Source: Rhodanobacter sp.
GTDB lineage: Bacteria; Pseudomonadota; Gammaproteobacteria; Xanthomonadales; Rhodanobacteraceae
Assembly: GCA_004298015.1 (NCBI GenBank)
Contig: SCSE01000047.1
Location: 1-64,000 of the forward strand
Direction of reading: 5' to 3'
DNA length: 64,000 nucleotides
Part shown: positions 1 through 64,000 of the stretch, in pieces
Layout of the letters: each line of letters opens with the position of its first letter
How positions within the stretch are numbered: the stretch's first letter is position 1
Program-made: the position numbers and the translations under genes
Notes under the pieces: model-generated
The model's input: only the letters and a program-made list of their open reading frames with translations
The model's database searches: none
Told to the model about the DNA's origin: nothing

Positions 1-90
1 CGCCAAAGGCGGGGCGAAAGCTCCCACCAGAGTCGCTCCTGCCTGGGCGCGGAGTGCGTCATGAGGCCGCACTATCGCGCCGTTAGCGAA

Positions 91-1035
91 TCAACCCAGC
101 GCCGCTTCCAGCTCCGGAATAATCTTGAACAGATCCCCGACCAAACCAAAATCGGCGACCTCGAAAATCGGCGCCTCGCCATCCTTGTTGATCGCCACGA
201 TGGTGCCGGCGTCCTTGATGCCGGTGAGGTGTTGGATCGCGCCGGAGATGCCGATGGCCATATACAACTCGGGGGCGATGATCTTGCCGGTCTGGCCGAC
301 CTGCATCTCGTTGGGGCAGTAGCCGGCGTCCACAGCGGCGCGTGAGGCACCGACGGCAGCGCCGATCTTGTCGGCGAATTTGTAGATGATGTCGAAGTTT
401 TCCTTCGAGCCGACGCCACGACCACCGGAGACCACCTTGCTGGCGCTCTGCAGGTCGGGGCGGTCGCTGCTGCCTTGCTGCAGTTCGACGAAGCGGGTGT
501 GGGTGGGCAGGGTGGCGTCGATGTTCAGCGCCTCGATCGGTGCGCTGCTGCTGCCCGTGGCCGCGGCCGGCCAGGAGGCGGTGCGGATGGTGGCGACGAC
601 CGTGTGGTCGGCGTTGGCTTCGACGGTGATGATCGCGTTGCCGGCGTAGATCGGGCGCTTGAAGGTATGGCTGGCTTCGACGCTCATCACGTCACTGACC
701 TGGGCCACGCCGAGCAGGGCGGCGACGCGGGGCGCCAGATCCTTGCCGAAGGTGGTGGACGGTGCGAAGACGTGGCTGTAGCCGGCGGCCGCCTTGGCGA
801 TCTGCGGGGCGAGTACGGCGGCGAGCGAGTGCGCGTTCTCGGGCCTGGCGACGGTGAGCACCTTGCTCACGCCTTCGATTTTCGCTGCTTCGGTGGCGAT
901 GGTGTCGGGCGCGTCCGACAGTACCAGCACGTCGATGGCGTCGGGCTTGACCGCGATGGCGGCGCTGACGGCGCGCGCGGTAGCGGAGTTCAGTTTGCCG
1001 CCGAGGTGTTCGGCGATGATCAGGATTTTGCTCAT
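91..1035 (-). CDS. etfA: Electron transfer flavoprotein alpha subunit
   Basis: Alpha subunit of the soluble ETF heterodimer, which takes electrons from acyl-CoA and other flavin dehydrogenases and passes them to ETF-ubiquinone oxidoreductase. The protein is 314 aa, normal for the family. The C-terminal half carries the FAD-binding signature ([11 protein letters not shown], then [20 protein letters not shown] and [17 protein letters not shown]). The ORF track opens 23 codons earlier, but that extension reads through a REP repeat; the ATG at 1035 ([10 protein letters not shown]) matches the family N-terminus. etfB lies upstream on the same strand, but a vapBC cassette and two REP pairs separate them. 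Normally the two genes are adjacent and co-transcribed, so etfA may depend on read-through or on its own promoter. Identification is secure. Confidence 0.96.
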
Positions 1036-1055
1036 GTGTGTCTCCAGTGTTTCAT

Positions 1056-1126
1056 GTAGGAGCCCACCCTGTGGGCGATGCCTTTTTTCAGGCATCCAGA
1101 GCATCGCGCACAGGGTGCGCTCCTAC
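1056..1126. repeat. REP pair (GTAGGAGCSCACCCTGTG family)
   Basis: Two inverted copies of a short palindromic repeat: GTAGGAGCCCACCCTGTGGG at the left and the complement of GTAGGAGCGCACCCTGTGCG at the right, with a short spacer. It lies between vapC and etfA. The same family recurs at 1929-2009 and several times at 9.2-9.6 kb. Confidence 0.85.
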
Positions 1127-1153
1127 AGGGATAGGGTTATTTTTGCTCGCGTG

Positions 1154-1549
1154 TCATAACAAAAGTGTGGAACGGCCTTGTGCTGTGAGCAACGCGACCG
1201 CTTTTTGATCGAATGAGACAAAGGTTTCGCCGCCGAGCCATTGCCCCTCGAAATCGATCACGCCCTCGGCGAAGTCGCCGCCTGAATCGAGTACGGACAG
1301 GCCGACTTCAACGGCGGGCCGGTTCAGCACGATGTTTTGTGTATTCACCAGATGTCGAATGGCGACAGCAATGTCTGCCCGCGACACGTCGTAACTGCGG
1401 TGCAGAACCCAGACCAGCTCGCAAAGCGCGTGCAGACTCACGGCCACCAGGTCGGCCTGTTCCAGCGCTGCCAGTGCAGCCTCACTTTGGCTGGCGTCAT
1501 CGGCGACAATGACGCGCAACAGGACGTTGGTGTCGGCAATGATCTTCAC
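1154..1549 (-). CDS. vapC: VapC-type PIN-domain ribonuclease toxin
   Basis: Toxin of a type II toxin-antitoxin pair; PIN-domain proteins of this class are Mg2+-dependent endoribonucleases, usually cutting tRNA or rRNA. The 131-aa protein shows the acidic active-site set: D6 (ADTNVLLR), E44 (ALCELVW), D92 (GGDFAEG) and D114 (FVSFDQKA). The start ATG overlaps the end of vapB by 4 nt (ATGA), the usual translational coupling. The cassette sits between etfB and etfA and is flanked on both sides by inverted REP pairs, suggesting it arrived as a unit. The RNA target cannot be told from sequence. Confidence 0.9.
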   Translation of the reverse strand: MKIIADTNVLLRVIVADDASQSEAALAALEQADLVAVSLHALCELVWVLHRSYDVSRADIAVAIRHLVNTQNIVLNRPAVEVGLSVLDSGGDFAEGVIDFEGQWLGGETFVSFDQKAVALLTAQGRSTLLL

Positions 1550-1812
1550 GCCTGGCCGGCACCCGCTGCCGCGTTCGCATCGCCTATCGCGGCGTCGATT
1601 TCCTCGATGGTCAGTACCTTGCCGTTGGTCTTGCCTTTCAGAAACCCGGCCAGGTTACGCAGTGCCCCTTTCTGCTGGAGCGCCTTCAACTCGGCCCGCC
1701 CATCGGGCAGCAAGTCCAGCTCGATCTTCTCCCCCGGCCTGATGCCGAGATGTTGCAGCACCTCTTTGCGAAAGGTGACTTGCCCCCGGGCGGTGATGGT
1801 CAATGTGGTCAT
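1546..1812 (-). CDS. vapB: AbrB/SpoVT-fold antitoxin
   Basis: Antitoxin partner of the PIN toxin. The 88-aa protein begins with the swapped-hairpin AbrB-like DNA-binding motif (TITARGQVTFRKEVLQHLG, then IRPGEKIELDLLPDGR) and ends in a helical segment (EEIDAAIGDANAA) that would wrap the toxin. A strong Shine-Dalgarno (GAGGAGG) precedes the ATG. A perfect 7-bp inverted repeat just upstream is a likely operator, consistent with autoregulation by the VapBC complex. Overlaps vapC by 4 nt. Confidence 0.88.
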   Translation of the reverse strand: MTTLTITARGQVTFRKEVLQHLGIRPGEKIELDLLPDGRAELKALQQKGALRNLAGFLKGKTNGKVLTIEEIDAAIGDANAAAGAGQA

Positions 1813-1835
1813 GCGGGCCTCCTCGGTAGCTTAAC

Positions 1836-1859
1836 ATGCATAGTAATGCTGTTATGCAT
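1836..1859. promoter_or_regulatory. Probable VapB operator palindrome
   Basis: ATGCATA and TATGCAT form perfect 7-bp inverted arms separated by 10 bp, 24 nt upstream of the vapB start. The site is AT-rich against a GC-rich background. Position and symmetry fit an autoregulatory operator; this is inferred. Confidence 0.55.
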
Positions 1860-1928
1860 TATTTGCTAGTTAGCCGATCTGTTCTGGTCTGGGTCGACAG
1901 CCAGGCATTGGATCGCCGTTGATGTTTT

Positions 1929-2009
1929 GTAGGAGCCCACCCTGAGCACACGAGGGGACTTCCTCCTGGCATGCGTGGTGAAGCAATCGCCCACAGGGTG
2001 GGCTCCTAC
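1929..2009. repeat. REP pair flanking vapBC on the etfB side
   Basis: Left arm GTAGGAGCCCACCCTGAG and right arm complementary to GTAGGAGCCCACCCTGTGGG, same family as 1056-1126. It lies 14 nt beyond the etfB stop codon. The two REP pairs bracket exactly the vapBC cassette. Confidence 0.83.
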
Positions 2010-2023
2010 GGGGATAGGAGGGT

Positions 2024-2770
2024 TTACAGCAGGCCTTTTTGCTTGAGCGCGGCGACCAGTTCGGCGGCGTCTTTGACCATCACACCCTTGCTGCGTTTGG
2101 CCGGTGGTGCGTAGTGGGTGGTGGTGAGGTGGTCGTGCGACTCGACGCCGAGTGAGGCGAGCTCGATGGTCGCGATCGGCTTGGACTTGGCCTTCATGAT
2201 GTCGGGCAGCTTGATGAAGCGCGGTTCGTTGAGACGCAGATCGGTGGTGATCACGGCGGGCAATTCGGCCTCGATCACTTCCAGCCCGGCGTCGACTTCG
2301 CGCGTCACGGTGGCCTTGCCGTCGGCGATCTCGAGCTTGCTGGCGAAGGTGGCCTGCGGGCGGTCCCACAGCGCGGCCAGCATCTGACCGGTCTGGTTGG
2401 CGTCGTCGTCGATCGCCTGCTTGCCGAGGATCACCAGCCCCGGTTGCTCCTGTTCGACCAGTTTGAGGAAGACGCGGGCGGCGGTCAGCGGCTGCACCGC
2501 CTCGGTGGTGGTCACGTGGATCGCCCGGTTGGCGCCCATCGCCAGGCCGTTGCGCAGATGCGCGGTGAGGTCGGTCGGGCCGATGGCGACCACGATCACT
2601 TCGTCCGCCACGCCTTTTTCGCGCAGCCGCAGCGCCTCTTCGAGCGCGATGTCGTCGAACGGATTGGCGGAGAGCTTGACCCCGTCGGTGACCACGCCGC
2701 TGCCGTCGGGTTTGACCTGGATGCGCACGTTGTAGTCCACGACGCGCTTGTAGCCGACCAGTATTTTCAT
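2024..2770 (-). CDS. etfB: Electron transfer flavoprotein beta subunit
   Basis: Beta subunit of ETF; it binds AMP structurally and carries the recognition loop that docks dehydrogenases. The 248-aa protein starts at ATG 2770 (MKILVGYKRVVDYN). The upstream 54 codons of the track ORF have no family similarity. The ANPFDDIALEEALRL segment and the AMP-site motif GKQAIDDDANQTGQMLA are both present, and length is normal. Its partner etfA lies about 1 kb downstream beyond vapBC. It works with FadE (43.8 kb) and ETF-QO (7.4 kb) in this window. Confidence 0.96.
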   Translation of the reverse strand: MKILVGYKRVVDYNVRIQVKPDGSGVVTDGVKLSANPFDDIALEEALRLREKGVADEVIVVAIGPTDLTAHLRNGLAMGANRAIHVTTTEAVQPLTAARVFLKLVEQEQPGLVILGKQAIDDDANQTGQMLAALWDRPQATFASKLEIADGKATVTREVDAGLEVIEAELPAVITTDLRLNEPRFIKLPDIMKAKSKPIATIELASLGVESHDHLTTTHYAPPAKRSKGVMVKDAAELVAALKQKGLL

Positions 2771-2976
2771 CAACGATTCCTTATCTTGAGGCCGTCCGTG
2801 CGGACGCTTAAATCCCGATTGTACCCGCTCTAAAACATTCGTATGAACCGAGGCGACTGAGTAGAAAGGTTGGCGCAGGTCGCTGGCGTGATTCAGACGA
2901 CGGCCGGAAGCATGCCACGACGGCAAGGCCATTCTTTGGAGCAGCCAAGGTCGGCCAGCCAGTCAACGGGGCCGGC

Positions 2977-5049
2977 TCAGCCGCGGCGCGCGTAGGGGTA
3001 GGTTTGCGCCGATTCGTCCAGCCCGCATACCCTCGCGGCACTGAGGATCTTCTGGCCGGCGGCATGGGCAGTCAGTTCGATCAGCCGTTCGACGGCGTGA
3101 GCCAGCGTGCCGTCCACCTGGCCTGTTTCCGGCTCGAAGGCGTTGTCGTCGATGCCGGCATCAAGTAGCGTACGCAGGGCGCAGGGGCGGACCCAGAACA
3201 TGCTGCCGGCGATGAATTGATCCTGTTCGACCACCGGCGCGGGGATACCACAACGGATGGCCAGTGAGCAGACATTGGCCTGGTTGGCACCCCAGTAATA
3301 GTGCAGTGGCTGCCGATGCCCCTCGGCATGCACCAGACCGAGTCGTGGCTGTTCGCGAAAGGCCTGCGCGATGGCGGGCGCACGCGTCGGCCCGAGCAGC
3401 TTGGTCAGCAGTTCGCGGCGCCATTGTTCGCCATCCTGGCGATGGGTTGATCGCTTGGTGTGTAACTTGAGGATCACCTGCACACCTTCGTCCAGCAGGC
3501 GGTTTGCCACGTGCAGGAAGGGTCGGATGTCGCGCCCACGGTTTTCGAAGACGGCTATTTCCGCTGCGAGGCCCAGCGCGGCGACACGCTGATGCACTGC
3601 GCCCTCGCGCTCCGGCGCCGTGGTGAGGATCACCCGCCAGTCGATACCGCTGGCCTGCAACGCGGCGGCGATTTCGTCCAGCACTTCGACGTACCAGACG
3701 TGGATGACGGCGCAGGGCCGCTGGTCCTTGGGCATGGTGAGTTCGGGCTGCAGTGCATCGCGGGTGGCTTGCAGCCAGGCGTGACCGAGTCGGGTGTCCG
3801 GCTCCAGTACGGCGCCCTCGGCCCATTCGTTCCAGGCGTTGATGAAGACCAGCGGGTTGCTGGCAAAGCGTCGCTTCGCGGTGCCGATGGCGTGCCGCAG
3901 CCAATCGCGGTAGCCGCGCGGTGAGGCGTGGGTGAAAACCCTGCCGCGACCGCTGCGACGGGGCTCGTTGTCCCAGCCGGGGTTGACGCCTGGATAGAGG
4001 GGGTAGGCCGGATCGGCTCGCTCCGTCGCTTCGCGGGCCAGTTCGCGCCAGTCGAAGACATCGCCGTGGAAGTCGGGGTTGAGCAGATTCCGGCGGGCGG
4101 TTATCGGGCTGAGCGTGGTGTTGTTGGGGGGGAATTCCACCGCGGCATCGAAACCGAGGGCGCGCGGATCGGCACGGTCGAAACTCTGCACATAGGCGAG
4201 CTGGATTTCGCCGATCTCATGGCAGCGGCACCAGTCGCGCCAGCGTTTGGTGGTGGCGACCGGGTCGGGCAGCAGACCCGGTCGGTAGACCAGCAGCAAG
4301 GGCTTGCCATCCACCCGCAGATAGCGGGGGTCGCGCAGGTAGCGCGCCACATATTCGATGAAGGCGAGATCGTCTGCAGCACTGTGTTGCTGGCCGATCA
4401 GGATGTCGTCGGCGCGCCCGTCCCAGCGACGCGACCAGTCCTCGTTGGCCCAGCACAGGCACAGCGGCAGGTCGAGGCCCGGATCGGCCAGCCATTGCTG
4501 CAGCGGTTGTTCCAGCAGACGCTTGCCGGCGAACCAGTAGAAATAGCTGCAGAACGCGCCGATGCCGTAGTCCCGCGCCAGTTGCATTTGCTGCCGCATC
4601 ACCGTGGGCAGGCGCAAGTCGTAGAAGCCGAGTTCGCCGGGCAGGCGCGGTTGTGCGTGGCCTTCGAACTGCGGCAGGGCACGCGACACGTTGTGCCATT
4701 CGGTGAAGCCGGTGCCCCACCATGCATTGTTCTCGGGGATCGGGTGGAACTGCGGTAGGTAGAAAGCCACCAGGGTTGCGGGCAGTGGCTCTGGCAGCGC
4801 CTGACGGTGACGGGGAACGTAGCCGATGGCGCGGCCGGCGGCATGCCGGCGTGGTGCCCATGCCGTATCGCTGCCGCTGGCGGCTTGCCCTCGTGGTGCC
4901 GGCGGAACGACCCAGTGCGCGTTGCTATTCAAGAAACGCTGGCGCCAGCGATCACGGGTGACCGCCGGCAACGGCAGCAATCGGAAGCCGACGCGCAGCG
5001 TGCTGAACAACCAGCGTCGTGCAAGGGTACGCAGTGGCATGCCAGTCAT
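2977..5049 (-). CDS. WbsX-like GH99-fold / RgpF-like polysaccharide biosynthesis protein
   Basis: Large (690 aa) two-domain protein of the type found in O-antigen and rhamnan clusters. Residues about 90-430 match the WbsX / GH99-like domain (LVAFYLPQFHPIPENNAWWG, GFTEWHNV, LCWANEDWSRRWDG, FINAWNEWAEGAVLEPD). Residues about 440-680 match the rhamnan-synthesis RgpF-like domain (FENRGRDIRPFL, LKLHTKRSTHR, AGSMFWVRPCALRTLLDAG). No signal peptide is obvious, so it is probably cytoplasmic or membrane-associated. It follows the upstream glycosyltransferase by 33 nt and is likely co-transcribed. The pair probably modifies a surface polysaccharide; the sugar cannot be stated. Confidence 0.8.
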   Translation of the reverse strand: MTGMPLRTLARRWLFSTLRVGFRLLPLPAVTRDRWRQRFLNSNAHWVVPPAPRGQAASGSDTAWAPRRHAAGRAIGYVPRHRQALPEPLPATLVAFYLPQFHPIPENNAWWGTGFTEWHNVSRALPQFEGHAQPRLPGELGFYDLRLPTVMRQQMQLARDYGIGAFCSYFYWFAGKRLLEQPLQQWLADPGLDLPLCLCWANEDWSRRWDGRADDILIGQQHSAADDLAFIEYVARYLRDPRYLRVDGKPLLLVYRPGLLPDPVATTKRWRDWCRCHEIGEIQLAYVQSFDRADPRALGFDAAVEFPPNNTTLSPITARRNLLNPDFHGDVFDWRELAREATERADPAYPLYPGVNPGWDNEPRRSGRGRVFTHASPRGYRDWLRHAIGTAKRRFASNPLVFINAWNEWAEGAVLEPDTRLGHAWLQATRDALQPELTMPKDQRPCAVIHVWYVEVLDEIAAALQASGIDWRVILTTAPEREGAVHQRVAALGLAAEIAVFENRGRDIRPFLHVANRLLDEGVQVILKLHTKRSTHRQDGEQWRRELLTKLLGPTRAPAIAQAFREQPRLGLVHAEGHRQPLHYYWGANQANVCSLAIRCGIPAPVVEQDQFIAGSMFWVRPCALRTLLDAGIDDNAFEPETGQVDGTLAHAVERLIELTAHAAGQKILSAARVCGLDESAQTYPYARRG

Positions 5050-5082
5050 CGCTTTGGGTTCACCCGTGGCCTCGTTGCCGGA

Positions 5083-7110
5083 TCAGTCGAGTACGCGCCG
5101 TAGCGTAGCGGCAGCGGCGGCAACGGAGAAATGGCGGCGCACATTGTCCAGCCCATGGGCTGACAGTTTGTTCCACAATGCCTCATCACGCTGCATGCGC
5201 AGTACACCGTTGACAAAATCATCCGCATCGCTGGCCAACAGCACATCCATGCCATCGTCGAGCTGCATGCCTTCCACCGCGATCGGTGTAGCGATGACGG
5301 GTACGCCGAAGCTCATCGCCATGTTGATCTTGCCCTTCACGCCGGCACCAAAACGCAGTGGCGCCAGTGAGGCCAGGCAACTGTCCAGCCAGGGTGCGAG
5401 GTCGGCGACGCGGCCGTGAAATTCCAGGCCGGGGCAGGACAACTCGCTGCGCGCCGCTGCCGGCAAATCGCCCAGCACGTGCAACCGCAACTCGGGCAAC
5501 ACTTCGCGCAGGCGCGGCAGGATCTCGCTGGCGATCCAGCGGATCGCGTCGCTGTTGGGTGGGTGGCCGAATCCGCCGATGAAGACCAGGTCCTGGCGTT
5601 GTGCATGCGGACGGTTGCAGCCGTGCACTTCATGGATGTTGGATAACAGCTCCACCCGTGCCTGCGGGCACCGCTTTGCCAGGATGGCTTGTTCGTGCGG
5701 GCTGACCACGAAGGTGACGTCACAGGTTTCGATCAGCGCCAGCTCGCTGCGTTCGGCGGCCTCGGCCTGTCGGGCCATGCTGGCGTTGCCGGTAAGCTCG
5801 GCGGCGCGCTGCTCGCGCAGAAAGTGCAGGTCCACGGTGTCGAACAGCAGCCGCGCCTGCGGCGCATACCGGCGCACCGGCGCGGCATATTGGCCGGCGA
5901 CGGTATGCCGGCACAGGATCACCGCATGCAAGCGGTGTCCGTGGCGGCGCAGCCAGTCATGCGCATCGGTCACCCAGGGTTTGCCGAGCACTTCACAGCC
6001 GACCGCGCCGAGTGCATTGATTTCCTCTGCGCTGGCCTGGCCGTCGTCGGGCAGAAAGCATGTGCTCCAGCCTTGTTCACCGAGCAGGCGCAGCATTGCA
6101 CTGAGCCGCAGCGAGCCGGAGTCGCGTGTCGGCTCCGGTGTTCGGCTGTCGACCAGCAAAATGCAACCGCGCGAGCGCCAGCGCAGCGCGCGTTGAAGTG
6201 GCGTGCCGGCGGGTGGCTGTGTGCCGAGTTCGGCTTGCCATTTGTCGACGAAGCTGGCCTGGTTGATCACCTGGTGACGCTTGATGCCGTGGTCGAGGTC
6301 GGTGCCGGAGGTGATGCCTTCGCAATGGATCACGGTACTGGTCGGCTCGTAATACACACGCCACTTTGCCTGGCGTACCGCAAAGGCCAGATCCACGTCT
6401 TCGTAATAGGCCGGCGCATAGCGCGCATCGAAGCCGCCTACCTTGCGAAACAGCGCCTGACGAATCATCAGCGCCGCGCCGGAGACGTAGTCAGTGGCGC
6501 GGCGGTAGCGGTAGGCCGGTGCATCCCGCGCTTCGAAGCGGCCCAGGTTCCAGCAACTGCCGTCGGCAAACACCAGGCCCCCGGCTTCCTGCAGGCGCCC
6601 GTCGGGATAGACCAGCCGGCTGCCGGCGATGCCGCAGTCGTCGCGTTGGGCAAAGCAGCGCAGCAGTGCATCCAGCCAGTGCGGGGTCACCTGGGTGTCG
6701 TTGTTGAGGAAGCACAGGAACTCGCCGCGAGCCGTCTCGGCGCCGGCATTGCAACTGTCGATGAATCCGAGGTTGCGCGGGTTGCGCAGCAGTTGCAGGC
6801 CGTCGATCTGCGTCAGGGTGGCGACGGTGTCGTCGGGCGAGCTGTCATCGACCACGATGACTTCAAAGGGGGACTCGGCACCGTGGAGCGCGATCGAGCG
6901 CAGGCACGCCAGGGTCCAGGCCAGCTTGCCGTGGACCGGAATGATGATCGAGACCCGCGGCGTATCAGCGACGGGCAGGGCGAAGGGTGTGAACGGCTGG
7001 TCCAGCGGAAGCAGGTGGAGCGTGTCATCGGTTGCTGGTCGGTGCCGCAGCTCCTGCGTCACGCGCGCGAGGGTGTCGCGCCAGCCACGCAACGCGATAC
7101 TGCCGCGCAA
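5083..7110 (-). CDS. Two-domain glycosyltransferase (GT2 + GT4-like)
   Basis: N-terminal GT-A domain of family 2, about residues 45-290: VSIIIPVHGKLAWTLACL, VVDDSSPDDT, the DxD-like FLNNDTQVTPHW, then GALMIRQALF-type and YYEDVDLAFAVRQ motifs. C-terminal GT-B domain, about residues 330-670: LVFIGGFGHPPNSDAIRW, LHVLGDLPAA and a FGVPVIATPIAVEGM donor-site stretch. The track start at 7110 is a TTG. The frame stays open upstream for about 25 codons (to a TGA near 7186) with CTG but no ATG, so the true start is uncertain. Forms a unit with the WbsX-like gene downstream. Rhamnosyltransferase-type two-domain enzymes have this layout. Confidence 0.82.
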   Translation of the reverse strand: MRGSIALRGWRDTLARVTQELRHRPATDDTLHLLPLDQPFTPFALPVADTPRVSIIIPVHGKLAWTLACLRSIALHGAESPFEVIVVDDSSPDDTVATLTQIDGLQLLRNPRNLGFIDSCNAGAETARGEFLCFLNNDTQVTPHWLDALLRCFAQRDDCGIAGSRLVYPDGRLQEAGGLVFADGSCWNLGRFEARDAPAYRYRRATDYVSGAALMIRQALFRKVGGFDARYAPAYYEDVDLAFAVRQAKWRVYYEPTSTVIHCEGITSGTDLDHGIKRHQVINQASFVDKWQAELGTQPPAGTPLQRALRWRSRGCILLVDSRTPEPTRDSGSLRLSAMLRLLGEQGWSTCFLPDDGQASAEEINALGAVGCEVLGKPWVTDAHDWLRRHGHRLHAVILCRHTVAGQYAAPVRRYAPQARLLFDTVDLHFLREQRAAELTGNASMARQAEAAERSELALIETCDVTFVVSPHEQAILAKRCPQARVELLSNIHEVHGCNRPHAQRQDLVFIGGFGHPPNSDAIRWIASEILPRLREVLPELRLHVLGDLPAAARSELSCPGLEFHGRVADLAPWLDSCLASLAPLRFGAGVKGKINMAMSFGVPVIATPIAVEGMQLDDGMDVLLASDADDFVNGVLRMQRDEALWNKLSAHGLDNVRRHFSVAAAAATLRRVLD

Positions 7111-7261
7111 CCGCTGCAGCAGAAAGCCGATGCGTTTGGCGCGCCAGCGCAGTCGTGCGATCAGGGGGAGATCCTCTGCCAGTCATCGATAAGCGCACAG
7201 TGTGATGCTTCGGCGCGGAATCGTGAAACGAAGCGCCCGGGTTTTCGCCTCGGTGGGGAGC

Positions 7262-7341
7262 GGCGGACGGTGTCCGCCCTACGTGAGCGCGACATCGGGG
7301 CGATCGGGGTGGCTTTTGGTAGGACGGGCACGGCCCGCCGG
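7262..7341. repeat. REP pair of the GTAGGGCGGRCACSGYCCGCC family
   Basis: Inverted pair GGCGGACGGTGTCCGCCCTAC and GTAGGACGGGCACGGCCCGCC in the 313-nt gap between the ETF-QO stop and the glycosyltransferase start. Nothing else is recognisable in this gap. The same family occurs near 9.1-9.6, 11.2, 15.1, 20.2, 37.8 and 46.4 kb. Confidence 0.75.
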
Positions 7342-7423
7342 CTGTTGGGTTGGGTCCTTGGTGTGGCGGGGAGCGTCCGCCCTGCGGGGCAATGGCGTGC
7401 AGGGCGTGCATTCCCGCTCCCCC

Positions 7424-9025
7424 TCACATGTTCTGGTAGTTCGGCCCGGAGCCGCCTTCGGGGGTGACCCAGGTGATGATCTGGTAGGGGTCCTTGATGT
7501 CGCAGGTTTTGCAGTGTACGCAGTTGGCGGCGTTGATCTGCAGGCGTTTGCCTGCGGTGTCGTCGACGATTTCGTAGACGCTGGCGGGGCAGAAGCGGGT
7601 GCAGGGGTTGCCGTACTCTTCGGCGCAGGTGGTCACGCAGATCGAGGTGTCGGCCACGTGCAGGTGGATCGGCTGGTCTTCGTCGTGTTCGGTGGCGGCA
7701 AAGTAGACGCCGGCGAGGCGGTCGCGCGGGGGCAGGGTGCGTGGCAGGTAGTCGCGCTTGGGTTCTTCCTGCGCGCCGAGTTTGTGCAGGCTGGACCAGT
7801 CGGGCTTGTTCTTCAGGGTCCATGGCGAGGCACCGCCGGTGACGGTTTCCCACGCGGCGTTGAGCATGCCGAACCACAGGCCTTTCTTGAAGGCGGGCTT
7901 GATGTTGCGCACTTTCTTCAGCTCGGCCATCACCACCGAGCCGCGCAGCGTGGCGTCGAAGCCGGCGGCGTTCAGGTCGTTGTTGGCAAGGTGTTCGGCG
8001 GCCAGCATGCCACTCCTGATCGCCTGGTGCGTACCTTTCACCTTGGGCACGTTGAGCAGGCCGGCGGTGTCGCCGATCAGCAGTGCGCCGGGCATCTCGA
8101 CCTTCGGCAGCGACTGGTAGCCGCCGGTGACGATGGCGCGTGCGCCGGCGGAGAGAATGGTGCCGCCGTCCAGCAGCGGCTGCATCATCGGATGATTCTT
8201 CCACTGCTGGAACGCTTCCCACGGCTGGTAGTTCGGGTCGCTGTAGTCGAGCCCGCTGACATAGCCGAGCGCTACCTGATCGCCCTCCAGGTGGTACAGA
8301 AAGCTGCCGCCGTAGGTGTGGCTGTCGGCGGGCCAGCCGAAGCTGTGCACGATCTTGCCCGGGGTGACGCGCCCGGCCGGAAGCTGCCAGAGTTCCTTGA
8401 TGCCGATCGAGTAGCCCTGCGGGTCGCTGTCGGCGTCGAGCTTGAAGCGCTGGACCAGCTGTTTGGTGAGGCTGCCGCGCGCGCCTTCGGCCAACACGGT
8501 GACCTTTGCCTTGATGTCGATACCTTCGGTATAGCCGGGTTTGTGCGAGCCGTCCCGGGCCACGCCCATGTCGCCGATGCTGACGCCGGCGACCGCGCCG
8601 TCTTCGTTGTAGATGGTGTCGGCAGCGGCAAAGCCGGGGAACACGTCCACGCCCAGCGCCTCGGCCTGCGGCGCCAGCCAGGCGCACATCGCGCCAAGCG
8701 AGACGATGAAGTTGCCGTGGTTCTTCATCCCCGGCGGCACCATGATCTTGCGCCCGCCCGTCTTGTTCAGCAGCCAGAATTCATCCTCGCCGGCCGCTAC
8801 GCAGATCGGTGGCGGGTTGTCGCGCCAGCCAGGCAGCAGCTCGTCGAGTGGCTGCGGTTCGATCACCGCGCCGGAGAGGATTTGCGCGCCGACGGTCGAG
8901 GCCTTCTCGATCACGCATACCGTGGTCTCGGGCTTGAGCTGCTTGAGCCGGATCGCGAACGACAGCCCGGCCGGACCAGCGCCGACGACAATCACGTCGT
9001 ATTCCATCGTTTCGCGTTCGCTCAT
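7424..9025 (-). CDS. etfD: Electron transfer flavoprotein-ubiquinone oxidoreductase
   Basis: Inner-membrane-associated iron-sulfur flavoprotein that oxidises reduced ETF and reduces ubiquinone. The 533-aa protein has the N-terminal FAD dinucleotide motif (VIVVGAGPAGLSFAIRL) and the C-terminal ferredoxin-like 4Fe-4S cysteines (TRFCPASVYE; NCVHCKTCDIKDP). Start chosen at ATG 9025 (MSERETMEYD): GGAGAG lies 4-5 nt upstream, whereas the track start four codons earlier overlaps that ribosome binding site. With EtfAB and FadE it completes electron flow from acyl-CoA to quinone. Confidence 0.95.
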   Translation of the reverse strand: MSERETMEYDVIVVGAGPAGLSFAIRLKQLKPETTVCVIEKASTVGAQILSGAVIEPQPLDELLPGWRDNPPPICVAAGEDEFWLLNKTGGRKIMVPPGMKNHGNFIVSLGAMCAWLAPQAEALGVDVFPGFAAADTIYNEDGAVAGVSIGDMGVARDGSHKPGYTEGIDIKAKVTVLAEGARGSLTKQLVQRFKLDADSDPQGYSIGIKELWQLPAGRVTPGKIVHSFGWPADSHTYGGSFLYHLEGDQVALGYVSGLDYSDPNYQPWEAFQQWKNHPMMQPLLDGGTILSAGARAIVTGGYQSLPKVEMPGALLIGDTAGLLNVPKVKGTHQAIRSGMLAAEHLANNDLNAAGFDATLRGSVVMAELKKVRNIKPAFKKGLWFGMLNAAWETVTGGASPWTLKNKPDWSSLHKLGAQEEPKRDYLPRTLPPRDRLAGVYFAATEHDEDQPIHLHVADTSICVTTCAEEYGNPCTRFCPASVYEIVDDTAGKRLQINAANCVHCKTCDIKDPYQIITWVTPEGGSGPNYQNM

Positions 9026-9693
9026 GGCGCTCTCCATCGGTCAGGGCGGGATACGGCCCCGTATTGTCACGTTTCGCGCCGGAAGCGGCAAACGGTGTCA
9101 GCCGTGCGGGGCAAACTCGTAGGGCGGACACCCTCCGCCGTGTATGGCTGTGGCGTGGGTGGTGGATGCGCGTGGGGTGCCGTGTTGTAGGAGCGCACCC
9201 TGTGCGCGATGCCTTTGCCCGGCCGCCCACAACAGCAATCGCCCACAGGGTGGGCTCCTACAACCGCGCGCCACGACGACCTGGGCGGTGTCACCGTTAC
9301 GCCGCGCAAGCCCGTGTAGGAGCGCACCCTGTGCGCGATGGTTTTTGGTCCGCCCTACGCGTGTGGGGTGCAGGTGATGGCGGCGGACGGTGCCTGCCGT
9401 GCGGATGGCTCTTGTAGGGCGGACACCGTCCGCCGTGTATGAGCGTGGCGTGGGTGGTGGATGCGCGTGGGGTGCCGTGTTGTAGGAGCGCACCCTGTGC
9501 GCGATGGCTTTTGGTCCGCCCTACGCGTGTGGGGTGCAGGTGATGGCGGCGGACGGTGCCTGCCGTGCGGATTGCTCTTGTAGGGCGGACACCGTCCGTC
9601 GTGTCCGCCGGTGTGGCGTCGTTGTTGCGACGGCGCTTGCAATCACCGTGGGTTCAATGGCGATAATCGGTGCAACTCACTGCTGGATTGTCC
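9026..9693. repeat. Intergenic REP field
   Basis: A 668-nt non-coding gap between etfD and the amidase, made almost entirely of alternating copies of two REP families (GTAGGAGCGCACCCTGTGCG and GTAGGGCGGACACCGTCCGCC) in both orientations. Larger blocks are duplicated within it. Short ORFs here are palindrome read-through and are not genes. The last ~85 nt before the amidase are unique sequence. Confidence 0.85.
9316..9605. repeat. Tandem 166-bp REP-containing repeat
   Basis: A block starting GTAGGAGCGCACCCTGTGCG at 9316 recurs at 9482 (period 166 bp) with only a few substitutions, through about 9605. A third, partial copy of the distal part of the unit lies near 9118-9210. This indicates local tandem duplication of a REP cluster. 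Confidence 0.8.
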
Positions 9694-11091
9694 ATGAACT
9701 CGATGTCACCGATTGCCGATCTCGACCTGCGCCGGGCCAGCCTGTGCCAATTGTTGCACTGGCTGGCGATGGGTCGGGTGCAGCCGCAGGCCCTGGCGGA
9801 TGTCTACCAGGACGCGATCGAGCGGATCAATCCTGAGCTCAACGCCTACATCGACCTGCGTTCCGGCCTGCTGCAGGACCAGGCGCACATGGCGGACCGT
9901 CGGCGGCGCGACGGTGTGATCGGTCGTCTCGACGGCATCCCGATCGCCTTGAAGGACAATTTCGACATGGCCGGCTGGCCGACCCGGGCGGGGTTGCCCG
10001 GGCGCCAACGCCCGGTGCACAGCGACGCGCATGTGGTGGCGCGGCTGCGAGCGTCCGGCGCGGTGCTGGTCGGCAAGACCAACATGGACGAGGGGGCGTT
10101 GGGCGCGGCGACCAACAACCCGCATTTCGGTGCCACCCACAACCCGCACCGCCACGGCTACAGCGCGGGTGGATCGTCCGGTGGTGCCGCCGCGGCCGTG
10201 GCGGCGGGGCTCGCGGTTGCCGCGGTGGGTTCGGACAGTCTCGGTTCGGTGCGCATCCCGGCCAGCTACTGCGGCGTCTATGCGCTGAAGCCGACCCATG
10301 GCGAGATTTCCTGCCGCGGCCTGGTGCCGGCGGCGCGTCGGCTCGATGCGGTCGGTCTGCTGGCGCGCAGCGCCGAGGATCTCACCGTGCTGCTGCAGGT
10401 GCTGGCCGGATACGACGCCGACGATGCGCGCTCGCGTCGCCGTCGGATCGCCTTCGCGCTACCGGACTGGGAGCCGGGCAAGCTGCGTGCGGGATTGCTG
10501 CCGGATCTGGCCGCGATCGGCGTGCAGCCGGAGGTGATCGAGGTGTTCGAGTCGGCGCTGGCCAAGCTGCCGCATGCCTTGGGTGATCGTCGCACCGTGG
10601 ACTTTGCCGACTGGGATTTTGGCCGGATTCGTCGCGCCGGGCTGCTGCTGATGGAGGCCGAGATGCTGGGCACGTTTGCGGCCGACCTGGCGGATGCCGA
10701 GCATCCGGTGTCGGCGCGCTTCAAAGGCATGCTCGGTTATGCGGCGGGCAAGAGTGCCGCCGACTATGCGGTGGCCGACCGCGTACTGGATGCGGCGACC
10801 CTGAAGATGCGCCGGCTGTTTTCCCAGGTGGACGTACTGGTGATGCCCACCACGCCGCAAGGCGCGTTCCCACTGGATGGCCCGGCGCCGGACTCGCAGG
10901 CTGACCTGACCAGTTTCGCCAGCCTGGCCGGTTGCCCCGCGGTCACCCTGCCGATGGGTACGCTGCCCAACGGTCTGCCGGTAGGCCTGCAACTGGTCGG
11001 TGCGCGCGGCTCGGACTTGCGTTTGCTGGAACTGGCGGCGGTGTGTGCGGCGACGCTGGATGCCGAGCCGGTGTATCCGGTGGTCGCGTAA
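9694..11091 (+). CDS. Amidase-signature family hydrolase
   Basis: Ser-Ser-Lys amidase, 465 aa from ATG 9694 (the track's GTG at 9670 adds 8 residues). Catalytic elements are visible: K87 (GIPIALKDNFDM), the GGSSGG loop with cis-Ser near 161, and the nucleophile near S185 in GSVRIPAS. The family hydrolyses amide bonds in varied substrates. It could be an aryl/aliphatic amidase or a GatA-like paralogue, but no gatB/gatC neighbours are present, so a catabolic role is more likely. It stands alone between a REP field and cysD. Confidence 0.88.
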   Translation: MNSMSPIADLDLRRASLCQLLHWLAMGRVQPQALADVYQDAIERINPELNAYIDLRSGLLQDQAHMADRRRRDGVIGRLDGIPIALKDNFDMAGWPTRAGLPGRQRPVHSDAHVVARLRASGAVLVGKTNMDEGALGAATNNPHFGATHNPHRHGYSAGGSSGGAAAAVAAGLAVAAVGSDSLGSVRIPASYCGVYALKPTHGEISCRGLVPAARRLDAVGLLARSAEDLTVLLQVLAGYDADDARSRRRRIAFALPDWEPGKLRAGLLPDLAAIGVQPEVIEVFESALAKLPHALGDRRTVDFADWDFGRIRRAGLLLMEAEMLGTFAADLADAEHPVSARFKGMLGYAAGKSAADYAVADRVLDAATLKMRRLFSQVDVLVMPTTPQGAFPLDGPAPDSQADLTSFASLAGCPAVTLPMGTLPNGLPVGLQLVGARGSDLRLLELAAVCAATLDAEPVYPVVA

Positions 11092-11469
11092 GCATGTGAT
11101 GCGGCACCTCGATGGAAGCGGCTGGAAGCGTGGTCTCGGTGCTCGACAGGGGTATGCGCCTGGAGCGGTGTCGATATCGGAAGCAGCGCTGCCGTGGCGG
11201 TCGGCGAACGATGTCCGCCCTACGCTCGGGTGTCGCGGGAACGCTTGCGAGCTATGGGGCAGCCCTGGTCCGCCGGCGCTTCGGGGAGCAGTGGAGGAAG
11301 GCATCAGAAGCCTTGGGGGTTATGGCGTCGGGCTATGTCGATATGAGGACGCGTTTGAACGTCCAGTCGTCGGTCGCCGACCAATGCGCTCTATGATGAT
11401 GGGCCTTCGACGCGGCTTCAGATAACCTGTGGCGCTACGTCACCTGATCGATACCGAGAGATAGATGTC
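11092..11469. other. Intergenic region upstream of cysD
   Basis: 378 nt without a supported gene. It contains one degenerate half of the GTCCGCCCTACG REP family near 11205-11225. The cysD promoter should lie in the distal part, but no convincing -35/-10 pair or CysB site was identified by eye. Confidence 0.5.
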
Positions 11470-12384
11470 ATGACCGCGTCTGCCGTGCCAGGTAACCACC
11501 TCGACGACCTCGAGGCGGAAAGTATCCACATCTTTCGCGAGGTGTTGGCAGGCTTCCGAAAACCGGTGATGCTGTATTCGATCGGCAAGGATTCCTCGGT
11601 ACTGCTGCATCTGCTGCGCAAGGCGTTTTATCCGGCAGCGCCGCCGATCCCGCTGCTGCACGTCGATACCACCTGGAAGTTTCGCGAGATGATCGCGTTC
11701 CGCGAGCAGGTGGCCGCGGCCGGCGATGTAAAGGTGATGGTGCACATCAATCAGGACGGCGTGCGGCAGGGCATTTCGCCGCTGACCCACGGCGCCACCG
11801 TGCATACCGACGTGATGAAGACCACGGCGCTGAAGCAGGCGCTGGACCAGTTCGGCTTCGATGCGGCGATCGGTGGTGCCCGTCGCGACGAGGAGAAGTC
11901 GCGGGCGAAGGAACGCGTCTTTTCGTTCCGCAACGCCCAGCATCGCTGGGATCCGAAGAGCCAGCGGCCGGAGTTCTGGCATACCTTCAACACGCACATT
12001 CGCAAGGGCGAGAGCGTGCGGGCATTTCCGCTGTCCAACTGGACCGAGATGGATGTGTGGCGTTACATCCAGCGCGAGAATATCCCGGTGGTGCCGTTGT
12101 ATTTCGCCAAGCCGCGGCCGGTGGTGGCGCGTGACGGCGCCCTGATCATGGTCGACGACGAGCGCTTCGTGCTGCGCGAGGGCGAAACGGTGCAGATGCG
12201 CGAGGTACGTTTCCGTACGCTGGGCTGCTATCCGTTGACCGGCGCGGTGGAATCCGCCGCCGATACCCTGGCCAAGGTGATTGCCGAGATGGCCAGCTCG
12301 CGCAGCTCCGAGCGGCAGGGGCGGGTGATCGACCAGGACCCGACCGCGTCGATGGAGCGCAAGAAACAGGAAGGGTATTTCTGA
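11470..12384 (+). CDS. cysD: Sulfate adenylyltransferase small subunit
   Basis: PP-loop ATP-pyrophosphatase subunit of ATP sulfurylase, which makes adenosine 5'-phosphosulfate from sulfate and ATP. The 304-aa protein has the modified PP-loop ([14 protein letters not shown]), HVDTTWKF and the [15 protein letters not shown] segment typical of CysD. Its TGA stop overlaps the ATG of cysNC by 1 nt, so the two are translationally coupled and form one assimilation operon. Confidence 0.96.
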
Positions 12385-14273
12385 TGACGACAGCGACTGA
12401 CGCTACCCCCGTGGTGCCCGCGAAGGGCTTGCTGCGTTTCATCACCTGCGGCAGTGTGGACGACGGCAAGAGCACCTTGCTGGGGCGCCTGCTGTACGAC
12501 GCAGGGATGGTGCCGGACGACCAGTTGGCGGCGCTGGGGCGTGACAGCCGGCGGCAGCATGCGGAGAGCGGCGACGCGCTGGACTTCGCCCTGCTCACCG
12601 ATGGCCTGGATGCCGAGCGCGAGCAAGGCATCACCATCGACGTGGCCTACCGCTACTTCCACACCGCGCGTCGCAGCTTCATCGTGGCCGATTGCCCGGG
12701 GCACGAGCAGTACACCCGCAACATGGCCACCGGGGCATCCAACGCCGAGCTGGCGGTGGTGCTGGTGGACGCCCGCAAGGGCCTGCTGCCGCAGACGCGT
12801 CGACACACCTATATATGTGGCTTGCTGGGGATTCGCCAGGTGGTGCTGGCGGTCAACAAGATGGATCTGGTCGGTTATGACCAGGCCGCCTATGACGCGA
12901 TCGTCACCCAGTATCGCGTGCTGGCCGAGCGCCTCGGCATCAGCCAGGTGCAGTGCCTGCCGGTGGTGGCGCCCGAGGGTGACAATGTCGGTTCGCGTTC
13001 ACCGCGGATGCCCTGGTATCACGGCGGCACCCTGCTGGAACTGCTGGAGTCGGCCGACGCCACGCCGTTCCAGGCGGAGGATTTCCGCATGCCGGTGCAG
13101 TGGGTGAACCGGCCGGATCAGTCATTCCGCGGTTATGCGGGTACGATCTGCGGCGGTCGCGTGGCATGCGGCGACGACATCGTGGTGCAGCCGGGTGTGC
13201 AGACCGCGCGGGTCGAGCGGATCGTCGCGCCCGCGGGCGATGTGGAGCACGCGGGGACCGGGCAGGCGGTGACGCTGTGTCTTGATCGCGAGATCGACAT
13301 CAGCCGCGGCGACGTGATCGCCGATGCGCAGCGGCCGGCACCGGTGGCCGATCAGTTCACCTGCCATCTGCTGTGGCTTGGCGATGCCGCGCTGTTGCCG
13401 AATCGGACCTACTGGCTGAAGGTCGGCACGCGCACCGTCAACGCGCGGGTGATGGCGATCAAGCACAAGGTGGACGTGAACAGCCAGGCCAAACTGGCCG
13501 CGCGTCACCTCGACCTCAATGAAGTGGGCTATTGCACCGTGGGCCTGGACGATGCCATCGCGTTCGAGCCGTATGCGAACAACCGCACGCTGGGCGGATT
13601 CATCCTGGTCGATCGCCACAGCAACGCTACGGTAGCCTGCGGCATGCTGGATTTCGCGCTGGGCCGCTCCGCCAACGTGCACTGGCAACACGTGGATATC
13701 GACAAGGCGGTGCGTGGCGCCAGCAAGGGCCAGCAGCCGTTGTGCCTGTGGTTCACCGGCTTGTCCGGCGCTGGCAAGTCGACCGTGGCCAACCTGGTCG
13801 AACGGCGCCTGCACGCGCTCGGCTATCACACCTATCTGCTCGACGGCGACAACGTGCGCCACGGCATCAACAAGGATCTCGGTTTCACCCCCGAGGCGCG
13901 GGTCGAGAACATACGTCGCATTGCCGAAGTGGCACACCTGATGGTGGATGCCGGCCTGATCGTGCTGGTCAGCGCGATCTCGCCCTACCGCAGCGAGCGC
14001 CGTTCGGCGCGTGAGCTGTTTGCCCAGGGCGAGTTTCTGGAGGTGTTCGTCGATGCGCCGCTGGCGTTGTGCGAACAGCGCGACCCCAAGGGCCTGTACC
14101 GCAAGGCGCGCGCCGGCGAGATTCGCAACTTCACCGGTATCGACGCGCCCTACGAGCGCCCCGAGTCGGCGGACATCCATCTGCTGGCGGACGGGCGACG
14201 TGTCGAACAACTGGCCGAACAGGTCAGCGAACGTCTGCTGGCCGAGCAGGGCGGCAACGAAAGCGTCGATTGA
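12384..14273 (+). CDS. cysNC: Bifunctional ATP sulfurylase GTPase subunit / APS kinase
   Basis: Fusion of CysN and CysC, 629 aa. Residues about 15-440 form the GTPase and beta-barrel domains: P-loop [14 protein letters not shown], switch [15 protein letters not shown], and NKMDL for guanine. Residues about 450-620 form APS kinase: second P-loop [13 protein letters not shown] and [15 protein letters not shown]. The GTPase drives APS formation by CysD and the C-terminal kinase makes PAPS. Reductase genes (cysH, cysIJ) are not in the window. The fusion is common in Xanthomonadales and other bacteria. Confidence 0.96.
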
Positions 14274-14286
14274 GGACGCCAACACG

Positions 14287-14367
14287 AATGGCACTTACTT
14301 AAGCGGAGAGGCCCGTTTTCCGTCATTCCTGCCTTCGCGAGAATGACGAGCTTGAGCAAGTGCCATT
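14287..14367. repeat. 81-bp imperfect palindromic element
   Basis: Outer arms AATGGCACTTACTTAAGC and GCTTGAGCAAGTGCCATT are inverted with two mismatches. An inner hairpin (CGTCATTC ... GAATGACG) lies between them. It fills most of the gap between cysNC and alkB and has the look of a small non-autonomous mobile or REP-like element. Confidence 0.7.
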
Positions 14368-14417
14368 CGACGCCGACACCTTTTGCAGGGTGCGCTCCTG
14401 AAACTTGGATTCGTGCA

Positions 14418-15068
14418 ATGACCGATATGGCCACGCTTGATGGGCAACGCATCGATCTGCCGGGTGCCGATGTGGTGCTGCAGTCTCATTGGCTGGTACC
14501 GGCTGAGGCCGATGCGCTGCTGGCCGGATTGCTGGCGACGATCCCCTGGGAAGTCCATCGCATCCGCCTGTTCGGTCGTGAGCTTCCGGTGCCGCGCCTG
14601 AGCTGCTGGATCGGCGACCCGGGTACCGGCTATACCTATTCGCGCACCCGCTTCGAGCCGCGCCCGTGGCCGGCTCTGCTGGCGGCGTTGCGCCCGCGCA
14701 TCGAGGCAGCCTGCGAGGCGCGTTTCAACAGCGTGCTGGCCAATCTCTATCGCGATGGCCGCGACTCCATGGGCTGGCACAGCGACGACGAACCGGAGCT
14801 TGGCGCGCAGCCGGTGATCGCCTCGCTCAGCCTCGGTGCCGATCGGTACTTTCGCCTGCGCCGCAGGTTGCCGCGCGGGGTGCGTGCCACACCGACCGAT
14901 ACCCTGCGGTTGCGCTTGCCGCACGGCAGTCTGTTACGCATGGCCGGCGCGACCCAACGCGGTTACCGGCACGACGTGCCGAAGACCCGCGAAGCCATCC
15001 CGGCGCGGCTCAATCTCACCTTTCGCTGGGTCCATCCGCCGCGCGGTGATGGTGAAGGCGCGAGATGA
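14418..15068 (+). CDS. alkB: AlkB-family 2OG-Fe(II) dioxygenase
   Basis: Alpha-ketoglutarate- and iron-dependent dioxygenase of the DNA-repair AlkB type, 216 aa from ATG 14418; the track's earlier start reads through repeat DNA. Iron ligands are the WHSDDE HxD motif and the His of YRHDVPKT. The RLNLTFR motif binds 2-oxoglutarate. The segment LYRDGRDSMGWHSDDEPELG resembles the AlkB2-type subgroup rather than E. coli AlkB. Expected role is oxidative removal of alkyl groups from bases; the exact substrate is inferred. It stands alone with no ada operon. Confidence 0.88.
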   Translation: MTDMATLDGQRIDLPGADVVLQSHWLVPAEADALLAGLLATIPWEVHRIRLFGRELPVPRLSCWIGDPGTGYTYSRTRFEPRPWPALLAALRPRIEAACEARFNSVLANLYRDGRDSMGWHSDDEPELGAQPVIASLSLGADRYFRLRRRLPRGVRATPTDTLRLRLPHGSLLRMAGATQRGYRHDVPKTREAIPARLNLTFRWVHPPRGDGEGAR

Positions 15069-15387
15069 CACCGAAACGGCGGCCTGCGCGAGAAACCCGC
15101 CAATCCGGTGGTAGGGCGGGCACTGCCCGCCATCGACCTTTCGCTTGCGGAGCACGTGTGCCCCGCCTCGAGAAGGCTGTCGGGCTTTGCGGGTCGAAGC
15201 GGGAATAGGGGCTGTGCAGGCGCATTCGCGGACCGAGCGAGCAAACTCCGACCGGGTCCTGGGCAAGCGTTGCCAACGCTGCAGTGCCGTGACACGCACG
15301 CGCCGCCGGGCTGATCGTGGGCGGCGCGGCTTGGCTTGCCCCGGATGGGTAGCGATAATGGCGGTCTTTCCAGAAGGCGATGCCGCG
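15069..15387. other. Intergenic region upstream of gcvT with one REP
   Basis: 319 nt. It holds one palindromic REP unit (GTAGGGCGGGCACTGCCCGCC, about 15112-15132). No gcv-type glycine riboswitch motif was recognised by eye, though this is where a regulatory leader would be expected. The track ORF extending gcvT through this region is not supported. Confidence 0.5.
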
Positions 15388-16488
15388 ATGACCGAGAAGA
15401 CCGTACTCAACGCAGCCCATCGCGCGCTTGGCGCGCGGATGGTCGACTTCGGTGGCTGGGACATGCCGATCAACTACGGCTCGCAGATCGAGGAGCACCA
15501 TGCGGTGCGTCGCGATGCCGGCATGTTCGACGTTTCACACATGACCGTGCTCGACCTGCACGGCCCGCGCACGCGCGAATTCCTGCGCCATGTGCTGGCT
15601 AACAGCGTCGACAAGCTGAAGGTGGTGGGCAAGGCGTTGTACGCGTGCATGCTGAACGAGCAGGGCGGCGTGATCGATGACCTGATCGTGTATTTCTTTG
15701 ACGAGGCGCACTTCCGCCTGGTGGTGAATGCGGCAACCCGGGCCAAGGACCTGGCCTGGATCGAGCGCCAGGCGAAGGCGTTTGGCGTCGAGGTGAGGGA
15801 GCGTCCCGACTTCGCGATGATCGCCGTCCAGGGACCGACGGCGCGCGGCAAGGTGCTCGGCCTGCTGCATGAGGTGGACCGTCCGCGGATCGAAAAGCTC
15901 GGCAAGTTCGCCGCGGCCGCGGCGCAGGGCCCGCACGGCATGCCGTTGTTCGTCGCCCGCACCGGCTACACCGGCGAAGACGGCTTCGAGATTCTGCTGC
16001 CGAACGAGCACGCGGTGCCGTTATGGGAGGCGTTGCTCGCCGCTGCGGTCGTACCCTGCGGTCTGGGTGCGCGCGACACACTTCGACTGGAGGCCGGCAT
16101 GAATCTGTACGGCCAGGACATGGACGAGACCGTATCGCCGTGGGAAGCCAACCTGGGCTGGACGGTCGCGTTGGACGAAGGGCGCGACTTCATCGGTCGC
16201 GCCGCGCTGGAAAAACAGAAGGCCGCCGGCGTCCAGCGCACGATGATCGGCGTGGTGCTGGACGACAAGGGCGTGCTGCGGCATGGACAAAAAGTGCTCA
16301 CCGCGAACGGTGAGGGCGAAATCCTGTCCGGCAGTTTTTCGCCGACGCTGAACAAGGCGATCGGTTTCGCGCGGGTTCCGGCCGGTGCCGCCGGCGACAT
16401 TCGCGTGGATATCCGCGCTCGCGAGCTGCCGCTGCGTCAGGTCAAGTACCCATTCGTGCGCGACGGCAAGCCCTGCGAAGGTATCTGA
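15388..16488 (+). CDS. gcvT: Glycine cleavage system T protein (aminomethyltransferase)
   Basis: Transfers the methylene group from the aminomethyl-lipoyl arm of H protein to tetrahydrofolate, releasing ammonia. 366 aa from ATG 15388 ([31 protein letters not shown]). Family motifs include [11 protein letters not shown], the FEILLP / [16 protein letters not shown] region and the [12 protein letters not shown] segment. Length is normal. gcvH follows 137 nt later on the same strand; gcvP is not in the window. Confidence 0.96.
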
Positions 16489-16625
16489 ATGACGGATCAG
16501 CGACACCCGGTATTGGAGAATCTGCGAACTTCCGGAAGCAGTTAGAATCGCGCTTCCACTTTTGCCTGAACTGCACCCTGACCAAACCTCACCCTGACTG
16601 AAACCCACCACGACTGGACCCGATC

Positions 16626-17021
16626 ATGAGCGAGATTCCCGGCGATCTTAAATTTCTCAAATCCCACGAATGGGCGCGTGTCGAAGACGACGGCCTGATT
16701 CGGGTGGGTATCTCTGACCACGCACAGGCCCAGCTTGGCGACCTGGTCTATGTCGAGCTGCCCGAGGTCGGGGCCAGCATCCATACCGGTCACGGCGTGG
16801 CGGTCGTCGAATCGGTGAAGGCCGCCTCCGACATCTACTCGCCGGTATCCGGCGAAATCGTCGAGGTCAACGAGTCGCTGAGTGACAAGCCCGAAACCAT
16901 CAACGAAGACGCCTATGGCGAGGGCTGGATCTTCCTGGTGCGTGCAAGTGATCGCTCCGAACTGGACGAACTGCTCGACGTGAATGCCTATGAAGAGCTG
17001 GTCGATAGCGAAGATCACTGA
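16626..17021 (+). CDS. gcvH: Glycine cleavage system H protein
   Basis: Lipoyl carrier protein of the glycine cleavage system, 131 aa. The lipoylated lysine lies in [12 protein letters not shown], followed by the canonical [15 protein letters not shown]. The TGA stop codon forms the first bases of a repeated hairpin element (TGAGAGGCCGGGGAAAAATC) that also supplies the stops of mtgA, tetR and the 2OG dioxygenase in this window. gcvP is not adjacent. Confidence 0.96.
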
Positions 17022-17366
17022 GAGGCCGGGGAAAAATCAGCCCGCCTGCCGCGATCGCCCCAGGCGTCCGTGCTGGCGGTGCGTTGCGGGCAACTCCAGG
17101 TCATATAGCCCGGCAAATCCGCGGAATTTTCCCACCGCACACCTGGGAGCCTGTCGGGCGCTGGTGGTCGAGGCAAGCCTCCGGCTGTGCGAGGACGGAT
17201 TTTTGGCGATGGGCCGGCCCATCGTGGTTGGATGGGCCAGGACGCGGCAGGTAGTGGGCCGCACAGATGGATTTGCAGCCCAGCCAACCAAGACCCGACA
17301 GGCTTCTGGTGACGAACGCCTGGCGACGCGCTCGCTACGGCGTTCGATTTTTTCCCAGCCTCTGAG
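17018..17366. repeat. Stop-codon-linked inverted element with a nested insert
   Basis: Left end CTGAGAGGCCGGGGAAAAAT starts inside the gcvH stop codon. An inverted copy of the end (GATTTTTTCCCAGCCTCTGAG) closes the block at 17366, next to a perfect CGAACGCC/GGCGTTCG stem. Between them lies a separate 151-bp inverted-repeat element (17151-17301). Single or complete copies of the outer element occur at 31632-31689, 42073-42161 and about 62736-62759. Confidence 0.72.
17151..17301. repeat. 151-bp terminal-inverted-repeat element, copy 1
   Basis: Bounded by CTGTCGGG and CCCGACAG; counting flanks, the inverted termini reach 11 bp (AGCCTGTCGGG/CCCGACAGGCT). An internal hairpin is GGCCCATC - GTGGTTG - GATGGGCC. 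Two further copies lie in opposite orientation at 28.4-28.7 kb. No ORF inside is credible. Resembles a MITE or a structured extragenic repeat. Confidence 0.75.
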
Positions 17367-17812
17367 TCGCGGTGAGACGAATTTACCGACCGCGAATCGC
17401 CCGTCACGCGTGGGCGCAGGATGATTCAGCGGAGCGGAAGATCACGTTCATGCCGGCAGCACAGTGAACATCCCGGCATTTGGCGATAGAAATTTTTCGC
17501 GATTTTCATCCGTATCCGTGATCGTTTCGGTAGCCTCGCGTTCATCGAGGTCACGCCGTGGGGGTGTTCCAGATCGCGATGGTGCCTGTATATGTGGCAC
17601 GGTGATTGATCGACGCTTTTCAAGCGAACATTCTTCCGAAACCATTACCCCGAGCGGGTTCTGGTATGACATGTTGTTTTTCATCTAAATAACGTTTGGA
17701 CGTATAGGCATCCATATCAAGATTGCGCCGTACGATAAAATCGCCTTGAATCGATGGAATAAAGGTGCCGACCAAGGTGGGTGAAGTGCGCTTGAATGGT
17801 GGCTAAAATCAA

Positions 17813-17841
17813 TTGACAGCCGAAATTTTCAGGGATAGCTT
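17813..17841 (+). promoter_or_regulatory. Candidate sigma-70 promoter of the metJ-like gene
   Basis: A perfect -35 (TTGACA, 17813-17818) is followed after 17 bp by a weak -10 (TAGCTT, 17836-17841), giving a start about 20 nt before the ATG. The ~400 nt upstream (17.45-17.85 kb) are AT-richer than the surroundings and hold no supported gene. A Met-box-like stretch (TTGGACGTATAGGCATCC near 17696) is too degenerate to call. Confidence 0.42.
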
Positions 17842-17869
17842 TCGCAGCAGAACACGGGGAACGCGCGTC

Positions 17870-18514
17870 ATGGCAACAGCAAAATTCATCAAGCCTTATG
17901 TCGAGCACGGCGAAAAGGCGAATGCAGTAAGAAAGATCACCGTGTCCATTCCGCTGCATGTACTGCGGCGACTTTCCGATTTGCGCACGCACCGTCAAGT
18001 GAACAATCTAAGGCACGCCACCAACAGCGACTTGTTGGTTGAAGCGTTCCTGCACGCTTTTACTGGGCAACCACTGCCAACTGATGAGGAGCTGAGACGA
18101 ACCATGGCCACTGCCAAGAAACCTGCTGCAAAGAAACCGGCCGCCAAGAAGGCCGCCAAGAAATCCACCGCCAAGAAGGTTGCCGCCAAGAAGCCGGTAG
18201 CCAGGAAGCCAGCCGCGAAGAAAGCCGCGGTGAAGAAGTCGGCTGCGAAAAAGAAGCCGGCTGTAAAGAAGGCATCAGCCAGAAAGGCTGCGGTCAAGAA
18301 AGTCGCGACCAAGAAGGTCGCCGCCAAGAAGGTTGCCACCAAGAAGCCGGTGGCGAAGAAAGCAGCCGCCAAGAAGCCGGCCGCTGCCAAGAAGGCCGCC
18401 GTGAAGAAGGTGGCCGTGAAGAAAGTTGCCGTGAAAAAGACTGCCAGGAAGCCGGCAGTCAAGAAGGCTGCATCGGCCCGGGTGGGGAAAGCCACCCGGA
18501 CCTCCAAAAAGTAA
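17870..18514 (+). CDS. metJ: MetJ-type repressor fused to a histone-H1-like Lys/Ala tail
   Basis: 214 aa from ATG 17870, with GGGGA upstream. Residues 5-77 match methionine repressor MetJ closely: KPYVEHGEK, the DNA-contacting strand RKITVSIP (21-28), and [15 protein letters not shown] and [13 protein letters not shown], which in E. coli form the dimer core and SAM-binding surface. E. coli MetJ continues about 27 residues more; here that part is replaced at M79 by a 136-residue tail of AAKKP/AVKKV repeats with no acidic residue, like bacterial histone-H1/AlgP-type proteins. M79 is an ATG preceded by GAGGAG (about 11 nt), so a free tail might also be made. Expected role is SAM-dependent repression of methionine genes with added non-specific DNA binding; the latter is inferred. 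The fusion is clear in one uninterrupted frame. Confidence 0.88.
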
Positions 18515-19100
18515 GCAAGCGACAAAGTACGCGTTCGATTTCTCTCCCCGCGGTGCCCAGCGCGGGGAGAGCATGTCGACAGAGTTCCGTCCCGGCGCTG
18601 CCGGGGCACTTCGTTTCAGAGTTGCCGGCGTGCGTGTCCGATACGAGGGGGCGTTGCGTGCCAGGTATGTCTTCCCGGCAAGTCGGCAGCGTGGCCGGCC
18701 TTGCGACGCCCGGTCGGCTCTGTACTGCAGCCCCTAATCACGAGGGCCGCGCGACAGTCACGGGATCCCTGCTGCCATCGCGCCCGTAAATCCGCCTGGT
18801 ACGCGCTCACGCGTGGTATTCAGGGCGTACACCGCCCGCGGTCGCCATGATTTCAACACCTGTCGCCTTCCTGTTCACAACAGCAAGCGGCGCGTGTTCT
18901 GCGCGGTTATCCGGGGTGCGGGAAAAGGGCCGCTACGCGGCACCCCACGTCGAACCACGATCCCCTGCCGGTGATTGCCGTGATGCGCCTTTGGCGCTAC
19001 CTTTGCGCACATCCGCGCCGCGGTGGGTCCGGGGGACTCGTCGCTCCTGGATCGACAGGGGGAAAAAGCGCGGGTATCTGTCGACACTCAGTGAGAGACC
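18515..19100. other. Intergenic region with a strong hairpin
   Basis: 586 nt without a supported gene. Near its start is a perfect 11-bp hairpin, and the rest shows no convincing ORF with a ribosome binding site. The promoter of the TonB-like gene must lie at the right end; GTGAGAGACC just before the ATG may serve as its ribosome binding site. Confidence 0.5.
18542..18571 (+). terminator. Hairpin after the metJ-like gene
   Basis: CTCTCCCCGCG and CGCGGGGAGAG form a perfect 11-bp stem with an 8-nt loop, 27 nt after the stop codon. There is no U-run after it, so it may be a transcript-end stabiliser or a rho-assisted terminator rather than a classical intrinsic one. Confidence 0.55.
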
Positions 19101-20123
19101 ATGGATACCCGATATTTACGTATTGCGCGCTATCGCGTGCGCGGGGCTGTCAAGCCCACCTTCATTGCCATCATCGCCGTCATAGCGCTGCTCGCCGTTG
19201 CAGCCTGGTTTCTGATTATCCGACCGCACGACGAGCTGGTTTCCAGTGACAATGGCCCGTCCGTGCCGGTAGCTTCTGCGAGCCGGGCGGCAAAACCGGC
19301 GCCGGTCAATGTGGCGTCCATGGGCATCAACCAGTTGCTGTCCGAGGCCCGCACGGCGATGAACGAGCAACGCTATCTGGCGCCGGCCGGCAACAATGCG
19401 TTCGAGTTCTATCTGCGCGCCCTGCAGGTGCAGCCGGGCAACCGGGTGGCGATCGATGCGCTGCGTGAAACATTTCCGTTCGCCGCCAATTCGGCCGAGC
19501 AGGCGATCAACGCCAGCAACTTCGGCGAGGCGCAGCGTCAGATCGACCTTCTGGCCAGGGCCGACCCGAACAATTTCACGCTGACCATTCTGCGCTCGAA
19601 ACTGGATGCGCAGCGAAAGATGCTGGACAAACAGCAACAGCTGGCATTGGATCAGCAGAAGGCGCAGCAGCAGGCGGCGGACAAGGCGGCTGCCGACAAG
19701 CTGGCTGCCGCGCAACTGGCCGGACAACAGAAGGCGCAATTGGCGGCTGAGCAGCAAAAGGCGAAAGCCGCTGCGGCGGCGTCAGCCCGCACGGCGGTGG
19801 TGAGAAAGCCTGCCGCCGATACGCTAGCCGCGACGCCAGAAAGTGGCACCGGCCAGACCAGTGGCGCGGTGCTTGTCAAGGGCGCGGAGCCGCGCTATCC
19901 CCGCGAAGCCTTGCGGGCTCGCAGAGGTGGTTGGGTGTTGGTCTCGTTCATCATTGATGCTGATGGACACACCAGTGACGTTCGTGTGGTGGATGCCAAA
20001 CCGCGACATATCTTCGATCGTTCGGCGATGGATGCGGTATCGCGCTATGTCTTCACCCCCGCGATGCGGAATGGTGTGCCGGTTGCCAGCAAGAAGCAGC
20101 AGAAAATCGAGTTCAAGAACTGA
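19101..20123 (+). CDS. TonB-like energy-transducer protein
   Basis: 340 aa. A short basic N-terminus precedes one membrane segment (about residues 19-40, FIAIIAVIALLAVAAWFLII). A periplasmic part with TPR-like content follows (about 75-180), then a long Gln/Ala/Lys coiled region (about 190-250) and a C-terminal TonB domain (about 265-340: GAEPRYPREALRARRGGWVLVSFIID, RYVFTPAMRNGVPV). Such proteins transmit proton-motive energy to outer-membrane receptors or act as TonB-domain scaffolds. No exbB/exbD or receptor gene is adjacent, so the partner is unknown. Confidence 0.8.
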   Translation: MDTRYLRIARYRVRGAVKPTFIAIIAVIALLAVAAWFLIIRPHDELVSSDNGPSVPVASASRAAKPAPVNVASMGINQLLSEARTAMNEQRYLAPAGNNAFEFYLRALQVQPGNRVAIDALRETFPFAANSAEQAINASNFGEAQRQIDLLARADPNNFTLTILRSKLDAQRKMLDKQQQLALDQQKAQQQAADKAAADKLAAAQLAGQQKAQLAAEQQKAKAAAAASARTAVVRKPAADTLAATPESGTGQTSGAVLVKGAEPRYPREALRARRGGWVLVSFIIDADGHTSDVRVVDAKPRHIFDRSAMDAVSRYVFTPAMRNGVPVASKKQQKIEFKN

Positions 20124-20196
20124 GCCACCGCTGGGCGGCATGCCGGAGCACAACGGCGCACCTGATCACCCAGGGAAGCACGTTTCCCGCCGCCGC

Positions 20197-20268
20197 GTAG
20201 GGCGGGCACCGTCCGCCGATCTTCGTCACGACGATCCAGGCAGGACCGGTGGGCCGTGCCTGCCCTAC
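20197..20268. repeat. REP pair
   Basis: GTAGGGCGGGCACCGTCCGCC and, inverted, GGGCCGTGCCTGCCCTAC, in the 310-nt gap between the convergent TonB-like and serine-hydrolase genes. Nothing else is recognisable in that gap. Confidence 0.75.
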
Positions 20269-20433
20269 GCCGACTCGTTTGGAGAATGTCGGTGGGGTCG
20301 AGCAAAAGTCTGGCAGGCCGTCGCCGCACAGGGCCAAGTGAGGATGCCACATGTGGCGAATCAGGACGACGCATGAGTTCATGCGCCGTTGTGCTTTTGC
20401 GGCTCGCTCGCTTTCCACGGCTCTGTCACGACG

Positions 20434-21708
20434 TCAGCGACGGTGGTGTTTCCGCCGATGCCTGCTTTTAGGGTGCTCCGGTTTTCTGTCGAGCCCGGCC
20501 CAGTCGACATGACGCAAGCCGAGCAAGTCGTCGAAGACCATCGGCATCAAGCCGCCGGGTACCGGCCCGCTCGAGTTCCACATCGTCACTACCCCGACGT
20601 GATACTTCGGGAAAAAGCCGATCATGGTGCGGTAGCCGGCCACCGCGCCAGCGTGATAGATCAGGGTTTCGCCGGCGTAGGTATAGACCCGCCAGCCCAG
20701 CGCATAGTGCGCCGCAGTCAGTCGCGCGCGTCGCCAGGGTGTCGCGTACAGTTCGCTCGGCGTATTGATGCCGGGCGTGTGCAGGACTTTCAGCAAGGCC
20801 TTGGACAACACGTCCGGACGGCCACCCATCTGGGCGATCAGCCATTTCTCCATGTCGCGCAGGCTGGCGTTGACGCCGGCGGCCGGGGCCACGCGATAGT
20901 AGATGTCATTCGGCTCGAACGGGACCCAGCCATGGCGCGAGGCGCGGTGCGGGCGCGCCCAACTCTTGCTGGATTTCAGCGCCGCCAGGCCGTAACTGGC
21001 GGTATGCATGCCCAGCGGATAGAACAGACGCTTCTCGACCAGGTGGTAGAAGAAGTCGCCGGTGCGCGCGAAGATCACGTCGCCGATCATGCCGAAGGCG
21101 ACGTTCTGGTAGCCGTAGCATTGGCCGACACCGCAAATCATCTTGACCTCGTCCAGCTTGCGCACCAGCTCCTCGTAGGGAACGTCATCCTCGAGCATGT
21201 TGTCGTAGGTATTGCGTGGCAGACCCAAACGCTGGCCGAGGATGTCACCGACCGTCGCCTTGTCGGCAGCCTGCATGTTCTTCAGCTTGAAATAGGGCAG
21301 CACGTCGATCAGCTTGGTGTTCCAGCTCAACTTGCCCTGGTCGACCAGCAGGCCGGTGAGCGCCGTGGCAAATGCCTTGGACAGGGAGGCCAGCCTGAAA
21401 ACCGTATGCGCTGTGACTGGTTGTCGGGTTGCGACATCCGCATAGCCGACGGTGTGTTCGAACACCACCTTGTCGTTGTAGACCACCGCGGTCGCCAGTC
21501 CGGCCACGGCGTCGCGTTCGGCCAGCTGTTTCAACCAGTGTCGATAGTCGGCCAGGGTCTTTTTGAGGCGTGCCGGCGGCAGCCCCTGAACCGCTTCGGG
21601 GGGCTTGCTGGCAGGGGTGTGCAAGCGGTTTGAGGGGCCGGCGTAAACCGGGGAGCAGGCCAGTCCGAGCAGGCCTGCGAGCAACAGGAATTTTTTGGGG
21701 AACTGCAT
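20434..21708 (-). CDS. Exported class-C beta-lactamase-fold serine hydrolase
   Basis: 424 aa from ATG 21708, chosen because it begins a good signal peptide (MQFPKKFLLLAGLLGLACSPVYA); the track's 23 extra residues overlap the divergent lemA promoter region. The family active site is visible: SxxK in ASLSKAFAT, the Tyr of YGYQN, and a HAG motif (IYHAGAVAGY) in place of KTG. Such proteins are penicillin-binding-protein/AmpC relatives acting as D-Ala peptidases, esterases or lactamases. Substrate is unknown. The C-terminus is very basic (KSRHRRKHHRR). Divergent from lemA. Confidence 0.85.
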   Translation of the reverse strand: MQFPKKFLLLAGLLGLACSPVYAGPSNRLHTPASKPPEAVQGLPPARLKKTLADYRHWLKQLAERDAVAGLATAVVYNDKVVFEHTVGYADVATRQPVTAHTVFRLASLSKAFATALTGLLVDQGKLSWNTKLIDVLPYFKLKNMQAADKATVGDILGQRLGLPRNTYDNMLEDDVPYEELVRKLDEVKMICGVGQCYGYQNVAFGMIGDVIFARTGDFFYHLVEKRLFYPLGMHTASYGLAALKSSKSWARPHRASRHGWVPFEPNDIYYRVAPAAGVNASLRDMEKWLIAQMGGRPDVLSKALLKVLHTPGINTPSELYATPWRRARLTAAHYALGWRVYTYAGETLIYHAGAVAGYRTMIGFFPKYHVGVVTMWNSSGPVPGGLMPMVFDDLLGLRHVDWAGLDRKPEHPKSRHRRKHHRR

Positions 21709-21763
21709 GGTACCCTGACAGGATTCCGGCGTGAGAAAGCGCCGCAGACGTTGGAGAATGGTG

Positions 21764-22351
21764 ATGGGCTGGATCATTTTTCTGGTTGTTGTTGTCCTGA
21801 TTGTCTTGTACTTCGTGGCGATCTACAACGGGCTGGTCACCTCACGCAACGGCTACAAGAATGCCTTTGCGCAGATCGATGTGCAGCTGACCCGACGTCA
21901 TGACCTGATCCCGAACCTGGTGGAGACCGCCAAAGGCTATCTGGCGCATGAACGGGGGACCCTGGAGGCGGTGGTACAAGCCCGAAATGCCGCGGTAAGC
22001 GGCCTGGCCGGCGCCAAGGCCAACCCCGGCGACCCGGCGGCGATGCAGCAACTTTCCGGTAGCGAAAATGCTTTGACACAAACTCTGGGTCGTTTGTTCG
22101 CGCTCAGCGAGGCTTATCCGGATCTGAAGGCGAATCAGACGATGATGCAACTGTCCGAGGAGCTGACCTCGACGGAAAATCGGGTTGCGTTCGCACGCCA
22201 GGCCTACAACGATTCGGTGCTGACCTACAACAACCGGCGCGAAGTGATGCCGGCGTCGCTGGTCGCCAACAGTTTCGGTTTTGTGGCGGCCGAACCGCTG
22301 AAGATCGAAGATCCCGCGGTGCGTGACGTGCCGAAGGTTTCCTTTACCTGA
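21764..22351 (+). CDS. lemA: LemA family membrane protein
   Basis: 195 aa. Start placed at ATG 21764 (MGWIIFLVVVVLIVLYFV) because GGAG lies 7 nt upstream; the track start is 11 codons earlier. One N-terminal membrane segment is followed by the LemA helical domain (YNGLVTSRNGYKNAFAQIDVQLTRRHDLIPNLVETAKGYLAHE). LemA genes commonly precede a metalloprotease or TPM-domain gene; here an M48 protease starts 53 nt downstream, so they probably form an operon. Confidence 0.92.
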   Translation: MGWIIFLVVVVLIVLYFVAIYNGLVTSRNGYKNAFAQIDVQLTRRHDLIPNLVETAKGYLAHERGTLEAVVQARNAAVSGLAGAKANPGDPAAMQQLSGSENALTQTLGRLFALSEAYPDLKANQTMMQLSEELTSTENRVAFARQAYNDSVLTYNNRREVMPASLVANSFGFVAAEPLKIEDPAVRDVPKVSFT

Positions 22352-22404
22352 TCGACGGCATCTCGCGGCGGAGGTCGCGAGGAGTCGTCTCCGTCGGAGA
22401 CCGC

Positions 22405-24324
22405 ATGGATTTTTTTGCGCAACAGGCGCGTGTGCGTGGCAGCAGTCGGCGGCTGGTGGTGCTGTTCGTGCTGGCGGTGGTAGCTATCGTGGGCGTGATC
22501 GATGCAGTGGTGTGGTTCACCATGGGTCATCATCCGGCCCCGGGCGAACCGGCGCGATCCAACCTGCCGCTGCTTTTGGCCAGCACCCTGGCAGTACTGG
22601 CGGGGATCGCGTTCAGCTCGCTGTATCGCATCGTGAGCCTCTCCGGTGGCGGCAAGACCGTGGCTGAAGGTCTCGGCGCCGTGGCGGTGCCGCCGGACAC
22701 CGATGAGCCGTCGCTGCGCCAGCTGCGCAACGTGATCGAGGAGGTGGCGATCGCCGCCGGCGTGCCGGTGCCGGACATCTATCTGTTGGAAAGCGAGCCG
22801 GGTATCAACGCCTTCGCGGCCGGCTTTTCGGCATCGGATGCCGCCATCTGTGTCACCCGGGGCTGTCTCGACAATTTGAGCCGCGATGAGCTGCAGGGCG
22901 TGATTGCGCACGAATTCAGCCATGTGTTGAATGGCGACATGCGGCTGAACATCCGCCTGATGGGTCTGTTGTTCGGCATCCTGGTGCTGACCGTGATCGG
23001 TCGCCAGGTGATCTGGTTCGGTGGCGGCCGCAGCAATCGGCGTGACGGTGGCGGCGGTCAGGTATGGATGATCGGTCTGGCGCTGGTGGTGGTCGGCTAT
23101 ATCGGCTATTTCTTCGGTCGCCTGATCCAGGCGGCGGTGGCGCGTTCGCGCGAGTCGCTGGCCGACGCCTCGGCCGTGCAGTTCACCCGCCAGAGCGACG
23201 GTATCGCCGGCGCGCTGAAGAAGATTGCCGTGCTGAGCGAGGGATCGGAGCTGCAGGCCGCCAAAAAGCACGAAGTGGCGCACATGCTGTTCGGCGAGTC
23301 CGAAGCGTTCAATGCCTTGTTCGCCACCCACCCGCCGCTGATGGACCGCATACGTGCCCTGCAGCCGGGCTTTCGCGAGGAAGAGCTGGCTGGCCTGGCC
23401 GAATCGATGCAGCGTGCTGCGGAAGCACCACCCGCCGCGCCGGCCACGCCGAAGCCCGCTGGTGGTGTGCCGGGAGTGCCTGGCATGGTGCTGCCTCCGG
23501 TGCTGCCTCCGGTGCTGCCAGTCGTACTGGCTGGGGCGGCTGCTGCCAGCGGCCCGGCCGCCGCCGGCTTCCAGCGAGCCGCTGCCGTGCATCAGGCGAT
23601 GCCGGCGGCATTGAGCGAGGCCGTGCGGCAGCCCGAATCCGCGCTCGCGGTGATGTTGGCACTGGCGCTGTCACTGCAAGCCGAACTGCAGCCGGCGCAG
23701 CGGCGTATCGTTGCCGAAGCGTTTGGCGACGATATGCACCAGACGGTGCAGACGATGGTTGGTGCGTTGGAAGCGCTGCCGCCGATCGCGCGCCTGCCGC
23801 TCGTCGCGATCGCGTTTCCTGCGTTGAAGCAGTTGCCGGAAGGGCGTCAGCAGACCCTGCTGGACACGCTCGATGCCTTGGTCAAGGTCGATGGTCGGGT
23901 CGACCTCAACGAGTATTGTCTGGCCCGGCTGCTGCGCCTGCAGTTGCAGGAGGCCCGGCAGCCACGCCGAACGCCTATCGATGGCTTGAAGAAACTTCCG
24001 GCCTGTCGTGACAGCGTGATCCTGGTTTGCACGATTGTCGCGGCGGCGGGTTGTTCTGATGAGGCAAGTGCACGTCGTGCCTGGCTGATGGCGATGCAAA
24101 ACGCCTTTCCCGGTGAGGCGATCGAGTGGGTAGCGCCGCCGCAGGCATGGCAGGCTCCGTTCGAGTCCGCATTGAACGATCTCGATGGCTTGATGCCGGA
24201 GGCCAAGGAGCTGCTGATCCAGAGCCTGGCTCGCGCCATTCATGCCGATGGCATGGTCAGCGTGGAAGAGGCCGAACTGCTGCGGGTGATCTGCGCCAGT
24301 CTGCACTGCCCGGTGCCTGCGTAA
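22405..24324 (+). CDS. HtpX-like M48 membrane metalloprotease with C-terminal extension
   Basis: 639 aa, about twice the size of HtpX. Membrane segments lie near residues 18-40, 60-80, 185-205 and 220-240. The zinc motif is HEFSH (169-173), with the third ligand expected in the RSRESLADASAVQ segment. After a Pro/Ala-rich linker (about 340-400) comes a helical domain (about 410-639) with two TerB-like acidic repeats (LVKVDGRVDLNEY; RAIHADGMVSVEEAEL). Acts at the inner membrane, probably in protein quality control. Paired with lemA, an arrangement seen widely in proteobacteria. Confidence 0.85.
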   Translation: MDFFAQQARVRGSSRRLVVLFVLAVVAIVGVIDAVVWFTMGHHPAPGEPARSNLPLLLASTLAVLAGIAFSSLYRIVSLSGGGKTVAEGLGAVAVPPDTDEPSLRQLRNVIEEVAIAAGVPVPDIYLLESEPGINAFAAGFSASDAAICVTRGCLDNLSRDELQGVIAHEFSHVLNGDMRLNIRLMGLLFGILVLTVIGRQVIWFGGGRSNRRDGGGGQVWMIGLALVVVGYIGYFFGRLIQAAVARSRESLADASAVQFTRQSDGIAGALKKIAVLSEGSELQAAKKHEVAHMLFGESEAFNALFATHPPLMDRIRALQPGFREEELAGLAESMQRAAEAPPAAPATPKPAGGVPGVPGMVLPPVLPPVLPVVLAGAAAASGPAAAGFQRAAAVHQAMPAALSEAVRQPESALAVMLALALSLQAELQPAQRRIVAEAFGDDMHQTVQTMVGALEALPPIARLPLVAIAFPALKQLPEGRQQTLLDTLDALVKVDGRVDLNEYCLARLLRLQLQEARQPRRTPIDGLKKLPACRDSVILVCTIVAAAGCSDEASARRAWLMAMQNAFPGEAIEWVAPPQAWQAPFESALNDLDGLMPEAKELLIQSLARAIHADGMVSVEEAELLRVICASLHCPVPA

Positions 24325-24342
24325 CCTGGAGGGAGACGCGCA

Positions 24343-24384
24343 GGGGACGAGGCAGTTAAGTTGCAACTTATTGCCTCCGTCCCC
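24343..24384. terminator. Bidirectional terminator between M48 protease and catalase genes
   Basis: GGGGACGAGGCAGTTAAGTT and AACTTATTGCCTCCGTCCCC form a long, nearly perfect stem around a 2-nt centre. It lies between convergent genes, 19 nt after the protease stop and 13 nt before the catalase stop. Confidence 0.75.
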
Positions 24385-24397
24385 AACTCCTCACCCC

Positions 24398-26503
24398 TCA
24401 GGCCAGCGTGCGCACCTTCTTCTCGCGCTGCCATTGGCGCGTCTTCGCGGCGGTGATGAAGCTCTTGGTATCGGTGGCATCGACTACCCCGGCGTCCTTG
24501 CCGACGCCACCGGCCTTGAGGAGTATCTTGCCGCCCTCGTCGGCGGCAATCGCCTTGAGGTGACTGAAGGCATCGCGCACGAAGTCCACGGCAGCGCTTT
24601 CCCGCGCCAGCTGCTTGCCGCCATCGGCGGAAAGCACCACCGCCACCGCATCGAATACGACCGATGGCGTGCCGGCGAGCTGGCCGTCGACGGCCTGTGT
24701 CTTGCCATCGCTGAGGCGGATGCCGCCAAGCTTCGGTGCAACCAGCTTGACGGTGGCGCCGGCACTTTCCGCAGCCTTGCGCAGGGCCTTGATGGCGGAA
24801 GCCTCGGAACCGTCATGAATCAGGATGCCTACAGCGCGTCCCTTCAGCGTGTCCTTCATCTTGCCGATGATCTGCAAGGCGGTTGACTCGGGTCGATCGC
24901 TGGCTGCCACGATTTTGGGCTGCGCAGACGGAAGCGTCGTCATGCCGAGACCGTCGGCGACGCGCTGCGCAAGATTTTCGTCCACGTTGAGCAGGTGTCC
25001 GACCATCGCTTCGCGCACGTGAGCGGTTTCCACCTTGGAGAGTTCGAACACCAGTGCGGAAGCGATATGTGCCTGCTCGTGGCCGGTCTGGCTGCGGTAA
25101 AACTGGCGCGCCTGGCTGTAGTGGTCGGCAAAGCTTTCCGCACGGATGCGCCCCTTGGGGTCGCCCGCCGCGGTTTCGGCAAAGCTGTGGAAGCCGTCCG
25201 GGCGGGTGCGGGCCGAGTCCGGGCTGAGAGAGTTCGGTTCGTAGGAGGTGCGACCCTTCGGTTGGCCCATTTGCATGTGGCCATCGCGTTGCTGATTGGC
25301 AAACGGACACTGTGGCGCATTGATGGGGATCTGATGAAAGTTGGGCGAACCCAGTCGCGAGAGTTGGGTGTCGAGGTAGGAGAACAGTCGGCCCTGCAGC
25401 AACGGATCGTTGGAGAAGTCGATTCCCGGCACCACATGTGAGGGGCAGAATGCCACCTGTTCGGTCTCGGCAAAAAAATTGTCGGGCCACCGGTTCAGCG
25501 TCATCTTGCCGATGACGGTCAGCGGCACCAGTTCTTCGGGGATCAGTTTGGTCGAGTCGAGGTGATCGAACGGGAATGCATCGGCATCCTCCTCAGTAAA
25601 CAGTTGTACGGCGAGCTCCCATTCGGGAAAATCGCCGGCCTGTATGGCCTCGAACAAGTCACGGCGGTGGAAGTCCGGATCGGCACCGGCGATCTTCACC
25701 GCTTCGTCCCAGACTGTGGATTGCAAGCCCAGCTTGGGTCGCCAATGAAACTTGACGAAGGTGCTGGCACCCTGCTGGTTGATCAGTCGGAAAGTATGGA
25801 TGCCAAAGCCTTCGATCATGCGCAACGAGCGCGGAATGGCCCGGTCGGACATCGCCCACATCACCATGTGCATCGCCTCGGGCGTCAGCGAGATGAAATC
25901 CCAGAACGTGTCATGTGCGGTGGCGGCCTGTGGAAACCCCCGGTCGGGCTCCATCTTGACGGCGTGGATCAGGTCGGGGAACTTGATCGCATCCTGGATG
26001 AAAAATACCGGAATATTGTTGCCGACGAGGTCCCAGTTGCCTTCCCGGGTGTAGAACTTGACGGCGAAGCCACGCACGTCACGGGGGGTGTCGACCGAGC
26101 CCGAGCCACCTGCGACGGTGGAAATGCGCGTGAACACGGGTGTCTTGACACCGACTTCCGTGAGTACCCGCGCGGTGGTGTACTTGCCTAGCGACCGGGT
26201 CAACTCGAAATGTCCGTGGGCTGCCGAGCCGCGCGCATGCACAATGCGTTCGGGGATTCGCTCGTGATCGAAGTGGGTAATTTTCTCCCGCAGGATGAAG
26301 TCTTCCAGCAGCGTCGGTCCACGTGGCGTGGACCTCAGTGAGTTCTGGTTGTCCGATAGCGGCACACCTTGATTGGTGGTCAGTATCGGTTGGCCATCAG
26401 TGGCCATCTGTTGCAGTTCGTCGCCGCTGCCGCGCTGCTCGCCGGGGCTGTTGGCGCGCGCCTTGCTGGAAGGTTTTCTGGGGGATGTCTTTTGCTGGGC
26501 CAT
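24398..26503 (-). CDS. katE: Large-subunit catalase (HPII type)
   Basis: Heme catalase, 701 aa, disproportionating hydrogen peroxide. The catalytic His is H89 ([13 protein letters not shown]). The proximal heme Tyr lies in [18 protein letters not shown]. The C-terminal ~150 residues form the DJ-1/PfpI-like flavodoxin domain of large-subunit clade-2 catalases ([30 protein letters not shown]). The Lys/Ser/Pro-rich first 30 residues are the usual flexible arm. GGAG lies 7 nt before the ATG. The 243 nt upstream show no recognisable OxyR site. HPII enzymes are usually stationary-phase induced. Confidence 0.96.
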
Positions 26504-26746
26504 GCGCGTACTCCGGGGAGGTGGGAGAGGCAGGAAAGGGACGTGGCCTGCACGTCGGGTCCATCATCCGATCTGTGGCGTGAACAGAGCGTCGGATTTT
26601 CGGCTTTGCACGGCGAGAAAAATCGCATTGAAAAGCCCGACGTTCCCGGGCCGCAACGGCCGCCAGGTTTCAGTGCACGCCGTCAGACCTCGGTGAATCG
26701 GCCAGCCAGGCTTTCCGTCGCGCCGCTCTGGGGGAGGCTGAGGGCG

Positions 26747-28354
26747 TCATCCGACACCGACAAGCAGTGCACTGGCGCGCTCGGCGATCATCAGCGTCGG
26801 TGCGTTGGTGTTGCCGGTGGGCAGGCTCGGCATCACCGAGGCATCGACCACGCGCAGGCCCTGCACGCCGCGCACGCGCAGCTCGTTGTCGACCACGGCA
26901 CGATCGTCCTTGCCCATGCGGCAGGTGCCCACCGGGTGGTAGATGGTTTCCGCCTTGCGACGGATGAAGTCGGCGTATTCGGCGTCGCTGTCCAATCCGC
27001 GTTCGGGGAATACCGGTTTGCCACGGTAGGTATCGAAGGCGGGTTGCGAGAGGATTTCACGCGACACGCGTGCCGCCTCGATCATCCGTCGCAGATCGTG
27101 GCCCTCGGTATCGCCAAGGTAGTTGGCGTGGATCGCCACCGGTTGTGCCGGGTCGGCTGAGCGCAGGCGCAAGCGCCCACGGCTGCGCGGATGCAGGTAG
27201 CAGGCATGCAGGGTGTAGCCATCGCCTGGCAGGCGGTGGCGGCCGTGGTCGTCCAGCAGTGCCGGCACGAAGTGGAACTGCAGGTCGCAGCGGTCGTCCT
27301 CGGCCAGTCGGCTGCGCACGAAGCCGCCGGCCTCGGCGATATTGGAGCTGCCCGGGCCGTCGTGCTTGCGCAGCCAGCGCAGCGCCGTGGTCACCTCGTT
27401 GAGGTGATCGTAGGTAAGTTTTTTCTGCGTCGTGCCGACCAGGGTGCAGATGTCCAGGTGATCCTGCAGCTCGCCGCCGACATCGGGGGCGTCGGCGTTC
27501 ACCGCGATGCCGTGCTCACGCAGATGATCCGCTGGACCGATACCGGACAGCATCAGCAGTTGCGGCGTATTGATCGCGCCGGCGGCCAGCAGCACCTCGC
27601 CCGCCTCGATGCGTTCGATGCCATGACGGCCACGGCGCAGCTGCACCCCCACCGCCCGCCCTTGTTCGATCAGTACGCGCTCCACCAGCACGCCAGTCCG
27701 CACGTCGAGGTTGCCGCGGTCGCGGACGGGCTTGAGGTAGCCGGCGGCGGCCGAGCAACGGCTGCCGTTGCGTTGGGTCACCTGGTACAAGCCGAAGCCC
27801 GCCTGCTGCGCACCGTTGAAATCGTCGTTGCGCGGGTAACCTGCCGTGCCAGCAGCCTCGATGAGCACGGCCGAGAGCGGGTTGTGGTAGCGCAGATCGG
27901 CAACCCCGAGCGGTCCACCCGTGGCATGCAAAGGATTGCTGCCACGGGTGTTGTCCTCGCCGCGCAGGAACCACGGCAGCACCTGTTCCCACGACCAGCG
28001 TGGGTCGCCGGTGGCCTTCGCCCAGGCGTCGTAGTCGGCCGACACGCCGCGCACGTAACACATCGCGTTGATCGAGCTGGAGCCGCCGAGGGTCTTGCCG
28101 CGGGGCCACCACAGGCGTCGATTGCCCAGTGCCGGCTCCGGTTCGGTGTGGTAGTTCCAGTTCACGCTGCGCTGCTTGAACAGGCGGGCCAGCCCTGCGG
28201 GCATGTGAATCAGCGGGCTCCAGTCGGTCGGGCCAGCTTCCAGCAGCAGTACCCGCTTGCCCGGGTCGGCACTGAGGCGGTTGGCCAGCACGCAGCCGGC
28301 CGATCCGGCACCGACAATCACATAGTCGTAGTGGTTCAAGGCAAGCCCCTGCAT
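26747..28354 (-). CDS. GMC-family FAD-dependent alcohol/choline dehydrogenase-like oxidoreductase
   Basis: About 535 aa. N-terminal FAD motif YDYVIVGAGSAGCVLANRLS, GMC signature 1 (WPRGKTLGGSSSINAM), signature 2 (GAINTPQLLMLSGIGP), and the C-terminal catalytic region with YHPVGTCRMG and NTNAPTLMIAERA. Closest in layout to BetA/AlkJ-type alcohol dehydrogenases; no betB or betI lies nearby, so the substrate is open. The start is uncertain: ATG 28354 is used here, a TTG nine nt downstream has the better ribosome binding site (AGGGG), and the track start at 28435 would lie inside a repeat element. Confidence 0.87.
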   Translation of the reverse strand: MQGLALNHYDYVIVGAGSAGCVLANRLSADPGKRVLLLEAGPTDWSPLIHMPAGLARLFKQRSVNWNYHTEPEPALGNRRLWWPRGKTLGGSSSINAMCYVRGVSADYDAWAKATGDPRWSWEQVLPWFLRGEDNTRGSNPLHATGGPLGVADLRYHNPLSAVLIEAAGTAGYPRNDDFNGAQQAGFGLYQVTQRNGSRCSAAAGYLKPVRDRGNLDVRTGVLVERVLIEQGRAVGVQLRRGRHGIERIEAGEVLLAAGAINTPQLLMLSGIGPADHLREHGIAVNADAPDVGGELQDHLDICTLVGTTQKKLTYDHLNEVTTALRWLRKHDGPGSSNIAEAGGFVRSRLAEDDRCDLQFHFVPALLDDHGRHRLPGDGYTLHACYLHPRSRGRLRLRSADPAQPVAIHANYLGDTEGHDLRRMIEAARVSREILSQPAFDTYRGKPVFPERGLDSDAEYADFIRRKAETIYHPVGTCRMGKDDRAVVDNELRVRGVQGLRVVDASVMPSLPTGNTNAPTLMIAERASALLVGVG

Positions 28355-28379
28355 CGCGCGGGTGGCGCACGCTTGCATG

Positions 28380-28711
28380 CTAGCAGGCTGGTGGGCGCTG
28401 CTCGGTCGGGCTGCGAATCCGCCTGTGCGGTCCACATATCTGCCGCTCCTTGGCCCATAGAACCACTATGGGCCGGCGAATCGTCGGAAATCTGGCCTCG
28501 CACAGCCGAATACTCGCCTCGACCACCAAAGTCCGACAGACTGCGAGCAATCTGTCGGACTTCGGTCGGTCGGGCTGCGAATCCGCCTGTGCGGTCCACA
28601 TATCTGCCGCTCCTTGGCCCATAGAACCACGATGGGCCGGCGAATCGTCAGAAATCTGGCCTCGCACAGCCGAATACTCGCCTCGACCACCAAAGTCCGA
28701 CAGCCTGCTAG
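28380..28711. repeat. Two tandem copies of the 151-bp TIR element inside CTAGCAGGCTG arms
   Basis: Two direct copies (period 164 bp) of the element seen at 17151-17301, in opposite orientation. The complete copy is 28552-28703, ending in CTGTCGGACTT/AAGTCCGACAG; the other has lost one terminus. The whole block is enclosed by a perfect 11-bp inverted repeat, CTAGCAGGCTG (28380-28390) and CAGCCTGCTAG (28701-28711). Each copy has the central hairpin GGCCCATAG/CTATGGGCC or a one-base variant. It fills the gap between the divergent GMC and translocase genes; the overlapping short ORFs are artefacts. Confidence 0.78.
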
Positions 28712-28740
28712 TCTTTTCGCGCCCCGAACTGGATCTTCCC

Positions 28741-30066
28741 GTGACTTCCCCTCGTCCTGCCGTCGCGGAAAACGGCGCTGCGCCGATGCTTTCCGCGCTG
28801 GCGTTTTTTTTCGTGATTACCTCGTACTACATCATTCGCCCGGTCCGCGACCAGCTCAGTGGCGCGGTGGGCTCGTCGTCGCTGCCGCTGTTCTATGGCG
28901 CGGTTTTCGTGGTGATGCTGCTGCTGACCCCGTTGTTCGGGTTGCTGGTGGCGCGGTTTCCGCGCAAGCAACTGCTCGGCTGGAGTTACAGCTTCTTCAT
29001 TTTGTGCCTGCTCGCGTTTGTGCCGGCGTTCATGGCGCAGGACCGCATCGGTGCGCGTGAGCTGGGCGTGGTGTTTTTCGTCTGGGTCAGCGTGTTCAAC
29101 CTGTTCGTGGTGTCGCTGTTCTGGAGTTTCATGGCCGACATCTTTTCCAGCGGTCGGGCGCGCCAGGTGTTTTCGATGATCGCGCTGGGTGGCATGGCCG
29201 GGGCCATCTTCGGGCCGCTGGTAACCAAGGTGTTGTTGCAGTTGATTGGCGTGGCGATGCTGCTGGTGGTATCGGCTGCGGCGTTGGCGCTGGCGCTATT
29301 GCTGCTGTTGCAGCTTTCGGCACAGCAGCAGCAGCGGGCGGGCGATCAGGACGGCAAGGCGATCGGCGGGTCGTTGTGGGCCGGTGTGCGGGAGCTGTGG
29401 TCGCGACCGTTCCTGCGCTACATGGCGTTGCTGATGTTGTTTGCCGACGGTATCGGAACGCTTGGCTATGCCCTGGTGGCCGATTATGCGAAAGCGCATT
29501 TCGTCGGCGACGTGGCACGCACCGCGTTCTACAACAACATGGATCTGGCGACCAACCTTCTGGGTGCCGCCTTGCAGTTGAGCCTGACCCCCTGGTTGCT
29601 GGTGCGCCGGGGTGCGGGTTGGGCGCTGATGGTGCCGGCCGTTGTCAATCTGGGTTTGCTGGCCGGGCTGGCCCTGGTCGGGAGCGGCAACCTCGTCGTG
29701 CTCGGGTACAGCGTGCCGCTGCTGGTCGTGATGCTGGTGACGACGCGCGGCTTTGCCTACGGCATGGGCAAGCCGGCGGCCGATGCCTTGTATACGCGGG
29801 TGCCACGGGAGGCGCGCTACAAGGGAAAAAATTTCATCGAAACCACGGTGTGGCGCTTCGGCGATCTGGTGGTGACCAGCGCGGTGAGCGGGCTGCGCGT
29901 GCTCGGGCTGGGGGTCGGCGCACTGGCGCTGCTGGGCAGCGCAGTCGCGGGATTGTCGGCGGTAGTGGCGCGGCGCGCTGGCTGGTCGCCTGATCTGGAG
30001 GCAGAACTGCCGGCGCCTGCCGGCAACGCGGCAACAGTTTCAGGTCGTCGCGGCGCAAAACCGTAG
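28741..30066 (+). CDS. ATP/ADP-translocase-like MFS membrane carrier
   Basis: About 441 aa, starting at GTG 28741 just past a repeat block. Roughly 12 hydrophobic segments are visible. It resembles the family often annotated as NTP/NDP exchange transporter (COG3202-like): FFFVITSYYIIRPVRDQLSG at the first membrane segment, SLFWSFMADIFSSGRARQVF, and ARYKGKNFIETTVWRFGD near the C-terminus. In free-living bacteria the substrate of this group is unproven, so nucleotide exchange should not be assumed. The C-terminal tail is cytoplasmic-looking and Ala/Pro rich. Confidence 0.75.
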   Translation: MTSPRPAVAENGAAPMLSALAFFFVITSYYIIRPVRDQLSGAVGSSSLPLFYGAVFVVMLLLTPLFGLLVARFPRKQLLGWSYSFFILCLLAFVPAFMAQDRIGARELGVVFFVWVSVFNLFVVSLFWSFMADIFSSGRARQVFSMIALGGMAGAIFGPLVTKVLLQLIGVAMLLVVSAAALALALLLLLQLSAQQQQRAGDQDGKAIGGSLWAGVRELWSRPFLRYMALLMLFADGIGTLGYALVADYAKAHFVGDVARTAFYNNMDLATNLLGAALQLSLTPWLLVRRGAGWALMVPAVVNLGLLAGLALVGSGNLVVLGYSVPLLVVMLVTTRGFAYGMGKPAADALYTRVPREARYKGKNFIETTVWRFGDLVVTSAVSGLRVLGLGVGALALLGSAVAGLSAVVARRAGWSPDLEAELPAPAGNAATVSGRRGAKP

Positions 30067-30092
30067 GAACGCACCCGGCAGGCGTACCCGCC

Positions 30093-30521
30093 TCAGCTGG
30101 TGATGTAGCGTTCCAGATGCTCGATCTGCTCAGCCTGGGCGTCGATCACCGCCTTTACCAGATCGCCGATCGAGATCACCCCGACCACGGTCTTGCCCTC
30201 GACCACCGGCAGGTGGCGTACGCGGCTGTCGGTACACAGCCGCATGCAGTCGAAGATGTCGGTGTCAGGGCCAACCGTCAGCGGTTCGACCGACATGATG
30301 TCCGCCACCGACGTCTGTGCCGAAGAGCGTCCCTGCAGCACCACCTTGCGGGCGTAATCGCGCTCGGAGACGATGCCGGCGAGCTGTTCGCCCTGCATCA
30401 CCAGCAGCGCACCGACCCGATGTTCGGCCATGTGCTTGATCGCCTCGAGTACCGGAGCTTCCGGCGCGATGGAAAAAATCGTGCTGCCCTTGTTTTCCAG
30501 CAGATGTTTGACCTGGCGCAT
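30093..30521 (-). CDS. Tandem CBS-domain protein
   Basis: 142 aa made of two CBS motifs (about 10-65 and 75-130): MAEHRVGALLVMQGEQLAGIVSERDYARKV and DSRVRHLPVVEGKTVVGVISIGDLVKAVI. Stand-alone CBS pairs bind adenine nucleotides and act as energy or ligand sensors on partner proteins. The partner is unknown. It is convergent with the translocase gene, 26 nt apart. Confidence 0.9.
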   Translation of the reverse strand: MRQVKHLLENKGSTIFSIAPEAPVLEAIKHMAEHRVGALLVMQGEQLAGIVSERDYARKVVLQGRSSAQTSVADIMSVEPLTVGPDTDIFDCMRLCTDSRVRHLPVVEGKTVVGVISIGDLVKAVIDAQAEQIEHLERYITS

Positions 30522-30629
30522 GCTTGGGTCTCCTGCCGGCCCGGAGGGGGCCGTCCTGGGATCAGTCTAATCCCGCCGCGTGATTCGGGTGTAGTGCTGT
30601 CGTGAAGCCCGCCAGCGTGCGCCTCCGAG

Positions 30630-31568
30630 TTAGGGTGAATCGCGTGGCGGCCGTTCCTCTTCAATGAAGTACAGCGGTCGTCGCTTGCTCTCGGCGTAGT
30701 TGCGCCCGAGGTATTCGCCGATCACGCCGAGCGCCAGCAACTGCATGCCGCCGAGAAACAGGATCACCAGGATCAGGGTCGGGTAGCCGCGCACGGCATT
30801 GCCGTACAGCAGCGACTTGATCAGCACCCAGAAGCCGTAGACGAAGGCCAGGCCGGCCGAGGCCATGCCGACCCAGGTAGCCAGCCGCAGCGGCGCGGTG
30901 GAAAACGAGGTGATGCCCTCGATCGCCAGCTGGCCGAGACGCCAGTAGTTCCATTTGGTGGTGCCGGCCTGGCGCGGTTCACGCAGGTAATGCACCGCGG
31001 TCTGGCGGTAACCGATCCAGCTAAACAGGCCTTTCATGAAACGCTGGCGTTCGCGCAACTGCCCGAGCGCGTCCAGCGCGCGCCGCGAGAGCAGCCGGAA
31101 ATCGCCGGTGTCGCGGGGGATGGCGGTATCGGACAGCCGCTCCATGCTGCGATAGAACGCCGCCGCGGTGAAGCGCTTGAACCCGCTTTCGCCTTCGCGC
31201 GCACTGCGGGTGGCGTAGACCACGTCATGACCGGCCTGCCATTGCTCGACCAGGGCGGGTATCAGTTCCGGCGGGTCCTGCAGATCGGCGTCGATCACGA
31301 CCGCGGCGTCGGCGGTGACGTGATCGAGGCCGGCGGTCAGTGCAGCCTCTTTGCCGAAATTGCGCGAGAGCTTGATCGCGCCCGTGCGCGGGTCGTCGTT
31401 GACCAGTTTTTCGATGATCTGCCAGGTGTCGTCGCGGCTGCCGTCATCGACATACAGCACGCTGCAGTCCAGCGACATGCCGTCCAGCACCCGACCCAGC
31501 CGCTGGTGGAACGTGGCCAGCACGGCAGATTCGTTGTAGGCGGGCACGACAATGGTCAGTTGGGGCAT
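30630..31568 (-). CDS. Polyprenyl-phosphate-type glycosyltransferase, family 2
   Basis: 312 aa from ATG 31568 (MPQLTIVVPAYNES). GT-A core: VVPAYNESAVL, YVDDGSRDDTW and the DAD motif in VVIDADLQDPPEL. Two C-terminal membrane segments (about 230-252 and 265-287) place it in the GtrB/ArnC/DPM1-like group that transfers sugar to undecaprenyl phosphate at the inner membrane. A flippase (gtrA) or acceptor transferase is not adjacent. The linked upstream gene is mtgA, about 118 nt away. Confidence 0.88.
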   Translation of the reverse strand: MPQLTIVVPAYNESAVLATFHQRLGRVLDGMSLDCSVLYVDDGSRDDTWQIIEKLVNDDPRTGAIKLSRNFGKEAALTAGLDHVTADAAVVIDADLQDPPELIPALVEQWQAGHDVVYATRSAREGESGFKRFTAAAFYRSMERLSDTAIPRDTGDFRLLSRRALDALGQLRERQRFMKGLFSWIGYRQTAVHYLREPRQAGTTKWNYWRLGQLAIEGITSFSTAPLRLATWVGMASAGLAFVYGFWVLIKSLLYGNAVRGYPTLILVILFLGGMQLLALGVIGEYLGRNYAESKRRPLYFIEEERPPRDSP

Positions 31569-31631
31569 GGCTGGCGTCACCGGGATAATGGCTCATGCTA
31601 ACCAACTGCCGTCGATCGGGCGAGCGGTCAG

Positions 31632-31689
31632 CGCAGAGCTTGGCAAAATATCGAACGCCGCAGGCGGGCGATTTTTCCCAGCCTGTCAG
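31632..31689. repeat. Stop-codon-linked element at mtgA
   Basis: On the minus strand CTGACAGGCTGGGAAAAATC begins at the mtgA TGA stop and the element continues to a reversed copy of its end (CGTTCGATATTTTGCCAAGC). It is a 58-bp internally deleted relative of the 42073-42161 element. Confidence 0.65.
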
Positions 31690-32426
31690 TGAGGCGGTTT
31701 GGCGGGCGCGTGGCCATCGATGTAACCCGGTCCGCCGAGATGCTGCATCTGCTGTTCGATCCAGGCGCTGCGGCGCAGCACGTAGGCACTGGGCCGGTCG
31801 ACGTGCAGGCGCAGCGGATTCGGCAACACCGCGGCCAGTCGTGCGGCCTGCGCCGCGCTCAGTTGCGAGGGCGCGAGGTGATAGAACGCGTCGCTGGCCG
31901 CACCGACGCCATAGATGCCGTTGCCGAGCTGGGCGATATTCACGTAGACCTCGAGAATGCGCCGCTTCGGCCAGGTCAGATCGATCAGCACGGTGAAATA
32001 CGCCTCCAGGCCCTTGCGTACGTAGCTGCGCCCGTTCCACAGGAAGAGGTTCTTCGCGGTCTGCTGGGTAATCGTGCTGGCACCGCGCAGGCGTTGGCCG
32101 TCTTCGGCGGCATTGATCGCGTTCTGGATCTGATGGAAATCGAAGCCGTGATTGTAGGGGAAGGTCTGGTCTTCGCTGGCGACCATGGCCAGGGGGACAT
32201 AGGGCGATATTTTCGACCAGGGTACCCAGCGGTGATGCAGGGTGAAGCCCTTTTCGCCATGCAGCCATGCACTGACCTGGCGTTCCAGCATCACCGCCGA
32301 GCTCCAGGGTGCGACGAAGCGCAAGGCAAGCACCACCAGCCAGGTCAGCAACACCCACGCCAGCAGCAGCAGCGTCACGGCACGCAGCAGGCGTTTCAAC
32401 CAGGGACGGCGGAGCAGAGATGGCAT
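31686..32426 (-). CDS. mtgA: Monofunctional biosynthetic peptidoglycan transglycosylase
   Basis: GT51 glycosyltransferase polymerising lipid II glycan strands at the periplasmic face of the inner membrane. 246 aa from ATG 32426 (MPSLLRRPWLKRL). One N-terminal membrane anchor (about 12-35). Catalytic Glu in MVASEDQTFPYNHGFD, with GASTITQQTAKNLFLW and RRILEVYVNIAQLGNGIYGVGAAS following. Length is normal for MtgA. The stop codon is the start of a repeated element shared with gcvH and tetR. Confidence 0.95.
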   Translation of the reverse strand: MPSLLRRPWLKRLLRAVTLLLLAWVLLTWLVVLALRFVAPWSSAVMLERQVSAWLHGEKGFTLHHRWVPWSKISPYVPLAMVASEDQTFPYNHGFDFHQIQNAINAAEDGQRLRGASTITQQTAKNLFLWNGRSYVRKGLEAYFTVLIDLTWPKRRILEVYVNIAQLGNGIYGVGAASDAFYHLAPSQLSAAQAARLAAVLPNPLRLHVDRPSAYVLRRSAWIEQQMQHLGGPGYIDGHAPAKPPH

Positions 32427-32545
32427 GACGGCTCGCAACAGGGGTCGACAGATTATAGATGTTCATCGGTGAAGGGGTTTCACGGCCGTTGCAGCGGATC
32501 GCCGGCGCCCCCACATAGCGGGTCTGACTGCCTGGAGATGCCGTT

Positions 32546-33445
32546 TTGGAAACATTGCCTGTCGACGATGTGCTGCATCGCTTCCTGCTGGAGGAAGCGG
32601 GGGTGCGAGGCGTACTGGTGCGGCTGGGGCCGGCCTGGCGTGAAGTCGCCGCGCGCGCCGACTATCCGCCGGCGCTGCACACCCTGCTGGGTGAGGCGCT
32701 GGCGGCCAGCGCGATGCTTACCGGCAACATCAAGCTCGATGGGGCGCTGTCGCTGGAACTGAAAAGCCGTGGTGGTTTGCGCCTGCTGTTCACCGAGTGC
32801 AACGATCAGGGTCGGGTGCGTGGCCTGGCACGCTGGAACGACCCGTTGCCCGACCCGTTGCCGCTGCAAGCGCTGCCGGATGCGATCATGGCGATCACCA
32901 TCGGCAATGTGGAGCGAGATCAGCGCTACCAGGGCCTGGTCGAACTTGCGCAGCCCCACCTCGGTGAGGTGCTGGAGGGGTATTTTGCGCAGTCCGAGCA
33001 GTTGCCGGCGCGCATCGTGCTGGCGGCCGACGGTGAGCATGCGGTCGGCCTGATGTTGCAGAAGATGCCCGAGGAGGGCGGGCGTGATGCGGCGCAGGAC
33101 GAGGATGGCTGGAATCGTGTACTGCATCTGACCGCCACGCTCGGCACGGATGAGTTGTTGACCGGTGCACCGGAACAAGTGCTTTACCGCCTCTACCATG
33201 AAGAGTCGGTACGACTGTTCGAGCCGCGACCGCTGGTGTTCGGTTGCAGCTGCAGTCGCGAGCGGGTGAGCGCGATGTTGCGCTCACTGGGGCGCGAAGA
33301 AGTGGAGGCGGCGCTGGCGGCGCGCGGGGATGAAATCGAGGTAATCTGCGAGTTCTGCGCACAGCACTATTATTTCGACCGCGTCGATGCCGAGCACCTG
33401 CTCAGCAGCGGTGCGGTGGCCGGTGCGCCACAGACCGCACAGTAG
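32546..33445 (+). CDS. hslO: Hsp33 redox-regulated chaperonin
   Basis: Holdase chaperone activated by oxidation. 299 aa starting at TTG 32546 with GGAG 9 nt upstream; the nearby ATG at 32538 is out of frame. The C-terminal zinc switch is present as CSCS (FGCSCSRERVS) and CEFC (EVICEFCAQHYYFD). Other landmarks are GEALAASAMLTGNIKLDGALSLE and the MLQKMPEE stretch. Divergent from mtgA (119-nt gap) and convergent with the GGDEF-EAL gene. Confidence 0.94.
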   Translation: METLPVDDVLHRFLLEEAGVRGVLVRLGPAWREVAARADYPPALHTLLGEALAASAMLTGNIKLDGALSLELKSRGGLRLLFTECNDQGRVRGLARWNDPLPDPLPLQALPDAIMAITIGNVERDQRYQGLVELAQPHLGEVLEGYFAQSEQLPARIVLAADGEHAVGLMLQKMPEEGGRDAAQDEDGWNRVLHLTATLGTDELLTGAPEQVLYRLYHEESVRLFEPRPLVFGCSCSRERVSAMLRSLGREEVEAALAARGDEIEVICEFCAQHYYFDRVDAEHLLSSGAVAGAPQTAQ

Positions 33446-33464
33446 CCCCGGGCTAGACCCGGGC
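33445..33464. terminator. GC-rich hairpin between convergent hslO and GGDEF-EAL genes
   Basis: GCCC(C)GGG - CTAGA - CCCGGGC forms a 7-bp stem with a bulge, starting at the hslO stop codon. No U-tract follows, so its terminator role is inferred from position. Confidence 0.4.
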
Positions 33465-33526
33465 AACGCGCTGAGGGCACCCGCCGAATGGACGGAGGGT
33501 CTCTCGGTAAGTCGCGTCCGGATGAC

Positions 33527-35368
33527 CTACTGGTCGAGTTCCTGCGGCACTTTGGAGCGGCCGGCGGCCTGGATCCAGGTCTCGGCCGGTTGCGGTCGGG
33601 CAAACAGGAATCCCTGGCCGTAGCGGCAACCCACCCCGAGCAGCGCCAGCCGCTGGGATTCCTTCTCGATCCCCTCGGCGATCACCTTCATGTGCAATGA
33701 GTCGGCCAGTACCTGGATCGCCCGCACCAGCGCCAGGCCCTGGGTTTCTTCATCGCTTGCCGGCAATTCGGTAATGAATGAGCGGTCGATTTTCAGCGTT
33801 TCGAACGGGTACTGATGCAGGTAGCTGAGCGACGAGTAGCCGGTGCCGAAGTCGTCCAGCGCAATACCGACACCGTGGTCGCGCAAGTTCTGCAACATGC
33901 GTTTGACCTGGTTCGGGTTTTCCAGCAGGGCACCCTCGGTGACCTCGATCCGGATGCAATGCGTCGGTACGGCGTACTGTTCGAACAGGGCCAGCAGGCG
34001 CTGGTCGAGCTTGCTGGAGCGGAAGTGGCGACCGGAGACGTTGATGCTGATGAAGCCCTCCATCCCGATCAGTCGCATCGCCTGAGCGCAGACTTGTTCG
34101 AAGATCTGCCAGTCGATGGCTTCGGCACATCCGCACTCCTCGGCGATCAGCAGGAAGTCGCCCGGCTCCAGCAGGCCACGTTCCGGATGATGCCAGCGCA
34201 GCAGCGCCTCGAAGCCTACGGCGCGGCCCTCGGCCAGCCCCACGATCGGCTGGTAGAACGGGACGAATTCGTTGCGGCTCAGCGCGTGTCGCAGGTCGCT
34301 TTCCATATCCAGCAGCGACAGCGCTTCGCGGCGCAGCCGGTCATCGAACATCGAGGCGCGGTGGCGACCGCTATCCTTGGCGTTGTACATCGCAGCATCC
34401 GCATCGCGCAACAGCTCCTCGGGTTGCTGGTAATGCAGACTGCACAGCGCGACCCCGATCGATGCCGAGGTGAAGATCTCCTTGATGCCAAGCCGGAACG
34501 GCGCCTGCAGCTCGCTGATCACCCGCTCGGCGATCAGCAGCGCATTGCCCGGCTCGCTGATGCCTTCGAGCAGCACGGCAAATTCGTCGCCGCCAAGCCG
34601 GGCCACCACGTCGCGGGTCTTCAGGCAGGCGCGAATGCGACCGCCGACCTGGAACAGCAGGTCATCACCGATCAGGTGCCCGACCGAGTCGTTGATCACC
34701 TTGAAGCGGTCCAGGTCGATGAACAGCACCGCGAACAGCTCGGCAGGGTCTGCCGCATGGCGCTGCAGTGCCTGCTCCAGCCGCTGCAGCAGCAGCGCGC
34801 GGTTGGGCAGCCCGGTGAGCGAATCGTGCAGCGTTTCATATTTCAGCCGGCGTTCGACCCGCTCACGCTCGGCGACCTGCTCGCGCAGGTCACGGTTGGC
34901 CAGGGCCAGCGCACGAGTGCGTTCGGTGACGCGGCGTTCCAGACTGGCATAGGCTTTTTTCAGCGATGACGCCGCATGCTTGCGCTGCAACGCGTTGGCG
35001 ATGTGATAGCTGACAAAGGTGAGCAACTCCTGGTCGCGTGCGGTGTAGGTGTACTCCGGCGAATAGCTTTGCACCGCGAGCACGCCGATGGCCTTGCCGC
35101 TCCACAGCAGGGGAACACCCAGCCAGCACACGGAGCGTGCGCCGGAATGGCTTATCTCCCCCAGCGCAAGCAGTCTGGCCAGTTCGTCTGGGTCAGCCAA
35201 CAAGGGTTTGGCATGACGCATCACGTACTCGGTGGCGCCACGGCCGTGCAGGCGCGGAAGGCGGTTGCTGTCGACTTCGTCCATCGAATAGGGGAACGTC
35301 AGGTATCCGCTCTCGTCATCGAGCAGGGCGATATAGAAATTGCGCGCGTAGATCAGGCCGCTGATCAC
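33527..35368 (-). CDS. GGDEF-EAL protein, 3' part of an amber-split GAF-GAF-GGDEF-EAL gene
   Basis: 613 codons from GTG 35368 to 33527. It begins in the middle of a GAF domain (ISGLIYARNFYIALLDDESG, to about residue 130). A coiled linker follows, then GGDEF (about 175-335, intact active site RLGGDEFAV) and EAL (about 350-600; here EALLRW, with ISINVSGRH, DDFGTGYSSLSYL and EGIEKESQ). Both catalytic domains look competent for c-di-GMP turnover, but the first EAL residues read FEALLRWHHP as in active enzymes. The preceding ORF ends in TAG immediately before this GTG, in the same frame, so this is one 972-codon gene interrupted by a single amber codon. Whether the GTG is used is unknown. Confidence 0.85.
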   Translation of the reverse strand: MISGLIYARNFYIALLDDESGYLTFPYSMDEVDSNRLPRLHGRGATEYVMRHAKPLLADPDELARLLALGEISHSGARSVCWLGVPLLWSGKAIGVLAVQSYSPEYTYTARDQELLTFVSYHIANALQRKHAASSLKKAYASLERRVTERTRALALANRDLREQVAERERVERRLKYETLHDSLTGLPNRALLLQRLEQALQRHAADPAELFAVLFIDLDRFKVINDSVGHLIGDDLLFQVGGRIRACLKTRDVVARLGGDEFAVLLEGISEPGNALLIAERVISELQAPFRLGIKEIFTSASIGVALCSLHYQQPEELLRDADAAMYNAKDSGRHRASMFDDRLRREALSLLDMESDLRHALSRNEFVPFYQPIVGLAEGRAVGFEALLRWHHPERGLLEPGDFLLIAEECGCAEAIDWQIFEQVCAQAMRLIGMEGFISINVSGRHFRSSKLDQRLLALFEQYAVPTHCIRIEVTEGALLENPNQVKRMLQNLRDHGVGIALDDFGTGYSSLSYLHQYPFETLKIDRSFITELPASDEETQGLALVRAIQVLADSLHMKVIAEGIEKESQRLALLGVGCRYGQGFLFARPQPAETWIQAAGRSKVPQELDQ

Positions 35369-36445
35369 CTAATGCATGGTGGCGTAGAACTTCTCCGGAT
35401 GGTCGGCGCTGTTGGCCAGCTCGGCGATGCGGAACAATGCTGCCTGCAACCGCTCACCGCGCTGACGTTGCAAGACCTGCTGGCGCAGGATTCGATTGGC
35501 TTCGCGCAGCGCCGCGGTGCGGTCGGTGACCCGCCGCGCCAGCTCGATATGCGCTTCCCGTCGTTCCAGCGCCGTTTGCACATGCTGGGCGACGTAGTTG
35601 AGCAGTTCCAGATCCTGCTGCGAATAAAACATATCGGCACGGTAGCTTTGCACCACGATCACGCCAACGGTGCGTTCGGCCCGTCGCAAGGGTACGCCCA
35701 GAAGGTGTTCGCAGCTGGGTCCGATAAGTCGCAGGTGCTGCCCACATTGCTGCTGCAGCTCGGCCATCGAGCCCATCAGGGACCGACCCTTGTGCAGCAG
35801 GTTCCAGGTGATGCTGTGCAGAATGTCCTGCAGCGGAATGGCTTTGTCGGGCGACGGTGGCTCGGCGTCCAGAATGTCGACAAAATAGGGAAAGCGAACG
35901 CTCTCGGCGCTTTTGTCGTACAACGCAATGTAGAAATTTTCCGCATACATCAGGCTGCTGATGATTCCGTGCAGCGCACGCATCATGTCCGGCATGTTGC
36001 GTTCGGCACTGGCCTGCTCGGCAATGGCATACAGCGCGCGCTGCAGCCGTTCGGCCAGGGCCAGTCGCGAAATCGCTTCGTACAGCCGGCTGGTCTCAGC
36101 CAGTTGCTGCAGGCGGGTATCAGCGATACGCCCCAGCCACGCCAGTTGATCCTGCGCCTGGTCAGCCAGTGATTGGTCGGCACGTTCCAGCGTCAACACG
36201 CGCCCGCCCTGTGGGTCGGTTGCCAGGTCCAGTTGTCCCCTGGGCAGCCTGCCGGGCTGTTCATCCGTACTGCGCCAGCGCAGTCGGCCCTGGATCTCGA
36301 GCCGGCCCAGCAAGACCTCGCAAATTTCCACCACACCGCTGGCGTCGGGCGCCTGGAAAAGGCGCTCGACGGCCCCTTGCAGGGTTGCAAGATCCCGCGC
36401 CGCCGGAAGCAGTTGAGAGGGGCGGGGCGTTGGAGTGGACATCAT
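35369..36445 (-). CDS. GAF-domain sensor, 5' part of the amber-split gene
   Basis: 358 aa ending at TAG 35369-35371. Contains a divergent N-terminal region (about 1-115), a complete GAF domain (about 135-295: LYAIAEQASAERNMPDMM, GIISSLMYAENFYIALYD), a coiled coil (REAHIELARRVTDRTAALREANRIL) and the first third of a second GAF domain (LFRIAELANSADHPEKFYATMH). The two GAF domains are homologous: HGIISSLMYAENFYIALYD in the first lines up with H-stop-VISGLIYARNFYIALL across the stop. The truncated product would be a sensor without output. Likely a recent nonsense mutation. Confidence 0.82.
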   Translation of the reverse strand: MMSTPTPRPSQLLPAARDLATLQGAVERLFQAPDASGVVEICEVLLGRLEIQGRLRWRSTDEQPGRLPRGQLDLATDPQGGRVLTLERADQSLADQAQDQLAWLGRIADTRLQQLAETSRLYEAISRLALAERLQRALYAIAEQASAERNMPDMMRALHGIISSLMYAENFYIALYDKSAESVRFPYFVDILDAEPPSPDKAIPLQDILHSITWNLLHKGRSLMGSMAELQQQCGQHLRLIGPSCEHLLGVPLRRAERTVGVIVVQSYRADMFYSQQDLELLNYVAQHVQTALERREAHIELARRVTDRTAALREANRILRQQVLQRQRGERLQAALFRIAELANSADHPEKFYATMH

Positions 36446-36691
36446 GGGTTACGGTGGATTCCGGGACGATCCCGCTGAAACGGCAAGTTTCTCCTTTATA
36501 TCGTGTAATCGCGCTGGCGTGCCAGCCTTGCGCGGAGGGCGCGGGAACCTGCGGGCTCCGCGCAAGGTCTCAGTCTGGCGTCCTGAGCGTTGAAAATCGT
36601 GACTGGAGGCCGTTTTTTGGTGTTAGTAAAACGTAAAGTTGGGGTACAATCTGCCCCTGTCCCTCGATTTGCACGGAGATTTTTCGCCGCC

Positions 36692-37600
36692 ATGCGTCTG
36701 TTACCCGCCCTGCTGATGTTGATGTTGCCGCTGGCTGCGGCAGGGCAGTCCGTGGCTGTCGACAGTGCGACTTCGCAGTGGTTGCTGGCGCAACCGCGGT
36801 CGACGCAGACAGATGGCAATACGCTTCAGCTGCCGCTTTGGCTGGATGCCGAGGGTGGCCATTCGTTGTCGCTCGTGGCCGATCAGGCCACGGGAGCGAA
36901 GGCCATGCGCTTCAACGCGCCGTTGACGTTGTCGCCGGTGGATGCGACCCGGGTGACGGCCAGCGGTTTGCAGTTCGGGTTGACCCCCAACCTGCACGCC
37001 CATGCCGAAGTCAGCGAACATTCCTGGGTCAATCAGCCCTGGCGCGTGCTTGGCAGTGAGGTCGGTGCGACCTACGCCACCGACAACTACAGTATTGATC
37101 TGAGCCTCGGCGCGAACAGCAATCCAGATTCCAGCGTGGCGCTGCCGCGGGTACTGCCAGGTGGTGCGCCCGGCGTCGGTCTGATGTCCAGTTTTGACAG
37201 CAGCGCCCAGGTCAATGCTCGCGGTCGTCTAGCGCTGGGCAATCGCAGCGGTATCGACCTTGGCGCCAGCGTTGGCCGCATCCATCTGCTTCCGGGCAAC
37301 TTGCTAGGCATCAATACGCTGGATCAGCGCGTGCTGAGTTTCGGCGTGGATCATGGCCCGCTCAGCGGCACCCTGGTTGGCCGTACCATCCAGCCACAGG
37401 CCGGTATTCCGGGTGCCTACAACCTCGATCAGCGCTGGAGCAGCATCGATCTGGGTGTTACCTGGCGCTTGCCGTGGCGTGGTGAATTGAGTGTGGGTGC
37501 ACAGAATCTGTGGTCGTCGGGCACGTCGGCCAATACCCCGGCCGGCCCCGAGCCGGATCAATCGCGGACCCCCTACGTGCAATACCACCAGGATCTCTGA
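36692..37600 (+). CDS. Exported beta-rich protein of unknown function
   Basis: 302 aa from ATG 36692, chosen because it starts a signal peptide (MRLLPALLMLMLPLAAAGQS); the track's upstream 34 codons lack any signal. The mature part is rich in alternating hydrophobic strands (VNARGRLALGNRSGIDLGASVG; VLSFGVDHGPLSGTLVGRTI; SSIDLGVTWRLPWRGELSVGAQNLW), suggesting an outer-membrane beta-barrel or periplasmic beta-protein. I do not recognise the family. A possible -10 (TACAAT, 36645-36650) lies 42 nt upstream of the start. It stands alone. Confidence 0.7.
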   Translation: MRLLPALLMLMLPLAAAGQSVAVDSATSQWLLAQPRSTQTDGNTLQLPLWLDAEGGHSLSLVADQATGAKAMRFNAPLTLSPVDATRVTASGLQFGLTPNLHAHAEVSEHSWVNQPWRVLGSEVGATYATDNYSIDLSLGANSNPDSSVALPRVLPGGAPGVGLMSSFDSSAQVNARGRLALGNRSGIDLGASVGRIHLLPGNLLGINTLDQRVLSFGVDHGPLSGTLVGRTIQPQAGIPGAYNLDQRWSSIDLGVTWRLPWRGELSVGAQNLWSSGTSANTPAGPEPDQSRTPYVQYHQDL

Positions 37601-38139
37601 TCCGCAGCCCGTCGGCACATCCACTGCATTCTTGTTTGGAATATGGCTTGAGACGGCCGTCCACGATCGGCCGGATCGAGCAAAATCCGGCAGACCATTA
37701 TGAGGCCAAGGGCGACCCGATACGAATTCGCGACATGGTGGATGCATCATGCGAAGTATCGGCAAGCGCGTTTGCTTCCACCGCGTAGCGCGGACACCGT
37801 CCGCCGCGCTCTATCATGACGCCTCCGGGCAGGTCCGGCGGACCGTGTCCGCCCTACGCCGATGCACGCGTTGCCATGGACGTGCAAATCACCCATCTGC
37901 CGCACCCGCGTTTCGAGAAGGGCATGGGATGGCTCTTCTTGAGGGATGCGGGTCAGGCAAAATCTTGCTGACCGCGGCTGCAGACAGCTATCTGACAAGG
38001 CGCTGCGGAAGTGCGGATACAACATGTGGGGGATCAAGTCTCACCAGGTCACGGACCCCTGGGGAGATCTCGCCGCGGGGTTCGACAGGTTCCCAACCTC
38101 CGAGGCTGTTTGATGGCGGCGTTTCAGCCACGGATACGC
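37601..38139. other. Intergenic region with a REP pair
   Basis: 539 nt between convergent genes with no supported ORF. It carries one inverted REP pair at 37785-37857 (GTAGCGCGGACACCGTCCGCC and GGCGGACCGTGTCCGCCCTAC). Confidence 0.6.
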
Positions 38140-39042
38140 TCAGTTTTTTCGTGACAGCTGCAGGTCGCCGCTGAAGGTTTCGACCTGGATGCTGCCTTGG
38201 CCGTTGCCAAGCTGTGCCTGCAGGGTGCTGCCGGGGCCGTGTTCGGCTTTTTCAGGCGTGCCGAAGTTGCTTTTCAGATCGCCACTGAAACTGCTGGCAT
38301 GCACCTTGGCGGACGTATCGGCCGGGAGTTGCAGCTGCACATCGCCGCTCATGCTGTCGACGTCGATGCGGCCCCGGTTGGCCAGCTTGCCATTCAATTG
38401 GACCGCGCCGGAGACAGTGCTGAGGATCAACTTTTGCCAGGGACCACCGCCGGCGCGGATGTGCCCGGAGATGGTCTGCAGCGTGACTTCGCGACCGAGG
38501 TCGGGTGCCAGGATGTCGCCGCTGACTGTTTGCAACTCGGCGCGTTCGGCGCGGCCGGACAAGCTTACCCCGCCGCTGACGCTGTCGACCTTCAGCGAGG
38601 GTGTGCGCGCATCGATGCGTACCTTGCCGCTGACGGTATTGACCACGATACTGCCGCCGTCGATGCCGTCGACAGCGAGTCGCGCGCTGACCAGGTGGAT
38701 GTCCAGCGACGCCGTCCTGGGGACGTGCAGCTCCAGGTGGGTGGGTGCCATGTTGTTGTCACCGCGCCAGTTGAACCAGCCGGGACCTCCTTGCGGTACG
38801 ACCTTGATCGCCAGTTGATGCCGGTCGCCGCTCATGGCCAGCGGTCTGGCGCCTTCGCCGAGCTGGCCGCTGAGTTGCACTTCGGCGCGATCCCAGCCGA
38901 TCACCGAGACCGTACCCTTGACGTTGTGGATGCTGACGTGCACGCCGGGATCGGCGGCCTGTTGCAACCGGATGGGTGTATCGGCGAGTGCCTCGCCAAG
39001 ACAAAGCCCGGACAGCAAGAGGATGCAGGCAAGCGTTTTCAT
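38140..39042 (-). CDS. Exported DUF4097-type beta-helix protein
   Basis: 300 aa from ATG 39042; the 531-aa track ORF fuses this frame to unrelated sequence upstream. A signal peptide (MKTLACILLLSGLCLGEALA) is followed by a repetitive beta-solenoid pattern: VSGKVRID, VSGGVSLSG, VSGDILAPD, ISGHIRAGG, VSGAVQLNG, MSGDVQLQL, FSGDLKSNF, each about 20-25 residues apart. This is the adhesin-like DUF4097 (LiaG-like) fold. Follows an anti-sigma-like gene by 17 nt and an ECF sigma gene, so it is probably a member or target of that envelope-stress unit. Confidence 0.82.
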   Translation of the reverse strand: MKTLACILLLSGLCLGEALADTPIRLQQAADPGVHVSIHNVKGTVSVIGWDRAEVQLSGQLGEGARPLAMSGDRHQLAIKVVPQGGPGWFNWRGDNNMAPTHLELHVPRTASLDIHLVSARLAVDGIDGGSIVVNTVSGKVRIDARTPSLKVDSVSGGVSLSGRAERAELQTVSGDILAPDLGREVTLQTISGHIRAGGGPWQKLILSTVSGAVQLNGKLANRGRIDVDSMSGDVQLQLPADTSAKVHASSFSGDLKSNFGTPEKAEHGPGSTLQAQLGNGQGSIQVETFSGDLQLSRKN

Positions 39043-39059
39043 GATCGCTCCTGGGCGAT

Positions 39060-39500
39060 TCACCCGGCTTTCCGGGTCAGTTGGCGGAGTTCGGCTTGTT
39101 GCTGCCGGGTGCGTGTCAGCAGGCGTTGCAGCGCTGCCGAGCGAGGGCTCTGCTGCAGCGCCTGGCGCAGTTCGAGGCGTGCCGTGTCCAGCTCGATGGC
39201 GGCGCCGGTCAGTCGCGGATCGCTGGGTCGCCAGTCGCCTGGTGAGGCAACTTCGACCGCTGTGGGCTGAGCGGTGGACCACAAATGCCAGCCGAGCAGG
39301 CCGGCAACCGCGATCGAGGCGGCCAGACCGCTGCCCAGCAGCCAGCGCGTCGAGCCGGTCGTAGATCGTGAGCGCACCGGTTGCCGGTGGTCGGCGTCCA
39401 TCGGGTGCAGCATGGCGTCGATAGCCGGCCACAGCTCGCGCTGCGGCATGACGGGCTGACGCAGGGCGCGAAGCTGGTGGCGCCACTCGAATTCGTTCAT
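39060..39500 (-). CDS. Probable anti-sigma factor (single-pass membrane protein)
   Basis: 146 aa. A cytoplasmic N-terminus (about 1-50, WRHQLRALRQPVMPQRELWPAIDAML), one membrane segment (about 53-73, WLLGSGLAASIAVAGLLGWHLW) and a periplasmic coiled tail (ELRQALQQSPRSAALQRLLTRTRQQQAELRQL). Its ATG overlaps the stop of the ECF sigma gene by 4 nt. Size, topology and coupling indicate a cognate anti-sigma factor; no zinc-binding HxxxCxxC motif is present, so the call rests mainly on context. Confidence 0.72.
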   Translation of the reverse strand: MNEFEWRHQLRALRQPVMPQRELWPAIDAMLHPMDADHRQPVRSRSTTGSTRWLLGSGLAASIAVAGLLGWHLWSTAQPTAVEVASPGDWRPSDPRLTGAAIELDTARLELRQALQQSPRSAALQRLLTRTRQQQAELRQLTRKAG

Positions 39501-40045
39501 CGCAGTTCTCCCAGAATCTTGCGCAGCAGGCCGCGGGCCCGATGCAACTGTGCCTTCGAGGTGCCTGCGGCCATGCCGAGTTCAGCGGCAATGTCCTCAT
39601 GGCGCCAGCCCTCGATGTCATGCAACACCAGCACCGCCCGGGCGCGCGGCGGCAGGGAGCCGATCGCCCGTTCCAGTTCGTCACGTTCGGCGGCGCAAAA
39701 TGGCGTCTGGCCGGTCTCGGGCAGCTGATCGTCATCGAACGTGCTGACCGGGTCGGCGGCGCGGGCGCGGATCTCCATCAACGCCACATTCACCGCAAGC
39801 CGGTACAACCAGGTGCCGAAGGCGCTCTCGTGCCGAAACCCCGACAGCTTCTGCCAGGCGCGGACAAAGGCCTCCTGGGTCAGGTCCTCGGCCCGCGCGC
39901 GGTCGTATCCGGTGAGCCGGAGCAGTGCGCCATGGATGCGGCCGACATGCGCCTGATAGAGCCGTTGGAAGGCGTCGTGGTCACCGGTCGCCGCTGCGCG
40001 CACGTCGTCTGCGTCGTGACTACCCGGGTGGGTGGCTGGCGGCAT
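39497..40045 (-). CDS. ECF-type RNA polymerase sigma factor
   Basis: 182 aa if started at ATG 40045, which has CGGAAG 5 nt upstream; ATG 40078 or the track start are alternatives. Region 2 (DAFQRLYQAHVGRIHGALLRLTGYDRARAEDLTQEAFVRAWQKL) and region 4 (SLPPRARAVLVLHDIEGWRHEDIAAELGMAAGTSKAQLHRARGLL) are both clear. Heads the operon sigma - anti-sigma - DUF4097 protein. The target promoter motif is not apparent. Confidence 0.9.
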   Translation of the reverse strand: MPPATHPGSHDADDVRAAATGDHDAFQRLYQAHVGRIHGALLRLTGYDRARAEDLTQEAFVRAWQKLSGFRHESAFGTWLYRLAVNVALMEIRARAADPVSTFDDDQLPETGQTPFCAAERDELERAIGSLPPRARAVLVLHDIEGWRHEDIAAELGMAAGTSKAQLHRARGLLRKILGELR

Positions 40046-40178
40046 CAGGCTTCCGGTAGCGGGACAGGCGGCGGTCATCTTGCCAGCTTGGATGCGCCCG
40101 CGCGCGCAAGGGTTTGCATGACGCGGATCTTCACCCATCCGCCGTCGCGCACGCCTGATCGCGCGCGCGACGGACTAT

Positions 40179-41963
40179 TCAGGGCGTGGCGGCCTCGCGC
40201 TGCGGCGATGACGCAGTGCTGGCCAGGGCTTCGGCGACGCGCCGTTGCTCCTGATGCAGGCGTTCGGGCAACCGCGGGGTGAAGCTTTCCAGGTACTCGC
40301 CGATCGCCGCGATCTCGGCCTGCCAGCCGGCGACGTTCACGGCGAGCAGCTGGTCGAGCTGGTGCTGATCGAGCGCGAGGCCCTCAAGCTTGAGCTCGCC
40401 GGTGGCCGGCAGGATGCCGATGGCCGTTTGCCGTCCGCGTGCGCGGCCGGTTACCCGTTCGATCATCCATTCCAACACCCGCATGTTGTCGCCGAAGCCG
40501 GGCCACAGGAAGGCACCGCTGGGGTCCTTGCGGAACCAGTTGACATGGAAGATCTTCGGCAGCTTCGCCGCGGGCTGGTCGAACGACAGCCAGTGCGCGA
40601 AGTAGTCGCCGTAGTGATAGCCGCAGAATGGCTTCATCGCCATCGAGTCGCGGCGCAATACGCCGACGGCGCCGGTGGCGGCAGCGGTGGTTTCCGAGCC
40701 CATCGCGGCGCCCATCAGCACACCGTGACTCCAGTCGCGAGCTTCCATCACCAGTGGCAACAGGGCCGGCCGGCGGCCACCGAACACGATCGCGCTGATT
40801 GGCACCCCCTGCGGTGCCTCGGCCTGAGGTGACCAGGTCGGACACTGGCGGGCACGCACCGTGAAACGTGAATTGGGATGCGCGGCCGGGCCATTGGCCG
40901 GATCGTATGGCCGCCCTTGCCAGTCGGTGGCCGGGGTGCCGGGCAGGCCTTCCCACCACGGCTGGTTGTCCGCGGTGACGGCAACGTTGGTGAAAATAGT
41001 GTCGTGCGAGATGCTTTCCAGCGCATTCGGGTTGGTGCTGCCGCTGGTGCCCGGGGCCACACCGAAGAAGCCGGCCTCCGGGTTGATGGCATACAGCTGG
41101 CCGTCGTTGCCCGGATGCATCCAGCAGATATCGTCGCCGACGGTCCAGACCTTCCAGCCATCGCGGCGGTAACCTTCCGGTGGAATCAGCATCGCCAGGT
41201 TGGTCTTGCCACAGGCCGAGGGAAAGGCGGCGGCGATGTAGTGGGTCTCGCCAGCCGGGTTCTCGATGCCGACGATCAGCATGTGTTCGGCCAGCCAGCC
41301 TTCATGCCGGGCCTGGTCGCTGGCTATCCGCAGGGCGTGGCATTTCTTGCCCAGCAGGGCGTTGCCGCCGTAACCGGAGCCGTAGGACTTGATCGTGCGC
41401 TCGGCGGGGAAGTGCATGATGAAGCGGCGCTCGGGGTCGAGTTCGCCGGTGGAGTGCAGGCCCTTGACGAAGGTGCCCTCGCGCTCGATGCGCGCAAGCG
41501 CGGCGGCACCCATGCGGGTCATGATGCGCATGTTGGCGACCACGTAGGGGCTGTCGGTGATTTCCACACCGCAGCGCGCCAGCGGCGAGTCGATCGGCCC
41601 CATGCAGTAGGGGATAACGTACAGCGTACGACCGGCCATGCAGCCATCGAACAGCGCATCGATTTTCGCGTGGGCCTCGGCCGGCGCCATCCAGTGGTTG
41701 TTGGGGCCGCTATCGTGTTGCTGCGGGTGACAGACGAAGGTCAGGTGTTCGACGCGTGCCACGTCGGCCGGATCGGATCGGTGCAGGTAGCATCCCGGAT
41801 GGGTCTGCTGATTCAGTTCGATCAGGTCGCCGTCGTGCAGCATCTGCTGCAGCAGACCCTGATATTCACCGTCCGAGCCGTCACACCAGTGAACCCTTGC
41901 CGGGCGGGTCAGGGCCGCCACATCGTCGACCCAGCGCCCAAGCGCTTCCAGCTTGCTGGCCAT
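40179..41963 (-). CDS. pckG: Phosphoenolpyruvate carboxykinase (GTP)
   Basis: GTP-dependent PEPCK, decarboxylating oxaloacetate to phosphoenolpyruvate in gluconeogenesis. 594 aa from ATG 41963 (MASKLEALGRWVDDV) with GAGAGGG upstream; an ATG directly before it is equally possible. Kinase loop FPSACGKTNLAMLIPPEG, the GDDICWMHPG metal region, YVIPYCMGPIDSPLARCGVEITDSPYV and the FLWPGFGDNMRVLEWMIERV motif are all present. Length is normal. Fits with the fatty-acid oxidation genes that follow, since growth on acetyl-CoA needs gluconeogenesis. Confidence 0.96.
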   Translation of the reverse strand: MASKLEALGRWVDDVAALTRPARVHWCDGSDGEYQGLLQQMLHDGDLIELNQQTHPGCYLHRSDPADVARVEHLTFVCHPQQHDSGPNNHWMAPAEAHAKIDALFDGCMAGRTLYVIPYCMGPIDSPLARCGVEITDSPYVVANMRIMTRMGAAALARIEREGTFVKGLHSTGELDPERRFIMHFPAERTIKSYGSGYGGNALLGKKCHALRIASDQARHEGWLAEHMLIVGIENPAGETHYIAAAFPSACGKTNLAMLIPPEGYRRDGWKVWTVGDDICWMHPGNDGQLYAINPEAGFFGVAPGTSGSTNPNALESISHDTIFTNVAVTADNQPWWEGLPGTPATDWQGRPYDPANGPAAHPNSRFTVRARQCPTWSPQAEAPQGVPISAIVFGGRRPALLPLVMEARDWSHGVLMGAAMGSETTAAATGAVGVLRRDSMAMKPFCGYHYGDYFAHWLSFDQPAAKLPKIFHVNWFRKDPSGAFLWPGFGDNMRVLEWMIERVTGRARGRQTAIGILPATGELKLEGLALDQHQLDQLLAVNVAGWQAEIAAIGEYLESFTPRLPERLHQEQRRVAEALASTASSPQREAATP

Positions 41964-42072
41964 CATTCCCTCTCTGGTCTTGTCGCAAAAAAGAGCTGGA
42001 ACGGTAGTTTGCGAGCACTGGCATTGCAAGGTCGCGCGCAGCAGGGGGCGCGATCCGGGTGCTCCGGGAGAA

Positions 42073-42161
42073 CTCAAGGGGTTGGGAAAATATTGAACGC
42101 CGTAGCGAAAGCGTCGTCAGGTGTTCGCGGCAGGCGGGTGATTTTTCCTCAGCCTCTCAAG
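42073..42161. repeat. Complete stop-codon-linked hairpin element at tetR
   Basis: 89 bp. Read on the minus strand, it begins at the tetR TGA (CTTGAGAGGCTGAGGAAAAA), passes through CGCCTGCCGC-type sequence and a GAACACC/GGCGTTC-like stem, and ends with a diverged reverse copy of its start (TTTTCCCAACCCCTTGAG). It matches the copies at 17018, 31632 and 62736 and may form a long transcript-end hairpin. Confidence 0.7.
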
Positions 42162-42735
42162 CGGGGGCCAGGGTGGCGATCATGTGCTCCACGTAGGCAT
42201 CGAATTCCTCGTGGTTGATACGCGGCAGGCCGAGGGTGAAGTTCAGCTGCAAAAAACCGACATAGGCGGCATAGGTCAGTCGGGCCCGATTGAGGGCTTC
42301 GGGCGGCAGCAATCCGGCCTCGCGATAGACCGTGGTCAGGAATTGCATCCGCCGCTGCGACACGCGCGCCATCACCGGGACGACCTGCGGATGATCGAGT
42401 GCCTTCAGCAGCGCGGCGTAGACGCGGTGGGGATGCAGCTCGTGGGCAACCCGCCGGAACAGTTCGGGCAGGCGCTTGCGCGGATCGGCGATTTGTTCGA
42501 TCTGGCTGATGATCTCGCGCTCGCCATACTGCTCCCAGCGTTCGAGTGCTGCATTGAGCAACGCTTCGCGGGTGCGGAAGTGCCAGTAGAAACTGCCCTT
42601 GGTTACCCCCAGCTGGCGCGCCAGCGCCTCCACTGCCAGCGCGCCCACGCCTTGCTCGGCGATCAGGTGCAGGGCGGCAACTTCCCAATCCTCGGCCGAC
42701 AGACGGGTACGCTCGGGTTTGCTGCTGACATTCAT
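42157..42735 (-). CDS. TetR-family transcriptional regulator
   Basis: 192 aa from ATG 42735; the 294-aa track ORF extends into the divergent gene. HTH at about residues 28-55 (GALAVEALARQLGVTKGSFYWHFRTREALLNAAL). The C-terminal half is the ligand/dimer domain. It is divergent from a hydrolase-fadE operon and both starts carry CCATAC/GTATGG palindromes, so it probably represses itself and that operon in response to an acyl-CoA or related ligand, as FadR/PsrA-type TetR proteins do. The ligand is inferred. Confidence 0.9.
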   Translation of the reverse strand: MNVSSKPERTRLSAEDWEVAALHLIAEQGVGALAVEALARQLGVTKGSFYWHFRTREALLNAALERWEQYGEREIISQIEQIADPRKRLPELFRRVAHELHPHRVYAALLKALDHPQVVPVMARVSQRRMQFLTTVYREAGLLPPEALNRARLTYAAYVGFLQLNFTLGLPRINHEEFDAYVEHMIATLAPA

Positions 42736-42739
42736 GTCC

Positions 42740-42754
42740 GTATGGTAGCCATAC
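42740..42754. promoter_or_regulatory. Operator-like palindrome at the tetR start
   Basis: GTATGG-TAG-CCATAC, a perfect 6-bp inverted repeat ending 4 nt before the tetR ATG. The same half-sites recur in opposite arrangement in front of the divergent hydrolase gene. Confidence 0.6.
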
Positions 42755-42846
42755 CTCGGAGATTTGTAATCTGCAGCCAGGGGGATGAAGTGGAAATCAC
42801 CGATCCGCTGCGCTGGCGACGGCCTGCCCGCGTGCTCAGCGGTATC

Positions 42847-42887
42847 TTGACGACGCTTGTCTGCACCATCCATACTCATCCGTATGG
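42847..42887 (+). promoter_or_regulatory. Promoter-operator of the hydrolase-fadE operon, possibly leaderless
   Basis: -35 TTGACG (42847-42852), 18-bp spacer, -10 CATACT (42871-42876). A start 7-8 nt downstream falls on the ATG at 42884, so the mRNA may have no leader; no Shine-Dalgarno is visible. The inverted repeat CCATAC - TCATCC - GTATGG (42870-42887) covers the -10 and the start codon, where a bound TetR protein would block initiation. Confidence 0.5.
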
Positions 42888-43786
42888 TCATTGCAGATGC
42901 GCCCCCGCCCGTTGTCAGTCGTTTCCTGGTCGCCGACCTCGGCCTGGCGGTGGAGACACGCCATCCAGACGGCCGTCCAACGCTGCTGTTTGCCCATGGC
43001 TTCGGCCAGACGCGTGGCGCCTGGAACACCGCGGCATCCACGCTCGCCGCCGCGGGTTGCCGCTGCGTGAGCTTCGACAGCCGTGGCCATGGAGAAAGCG
43101 ACCGGGTGGCTGGCGGCGACTACCATATGGAGCAGTTTGCCGACGATCTGCTGCGACTGGCCGGCGCGCAGCCACAGCCTCCGGTACTGGTGGGGGCCTC
43201 GATGGGCGGCCTGCTCGGCCTGCTGGTTGCGGGCGAGATCAGTCCGTCGGCATTTCGCGCGCTGGTGCTGGTCGACATCACGCCGCGCTGGGAAACCGCC
43301 GGGGTTGAACGAATTCTGACCTTCATGCAGGCCCATCCCGAGGGCTTTGCCGATTTCGCCGAAGCCGCCGAGCAGATCGCCGGCTACTTGCCGCAGCGCC
43401 GCGAGCGCAAGACCGAGCAACAGCTGCGCCCGTTGTTGCGGCAAAGCGCCGATGGCCGCTTGCGCTGGCACTGGGATCCGGCGCTGCTTGCTGGCATGGT
43501 GCAGGAGAGCGCGCGTTACCAGCCGCGTCTGCAGGCTGCTGCGGCGGCGGTCGGGATACCCGTGTTGCTGCTGTCAGGTGCGCGCAGCGACGTGGTTTCA
43601 CACGCGACGGTCGGCGAATTTCTGCAGTTGGTGCCGCATGCACGGCACGTGGACTTGCCCGATGCCACGCACATGGTCGCGGGCGACGCCAACGAGGCCT
43701 TTACCTACGAGGTCGTGCGTTTCGTGGAAAGTCTTGAAGCATCATCGAAAGCCGGCCCGCGGGTCGGTACTGTTGAACCGCAATGA
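42884..43786 (+). CDS. Alpha/beta-fold hydrolase
   Basis: 300 aa from ATG 42884 (MVIADAPPPVVSRFLV). Oxyanion-loop motif FAHGFGQTRGAW, nucleophile elbow LVGASMGGLLG, a late acid near LLSGARSDVVS and the catalytic His in LPDATHMVAGD. This resembles esterase/thioesterase-type hydrolases. Its stop lies 10 nt before fadE, so the two are co-transcribed; a role in releasing or trimming acyl groups in lipid degradation is a reasonable inference. Controlled by the divergent TetR. Confidence 0.85.
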   Translation: MVIADAPPPVVSRFLVADLGLAVETRHPDGRPTLLFAHGFGQTRGAWNTAASTLAAAGCRCVSFDSRGHGESDRVAGGDYHMEQFADDLLRLAGAQPQPPVLVGASMGGLLGLLVAGEISPSAFRALVLVDITPRWETAGVERILTFMQAHPEGFADFAEAAEQIAGYLPQRRERKTEQQLRPLLRQSADGRLRWHWDPALLAGMVQESARYQPRLQAAAAAVGIPVLLLSGARSDVVSHATVGEFLQLVPHARHVDLPDATHMVAGDANEAFTYEVVRFVESLEASSKAGPRVGTVEPQ

Positions 43787-43795
43787 GGTGTTGAA

Positions 43796-46264
43796 ATGTC
43801 TGTTCTGTTGACCGTACTGGCGGCGCTGATCGCGAGCGGGGCCTGCGCCTATCATCGCACCAGCCTGCGCGTGTGGGCGATCGCCACCGTGATCACCACC
43901 GTGCTGGCTGGCCTGCTGTTGCAGGCGCCGTGGACGATGCTGATCCTGTTGATCGTCGAACTGGCGATCGCCGTGCCGTTGCTGATGGTGGGCTTTCGCC
44001 GAAGGCAGATCAGCGCACCGCTGCTAACGCAGTTCGCCAAGGTCACGCCGAGGCTCTCCGATACCGAGCAGACCGCACTGGAAGCCGGTACGGTCGGTTT
44101 CGAGGGTGAGCTGTTTTCCGGCAAGCCCGACTGGCACGCGTTGCTGCGCCAGCCCAAACCCGCGCTCAATGCGGAGGAGCAGGCCTTCATGGATGGCCCG
44201 GTGGAAGAGCTCTGCGGCATGCTCGACGACTGGCAGATCACCCACGAACTGGCGGATCTGCCGCCGAATGTGTGGGAGTTCATCAAGAAGAACAAGTTCT
44301 TCGGCATGATCATCCCCAAACGCTACAACGGCCTGGAATTTTCGGCCCTGGCGCATTCAGCGGTGCTGCAGAAGCTGGCCACGATGTCGCCGACCGCGGC
44401 CTCGACGGTCGCGGTGCCCAATTCACTGGGGCCGGCCGAGTTGCTGCTGCATTACGGCACCGAGGCGCAGAAGGACTACTACCTGCCTCGGCTGGCCGTG
44501 GGCGACGAGATTCCCTGCTTTGCGCTGACCGGTCCTTATGCCGGTTCCGACGCGACCTCGCTCACCGATTTCGGCATTGTCTGCAAGCAGACCGTCGACG
44601 GCACCGAGACGCTGGGCATCAAGCTCACGTTCGACAAGCGCTACATCACCCTGGCACCGGTCGCCACCGTGGTCGGGCTGGCATTTCGCCTCTACGACCC
44701 GGACCAGTTGCTCGGTGACAAGGCCGACCTCGGCATCACCCTGGCCTTGCTGCCGCGCAGCACGCCCGGCCTGCAGATCGGGCGTCGTCACTTTCCGCTC
44801 AACGTGCCGTTCCAGAACGGTCCGCTGCACGGCAAGGATGTGTTCGTGCCGATCTCGACCCTGATCGGCGGACCGAACATGGCCGGGCAGGGCTGGCGCA
44901 TGCTGGTCGAGGTGCTGTCGGTGGGGCGCGCGATATCGCTGCCGTCGAACGCCACCGGCGGGGTCCGGTCGGCGGTCGCCTCCACCGGTGCCTACGCTCG
45001 CATGCGCAAGCAGTTCGGGCTGGCGATTGCCCGCTTCGAGGGCGTCGAGGAAGCACTGGCGCGGATCGGCGGGCTGACCTATGCCACCGCGGCGCTGTCA
45101 CGCGCCACCGCCGCGGCCGTGGACCGCGGGGAAAAGCCGGCCGTGACCTCGGCAATTGCGAAGTACCACACGACCGAATTCGGCCGCATCGTGGCCGGTG
45201 ATGCCATGGACGTGCATGGCGGCAAGGCGGTGCAGCTCGGTCCGAAGAATTATGCCGGCCGCGCCTGGGAAGGGGTGCCGATCGCGATCACGGTGGAGGG
45301 CGCCAACATCATGACGCGCAGCCTGATGATCTTCGGTCAGGGTGCGATCCGCTGCCATCCCTACGTCCTGAAGGAAATGCAGGCACTGACGATCAGCGAC
45401 CGCGACGAGCAGCTGAAGACGTTCGACCGGGCCTTGTTCGGCCATATCGGTTTCGGCCTGTCCAACGCGGTGCGCGCCTTCACCCTGGGTCTGACCGGTT
45501 CGCGTATCGGCGACACCGCCGGCGATGCCTACACCCGCCGTTACTACCGCAAGCTCAACCGCTATTCCGCGGCGCTGGCGCTGTGTGCCGATGTGTTCAT
45601 GGGCGTGCTTGGCGGCAAGCTGAAATTCAAGGAGAAGTTGTCCGCCCGTCTCGGCGACGTCCTCAGCTACCTGTACATCGCCAGCGCCATGCTCAAGGGC
45701 TACGAGGATGCCGGTCGGCCCGAAGCGGATCGTCCGTTGCTGGCCTGGGCGTTCCATGAATGCGTATGGCGGATGCAGATGGCGCTGGACGGCGCGATCC
45801 GCAACTTTCCGGTGCGTCCCGTCGGCTGGTTGCTGCGGGTACTGGTGTTCCCGTTCGGGCGTCGTGAGGTGCCGCCGTCCGACCGCCTGGGACGCCGTGT
45901 CGCGGCGCTGATCAGCGCACCGGGCGAGGCGCGTGATCGACTGCTTGAATGGGTCTATCTCACGCCCACCGCCAACAACACGATCGGCCGGATGCATGCC
46001 TTGCTGCCGGAGGTGATCGCGGCCGAGCCGATCGAGCGCAAATTCGCCAAGGCGCAGAAGGCCGGGCAGTTCAAGTCACACGATTATGTCGAGCAGCTGG
46101 CCGAGGCGCAGCAGCTCGGCGTGATCACCGCGGCCGAGCAGGCCTTGCTCAAGCGGGTGCAGGAAGCCGTGTTCGAGTTTATTTCGGTGGACGATTTCGA
46201 TACCTCCGAATTGCGTGCGGCGGTAACTCGAGCGGATGCCGAAAAGCCTGCCAGGGTGGCCTGA
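43796..46264 (+). CDS. fadE: Acyl-CoA dehydrogenase, FadE type
   Basis: Large, membrane-anchored acyl-CoA dehydrogenase, 822 aa (E. coli FadE is 814). Two N-terminal hydrophobic segments (about 2-19 and 28-65) are followed by the dehydrogenase core (LPPNVWEFIKKNKFFGMIIPKRYNG; CFALTGPYAGSDATSL; GRAISLPSNATGGVRSAVA) and the FadE-specific C-terminal domain. It catalyses the first step of fatty-acid beta-oxidation, with electrons going to EtfAB. Preceded by a hydrolase gene 10 nt upstream and a divergent tetR. Confidence 0.95.
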   Translation: MSVLLTVLAALIASGACAYHRTSLRVWAIATVITTVLAGLLLQAPWTMLILLIVELAIAVPLLMVGFRRRQISAPLLTQFAKVTPRLSDTEQTALEAGTVGFEGELFSGKPDWHALLRQPKPALNAEEQAFMDGPVEELCGMLDDWQITHELADLPPNVWEFIKKNKFFGMIIPKRYNGLEFSALAHSAVLQKLATMSPTAASTVAVPNSLGPAELLLHYGTEAQKDYYLPRLAVGDEIPCFALTGPYAGSDATSLTDFGIVCKQTVDGTETLGIKLTFDKRYITLAPVATVVGLAFRLYDPDQLLGDKADLGITLALLPRSTPGLQIGRRHFPLNVPFQNGPLHGKDVFVPISTLIGGPNMAGQGWRMLVEVLSVGRAISLPSNATGGVRSAVASTGAYARMRKQFGLAIARFEGVEEALARIGGLTYATAALSRATAAAVDRGEKPAVTSAIAKYHTTEFGRIVAGDAMDVHGGKAVQLGPKNYAGRAWEGVPIAITVEGANIMTRSLMIFGQGAIRCHPYVLKEMQALTISDRDEQLKTFDRALFGHIGFGLSNAVRAFTLGLTGSRIGDTAGDAYTRRYYRKLNRYSAALALCADVFMGVLGGKLKFKEKLSARLGDVLSYLYIASAMLKGYEDAGRPEADRPLLAWAFHECVWRMQMALDGAIRNFPVRPVGWLLRVLVFPFGRREVPPSDRLGRRVAALISAPGEARDRLLEWVYLTPTANNTIGRMHALLPEVIAAEPIERKFAKAQKAGQFKSHDYVEQLAEAQQLGVITAAEQALLKRVQEAVFEFISVDDFDTSELRAAVTRADAEKPARVA

Positions 46265-46874
46265 AAAACAGGGTGCGCCCCGCTCCGCTGCCGGCCGCTC
46301 CTCGATGCGTGTACAGGACGGGCGCTACCAGGACACCTTGCGGCGCAGGAGCCATCATGAGTGTCATGGTATTGCCGTTGTACCGCCGAGCGACGCGCTG
46401 GCCGGCCGGTCACAGGTTGTTTTTCGTTGCAACGCGTGCACCGGCGTAGGGCGGGCACGGCCCGCCGACATTGCCCAGATCGTCATCGCGAAGCGCGGCG
46501 GAAGAAAACGTGCCGCCTGATGCCCCCACATGCCGTCATCAGGAAGAGCGCCGTACTTCGCCACCATCGCGCCGTGGTTCGTGGCACTGGAACCGGGGCG
46601 TTGTGCAACGTGGCCGAGTTCAGCGCCGGGGTGATGACGGAGGCCGCCGTTCCGCCCGGGATACACTGGATTCCCCGGGGCATGACGGTGGAGGATCGGG
46701 GGTACGCTGCATGCGGTGGCGATGTTGGGGCGAGCATCCTCGCCGCCGAAGCATATCCCTGGCCGGTAACCGTCGAGGTCGGCGATGTCGAGGGAGATCG
46801 GGTCTCTCGCACCCGTATCACGATGTGGCTCTCGCCCTCCGCGCGCCGTCCAAGGCGCCAGCGGCTCCAAGGTT
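46265..46874. other. Intergenic region downstream of fadE
   Basis: 610 nt between convergent genes. One palindromic REP unit (GTAGGGCGGGCACGGCCCGCC, 46446-46466) is present. Several short ORFs on both strands overlap each other and lack ribosome binding sites; none is supported. Confidence 0.55.
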
Positions 46875-47882
46875 TCAGGCGCTATTCGCCAGTACGCAAC
46901 GGTTTTTGCCGCTGCGCTTGGCTTCGTACATGGCGCTGTCGGCGGCCTTGATCAACCGTTCATCGCCGTCAGTACCATGGTGGCCCCGATAGGGTGCCAG
47001 GCCGATGCTGGCACTGATCTGCACCCCGACCGCGGTGTCACCGACGTCCAGCGTGTAGGGCGCGCCGAGCGTTTCGCACAGCTTGTGGCAAAGCCGTAAC
47101 GCCTGTTGCGGCTCGCTGACGTTTTCCAGGATCAGCGCGAATTCATCGCCACCCAGTCGCGCCACGGTGTCGCTTTCGCGCAACTGTGCCAGCAGACGCG
47201 CTGCAATTTGCTGCAGCAGTGCGTCACCGGCGGGATGGCCGTATTGATCATTGACTTGCTTGAAGCCGTCGATGTCGAGCAAGACCAGGGCGAAATTCTG
47301 CTGCTGACGCTGCGCACGCTGGATCGCCGTGTGCAGACGATCGTGGAAAAGCACCCGGTTGGGAAGGCCGGTAAGCATGTCGTGGGTCGCCTGGTGCCGC
47401 ACCTGCTTTTCGACCCGCTCGCGCTCGACAATCTCGGCCTGCAGTTGACGATTGCGTTCGGAAATCTTGCCCAGTGCCTGCTGCAGCTGGGTACGTGCGC
47501 CATGCAGTTCAAGGAACACGCGGACCTTGGATTGCAGGATCGCGTCGTTGATCGGTTTGGCGATATAGTCGACCGCACCGGAGCGATAGCCCTTCAGACG
47601 TGCCAGATCATCGGCGTAGGCGGCGGTGACGAAGATGACCGGTGTCTCGCGCAGCTGTTCGGTTTCGCCGAGCAGCGCGGCAACCTCGAAGCCGTCCATG
47701 TCGGGCATGTTCACGTCGAGCAGGATCAGCGCGAAGTCATGATCCAGGCACAAGGCCAGCGCCTGGTTGCCGCTGGCGGCTTCGATCAGCTCGGCGCCGC
47801 AATCGGCCAGCAAGCGGCGCATCGCCACGATATTGGCATGAGTGTCGTCGACGACGAGGATCTTGGGACGTGGGTCATTCAT
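46875..47882 (-). CDS. Response regulator with diguanylate cyclase output (REC-GGDEF)
   Basis: 335 aa from ATG 47882, whose start codon overlaps the CheB stop by 4 nt (ATGA). REC domain about 5-125 (ILVVDDTHANIVAMRRLL, phospho-Asp in LILLDVNMPDMDGF, Thr/Lys in FVTAAYADD and YIAKPI). Coiled linker about 130-165, then GGDEF about 170-330 with an intact RLGGDEFAL and the I-site-like REED region not evident. Likely makes c-di-GMP when phosphorylated by the hybrid kinase encoded at the head of the same operon. Confidence 0.93.
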   Translation of the reverse strand: MNDPRPKILVVDDTHANIVAMRRLLADCGAELIEAASGNQALALCLDHDFALILLDVNMPDMDGFEVAALLGETEQLRETPVIFVTAAYADDLARLKGYRSGAVDYIAKPINDAILQSKVRVFLELHGARTQLQQALGKISERNRQLQAEIVERERVEKQVRHQATHDMLTGLPNRVLFHDRLHTAIQRAQRQQQNFALVLLDIDGFKQVNDQYGHPAGDALLQQIAARLLAQLRESDTVARLGGDEFALILENVSEPQQALRLCHKLCETLGAPYTLDVGDTAVGVQISASIGLAPYRGHHGTDGDERLIKAADSAMYEAKRSGKNRCVLANSA

Positions 47883-48448
47883 GGGCAACATAGTCGGTTG
47901 AGCAGTGGGGCGACCGCATCCAGCGGTACACAATGGTCGGCACCGGCGATATCGAGGGCAGCCTGGGGCATCGTCTTTGCCACCGCGTCAGCCGGGGACT
48001 GCACGATCGCGCAGCCGCCGTTGCGGCGAAGTTGCAACAAGCCTTGTGCACCGTCGGCATTGGCGCCTGTAAGTACCACCCCGATCAACGCCTGGCGCCA
48101 GACGTCGGCGGCAGCGCCAAACAGCACATCGATCGAGGGTCGGGCATGCGATACACGAGGATCTGTCGACAGCGCAAAACACCCGTCTGCCTCGACCAGC
48201 AGATGATACCCGCTTGGCGCGACGTGAACGACGCCACCACGGGGCGGCGTGCGTTCGACGGCCTCCACTACGGGCAGCGTGGAGGCCCGTGCCAGCAGCT
48301 CGCACAGCAGCTCGACGGTATCGGCGCCGCTGTGGCAGCACACCAGCACGGGCTGGGATAGCTGCGGATCGAGTCCGGCGAGTAGAATCTTCAGCGCGTC
48401 CAGACCCCCTGCCGAACAGCCCACCACGATGGCCTCGGGTCTTTTCAT
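47879..48448 (-). CDS. cheB: CheB-type methylesterase domain protein
   Basis: 189 aa consisting only of the CheB catalytic domain, without the receiver domain of chemotaxis CheB. Ser nucleophile in VVGCSAGGLDAL, His in VCCHSGADTVE and Asp in VLTGANADGAQGL. ATG 48448 overlaps the cheR stop by 4 nt. In this setting, without CheA/CheW or receptors, it probably demethylates or deamidates a non-chemotaxis partner, perhaps the hybrid kinase upstream; that is inferred. Confidence 0.88.
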   Translation of the reverse strand: MKRPEAIVVGCSAGGLDALKILLAGLDPQLSQPVLVCCHSGADTVELLCELLARASTLPVVEAVERTPPRGGVVHVAPSGYHLLVEADGCFALSTDPRVSHARPSIDVLFGAAADVWRQALIGVVLTGANADGAQGLLQLRRNGGCAIVQSPADAVAKTMPQAALDIAGADHCVPLDAVAPLLNRLCCP

Positions 48449-49314
48449 GCTGCGGGTAACGGCTTGGCCGAGAGGACATCGCTGCTTCTTCGGTACAGCC
48501 GCAACCCGGCATCGACCGGATTGAAGTCGACGGCGGTGCCGGCTGCATCGATGCTTTCGCGCATCCCCAGGCAGAGGAAGCCGCCGCGCACCAGGGTGTC
48601 GCGGAAAAGTTGCAGACAGCGATCCTGCAGCGGGTTGGAGAAGTAGATCAGCACGTTGCGGCAAAGCACCAGGTGCGCCTCGCAGAACACCCGGTCCGAC
48701 ACCAGGTTGTGCTGCGCGAAGGTGACATGCCGGCGCAACCGCCGATCCAGTTTCAGCAGGTCATAGCGCGCGCTGTAGTAATCGGCCAGCGAACGCGTGC
48801 CACCGGCATCCTGGTAATTGCGCGACCACTGTTGGGCCTCGCGCGCGGAGTAGATGCCTTCTTCGGCCTGATGCAGCGCGCTGGCGCTGAGGTCGGTCGC
48901 GTAGATCCGGCTGCGCTCATACAGGCCGGCCTCCTCCAGCAGGATCGCCAGCGAATAGACCTCCTCCCCGTGCGCACAGCCGGCCTGCCAGATGTTGATG
49001 TGCGGATAGGAGGCAAGTACCGGCAGTACCTGTTCGCGCAGCAAGCGGAACACGGACGGGTCGCGAAACATGTCCGATACCGGTACCGAGAGTCCCTCCA
49101 GCAGCTGCGGAAGCACAGCCTGCTGATGCAACAGGCGATGGGTCAACGCGCTGATCGAGCCACCGTCGAGCTGCACGGCCAGGTGACGCACCCGGCGCTT
49201 CAGCGAGGCCGGCGCGTACTGGCTGAAATCATAGCCGTGGCGAAGCTGCATGGCGCGCACGAACAACTCGATCTCGATATTTTCCAGATCGGGATTGTCA
49301 GGCGTGTCGCTCAT
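48445..49314 (-). CDS. cheR: CheR-type methyltransferase
   Basis: 289 aa from ATG 49314, which overlaps the kinase stop by 4 nt. SAM-dependent methyltransferase: N-terminal helical domain (YDFSQYAPASLKRRVRHLA), VSDMFRDPSVFRLLRE, SAM motif IWQAGCAHGEEVYSLAI, and VLCRNVLIYFSNPLQ. The family methylates glutamates on receptors. Operon partners are CheB, a hybrid kinase and a REC-GGDEF protein, not a chemotaxis set. Confidence 0.92.
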   Translation of the reverse strand: MSDTPDNPDLENIEIELFVRAMQLRHGYDFSQYAPASLKRRVRHLAVQLDGGSISALTHRLLHQQAVLPQLLEGLSVPVSDMFRDPSVFRLLREQVLPVLASYPHINIWQAGCAHGEEVYSLAILLEEAGLYERSRIYATDLSASALHQAEEGIYSAREAQQWSRNYQDAGGTRSLADYYSARYDLLKLDRRLRRHVTFAQHNLVSDRVFCEAHLVLCRNVLIYFSNPLQDRCLQLFRDTLVRGGFLCLGMRESIDAAGTAVDFNPVDAGLRLYRRSSDVLSAKPLPAA

Positions 49315-52300
49315 CGCCGCAGCCATACCCGGATCATCGAGGCCAGCTTGTCGACGTCGACCGGCTTGGAGAGGTAATCGCTGGCACCGGCTTCCAGGCA
49401 CAGCTCCCTGTCACCGCGCATCGCCTTGGCCGTCAGCGCGATGATCGGAAGGTTGGCGAACTGCGGCTTGGCGCGGATCGCGCGCATGGTTTCATAGCCG
49501 TCCATGCCCGGCATCATGATATCCATCAGGATCAACTCCGGCGTTTCGTCACGGTCCAGCAGGCTGAGTGCCTTGTGCCCGTCCTGGGCCATGCTGACAT
49601 GGACGCCCCAACTGCGCAGTACCTTGGAAAGCGCAAACAGGTTGCGCATGTCGTCATCCACCAGCAGCAGCCGGCGCCCGTCCAGTGCGTCACGATCAGC
49701 GGGGCCACCTTCGGTTGCCGGTTGGTCCTGGCCGATGCTGTGCAGGAACAGGCTGACCTCATCGAGCAGGCGATCCGGTGAGCGTGCGCCCTTGATCACA
49801 ATGCTGTCGGTGTATTGGCGGATCTCCAGGTTTTCCTCGCGGCTCAACTCACGACCCGAGTAGACCACCACGGGCGGGATGCTGCCGCTGCCGGCAAGCT
49901 CTTTCAGCAGACCCATGCCGGACATGCCGGGCAGGCCGAGATCCAGCACGATGCAGTCGTAGCCGGTCTGCGCGATTTTTTGCAGCGCGTCTTCGGCAGA
50001 ACCGGCCTCGTCGATCGCCACGTCGTCCTGGCGCAGCAGGGTGCGCACGGCGCTGCGTGCGTCGGCATCATCATCGACCACCAGCAGGTGGCGGGTGCGA
50101 CCGGCGGCGAAATGCAGCAACCTGTCAAAGGCCTCGTTGATGGCTTCACGGCTGACCGGCTTGGTCAGGAAACCGACGGCACCCAGTTCCCGCCCACGCG
50201 TGACGTCGTCGGTGGCAGACAGGAAGTGCACTGGAATCTGGCGTGTCGCCGGATCGTTTTTCAACCGTTCGATCACCGTCCAGCCGTCCATTCCCGGAAG
50301 CATCACGTCCAGCAGGATGCCAAGCGGCCGATAGCGCCGTGCCAGTTCCAGCCCGCGCTCACCACTGGCGGCGAGCAGAATGCGATGCCCTTTCTGACGC
50401 AGCATCTCGGCCAGGATGCGCGCGAACACCGGATCATCCTCGATCACCAGGATGACCGCTTCGCCGGGTGTCAGTCGATCCCGGTCGTCACCGAGCTCGC
50501 CTGGCAGAAATGCCGGTGCGAGGCTGGAGCGTGCCACCGGTACAGGGGCCGCGGTGGATGCCGGTCGGCTCTCGCCGCCGCCGCCGCCGCTGCCGCTGCC
50601 GCTGCCGCTGCGCTCGGCGAGCAGCAGGATGAATTCGCTGCCCGCACCCGGTTCACTGCGCAACACGATGTCGCCGCCCAGCAGTTCGGCCATTCGCCGC
50701 GAGATACTGAGGCCCAGGCCGGTGCCACCGAACTGGCGGCTGGTGCTGGCGTCGACCTGCTCGAAAGCGTTGAACACCGCGGAAAGCTTGTCAGCCGGTA
50801 TGCCGATACCGCTGTCGTGTACGCCGATCGCCAGCAAGGGCTTGTTCACGAGTGCCGCCGGCATGGCGAGTGCCGGGTCCGGACGGCCGATCTGTACCCG
50901 CACCGATCCATGGGCGGTGAACTTGAAAGCATTGCCGAGCAGGTTGTTGATGATCTGTTCGAGTTTTCCGGGATCGGTATGGATCTGCGCTGGCAGGTCC
51001 GGAGCCAGTTCGATCGTGAACTCCAGATTCTTGTCGCGTGCCACGTGATCGAAGTTTCGATGCAGGCTGCGCAACAGATCCTGCAGCGGATAGTCCTGCA
51101 GGACAAGCTCCATCTTGCCAGCTTCGACTTTCGACAGATCCAGGATGTCGTTGATCAGGCGCAGCAGACTGCTGCCGGCATCGTGGATGATGCGCGCCGA
51201 CTCGATCTGTTCCTCGTCCAGATTGCCTTCGCGATTTTCCGCAAGGCTGCGCGAGAGAATCAGCAAGCTGTTCAGGGGCATGCGCAACTCGTGCGACATG
51301 TTGGCCAGGAACTCGCTCTTGTACTGGCTGGCCTGGGCCAGTTGAGTGGCCTTTTCCTCGGTGTCCTGCTGCAGGGTTTCCAGGGTTATCTTCTGTTCCC
51401 GCAAGGTATCGGTTTTCAGTCGCAGCTCTTCGTTGGAGGCTTGCAGCTCTTCGGCCTGCACCCGCAGCTCTTCCTCCGAGGCAAGCAGTCGCTGCGACTG
51501 TTCTTCCAGTTCACTGGCCTTTTTCTGCAGGATATCGTTCGCCTCCCGCAGTGCCTGTTTTTGCTGCTGCATGGTGATACCGGAAAGTTGCAACTCATTC
51601 GCTTGTTCCCGCGTCTGCTCCAGCAGATCCTGGGTGCCAATGGCGCGATTGAGGTTTTCCAGCCGCAGCGCGACCACCGGCAGCAGCTCATCCAGCAGCT
51701 GCCGCTGCAGCGCTGTCGGCGGCGCAAAGCTGGCCAGTTCAAGCACCCCCAGCAAATCGTCCCGCAGCAGCAGAGGCTGGATGTTGATATGCCGCGGCAG
51801 AGCCGCACCGGTGGAGGAGTCGATCTGCACGTAGTCGTGAGGCACCTCGTCCAGCGCGATGGCCTGGCGGTTCAGTGCGCATTGGCCGACCAGACCCTCC
51901 CCTGGCAGATAGCGTTCCGCAGTGTGATGACCCAGCCGCAGGCCGTAGCTGCCAAGCAGGTCGAGGCGTTGACGTGAGGCGTCGAAGCCGTAGAACACAC
52001 TCACGCCTGCATTGAGCAGCGGCGCCAGTTCGTTGACCAGCCGCTCGGCGAAATCCCGGTGGGTGGTGGTGGTCTGCAGACTCTGGGAGACGATAGTGAT
52101 CTGGCTTTTCAGCCATGCCTGGTCGTAGGTCTCGATCGCCATCTGCTTGAACACATGCAGCGCACGGGCGATCTCGCCGATCTCGTCGCGGCGCTCGGTG
52201 CTGCGCACCTCGATGGTTCGATCATGATCGGCCAGCCGGCTCATCAAGTCGGTCATTCGCCGCAACGGTCGGGACACCATGCGCGAGGTCAGCGAGATCA

Positions 52301-52982
52301 CCATCAAGCCGACCAGCAGGATCAATACGGCAAATACGGCGTTCAGCAGGCGGGTGGTATTCAAATTCTGCTGCAACTGCAGATTGTGCTGCTTGAGGAT
52401 TTGATGTTCGGTCTGCGCCATCTGCTCGATGATCAGGAAAAAGTCCCTGACCCGGATCTTGCGCTGGGCCAGATAATTTTCGTAGATGTTGCCCGTTTCA
52501 GAGCTGCCGATCGCCGCGCCGGACGAAGCGAGCTTGCTGGCCGGCGCAATCTCAAGCCGGGTCACCTCCTCCTCCCAGGCTTTGACCGCCGCGTCGATGC
52601 GATCGAGACGGCTCTGCTGCAGCGGACTGGCCACGGTAAGCTTTCGCAGCTCATCGAGCCGATGCTGCAGATCCTGGGTGCCGGACTCGAAGATCCCCAG
52701 CTCGCTCTGGTGTCGACTCAGCAGGTAGCCGCGGATACCGATCTGGCTGCTCAGCACGTCACGCTTCGCCTGGTTCAGATTCAGCAGTACGGCGTAGGTG
52801 TCCGTGGTCAGGTCGCGGGTGCCTTCCTGCTGCTTCAGTGCATTCAGCATCACCGTGCTGCTGATCAGGAACAGGCCGAGCAGCAGTCCGATCGCCAGCA
52901 ATATTTTTCGCTGAATGGGCAAATGGGCCAGCCAGGAGTAGCGCCTGGGTCGAGTTTTCGGGCTGGTTTCAATAGCGGCCAT
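49311..52982 (-). CDS. Hybrid sensor histidine kinase with three receiver domains
   Basis: 1223 aa. In order: membrane segment (about 25-47); CHASE3-like periplasmic domain; second membrane segment (about 213-235); HAMP (about 236-290); GAF (about 310-450); long coiled coil (about 455-560); HisKA with phospho-His in ANMSHELRMPLNSLL; HATPase (GNAFKF, HDSGIGIPADKL, GGTGLGLSISRRMAELLGG); a Gly/Ser linker (SGSGSGSGGGGGE); and three REC domains (LLDVMLPGMDGW, VLDLGLPGMSGM, LMDIMMPGMDGY). An inner-membrane phosphorelay hub that heads an operon with cheR, cheB and REC-GGDEF. The signal is unknown. Confidence 0.94.
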   Translation of the reverse strand: MAAIETSPKTRPRRYSWLAHLPIQRKILLAIGLLLGLFLISSTVMLNALKQQEGTRDLTTDTYAVLLNLNQAKRDVLSSQIGIRGYLLSRHQSELGIFESGTQDLQHRLDELRKLTVASPLQQSRLDRIDAAVKAWEEEVTRLEIAPASKLASSGAAIGSSETGNIYENYLAQRKIRVRDFFLIIEQMAQTEHQILKQHNLQLQQNLNTTRLLNAVFAVLILLVGLMVISLTSRMVSRPLRRMTDLMSRLADHDRTIEVRSTERRDEIGEIARALHVFKQMAIETYDQAWLKSQITIVSQSLQTTTTHRDFAERLVNELAPLLNAGVSVFYGFDASRQRLDLLGSYGLRLGHHTAERYLPGEGLVGQCALNRQAIALDEVPHDYVQIDSSTGAALPRHINIQPLLLRDDLLGVLELASFAPPTALQRQLLDELLPVVALRLENLNRAIGTQDLLEQTREQANELQLSGITMQQQKQALREANDILQKKASELEEQSQRLLASEEELRVQAEELQASNEELRLKTDTLREQKITLETLQQDTEEKATQLAQASQYKSEFLANMSHELRMPLNSLLILSRSLAENREGNLDEEQIESARIIHDAGSSLLRLINDILDLSKVEAGKMELVLQDYPLQDLLRSLHRNFDHVARDKNLEFTIELAPDLPAQIHTDPGKLEQIINNLLGNAFKFTAHGSVRVQIGRPDPALAMPAALVNKPLLAIGVHDSGIGIPADKLSAVFNAFEQVDASTSRQFGGTGLGLSISRRMAELLGGDIVLRSEPGAGSEFILLLAERSGSGSGSGGGGGESRPASTAAPVPVARSSLAPAFLPGELGDDRDRLTPGEAVILVIEDDPVFARILAEMLRQKGHRILLAASGERGLELARRYRPLGILLDVMLPGMDGWTVIERLKNDPATRQIPVHFLSATDDVTRGRELGAVGFLTKPVSREAINEAFDRLLHFAAGRTRHLLVVDDDADARSAVRTLLRQDDVAIDEAGSAEDALQKIAQTGYDCIVLDLGLPGMSGMGLLKELAGSGSIPPVVVYSGRELSREENLEIRQYTDSIVIKGARSPDRLLDEVSLFLHSIGQDQPATEGGPADRDALDGRRLLLVDDDMRNLFALSKVLRSWGVHVSMAQDGHKALSLLDRDETPELILMDIMMPGMDGYETMRAIRAKPQFANLPIIALTAKAMRGDRELCLEAGASDYLSKPVDVDKLASMIRVWLRR

Positions 52983-53070
52983 GCAGGGTACCGGCGACGG
53001 AGGAGGGGACGGGCACGGCAGATACGGGTGCGTCGGGCTGACACCAGCGCTGACGGCTCCGGGCGATGGG

Positions 53071-53301
53071 TCAGATTAGCTCGCTGGTGGCGACGATGGT
53101 AGCCGCCGCCATCCCGGGATGATGCTTGTCACGTCGCAGCGCCGAAACCAGCAGGGCCAGCGTGCACAGCGAACACAGGGCCATTGCCATCAACGGGCTC
53201 TCGGCGCCGAGTCCCACCCGCAGCAAGGCCGGTAACCCGTCGCCAGCCGGATTGAAGCCGGTGACGTGACAGCTGCCGAGTAGCCACAGCACCGCGACCA
53301 C
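53071..53301 (-). CDS. Small membrane protein, unknown
   Basis: At least 76 aa, read from a GTG; the same frame stays open back to the prfC stop at 53422, so the real start may be upstream. Two hydrophobic stretches (VAVLWLLGSC; LMAMALCSLCTLALLVSAL) suggest two membrane helices. It lies directly downstream of prfC on the same strand. The family is not recognised and coding status is uncertain. Confidence 0.4.
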   Translation of the reverse strand: MVAVLWLLGSCHVTGFNPAGDGLPALLRVGLGAESPLMAMALCSLCTLALLVSALRRDKHHPGMAAATIVATSELI

Positions 53302-53421
53302 GGCACTGAACAGCAGTCGCCGGGCAGGCCTGGACTCGGCCCGAGCCTGGCACGGCGCGTGCCGCCCCGCAGTCGCCGCATCCGGCTTTGTGGTTGAACA
53401 AACGGGAATGCAAGGCAGCGC

Positions 53422-55023
<1,602 letters not shown>

Positions 55024-55135
55024 GGGCAGCGGGTCGGCTATAACGCGAACCGACAATTGTAGCGTGGATCGGGCGCGGGCTCTGTATGGCTTGCCTCGGG
55101 GCAGCGCGGTTGCCGTCATGAGGGCTCGTTCAATG

Positions 55136-55172
55136 AAAAAGCCCGGGGATCGCTCCCCGGGCTTTTCGTTTT
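55136..55172 (-). terminator. Intrinsic terminator after the EF-G gene
   Basis: AAAAGCCCGGGGA - TCGC - TCCCCGGGCTTTT forms a perfect 13-bp stem. On the minus strand it is followed by TTTTTC and lies about 42 nt after the fusA stop codon. On the plus strand it is followed by CGTTTT. Confidence 0.88.
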
Positions 55173-55213
55173 GGCGTCGACCGTGAGGCCGGCGCGATGT
55201 CTAACCCGAAGCC

Positions 55214-57367
55214 TTACTTCGCTTCCTTCTCCATCAGCTTCTCGACCATGCTGGTCGGCACGTCTTCGTAGTGATCGAAGATCATGCTGAAGTTGCCGCG
55301 ACCGCTGGTGGCCGAGCGCAGGAAGTTGATGTAGCCGAACATTTCGGACAGCGGCACAAAGCCCTGCACGAAGGCCGAGATACCTTTCTGGCCCTGGTCG
55401 GTGATCTGGCCGCGACGGCGGTTGATGTCGCCGATGACGTCGCCCAGGTAGGTTGCCTCGGTGACTACTTCCAGCGCCATGATCGGCTCCAGAAGCTTCG
55501 GCTTGGACAGCCTTTGTGCTTCGCGGAAGCAGGCACGGGCGGCGATTTCGAAGGCCAGTGCCGAGGAGTCGACGTCGTGGTACTTGCCGTCCACCAGGCG
55601 TGCCTTGAAGTCCAGCACTTCGTAGCCGGCGACCTGGCCCTGGTGCGATTCGACCTCGATCGCGTGCTGCACCGCGGGGATGTATTCGCGCGGTACGCGG
55701 CCGCCGACCACTTCATCGGAAAACACCACGCCACTGCCGGACTCGCCCGGCTCGAAGATCATCTTCACTTCGGCGAACTGGCCCGAACCACCGGACTGCT
55801 TCTTGTGGGTGTAGGTGTGTTCAACGGTCTGGCCGAAGGCTTCACGGAAGCTGACCTTGGGCTTGCCCATGTTGGCTTCCACACCCAGCTCGGTGCGCAT
55901 GCGGTCCAGGGTGATTTCCAGGTGCAGCTCGCCCATGCCCTTGAGCACGGTCTGGCCGGTTTCCTGGTCCACTTCCATGCGCAGCGAAGGATCGGCCTTG
56001 ACCATCTTGTAGAGTGCGGTGGACATCTTGTCGACGTCGTTGCGGCTCTTCGGCTCGACCGACACGCTGATCACGGGATCGGGGAAGCGCATGCGCTCGA
56101 GCAGGGCCGGGTGCGCCGGATCGCTCAGCGAATCGCCGGTCTCGGTCTCCTTCATCGAGACGAAGGCGCAGATATCGCCGGCGCGGACTTCGTCGATTTC
56201 CTTGGTGGCGTTGGCCTGCACTTCCACGATACGGCCCACGCGCTCCTTTTTCCCGCGGGTGACGTTCTGCAGCGTGTCGCCCTTCTTGATCACGCCCGAA
56301 TAGATGCGGCAGAAGGTCAGCGTGCCGAACTGGTCGTTGATTACTTTGAACGCCAGTGCGCGCGCCGGAGCGTCGTCGGTTACTTCCTGCTCGCCGATGA
56401 TGTTGCCGTCCTCGTCGACCATCGAGATGCCGCCGTTCTCGCCCGGGTACGGCATGTAGTCGACCACCGCGTCGAGCAGCTGCTGCACACCCTTGTTCTT
56501 GTAGGACGAGCCGCAGAACACCGGCACCAGCTTGCCGCTGACGCAGCCCTTGCGGATGCAGGTCTTCAGCATCTCCGGATCATGTTCGCCGGTTTCGATC
56601 AGGCGCTCGAAGGCGTCGTCGTCCATTGCCAGCGCGGTTTCGAGCATGTCCTGACGCAACGCCGGCAACCGGTCGACCCAGTCGTTGTCGACGGTGGAGC
56701 CGAATTTCAGGCGGCTTTTGGCTTCCTCGAAGGTCACCGTTTCCCAGGTGCTGTCCTTGTCGTCCGACGCCCAGATGTAGGCCACGTTGGCGACCAGGTC
56801 GGCCATGCCGCAGAACTCGTCGCTGCTGCCCAGCGGAATCTGGCACAGCAGGGCCGGCGCATTCAGGCGCTCACGGATACCTTTGATGCAGTGGGCGAAG
56901 TCGGCGCCGATGCGGTCCATCTTGTTGATGTAGCACACGCGCGGCACGTTGTACTGGTCGGCCAGGCGCCAGTTGGTCTCGGTCTGCGGTTCAACGCCGG
57001 CCACGCCGTCGAACACCACCACGGCGCCGTCAAGCACGCGCAGCGAACGGTTCACTTCGATGGTGAAGTCGACGTGTCCCGGGGTGTCGATCACGTTGAT
57101 CTGGTGATTCCTCCACTCGGTGGAGACAGCAGCGGACTGGATGGTGATGCCGCGCTTCTTCTCCTGCTCCATGTAGTCGGTGGTGGTGGAGCCCTTGCCG
57201 TCCTTGGTGTCGTGGACGTCGATGATCTGGTGCTTCTTGCCGGTGTAATACAGCACGCGCTCGGTGGTCGTGGTCTTGCCCGCATCGATATGCGCGATGA
57301 TGCCGATGTTGCGGAAGAGTTTGAGGGGTTTCTGTCGGGCCACAGTCTGGATTCCGTTTAAGGTCAT
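55214..57367 (-). CDS. fusA: Elongation factor G (solitary paralogue)
   Basis: Translocase GTPase, 717 aa. G1 AHIDAGKTTTTERVLYYTG, G3 DTPGHVDFTIEVNRSLR, G4 NKMDRIGADF. Domains II-V follow with normal length. It is not flanked by rpsL, rpsG or tuf as in the str operon. It differs from typical str-operon EF-G near residues 50-75 (KDGKGSTTTDYMEQEKKRG) and in the G' region (SSDEFCGMADLVANVAYIW). It is therefore more likely a second EF-G copy; whether it translocates, recycles ribosomes or replaces the main copy under stress cannot be read from sequence. Confidence 0.92.
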   Translation of the reverse strand: MTLNGIQTVARQKPLKLFRNIGIIAHIDAGKTTTTERVLYYTGKKHQIIDVHDTKDGKGSTTTDYMEQEKKRGITIQSAAVSTEWRNHQINVIDTPGHVDFTIEVNRSLRVLDGAVVVFDGVAGVEPQTETNWRLADQYNVPRVCYINKMDRIGADFAHCIKGIRERLNAPALLCQIPLGSSDEFCGMADLVANVAYIWASDDKDSTWETVTFEEAKSRLKFGSTVDNDWVDRLPALRQDMLETALAMDDDAFERLIETGEHDPEMLKTCIRKGCVSGKLVPVFCGSSYKNKGVQQLLDAVVDYMPYPGENGGISMVDEDGNIIGEQEVTDDAPARALAFKVINDQFGTLTFCRIYSGVIKKGDTLQNVTRGKKERVGRIVEVQANATKEIDEVRAGDICAFVSMKETETGDSLSDPAHPALLERMRFPDPVISVSVEPKSRNDVDKMSTALYKMVKADPSLRMEVDQETGQTVLKGMGELHLEITLDRMRTELGVEANMGKPKVSFREAFGQTVEHTYTHKKQSGGSGQFAEVKMIFEPGESGSGVVFSDEVVGGRVPREYIPAVQHAIEVESHQGQVAGYEVLDFKARLVDGKYHDVDSSALAFEIAARACFREAQRLSKPKLLEPIMALEVVTEATYLGDVIGDINRRRGQITDQGQKGISAFVQGFVPLSEMFGYINFLRSATSGRGNFSMIFDHYEDVPTSMVEKLMEKEAK

Positions 57368-57671
57368 GAAGGCAAAAGTGGGGGAGGACAGGTCGGGTAC
57401 CGTCCGCCGGGAATAGATTCAATGCGCCTGCGGGTACTGCTGGATCTGCGCGAGCCCGACAGGCAGGGCGCGTACGCGTCTAACCCGGCATGATAACCGG
57501 TAGACGGCAAAACTGCTTGGTTTGGTTGAGCTGCTGCCCCACGATATAGCGCGGAGCCGGCTGCGACCTCGCCATAGCGCTCGAAAATCTGCCGGAATCG
57601 CCTGAAAGGCCCCTGTGACTGTGTTCATCGCCGCCGTTGTCACGTCCCGAAACAGTCGCGGGGGCGTCCGG
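57368..57671. other. Intergenic region upstream of the EF-G gene
   Basis: 304 nt. It must contain the EF-G promoter, but no strong sigma-70 match was found by eye. There is no convincing Shine-Dalgarno in front of the annotated ATG; a GGAGG-complement run (TCCTCCCCC) lies there instead. The 74-aa minus-strand ORF here has no recognisable features. Confidence 0.45.
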
Positions 57672-58034
57672 TCAGGTCTCGCGCAGGTCGTTCAGCATCG
57701 AGATCAGCTGTTTTGTGTCGTAGGGCTTCTGCAGGACCTTCTCGCCCTTCCGGGTTGCAGGCAGGCCATCTTCGCCGTAACCGGAAGAGAACACGAAGGG
57801 GATACCGCGGCGCTGCAATACCTCGGCCACCGGAAAGATGGTTTCGCCGGCCAGGTTGATGTCGAGGATGGCCAGATCGATCGGCGCCGAGTCGGCCAGG
57901 GCCAGGCAGGCGGTCAGCCGTGCCGCCTTGAGCACTTGGTAACCGAAGTGTTCGAGACGGTCTTCCAGCATCATTGCCAGCATCATTTCGTCTTCGGCAA
58001 GCAGCACGCAGACTTTCTTCGTGGCTTCGGGCAT
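57672..58034 (-). CDS. Single-domain response regulator
   Basis: 120 aa, receiver domain only. Acidic pocket in LLAEDEMMLAMMLE, phospho-Asp in LAILDINLAGETIFP, Thr/Ser switch in VFSSGYGEDG and Lys in LQKPYDTKQL. The ATG overlaps the stop of the CheB-CheR-HWE kinase gene by 1 nt, so the two are translationally coupled and likely cognate. Such stand-alone receivers paired with HWE kinases often relay to another protein. Confidence 0.92.
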   Translation of the reverse strand: MPEATKKVCVLLAEDEMMLAMMLEDRLEHFGYQVLKAARLTACLALADSAPIDLAILDINLAGETIFPVAEVLQRRGIPFVFSSGYGEDGLPATRKGEKVLQKPYDTKQLISMLNDLRET

Positions 58035-61000
58035 CAGCTGGCTCCATGGGAAAGCGGCACGTCAATCACGCAAGTGACGCCATGGGGCAGAAAGGCGAGC
58101 GTCACCTGGCCATCCAGTTCATACGGCAGACCGTCCTTGATCAGACGCGTGCCGAAGCCGTGGTGTTCGGGCGGCACCACGACGGGGCCGCCGGATTCCG
58201 CCCACTGCAGATGCAGCTGGCGGCCCCGCCGAGTCTTTCGCGTGGTCCATCCGACGCTGACCTGACCACCCGGTACCGACAGTGCGCCGTATTTGGCGGC
58301 GTTGGTGGCCAGCTCATGGATCGCCATGCTCAACGCGAGTGCGTGCTTGGGCAGCAGGGTGAGATTGTCGCCGTGCAGTTGCACGCGCAGTTCGTCGCCA
58401 TCGCAGTAGGGTGCCAGTTCGTTGTTGATGATGTCGGTCAGCGGGGCGCCATTCCAAGACTCGCGGGCAAGCAGGTTATGGGTATTCGACAGCGCCAGCA
58501 GCCGGGCCAGGAAGCTCTCGTTGAAGCTTTCCAGATCGGGTGCATTCGCGGCGGTCTGCTGGGCCACGGCCTGCACCGTGGCCAGGGTGTTCTTCACCCG
58601 ATGGTTGAGTTCGGCCAGCATGATTTCCGCGTGTCGCGCGGCGCCATGGCGTTCGGTGATGTCGCGCGCGATCAGGCGGCCGGCGACGGCCTGGCCGTCG
58701 GGGTCGCACACCGGCGAGTAGGACATCTCCAGCGGCACCGCGCTGCCGTCCGGGCGCGTCCAGCGCATCTCGAAATCTTCGGGTTGCGGTTGCCGCGCCT
58801 GGCCGCTGAAGAAGGCCCTCGCCTCGGCGGATGCCTTCGCGGGCAGCAGCATCTCCAGTGGTTGGCCGAGAACCTGGCGGGCCTTCAGTCCGAAGAGGCG
58901 TTCGGCACTGGTATTCCAACTGCTGATGCGGTCGTCCAGCGAAAAGCCGAAAATCGCGTCACGCGAGGAATTGACGATCGCTGCCAGGCGCGCGTGCTCG
59001 TTGCTCAGACGCTGGCCCTCGGTGATGTCGACAAAGGTCAGCACCACGCCGTCGACGACGTTGTCGATGGTCAGGTAGGGGCGCATGCGCAGCAGGAAGG
59101 TCGGCGCGTTGTCGATGCCGACCAGGGTGCGCTCGGTGACGGTCAGTTCGCGCAATACGCGTGCCACATCGTCCGTCAGTTCCGGGTAGGCGATCAGCGG
59201 CGAGATCTCGGTGATCGGGCGCCCCTTGTCGCCGTCGCGCAGGTGAAACAACCGGGTCATCACCGGCGTGTAGCCGCGGATGGCCAGATGGCGATCGAGG
59301 AACAAGGTGGCGATGTGGGTGCTGTCGAGCAGGTTGCGGATGTCGCTGTTGACCCGGTTCAGGGTGTCATTCTTGCTGCTGAGCTCCGCGTTGACGGTTT
59401 GCAGCTCTTCGTTGATCGACTGCATTTCCTCGGACGAGGTTTCCAGTTCCTCATTGGCGGACTGCAACTCTTCATTGACCGACTGGTATTCCTCGTTGGC
59501 CGACTTCAGCTCCTCGCTGGCGACCTCATGCAGCTCGATCGCCTCGTGCAACTGCACGCGGGTAACGCGCAGTTCGTCCTCCAGCGCGCGCAGGTTGGTG
59601 GTGTCGGCCGTGGCCTCGTCGCTGGTGGACGTTCCGCCGGGGCGAGGTGCGTAGTCGATTTCATGGAACGCCACCATGCACATGTCACGCTTGTCGTCGT
59701 CCGTGGCCAGCAGTTCCACGATCAGGCGCAGTGGCCGTTGATGGCCGTTCAGCACGGTGCTCAGTCCCTCCCGAAGCACCCGCTGGCCGCTGGCAAATGC
59801 CTGCAGTACGGCAGCACGCACCACGCCGCGCAACGGCCTGTCGAGCAGCTGGAACAGGTTGAGGCTGGCGCTGCCGGACGACGGCCCCAGGTAGCGTCCG
59901 GTGTCACCGCCAAAGTGCACTACATCGTGCTTGACATTGATCACCACATAGACTGGTGACCAGGGGGCCAGCGCCTGGCGCGCCTGCTGTTCGATCTCGT
60001 TCTCGATGCGCCGTGGCGCGACCGGTGCTGCGGGTTCGATGGGATTGATCGGTCTGATCCTTGAGCTGGGGAAGTTTCGTGGCTTGGTGCGCACATCTTC
60101 ACGGCGAACGTAGAGCCGCTGCTTCTTGTCCAGCTCGGTGAACAGGCGCGCGCTCCTCGCCAACCGTTCCGAGCTGCCCAGCAACAGGAATCCATGCGGC
60201 CGAAGTGCATAGTGGAACGCCTGCACCAACTGCTCCTGCAGATCGTTGTTCAGGTAGATCAGCAGGTTGCGGCAGGACACCAGATCCATCCGCGAAAACG
60301 GTGGATCCTTGATCACGCTGTGCGGCGAGAAGATGCACATCTCGCGGATCTGCTTGATCACGACGTAGCCGTCGCCATCCTTGCTGAACCAGCGCGCCTG
60401 CCGTTCCGCCGAGATGCCGATCAGCGGCGACGGATAGCGCCCGGCGCGTGCCGCACCGATCGCCATGTCGTCGATGTCGGTGGCGAAGATCTTCACCTTC
60501 GGGCCGCGTTGTGCGTCCATCGCTTCGCGCAGCGCGATGGCAATCGAATACGCCTCCTCGCCAGTGGCACAACCGGGTACCCATACGCGCAACACGTCGG
60601 CACTGGTCTTGTCTTCCAGCATCGTCGGGATCGCGATGGTGTGCAGCGCCTCGAAGGCGGCCGCATCGCGAAAGAACTCGGTGACTCCGATCAGGAACTC
60701 GCGGAACAGCAACTCGTGCTCATGGGAGTTCTGGCGCAGATAGCCGATATACGCCGACAGGGTTCCGGCCTGGACCACCAGCATGCGACGCTGGATGCGT
60801 CGCAGCAGGGTCTTGTCCTTGTACTGGCCGAAATCGTGGCCGACCTCGGCATGCAGCAGTTCGCAGACGGTCTTCAACTGTGCCGCGCTCCCCGCCTCGT
60901 TCTCCACCGCGGCATGCTTGCTGCTCGGGCGACGTCCTGTCCGCATCTGTTTCTGATAGGCAAGCAGCCGCTTGGGCATCTCGGCTGCCGGCAACACCGC

Positions 61001-61597
61001 ATCGACCAGACCGGTGGCTGCCGCGCTCGCCGGCATCCCGGTCATCGCCTCGTGGTCGAATCCCGACTGCGCCAGCGCCAGGCCACCATGCTCCTTGATC
61101 ACCCGCAAGCCCTGGGCGCCATCGCTGCCGCTGCCGGCCAGCACGATGCACACGGCCCGATCGCCCTGGTCCCCGGCCAATGCCGTGAAGAACGTATCGA
61201 TCGGCCGGCGATGCTCCCGCGGCGGTGCCGGCCTGGAGACCTGCAATACGCCGTTGGCGATGGTCAGCGTGGCATTCGGTGGAATCACATAAATATGGCG
61301 CGCCTGGACCTTGGTGCCGTCGGTGGCCTCGAGCACCGGCATGCGGGTGCTGCGTCCGATCAGTTCGACCAGCAGGCTGCGATGATCCGGTGCCAGGTGC
61401 TGTACCAGCACGAACGCCAGCTCGCCCTCGGCCGGCATGTTCGAAAAGAACTCCTTGAACGCCTCCAGCCCGCCAGCGGATGCGCCGATGGCGACAATCA
61501 TCACCTGCCCTGGTGGTGTCTTGAGGATTTTCGCCGTGCTGCTGCCGGCATTGGTGGTCGGTGCGGAGGATTTCGCGGGTTTTGACGGCGAGGGCAT
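58034..61597 (-). CDS. CheB-CheR-PAS-HWE-type histidine kinase fusion
   Basis: 1187 aa from ATG 61597 (MPSPSKPAKSS). In order: CheB methylesterase (about 35-215; AIGASAGGLEAFKEFF, VQHLAPDHRS, VLAGSGSDGAQG); CheR (about 245-510; FFRDAAAFEAL, VPGCATGEEAYSIAI, CRNLLIYLNNDLQE); a PAS-like and long coiled-coil section with glutamate-rich heptads (about 630-740); two PAS domains (about 745-990); and a C-terminal HWE/HisKA_2 kinase (LAELNHRVKNTLATVQAVAQQ; ATNAAKYGALS). CheB and CheR probably set methylation-tunable sensing on the same polypeptide. Coupled to a single-domain response regulator. Confidence 0.93.
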   Translation of the reverse strand: MPSPSKPAKSSAPTTNAGSSTAKILKTPPGQVMIVAIGASAGGLEAFKEFFSNMPAEGELAFVLVQHLAPDHRSLLVELIGRSTRMPVLEATDGTKVQARHIYVIPPNATLTIANGVLQVSRPAPPREHRRPIDTFFTALAGDQGDRAVCIVLAGSGSDGAQGLRVIKEHGGLALAQSGFDHEAMTGMPASAAATGLVDAVLPAAEMPKRLLAYQKQMRTGRRPSSKHAAVENEAGSAAQLKTVCELLHAEVGHDFGQYKDKTLLRRIQRRMLVVQAGTLSAYIGYLRQNSHEHELLFREFLIGVTEFFRDAAAFEALHTIAIPTMLEDKTSADVLRVWVPGCATGEEAYSIAIALREAMDAQRGPKVKIFATDIDDMAIGAARAGRYPSPLIGISAERQARWFSKDGDGYVVIKQIREMCIFSPHSVIKDPPFSRMDLVSCRNLLIYLNNDLQEQLVQAFHYALRPHGFLLLGSSERLARSARLFTELDKKQRLYVRREDVRTKPRNFPSSRIRPINPIEPAAPVAPRRIENEIEQQARQALAPWSPVYVVINVKHDVVHFGGDTGRYLGPSSGSASLNLFQLLDRPLRGVVRAAVLQAFASGQRVLREGLSTVLNGHQRPLRLIVELLATDDDKRDMCMVAFHEIDYAPRPGGTSTSDEATADTTNLRALEDELRVTRVQLHEAIELHEVASEELKSANEEYQSVNEELQSANEELETSSEEMQSINEELQTVNAELSSKNDTLNRVNSDIRNLLDSTHIATLFLDRHLAIRGYTPVMTRLFHLRDGDKGRPITEISPLIAYPELTDDVARVLRELTVTERTLVGIDNAPTFLLRMRPYLTIDNVVDGVVLTFVDITEGQRLSNEHARLAAIVNSSRDAIFGFSLDDRISSWNTSAERLFGLKARQVLGQPLEMLLPAKASAEARAFFSGQARQPQPEDFEMRWTRPDGSAVPLEMSYSPVCDPDGQAVAGRLIARDITERHGAARHAEIMLAELNHRVKNTLATVQAVAQQTAANAPDLESFNESFLARLLALSNTHNLLARESWNGAPLTDIINNELAPYCDGDELRVQLHGDNLTLLPKHALALSMAIHELATNAAKYGALSVPGGQVSVGWTTRKTRRGRQLHLQWAESGGPVVVPPEHHGFGTRLIKDGLPYELDGQVTLAFLPHGVTCVIDVPLSHGAS

Positions 61598-61720
61598 GTG
61601 GCAAAGCCTGGAACGCAGGCAAAACCTGGATGAACGTGCAGCATAACCCAGCACGTTGCCTGCACAGCACCATGGGGGCCGCAGTGGACGCTGGCCCGTC
61701 GCCCGTGCCCCGCCGCCCGT

Positions 61721-62176
61721 TCAGTCGCGTGCGAAGAAGCACTTGTCGTTCTGTGCCGGGTTGCCCAGCTGGCTCAGCAGGATGGCGGTACGGACGGTGA
61801 AGTGGTTCCAGCTCGGCAACGCGGCAATCTCCAGCCAGTCGCTCCACTCTGGTGACGCCGAGCACGGCGGCCGGTTCGACGCGGCCTGCCTGCCGCTGAT
61901 GATGGCCTCCCGGACGGCGGGCATGCTGCCGAGGAAGTGGCGCAGCGTGACCTTGTCCTGCTCGGACAGGCGACTGGCAGGCGATTCGACCAGCCACTGG
62001 CAGGCCATTTCCATTTCCCACTCGTATTCGGAGGCCAGAAACCAGCTGAACGTGTCGCCTTCCGCCTTGCCGCTGGCAATGGCGCGTGCGTGCTCCTGAA
62101 ATGTCCGCAGGGTGGATGCGAACTTGTCCACAACCGGCTTCGCGCTCTCTTGGATAATCTCGGTCTTCGCCAACAT
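61721..62176 (-). CDS. Hypothetical protein
   Basis: 151 aa from ATG 62176 (MLAKTEIIQESAKPVVDKFAS), with AGAGGG/GGTAGG upstream; the 241-aa track ORF extends through unrelated sequence. Predicted soluble and mostly helical, with a Trp-rich centre (FSWFLASEYEWEMEMACQWLVES) and a C-terminal part containing PPCSASPEWSDWLEIAALPSWNHF. Family not recognised. It lies 124 nt upstream of the CheB-CheR kinase gene on the same strand, so a functional link is possible but unproven. Confidence 0.7.
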   Translation of the reverse strand: MLAKTEIIQESAKPVVDKFASTLRTFQEHARAIASGKAEGDTFSWFLASEYEWEMEMACQWLVESPASRLSEQDKVTLRHFLGSMPAVREAIISGRQAASNRPPCSASPEWSDWLEIAALPSWNHFTVRTAILLSQLGNPAQNDKCFFARD

Positions 62177-62755
62177 GTGCCTACCCTCTTGCATGAATCG
62201 CCCGACAGCGCGGTGGAGCGGGTGGCCGGATGGTCGGCGGCACCCTTCGTGTGGTGGGCTGGATGCAAGAGGGATGCCACAGGCGGCCAAGACCCCGGCC
62301 ATCGGTCCGGGCGATCGGGTGACGGGGGCGATCGGCGCCGTTCCGCCGGGTCGCCAAGCCTTGCCGGGCGGGCCTCGATGCTGTCTCTTTCTGCGTGCGA
62401 CAACGTGCCGGGTCAGGGAGAAGGCGTCGGGAACGCGTTGTTTCAAGAGCCGCCCGCGGAGTCGCGGTCAGCACGAGGGCTGCCGCGGCGGGGCTGCGCA
62501 TGGACAGCTTGCGTCACCTTGCGCCTGTGAAAGCCTCAGCCATCTGCTACGAGCGCCCCTGAGCCTTCATCCTGGCGGCGCTCTCGCGACGGAGGTCGAA
62601 TGTTTCACCGGCTCTGATCGGCGGGGTCGCTGCCCAGCTGAATGCGGGGCCGGAAAGATTCACGCCGAACGCTGGCGCCGCAGGTATCGGTAGACAATAC
62701 GGCGCGGACAGCCGCTTCCGGTGCCGTCTCCGGGTGGTGATTTTTTCTCAGCCTC
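62177..62755. other. Intergenic region with a stop-codon-linked repeat end
   Basis: 579 nt without a supported gene. At its right edge (about 62736-62759) is one end of the dispersed element, complement of CTGAGAGGCTGAGAAAAAATC, whose TGA is the stop of the dioxygenase gene. The rest shows nothing recognisable; overlapping ORFs on both strands look like GC-rich shadow frames. Confidence 0.5.
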
Positions 62756-63493
62756 TCAGTTGTCGGGCGTCACTGCCTTGAAAGTGGCCACCAGGACGTC
62801 GCGGTGCGCCGGCCGGGCCGGGTCCAGTGCGGTGACTGGCGTAACGCCGTGGCAGACACGGGTGTCGACCACGAGTGCGGTATCCAGTGGTTGGGTCAGG
62901 GTAAAGCTGCCGAGCAGGGCGCCGTCGAGCGCATGGATGGTCGTCGTGCCGCTCTCGATGTTTTCCCGCTCGACCATCAGCACCAGCACGTAGTCCACGC
63001 CATCACGGTGCACGCCCTCGGGCGTCGGCTCACCGGCTTCGCCGGCGCGGGCCTCGATGCGGAACTGGTGTACCTCGATTTGCCAGTCGCGCCTGCCCGG
63101 CGCCACCCCCTCGAATACCTTGCGCGCGAAATCCAGGATATGACGCAGGCTGGCGCCATCGGCGATGCTCGGCCGAATCGGCGCAAACCAGCGTTGAATA
63201 TCGCCTTGCAGCGGATTGTTCGCCAGCGTCTGGAAATGCGGGCGCTGCGGCATCCGCCGTATGCCCTGGCCCTCGCTGGCGCTGAAGATCCCGTGGCGGC
63301 GTCGTCGCTGGCGTCCGCTGGCGGCCGCAAGATAGGTGTCGGGTGTCAGATCGTTCCAACTGGCGGCAAAGGCGCTCCAGTCGCCCAGCGACTCTTCGGA
63401 CATCTCCGCGCGCAGCGATCTGGCCGGCACGAAGGCAAAGCCGTCGCGATGAAGCCGGGTTTGCAGCGAAGGCTTGGCGGGACGGTTCGTCAT
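62756..63493 (-). CDS. 2OG-Fe(II) dioxygenase (PF10014-like)
   Basis: 245 aa. Iron ligands fit EGVHRDGVDY (HxD) and the distal His in RVCHGVTPV, and a downstream Arg (HRDVLVATF) would bind 2-oxoglutarate. Overall pattern matches the 2OG-Fe_Oxy_2 group that includes free-amino-acid hydroxylases such as bacterial isoleucine dioxygenase. The substrate is not known. The stop codon belongs to a repeated element. A cysteine-synthase-like gene lies 71 nt upstream on the same strand, so amino-acid modification is plausible. Confidence 0.8.
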   Translation of the reverse strand: MTNRPAKPSLQTRLHRDGFAFVPARSLRAEMSEESLGDWSAFAASWNDLTPDTYLAAASGRQRRRRHGIFSASEGQGIRRMPQRPHFQTLANNPLQGDIQRWFAPIRPSIADGASLRHILDFARKVFEGVAPGRRDWQIEVHQFRIEARAGEAGEPTPEGVHRDGVDYVLVLMVERENIESGTTTIHALDGALLGSFTLTQPLDTALVVDTRVCHGVTPVTALDPARPAHRDVLVATFKAVTPDN

Positions 63494-63564
63494 CGGGCTA
63501 CGTTAGCAGGGCCGACACCGGGCGACGATGGCTGTGGCATGGCGCGACTGGGGCCGCGGCTGGC

Positions 63565-64000
63565 TCACGCCGGGAAGGCCCGTGCCAGCCATGCCGGCAC
63601 CGGAATTCCCTTGTCGCGGAGGAAAGCCGGATTGAACAGCTTGGCCTGATAGCGACTGCCAGCGTCGCACAGCACGGTGACGATGGTGTGGCCGGGTCCG
63701 AGCGCGCGGGCGAGCCGGATCGCACCGGCAACGTTGACCCCGCTGGAGCCGCCGACGCACCAGCCTTCGTCGTGCAACAGCTGGTGTGCCAGCGGCACCG
63801 ACTCGTCATCAGGAATCGTCCAGGCCAGATCGACCGGCGCGCCTTCGAAGTTGGCGGTGATCCGGCTTGACCCGATGCCTTCGCTGATCGAGTTGCCGCT
63901 GGCCAGCAGCTCGCCGCTGTTGACGAAGTGCGCCAGTGCGGATCCCGCGGGATCGGCCAGGGCGATCTTCACCCCTGGCTTGCGCGCCTTCAGGGCCCGC
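63565..64000 (-). CDS. PLP-dependent cysteine synthase / cystathionine beta-synthase-like enzyme (partial)
   Basis: C-terminal part only; the gene runs off the right edge of the window, the frame being open through 64000 (RALKARKPGVKIALADPAGS). Visible are the fold-type II C-terminal elements VKIALADP, EGIGSSRITANF and the PLP-phosphate/serine region WCVGGSSGVNVAGAIRLA, followed by VTVLCDAGSRYQAKLF. These fit O-acetylserine sulfhydrylase or CBS-like beta-synthases. The catalytic lysine is outside the window. Lies upstream of the 2OG dioxygenase. Confidence 0.88.
   Translation of the reverse strand, partial: RALKARKPGVKIALADPAGSALAHFVNSGELLASGNSISEGIGSSRITANFEGAPVDLAWTIPDDESVPLAHQLLHDEGWCVGGSSGVNVAGAIRLARALGPGHTIVTVLCDAGSRYQAKLFNPAFLRDKGIPVPAWLARAFPA

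Follow-up and report, generated by a model that had tools for sequence, protein, structure and literature searches.

The locus described here raises the question of why a methionine repressor should continue, within a single reading frame, into a histone H1-like tail, and whether that tail is also made as a protein of its own. It lies in a window of 64,000 nucleotides from Rhodanobacter sp. (assembly GCA_004298015.1, contig SCSE01000047.1, positions 1 to 64,000 of the forward strand), which is the whole stretch of DNA that was analysed. The reading preferred here, to which we give a probability of about 0.8 from comparison of sequences, is that the gene, termed metJ-H1, has two products, a MetJ protein with a long tail and a free H1-like protein, both encoded in one frame. 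The features of the locus are collected in Table 1. For comparison of the locus across families gcvH was used as the anchor; just upstream of it, ending at 16488, lies what we take to be gcvT, and the gene downstream of the fusion presumably encodes a TonB-like protein.

Table 1. Features of the metJ-H1 locus, with positions in the window
Feature	Position	Strand	Remarks
gcvH, syntenic neighbour and locus anchor	16626..17021	+	identified by sequence
MetJ-box-like tandem operator upstream of metJ, TGGACGTATAGGCATCCA	17697..17714	+	3 mismatches to TGGACGTCTAKACGTCCA
Sigma-70-type promoter of the metJ-H1 gene, TTGACA-N17-TAGCTT	17813..17841	+	conserved, aligned
metJ-H1 fusion ORF, full-length product	17870..18514	+	214 aa; both parts joined in frame in each of the 125 distinct genes of the family
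MetJ domain, residues 1-78, ribbon-helix-helix repressor with short C terminus	17870..18103	+	
42-nt block in the MetJ coding sequence with frozen synonymous positions; putative initiation region for the internal ORF	18056..18097	+	
Box A of the initiation element, CTGGGC	18063..18068	+	conserved in f1 coding sequence and in f2/f3 leaders
Internal Shine-Dalgarno sequence, GAGGAG, codons 73-74	18086..18091	+	anti-SD pairing, codon conservation
H1-like ORF from the internal ATG (M79), 136 aa; proposed free product and fusion tail	18104..18514	+	

The open reading frame list and the translation give the fusion as one uninterrupted frame from ATG to TAA. The initial annotation, which had recognised MetJ and an H1-like tail in this frame, was right in both parts, as all three profiles matched score above their cut-offs. 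Residues 5-86 of the whole protein match the Pfam MetJ family (PF01340, 120 bits against a cut-off of 25) and also the NCBIfam MetJ equivalog (NF003622, 124.7 bits against a cut-off of 110), while the MetJ piece alone scores 121 and 126 bits, respectively. An alignment count over residues 4-77 gives 52 of 74 residues identical to E. coli MetJ, for which structures have been solved. Thus, the domain is a true MetJ, though at 70% identity the earlier statement that residues 5-77 follow the E. coli protein at nearly every residue goes slightly too far. The base-contacting beta-ribbon is kept as VRKITVSIP, in which the lysine and threonine are invariant in the alignment. Residues 79-214 form a Lys/Ala/Val/Pro repeat of 136 residues, and the annotated lack of acidic residues is exact, with 0 Asp or Glu in the translation. 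The Pfam HC2 histone H1-like family (PF07382, cut-off 40) matches residues 81-206 with 55 bits and the tail alone with 56.5 bits, a score driven by composition, as expected of low-complexity sequence, and one that lies below the stricter NCBIfam cut-offs. The tail resembles the HC2/AlgP type of H1-like protein in the composition of its Lys/Ala/Pro/Val repeats. A genome search found no other metJ copy, so the fusion gene is the sole metJ. A second H1-like repeat is present in the same genome at G000:C19:30429-30806, in an open frame of 329 aa. It was also observed that in the window's genus and some other genera of the family the usual MetJ motif DERTRRQ is replaced by DLRTHRQ, DLRTYRQ or DLRTERQ, the window's genus having DLRTH in place of DERTR. 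The altered motif lies at window positions 17981-17995 (residues 38-42), and these two linked changes, placed in a normally conserved segment, might touch corepressor binding.

Scanning 399 genomes of the order places the fusion in a wider context. metJ is present in all listed genomes of Rhodanobacteraceae, the window's family (f1), and in part of families f9, f12 and f8; in the same scan it was not found in the large sister family f2 or in the sister family f3. In a regulon survey that covered four genomes from this order, SamR was reported and MetJ was not (PMC4239095), and the published view of MetJ as missing from the order is revised by the family-wide occurrence of metJ in f1. The basic tail follows in frame in every one of the 125 distinct full-length f1 genes extending across the junction, and hence the fusion is not due to chance; the tail ranges from about 40 to 310 residues in length. 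On the two points that the initial annotation proposed to check, the fusion is thus conserved and its tail varies in length within the family. A stop codon between the two parts was looked for in close relatives and not found within the family, and in the sister families the tail occurs alone, without MetJ. As no member of the family has lost the frame across the junction, the fusion itself appears to be selected. The C-terminal segment of MetJ after residue 80 is absent and the H1-like tail occupies its place. The earlier description of a helix replaced by the tail is correct as to the missing segment, but a simple swap is not what the relatives indicate: tail-less MetJ proteins of f9 (Marinicella) and f12 already end at 79-97 residues. 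Owing to this, the tail was probably added to a MetJ that was short beforehand, and the segment after residue 80 is probably not a defining part of the MetJ family.

The next consideration is whether the MetJ half still acts as a repressor. When 200 genomes were scanned for MetJ-box-like operators, matches were obtained in all 34 genomes of f1, reaching as many as 18 on a strand where the reversed control gave 0-2, whereas f2, which has no metJ, gave about background and f12, with its short MetJ, gave some matches. In the genome of the window the sites adjoin metX, aspartokinase, cysG/cysB and an amino-acid permease, which answers the suggestion to look for Met boxes upstream of met genes here, and in relatives they adjoin genes which, by sequence recognition, we take to be metX, cysJ and aspartokinase. 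The presence of operators throughout f1 and about background in a family without metJ supports the view that the MetJ half is still a repressor, and judged by its sequence it looks functional. It is thus similar to the E. coli-type MetJ in its ribbon and in having tandem operators that resemble AGACGTCT at met and cys genes, and unlike it in ending at about residue 78 and continuing as an H1-like tail. In a proteome of a Rhodanobacter strain published in 2025, MetJ is increased while methionine enzymes are decreased (PMC12146267). Just past the end of the window, at C28:64773-64788, a tandem MetJ box with two mismatches (AGATGTTTAGACGTCT), preceded by a third box, stands before metX (homoserine O-succinyltransferase, NF006449) and beside a cysteine-synthase-like gene.

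Upstream of metJ itself, most f1 genomes checked carry a tandem box near TGGACGTCTATACGTCCA, as seen by phylogenetic footprinting; the copy in the window is degenerate, and a third degenerate MetJ-like box precedes it at 17690-17697. The promoter of the gene is found as TTGACA-N17-TAGcTT upstream of the internal ATG in 129/129 f1 genes, at a distance of 289-299 nt. In the window about 100 bp separate the operator from this conserved promoter downstream of it, which makes autoregulation there uncertain. In many f1 genomes, for example L131 and L034, a terminator-like GC hairpin followed by T's is situated between operator and promoter, an arrangement that suggests a short MetJ-controlled transcript or a leader upstream of metJ.

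What the tail might contribute to the fusion protein is suggested by AlgP, in which an N-terminal domain is joined to an H1-like tail and which binds DNA (PMC9239181); by this analogy and by its composition, the tail here would bind DNA, presumably in a non-specific manner. The N-terminal partner in the present case differs from those of HC2/AlgP proteins in being a SAM-type repressor, and the tail differs in having its own conserved internal start. The proposal of the initial annotation, that such a tail tethers MetJ to DNA and so replaces cooperative binding on arrays of operators, would be in keeping with the DNA binding of AlgP tails and with the missing C-terminal segment of this MetJ. 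Against it, the operators in f1 are still pairs of boxes, sometimes with three or four, giving no sign that cooperativity has been replaced, and the tail-less MetJ of f9 and f12 is likewise short at its C terminus; we therefore regard tethering as quite unlikely. The other proposal of that annotation, in which the fused protein would couple the SAM level to compaction of the nucleoid, has no support in the form given there.

A different role for the tail is indicated by the nucleotide sequence at the end of the MetJ coding region. Although codons 5-62 of metJ vary freely, codons 63-76 read GCT TTT ACT GGG CAA CCA CTG CCA ACT GAY GAG GAG CTN AGA in nearly all f1 genes. AGA, ACT, GCT and CCA are minor codons in the family, yet they are conserved within this block; AGA, with a background use of 2.6%, is invariant. 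When changes are counted on a tree from which the block was left out, third positions show 2.4 per codon within it versus 16.8 before it, and 2.9 versus 19.2 when only amino acids with four-fold sites are counted, a difference reached in 0 of 100000 permutations. At residue 68 proline is replaced by Gln, Lys, Ser or Thr in some genes while the third base remains A, which argues for selection on the nucleotides and not on the protein alone. The synonymous freeze was not seen in the tail-less MetJ relatives of f9 and f12.

The frozen block has the properties of a translation initiation region. The internal ATG is kept in 124/125 f1 genes although the tail beyond M79 varies, and the GAG GAG of codons 73 and 74 is present in 124 and 125 of the 125 genes, respectively, as compared with a background use of 51%. 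Pairing with the anti-Shine-Dalgarno sequence has a median of -9.1 kcal/mol at the internal start, the corresponding values being -5.7 for the primary start and -2.3 for control codons; at the internal start it is stronger than in synonymous recodings (median p 0.025), and the internal start tends to be less structured than such recodings (median p 0.09). Both the start codon and the Shine-Dalgarno sequence are thus conserved beyond the protein constraint, the mark by which internal in-frame starts are recognised. The single exception, L043, provides a natural test: ATG is changed to GTG, nine of the thirteen frozen codons are altered, pairing is down to -3.5 and folding is -15.2, so that the internal ATG, the frozen codons, the Shine-Dalgarno sequence and the open structure are lost together. 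Since the initiation region is more conserved in its nucleotides than the protein alone would demand, the free tail too appears to be selected. This conserved start, which had not entered the initial annotation, suggests that the tail is also a separate product. Some details speak against two products. In most f1 genes AGGAG ends 12 nt before the ATG, which exceeds the ideal spacing, and box A stands about 40 nt upstream of the ATG, farther than a normal ribosome footprint needs. Apart from these details, one genome, L032 (G393), has a premature TGA at MetJ codon 42 with the frozen block, the internal ATG and the tail intact; either the stop is an error of sequencing or MetJ was lost naturally here and the H1-like product spared.

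Further evidence comes from the sister families. At the same locus, after gcvT-gcvH, f2 has a stand-alone H1-like gene (84-187 aa, MATKKAAKKPA...), whose leader shows, in order, ACTGGGC, a variable spacer, CACTGACGAGGAG, a short spacer and ATGGC. Among 329 genomes, the pattern CTGGGC..TGAYGAGGAG..ATGGC was confined to f1 and f2, with a single occurrence in each of 152 genomes (0 hits for the reversed control), and variants of it are present in most of the tested f2 genomes that do not have the exact pattern. In two f2 genomes of genus g84, a K-rich ORF was not found within 1.5 kb of gcvH. From CTGGGC to ATG the spacing in f2 is 35-47 nt and covers all phases, whereas in f1 the distance from box A to ATG measures 41 nt in 116 genes and 38 nt in 8 genes and is always in frame, from which we infer that the joined protein is also under selection. 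The three f3 genomes, which have no metJ, show the same gcvTH/H1-like arrangement with a variant of the element; their leader retains ACTGGGCAAC...ACGAGGAGCTAAGAC, including metJ codons after the Shine-Dalgarno sequence, and an in-frame relic, NEELRPIMATAKK, corresponds to a 13-residue MetJ segment. The metJ promoter is retained at 33/33 f2 loci, 313-468 nt before the ATG (reversed control 0), and at 3/3 f3 loci, about 280 nt before it. Upstream of the block, f3 shows no significant nucleotide similarity to metJ codons 1-62, so that the loss of MetJ is deduced from the flanks, namely the promoter, the 3' end and the length. Comparison of the leaders thus indicates that in f2 and f3 the metJ promoter and the 3' end of metJ survive around a decayed, non-coding leader. 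In some f2 leaders (e.g., L230, L231, L234) ACTGGGC is closely preceded by GC-rich inverted repeats with a terminal TTT, possibly a regulatory RNA, for which no Rfam match above threshold was obtained.

The best reading of these comparisons, and the simplest history, is that an ancestral metJ-H1 gene already had an internal start, and that f2 and f3 lost MetJ while keeping the H1-like gene. The persistence of this gene from the old promoter and the internal start is most easily explained if that start already functioned. The data also suggest that the large family f2 has, in the H1-like gene behind gcvTH, a former metJ gene. The opposite order of events, in which the H1-like gene and its leader came first and metJ was inserted into the leader later, would fit the wide distribution of MetJ-free H1-like genes in the order. 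We consider it very improbable, as the f2/f3 leader matches the nucleotides for an 11-residue segment of MetJ in general, and f3 retains CTAAGAC and an in-frame NEELR, a match that an insertion would not create.

The same families bear on two other explanations of the frozen block. One is that only the fusion protein is made, its tail strengthening DNA binding by MetJ, with the frozen codons and the ATG being a relic or having some other role at the nucleotide level. The strictly kept frame in f1 and the fairly constant amino-acid sequence of the junction agree with this, but a relic would not hold invariant rare codons over some two dozen genera, the same element fronts a stand-alone gene in f2 and f3, and in L043 the element is lost along with the ATG; a fusion protein alone is a decidedly unlikely explanation. 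The other takes the block to be chiefly an internal promoter, or a site in the transcript bound by a protein or small RNA, with the free tail made from a short mRNA of its own. It accounts for the conservation around box A, which extends to about 48 nt upstream of the ATG and beyond what a Shine-Dalgarno region needs, and for the occurrence of ATACTGG upstream of some other H1-like genes of the family. We nevertheless find it unlikely, because the region holds neither a sigma-70 promoter match nor an Rfam match above threshold, no synonymous conservation is seen upstream of codon 63, where a -35 element would be expected, and f2 and f3 retain the distant former metJ promoter instead. Other candidates for the block were rejected. 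A structured RNA was discarded since positions 18035-18140 fold no better than shuffles (z +0.94) and match no Rfam family above threshold; an internal sigma-70 promoter was sought and none found; and a repeated element was dismissed because the 66-nt block has no second copy in the genome. Judged by eye, a sigma-54 promoter, a hammerhead-like core (CTGANGA...GAA), a boxA and an antisense promoter had wrong spacing or key bases or were unconserved.

According to the dual-product reading, ribosomes starting at 17870 would make a SAM-dependent MetJ repressor with a long basic H1-like DNA-binding tail, while those starting at the internal ATG at 18104, with the Shine-Dalgarno sequence written in the last MetJ codons, would make the H1-like protein alone. 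Judged by their lengths, the two products should be of about 22 and 14 kDa. As MetJ-type operators stand upstream of this one gene, the SAM level would probably set the amounts of both products. In the sister families the MetJ frame would have decayed into a non-coding leader, with the former metJ promoter, the initiation element and the H1-like gene surviving. A broader proposal is put forward tentatively, as possible and not as probable: that a SAM-controlled gene yields a tailed repressor and a free H1-like nucleoid protein, such that the methionine/SAM state sets the supply of nucleoid protein, and that in the sister families the repressor frame is now a long non-coding leader governing the H1-like gene.

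The individual components, MetJ, H1-like tails and internal starts, are already known separately. Structured DNA-binding domains with a basic H1-like C-terminal tail occur in HupB-type HU and CarD-type fusions; the DNA-binding domain here is a different one, and we know of no internal initiation element in those fusions. In infB and sctQ/spaO, bacterial in-frame internal starts give two proteins sharing a C terminus from one ORF. Unlike those cases, the long form here is a repressor and the short form is H1-like, and the sister families keep the short form only. N-terminal proteoforms are surveyed in PMC11005335. Within the open-access literature, no description of a MetJ-H1 fusion, or of a repressor frame holding an H1-like start, was found. 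The coding DNA of a transcription factor apparently carries, family-wide, the translation start of an unrelated second protein, and the related families would represent a preserved stage after loss of the repressor. The system is well suited for testing dual coding, the effect of an H1-like tail on a sequence-specific repressor, and the link between SAM and nucleoid protein. As a minor observation, L066, L068, L083 and L084, all of Rhodanobacteraceae, have a second H1-like gene (MATTRKSAAKK...) with an upstream ATACTGG and the Shine-Dalgarno sequence CGCAGGAG, which perhaps follows the same box A logic.

Follow-up and report, generated by a model that had tools for sequence, protein, structure and literature searches.

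A predicted TfmR operator overlaps the putative leaderless promoter and the start codon of the hydrolase-fadE operon in Rhodanobacter and related bacteria

The palindrome CCATACTCATCCGTATGG (CCATAC-N6-GTATGG, designated O2), located in front of the hydrolase and fadE genes in a 64-kb stretch of Rhodanobacter DNA (the window), is very probably the operator of the TfmR-type repressor encoded by the divergent gene tetR. From O2 the repressor would control a leaderless hydrolase-fadE promoter and would be released by a long-chain fatty acid, and autoregulation of tetR would be slight or absent. In the mechanism that we propose, a TfmR dimer on CCATACT-N4-CGTATGG would cover the −10 box, the transcription start and the hydrolase start codon, and would thereby keep RNA polymerase out. 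Once a long-chain fatty acid has released TfmR from O2, the hydrolase-fadE mRNA would begin on the hydrolase AUG or no more than about 2 nt away from it; the hydrolase would be translated leaderless and fadE by means of its own Shine-Dalgarno sequence. tetR would probably be transcribed from a leaderless promoter of its own with little or no autoregulation. The elements concerned are as follows, in coordinates of the window.

42157 to 42735, minus strand: tetR, orthologue of Xanthomonas tfmR, 192 aa (TetR_N, E=3e-14; 61-64% identity to Xanthomonadaceae orthologues)
42728 to 42745, no strand: ACATTCATGTCCGTATGG, weak match to O2 with 2 mismatches, overlapping the tetR ATG (second-best matrix score in the window)
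42740 to 42754, no strand: O1, GTATGGTAGCCATAC, GTATGG-N3-CCATAC, rejected as an operator (everted, second half-site not conserved)
42742 to 42747, minus strand: predicted −10 box of tetR, TACCAT, 6 nt before the ATG; core of O1 (ATGGTAGCC conserved)
42764 to 42769, minus strand: predicted −35 box of tetR, TTACAA, 16-nt spacer (TTTGCAA/TTTGTAA conserved at equal distance)
42847 to 42852, plus strand: −35 box of the hydrolase-fadE promoter, TTGACG (at most of the 103 loci TTGAC is kept, with CATACT following after 17-18 nt)
42870 to 42887, no strand: O2, predicted TfmR operator (conserved in 26 genera and in Xanthomonadaceae)
42871 to 42876, plus strand: −10 box CATACT, within the left half-site of O2 (each base 98-100% conserved with genus weighting)
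42884 to 43786, plus strand: mhpC-like alpha/beta hydrolase, start codon within O2, no Shine-Dalgarno (Abhydrolase_1, E=3e-25)
43785 to 43788, plus strand: Shine-Dalgarno GAGG of fadE (from the sequence)
43796 to 46264, plus strand: fadE, acyl-CoA dehydrogenase, 822 aa (ACDH_C, E=7e-110; PRK09463, 1104 bits against a cut-off of 600 bits)

The earlier note on this DNA had proposed TTGACG and CATACT as promoter hexamers and a palindrome overlapping the −10 box and the start codon, and both were found exactly: the hexamers occupy 42847-42876 with an 18-nt spacer and are followed after 7 nt by the ATG at 42884-42886, and O2 covers CATACT as well as this ATG. The hexamer pair is the sole sigma-70-like match within 42600-43000 (0.1 expected). 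CATACT agrees with the consensus at 4 of 6 bases and the spacer is 18, which counts against our explanation. The full O2 sequence occurs once in the 64-kb window (0 in 100 shuffles) and once in the 3.9-Mb genome. Further near-O2 sites in the same genome were rejected as chance matches, those inspected having no beta-oxidation context and their counts being near those of a reversed-pattern control. When all inverted repeats of 6 bp with spacers of 0-10 bp were counted, the 155-bp region contained 2, against 0.42 expected from mononucleotide shuffles (P for at least 2, about 0.10), which is not remarkable. Conservation therefore had to decide the significance of the palindromes, and it was strong for the palindrome at 42870 (O2) and absent for that at 42740 (O1).

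About 150 loci were compared in all; kinship among the genomes means that these loci are not independent. The element consisting of promoter, O2 and ATG is deeply conserved across Rhodanobacteraceae and Xanthomonadaceae. TTGAC-N(17-18)-CATACT-N5-CGT-ATG is near-invariant in 103 Rhodanobacteraceae loci (again from related genomes, not independent), and little conservation is seen upstream of the −35 box. With genus weighting, CATACT and CGTATG are 96-100% conserved, and the palindrome positions C1, C11, G12 and T13 equal the −10 box and the ATG in conservation. Since the CGT before the ATG and the C before ATAC are required by neither a promoter nor a start codon, their conservation supports the reading of O2 as an operator. 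The exact 12-base motif was present in 37 of 40 Rhodanobacter genomes, and a reversed-pattern control gave almost no matches. Departures were seen in some of the divergent genera (g2, g11, g13, g17, g25), where the best match is an upstream site or the elements are weaker, and members of g15 match the element poorly.

In Lysobacter and Luteimonas, which have no mhpC at this place, the palindrome and promoter are kept and are followed by an untranslated stretch and then fadE; in Luteimonas kalidii the ATG within O2 is changed to ACG. Two Xanthomonas with genomes of 3.5-3.7 Mb (L302, L303) have a broken mhpC frame, in which codon 87, counted from the operator ATG, is a stop, and both retain O2 and a second operator copy, O3, with one mismatch each. 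Because O2 outlasts the loss or disruption of the hydrolase gene, it is to be regarded as an operator and not as a start codon alone. Many Xanthomonadaceae and some deep Rhodanobacteraceae, among them Xanthomonas, Arenimonas, Silanimonas and Oleiagrimonas, carry O3 (CCATAC-N5-CGTATTGAC) over the −35 box, at a distance of 36-38 bp from O2 on its upstream side. A clear O3 was not found in this Rhodanobacter, and the copy is eroded in the genus.

The start codon was assessed from reading frames and ribosome-binding sites. At all 101 loci where the core motif of the hydrolase was located, an open frame leads to it from the operator ATG; the N-termini have 11 different lengths. A Shine-Dalgarno 4-mer precedes that ATG at 0/103 loci, as against 24/27 fadE genes. 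As judged from these counts, the ATG at 42884 is the true hydrolase start; the lack of a Shine-Dalgarno sequence described in the earlier note is thus a property of every Rhodanobacteraceae locus counted. The −10 box ends 7 nt before the A, and from the usual promoter spacing we infer a transcription start at A42884 or at G42882, giving a leaderless message or one with a 2-nt leader. The distance of about 6-8 nt between −10 box and start codon is itself conserved and matches a leaderless arrangement, in which the 5' end is a prediction. The proposal of a start on or next to this ATG, and that of a leaderless or near-leaderless promoter under a TetR-family operator, are consequently upheld as predictions. 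A reading of O2 as a 5' RNA hairpin was set aside, for a transcript from at or near the AUG would not contain the left arm.

Among 198 Rhodanobacteraceae genomes, 186 encode a strong relative of the TetR protein, nearly always a single one, and the protein's orthologues at 61-64% identity are those of Xanthomonas, Pseudoxanthomonas, Lysobacter and Arenimonas. The recognition helix GVTKGSFYWHF is invariant between Rhodanobacteraceae and Xanthomonadaceae, and tetR is divergent from mhpC-fadE with the same synteny as at X. citri XAC3052. In X. citri, TfmR (XAC3052) binds the mhpC/fadE promoter and represses it 50-100-fold, is released by long-chain fatty acids in EMSA, and binds the fadH promoter as a second target in vitro and in vivo (PMC6637906). 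By analogy with X. citri, binding, repression and ligand release are predicted for the Rhodanobacter orthologue; the ligand is more likely the long-chain fatty acid itself, acyl-CoAs being also possible. A gene for GTP-dependent PEP carboxykinase follows tetR on the same strand (40179-42077, minus strand in the window), and this neighbourhood recurs at most of the Rhodanobacteraceae, Arenimonas, Lysobacter and Chiayiivirga loci checked; it fits growth on fatty acids. A Rhodanobacter-type tetR, 92% identical, was also met on a contig that its label assigns to a Castellaniella MAG and that is probably mis-binned.

The earlier note had suggested a search for CCATAC-N6-GTATGG near other fad genes. 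Such a motif stands just upstream of the fadH ATG in 17/20 Xanthomonas genomes and two Pseudoxanthomonas, and it was not found at fadH in Rhodanobacter or other Rhodanobacteraceae. The Xanthomonas fadH pattern was built from the first fadH sites, and 17 is hence a conservation count and not 17 discoveries; the two Pseudoxanthomonas matches came from the O2/O3 pattern alone. O2 is assigned to TfmR because its motif recurs at fadH, a known TfmR target, and because the recognition helix is invariant. The missing fadH site in Rhodanobacteraceae counts against our explanation; it reflects targets that differ between lineages, and a site at fadH is not what defines the protein. The fadH promoters of Rhodanobacteraceae contain TTCATACGATCGTTTGAA or TCAAACGATCGTTTGA, a PsrA-like CAAAC-N4-GTTTG palindrome, which in the genome studied here lies about 30-50 nt upstream of the conserved fadH domain, and fadH was accordingly rejected as a TfmR target in Rhodanobacter. 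Control of fadH thus seems, from the promoter sequences, to have been exchanged between two fatty-acid regulators, TfmR and PsrA. No PsrA operator (CAAAC-N2-4-GTTTG) was found in the hydrolase promoter sequence.

On the tetR side, the earlier note had one regulator silencing itself as well as beta-oxidation, TfmR repressing both promoters via O1 and O2 through shared half-sites of different spacing. Many TetR regulators autoregulate, and both palindromes are exact; O1, reported as GTATGG-N3-CCATAC upstream of tetR, is indeed present, unique in the window (0.01 expected) and 4 nt from the tetR ATG. Furthermore, most Rhodanobacter retain GTATGG on the tetR side, and the weak O2-like site that overlaps the tetR ATG has the proper geometry. 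However, the half-sites of O1 are everted (GTATGG..CCATAC versus CCATAC..GTATGG in O2), and its second half is exact in 3/17 Rhodanobacter and has mismatches at 2-5 of 6 positions outside the genus. What is conserved there, on the plus strand, is ATGGTAGCC and TTTGCAA, the complements of the tetR −10 and −35 boxes, so that the conserved core of O1 is the tetR −10 box. A conserved operator of the same geometry, looked for at the tetR promoter as a test of autoregulation, was not found: with a matrix derived from O2 sites, O2 scores 29.8 bits and the best match on the tetR side 7.7 bits, in another register, over the tetR ATG. In X. citri, activity of the tfmR promoter is unchanged by deletion of tfmR (PMC6637906). 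Geometry, conservation and this published promoter fusion speak against O1 as a second operator, which was rejected, and repression of both promoters through O1 and O2 is distinctly unlikely. The tetR promoter is predicted to be a second leaderless promoter. TfmR contact at 42728-42745 is possible, though weak, as is weak autoregulation of tetR in Rhodanobacter, not via O1 as a palindrome. At Xanthomonadaceae loci that include L179, L190, L192 and L202, near tfmR, CCATAC and GTATG/GTACG occur with a 16-bp spacer (for example AACCATACGCCAGCGGCGGGAACAGTATGC), one helical turn wider than the spacer of O2.

Two alternatives concern O2 itself. It may be a real operator with transcription starting further upstream, the hydrolase mRNA then having a leader and lacking a Shine-Dalgarno sequence for some other reason. 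Genes of this kind, with leaders and without Shine-Dalgarno sequences, exist, and the −10 box is an imperfect match. Yet TTGAC and CATACT, 17-18 nt apart, are the sole conserved promoter-like blocks upstream, and the Shine-Dalgarno is absent at 103/103 hydrolase loci and present at fadE; an upstream start is therefore unlikely. It is highly improbable that some other regulator uses the palindrome, or that the palindrome merely arises from the conservation of a −10 box and a start codon. These two account for part of the conservation, but not for that of C1, C11, G12 and T13, nor for a palindrome that persists without the hydrolase gene in Lysobacter, Luteimonas and two Xanthomonas. As to another regulator, the palindrome recurs at the TfmR target fadH, and PsrA, the other fatty-acid regulator, uses CAAAC-N2-4-GTTTG (PMC10304680). 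Repression by TfmR from O2 is the explanation that we prefer.

The closest known system is TfmR-mhpC-fadE of X. citri (XAC3052-3054; PMC6637906), with an orthologous regulator, a divergent gene order and the same predicted operator in Xanthomonas orthologues; Xanthomonas differs in having O3 over the −35 box and a site at fadH, whereas Rhodanobacter has O2 only. A mechanism in which a TetR-family operator overlies a leaderless promoter is already known from AcuR-acuI-dddL of Rhodobacter sphaeroides (PMC3017554), where an inverted repeat with N6 overlaps the leaderless operon promoter and the first gene lacks a Shine-Dalgarno sequence that the downstream genes have. The first gene there is the autoregulated regulator, unlike the enzyme gene here, which is divergent from the regulator and has its start codon within a half-site. 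The leaderless transcripts of lambda cI and Tn1721 tetR (cited in PMC3017554) similarly have a leaderless first gene in a repressor-controlled region, but they encode the repressor and their sequences are unrelated. PsrA and Smlt2053 (PMC10304680, PMC13104628) are likewise TetR-family beta-oxidation regulators sensing long-chain fatty acids; they differ in operator (G/CAAAC-N2-4-GTTTG/C) and in acting on the fadBA operon, and TfmR and PsrA share about 18% identity. The main text of the X. citri paper (PMC6637906) gives no TfmR operator, the words 'motif' and 'footprint' are both absent from the X. oryzae TfmR paper, and no published Xanthomonas start-site map or TfmR motif was found in the open literature searched, supplements aside. 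The TfmR operator and its conservation, its double form, and the start codon within a half-site with natural controls appear to be new in the papers searched.

Taken together, we propose with moderate confidence that across much of an order an 18-bp element places the start codon in a repressor half-site and so fixes repression, transcription start and translation start, that the operator outlives the gene, and that it is double in many Xanthomonadaceae and single (O2 alone) in Rhodanobacter. One conserved element of 18 bp would thus pack repression, transcription start and leaderless translation start, and the lineages that have the operator without the hydrolase gene serve as natural controls. 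TfmR ties fatty acids to virulence in Xanthomonas, where its DNA site was not mapped in the papers found. The motif CCATAC-N5-CGTAT, predicted at mhpC-fadE and fadH, would make the TfmR regulon searchable and testable.
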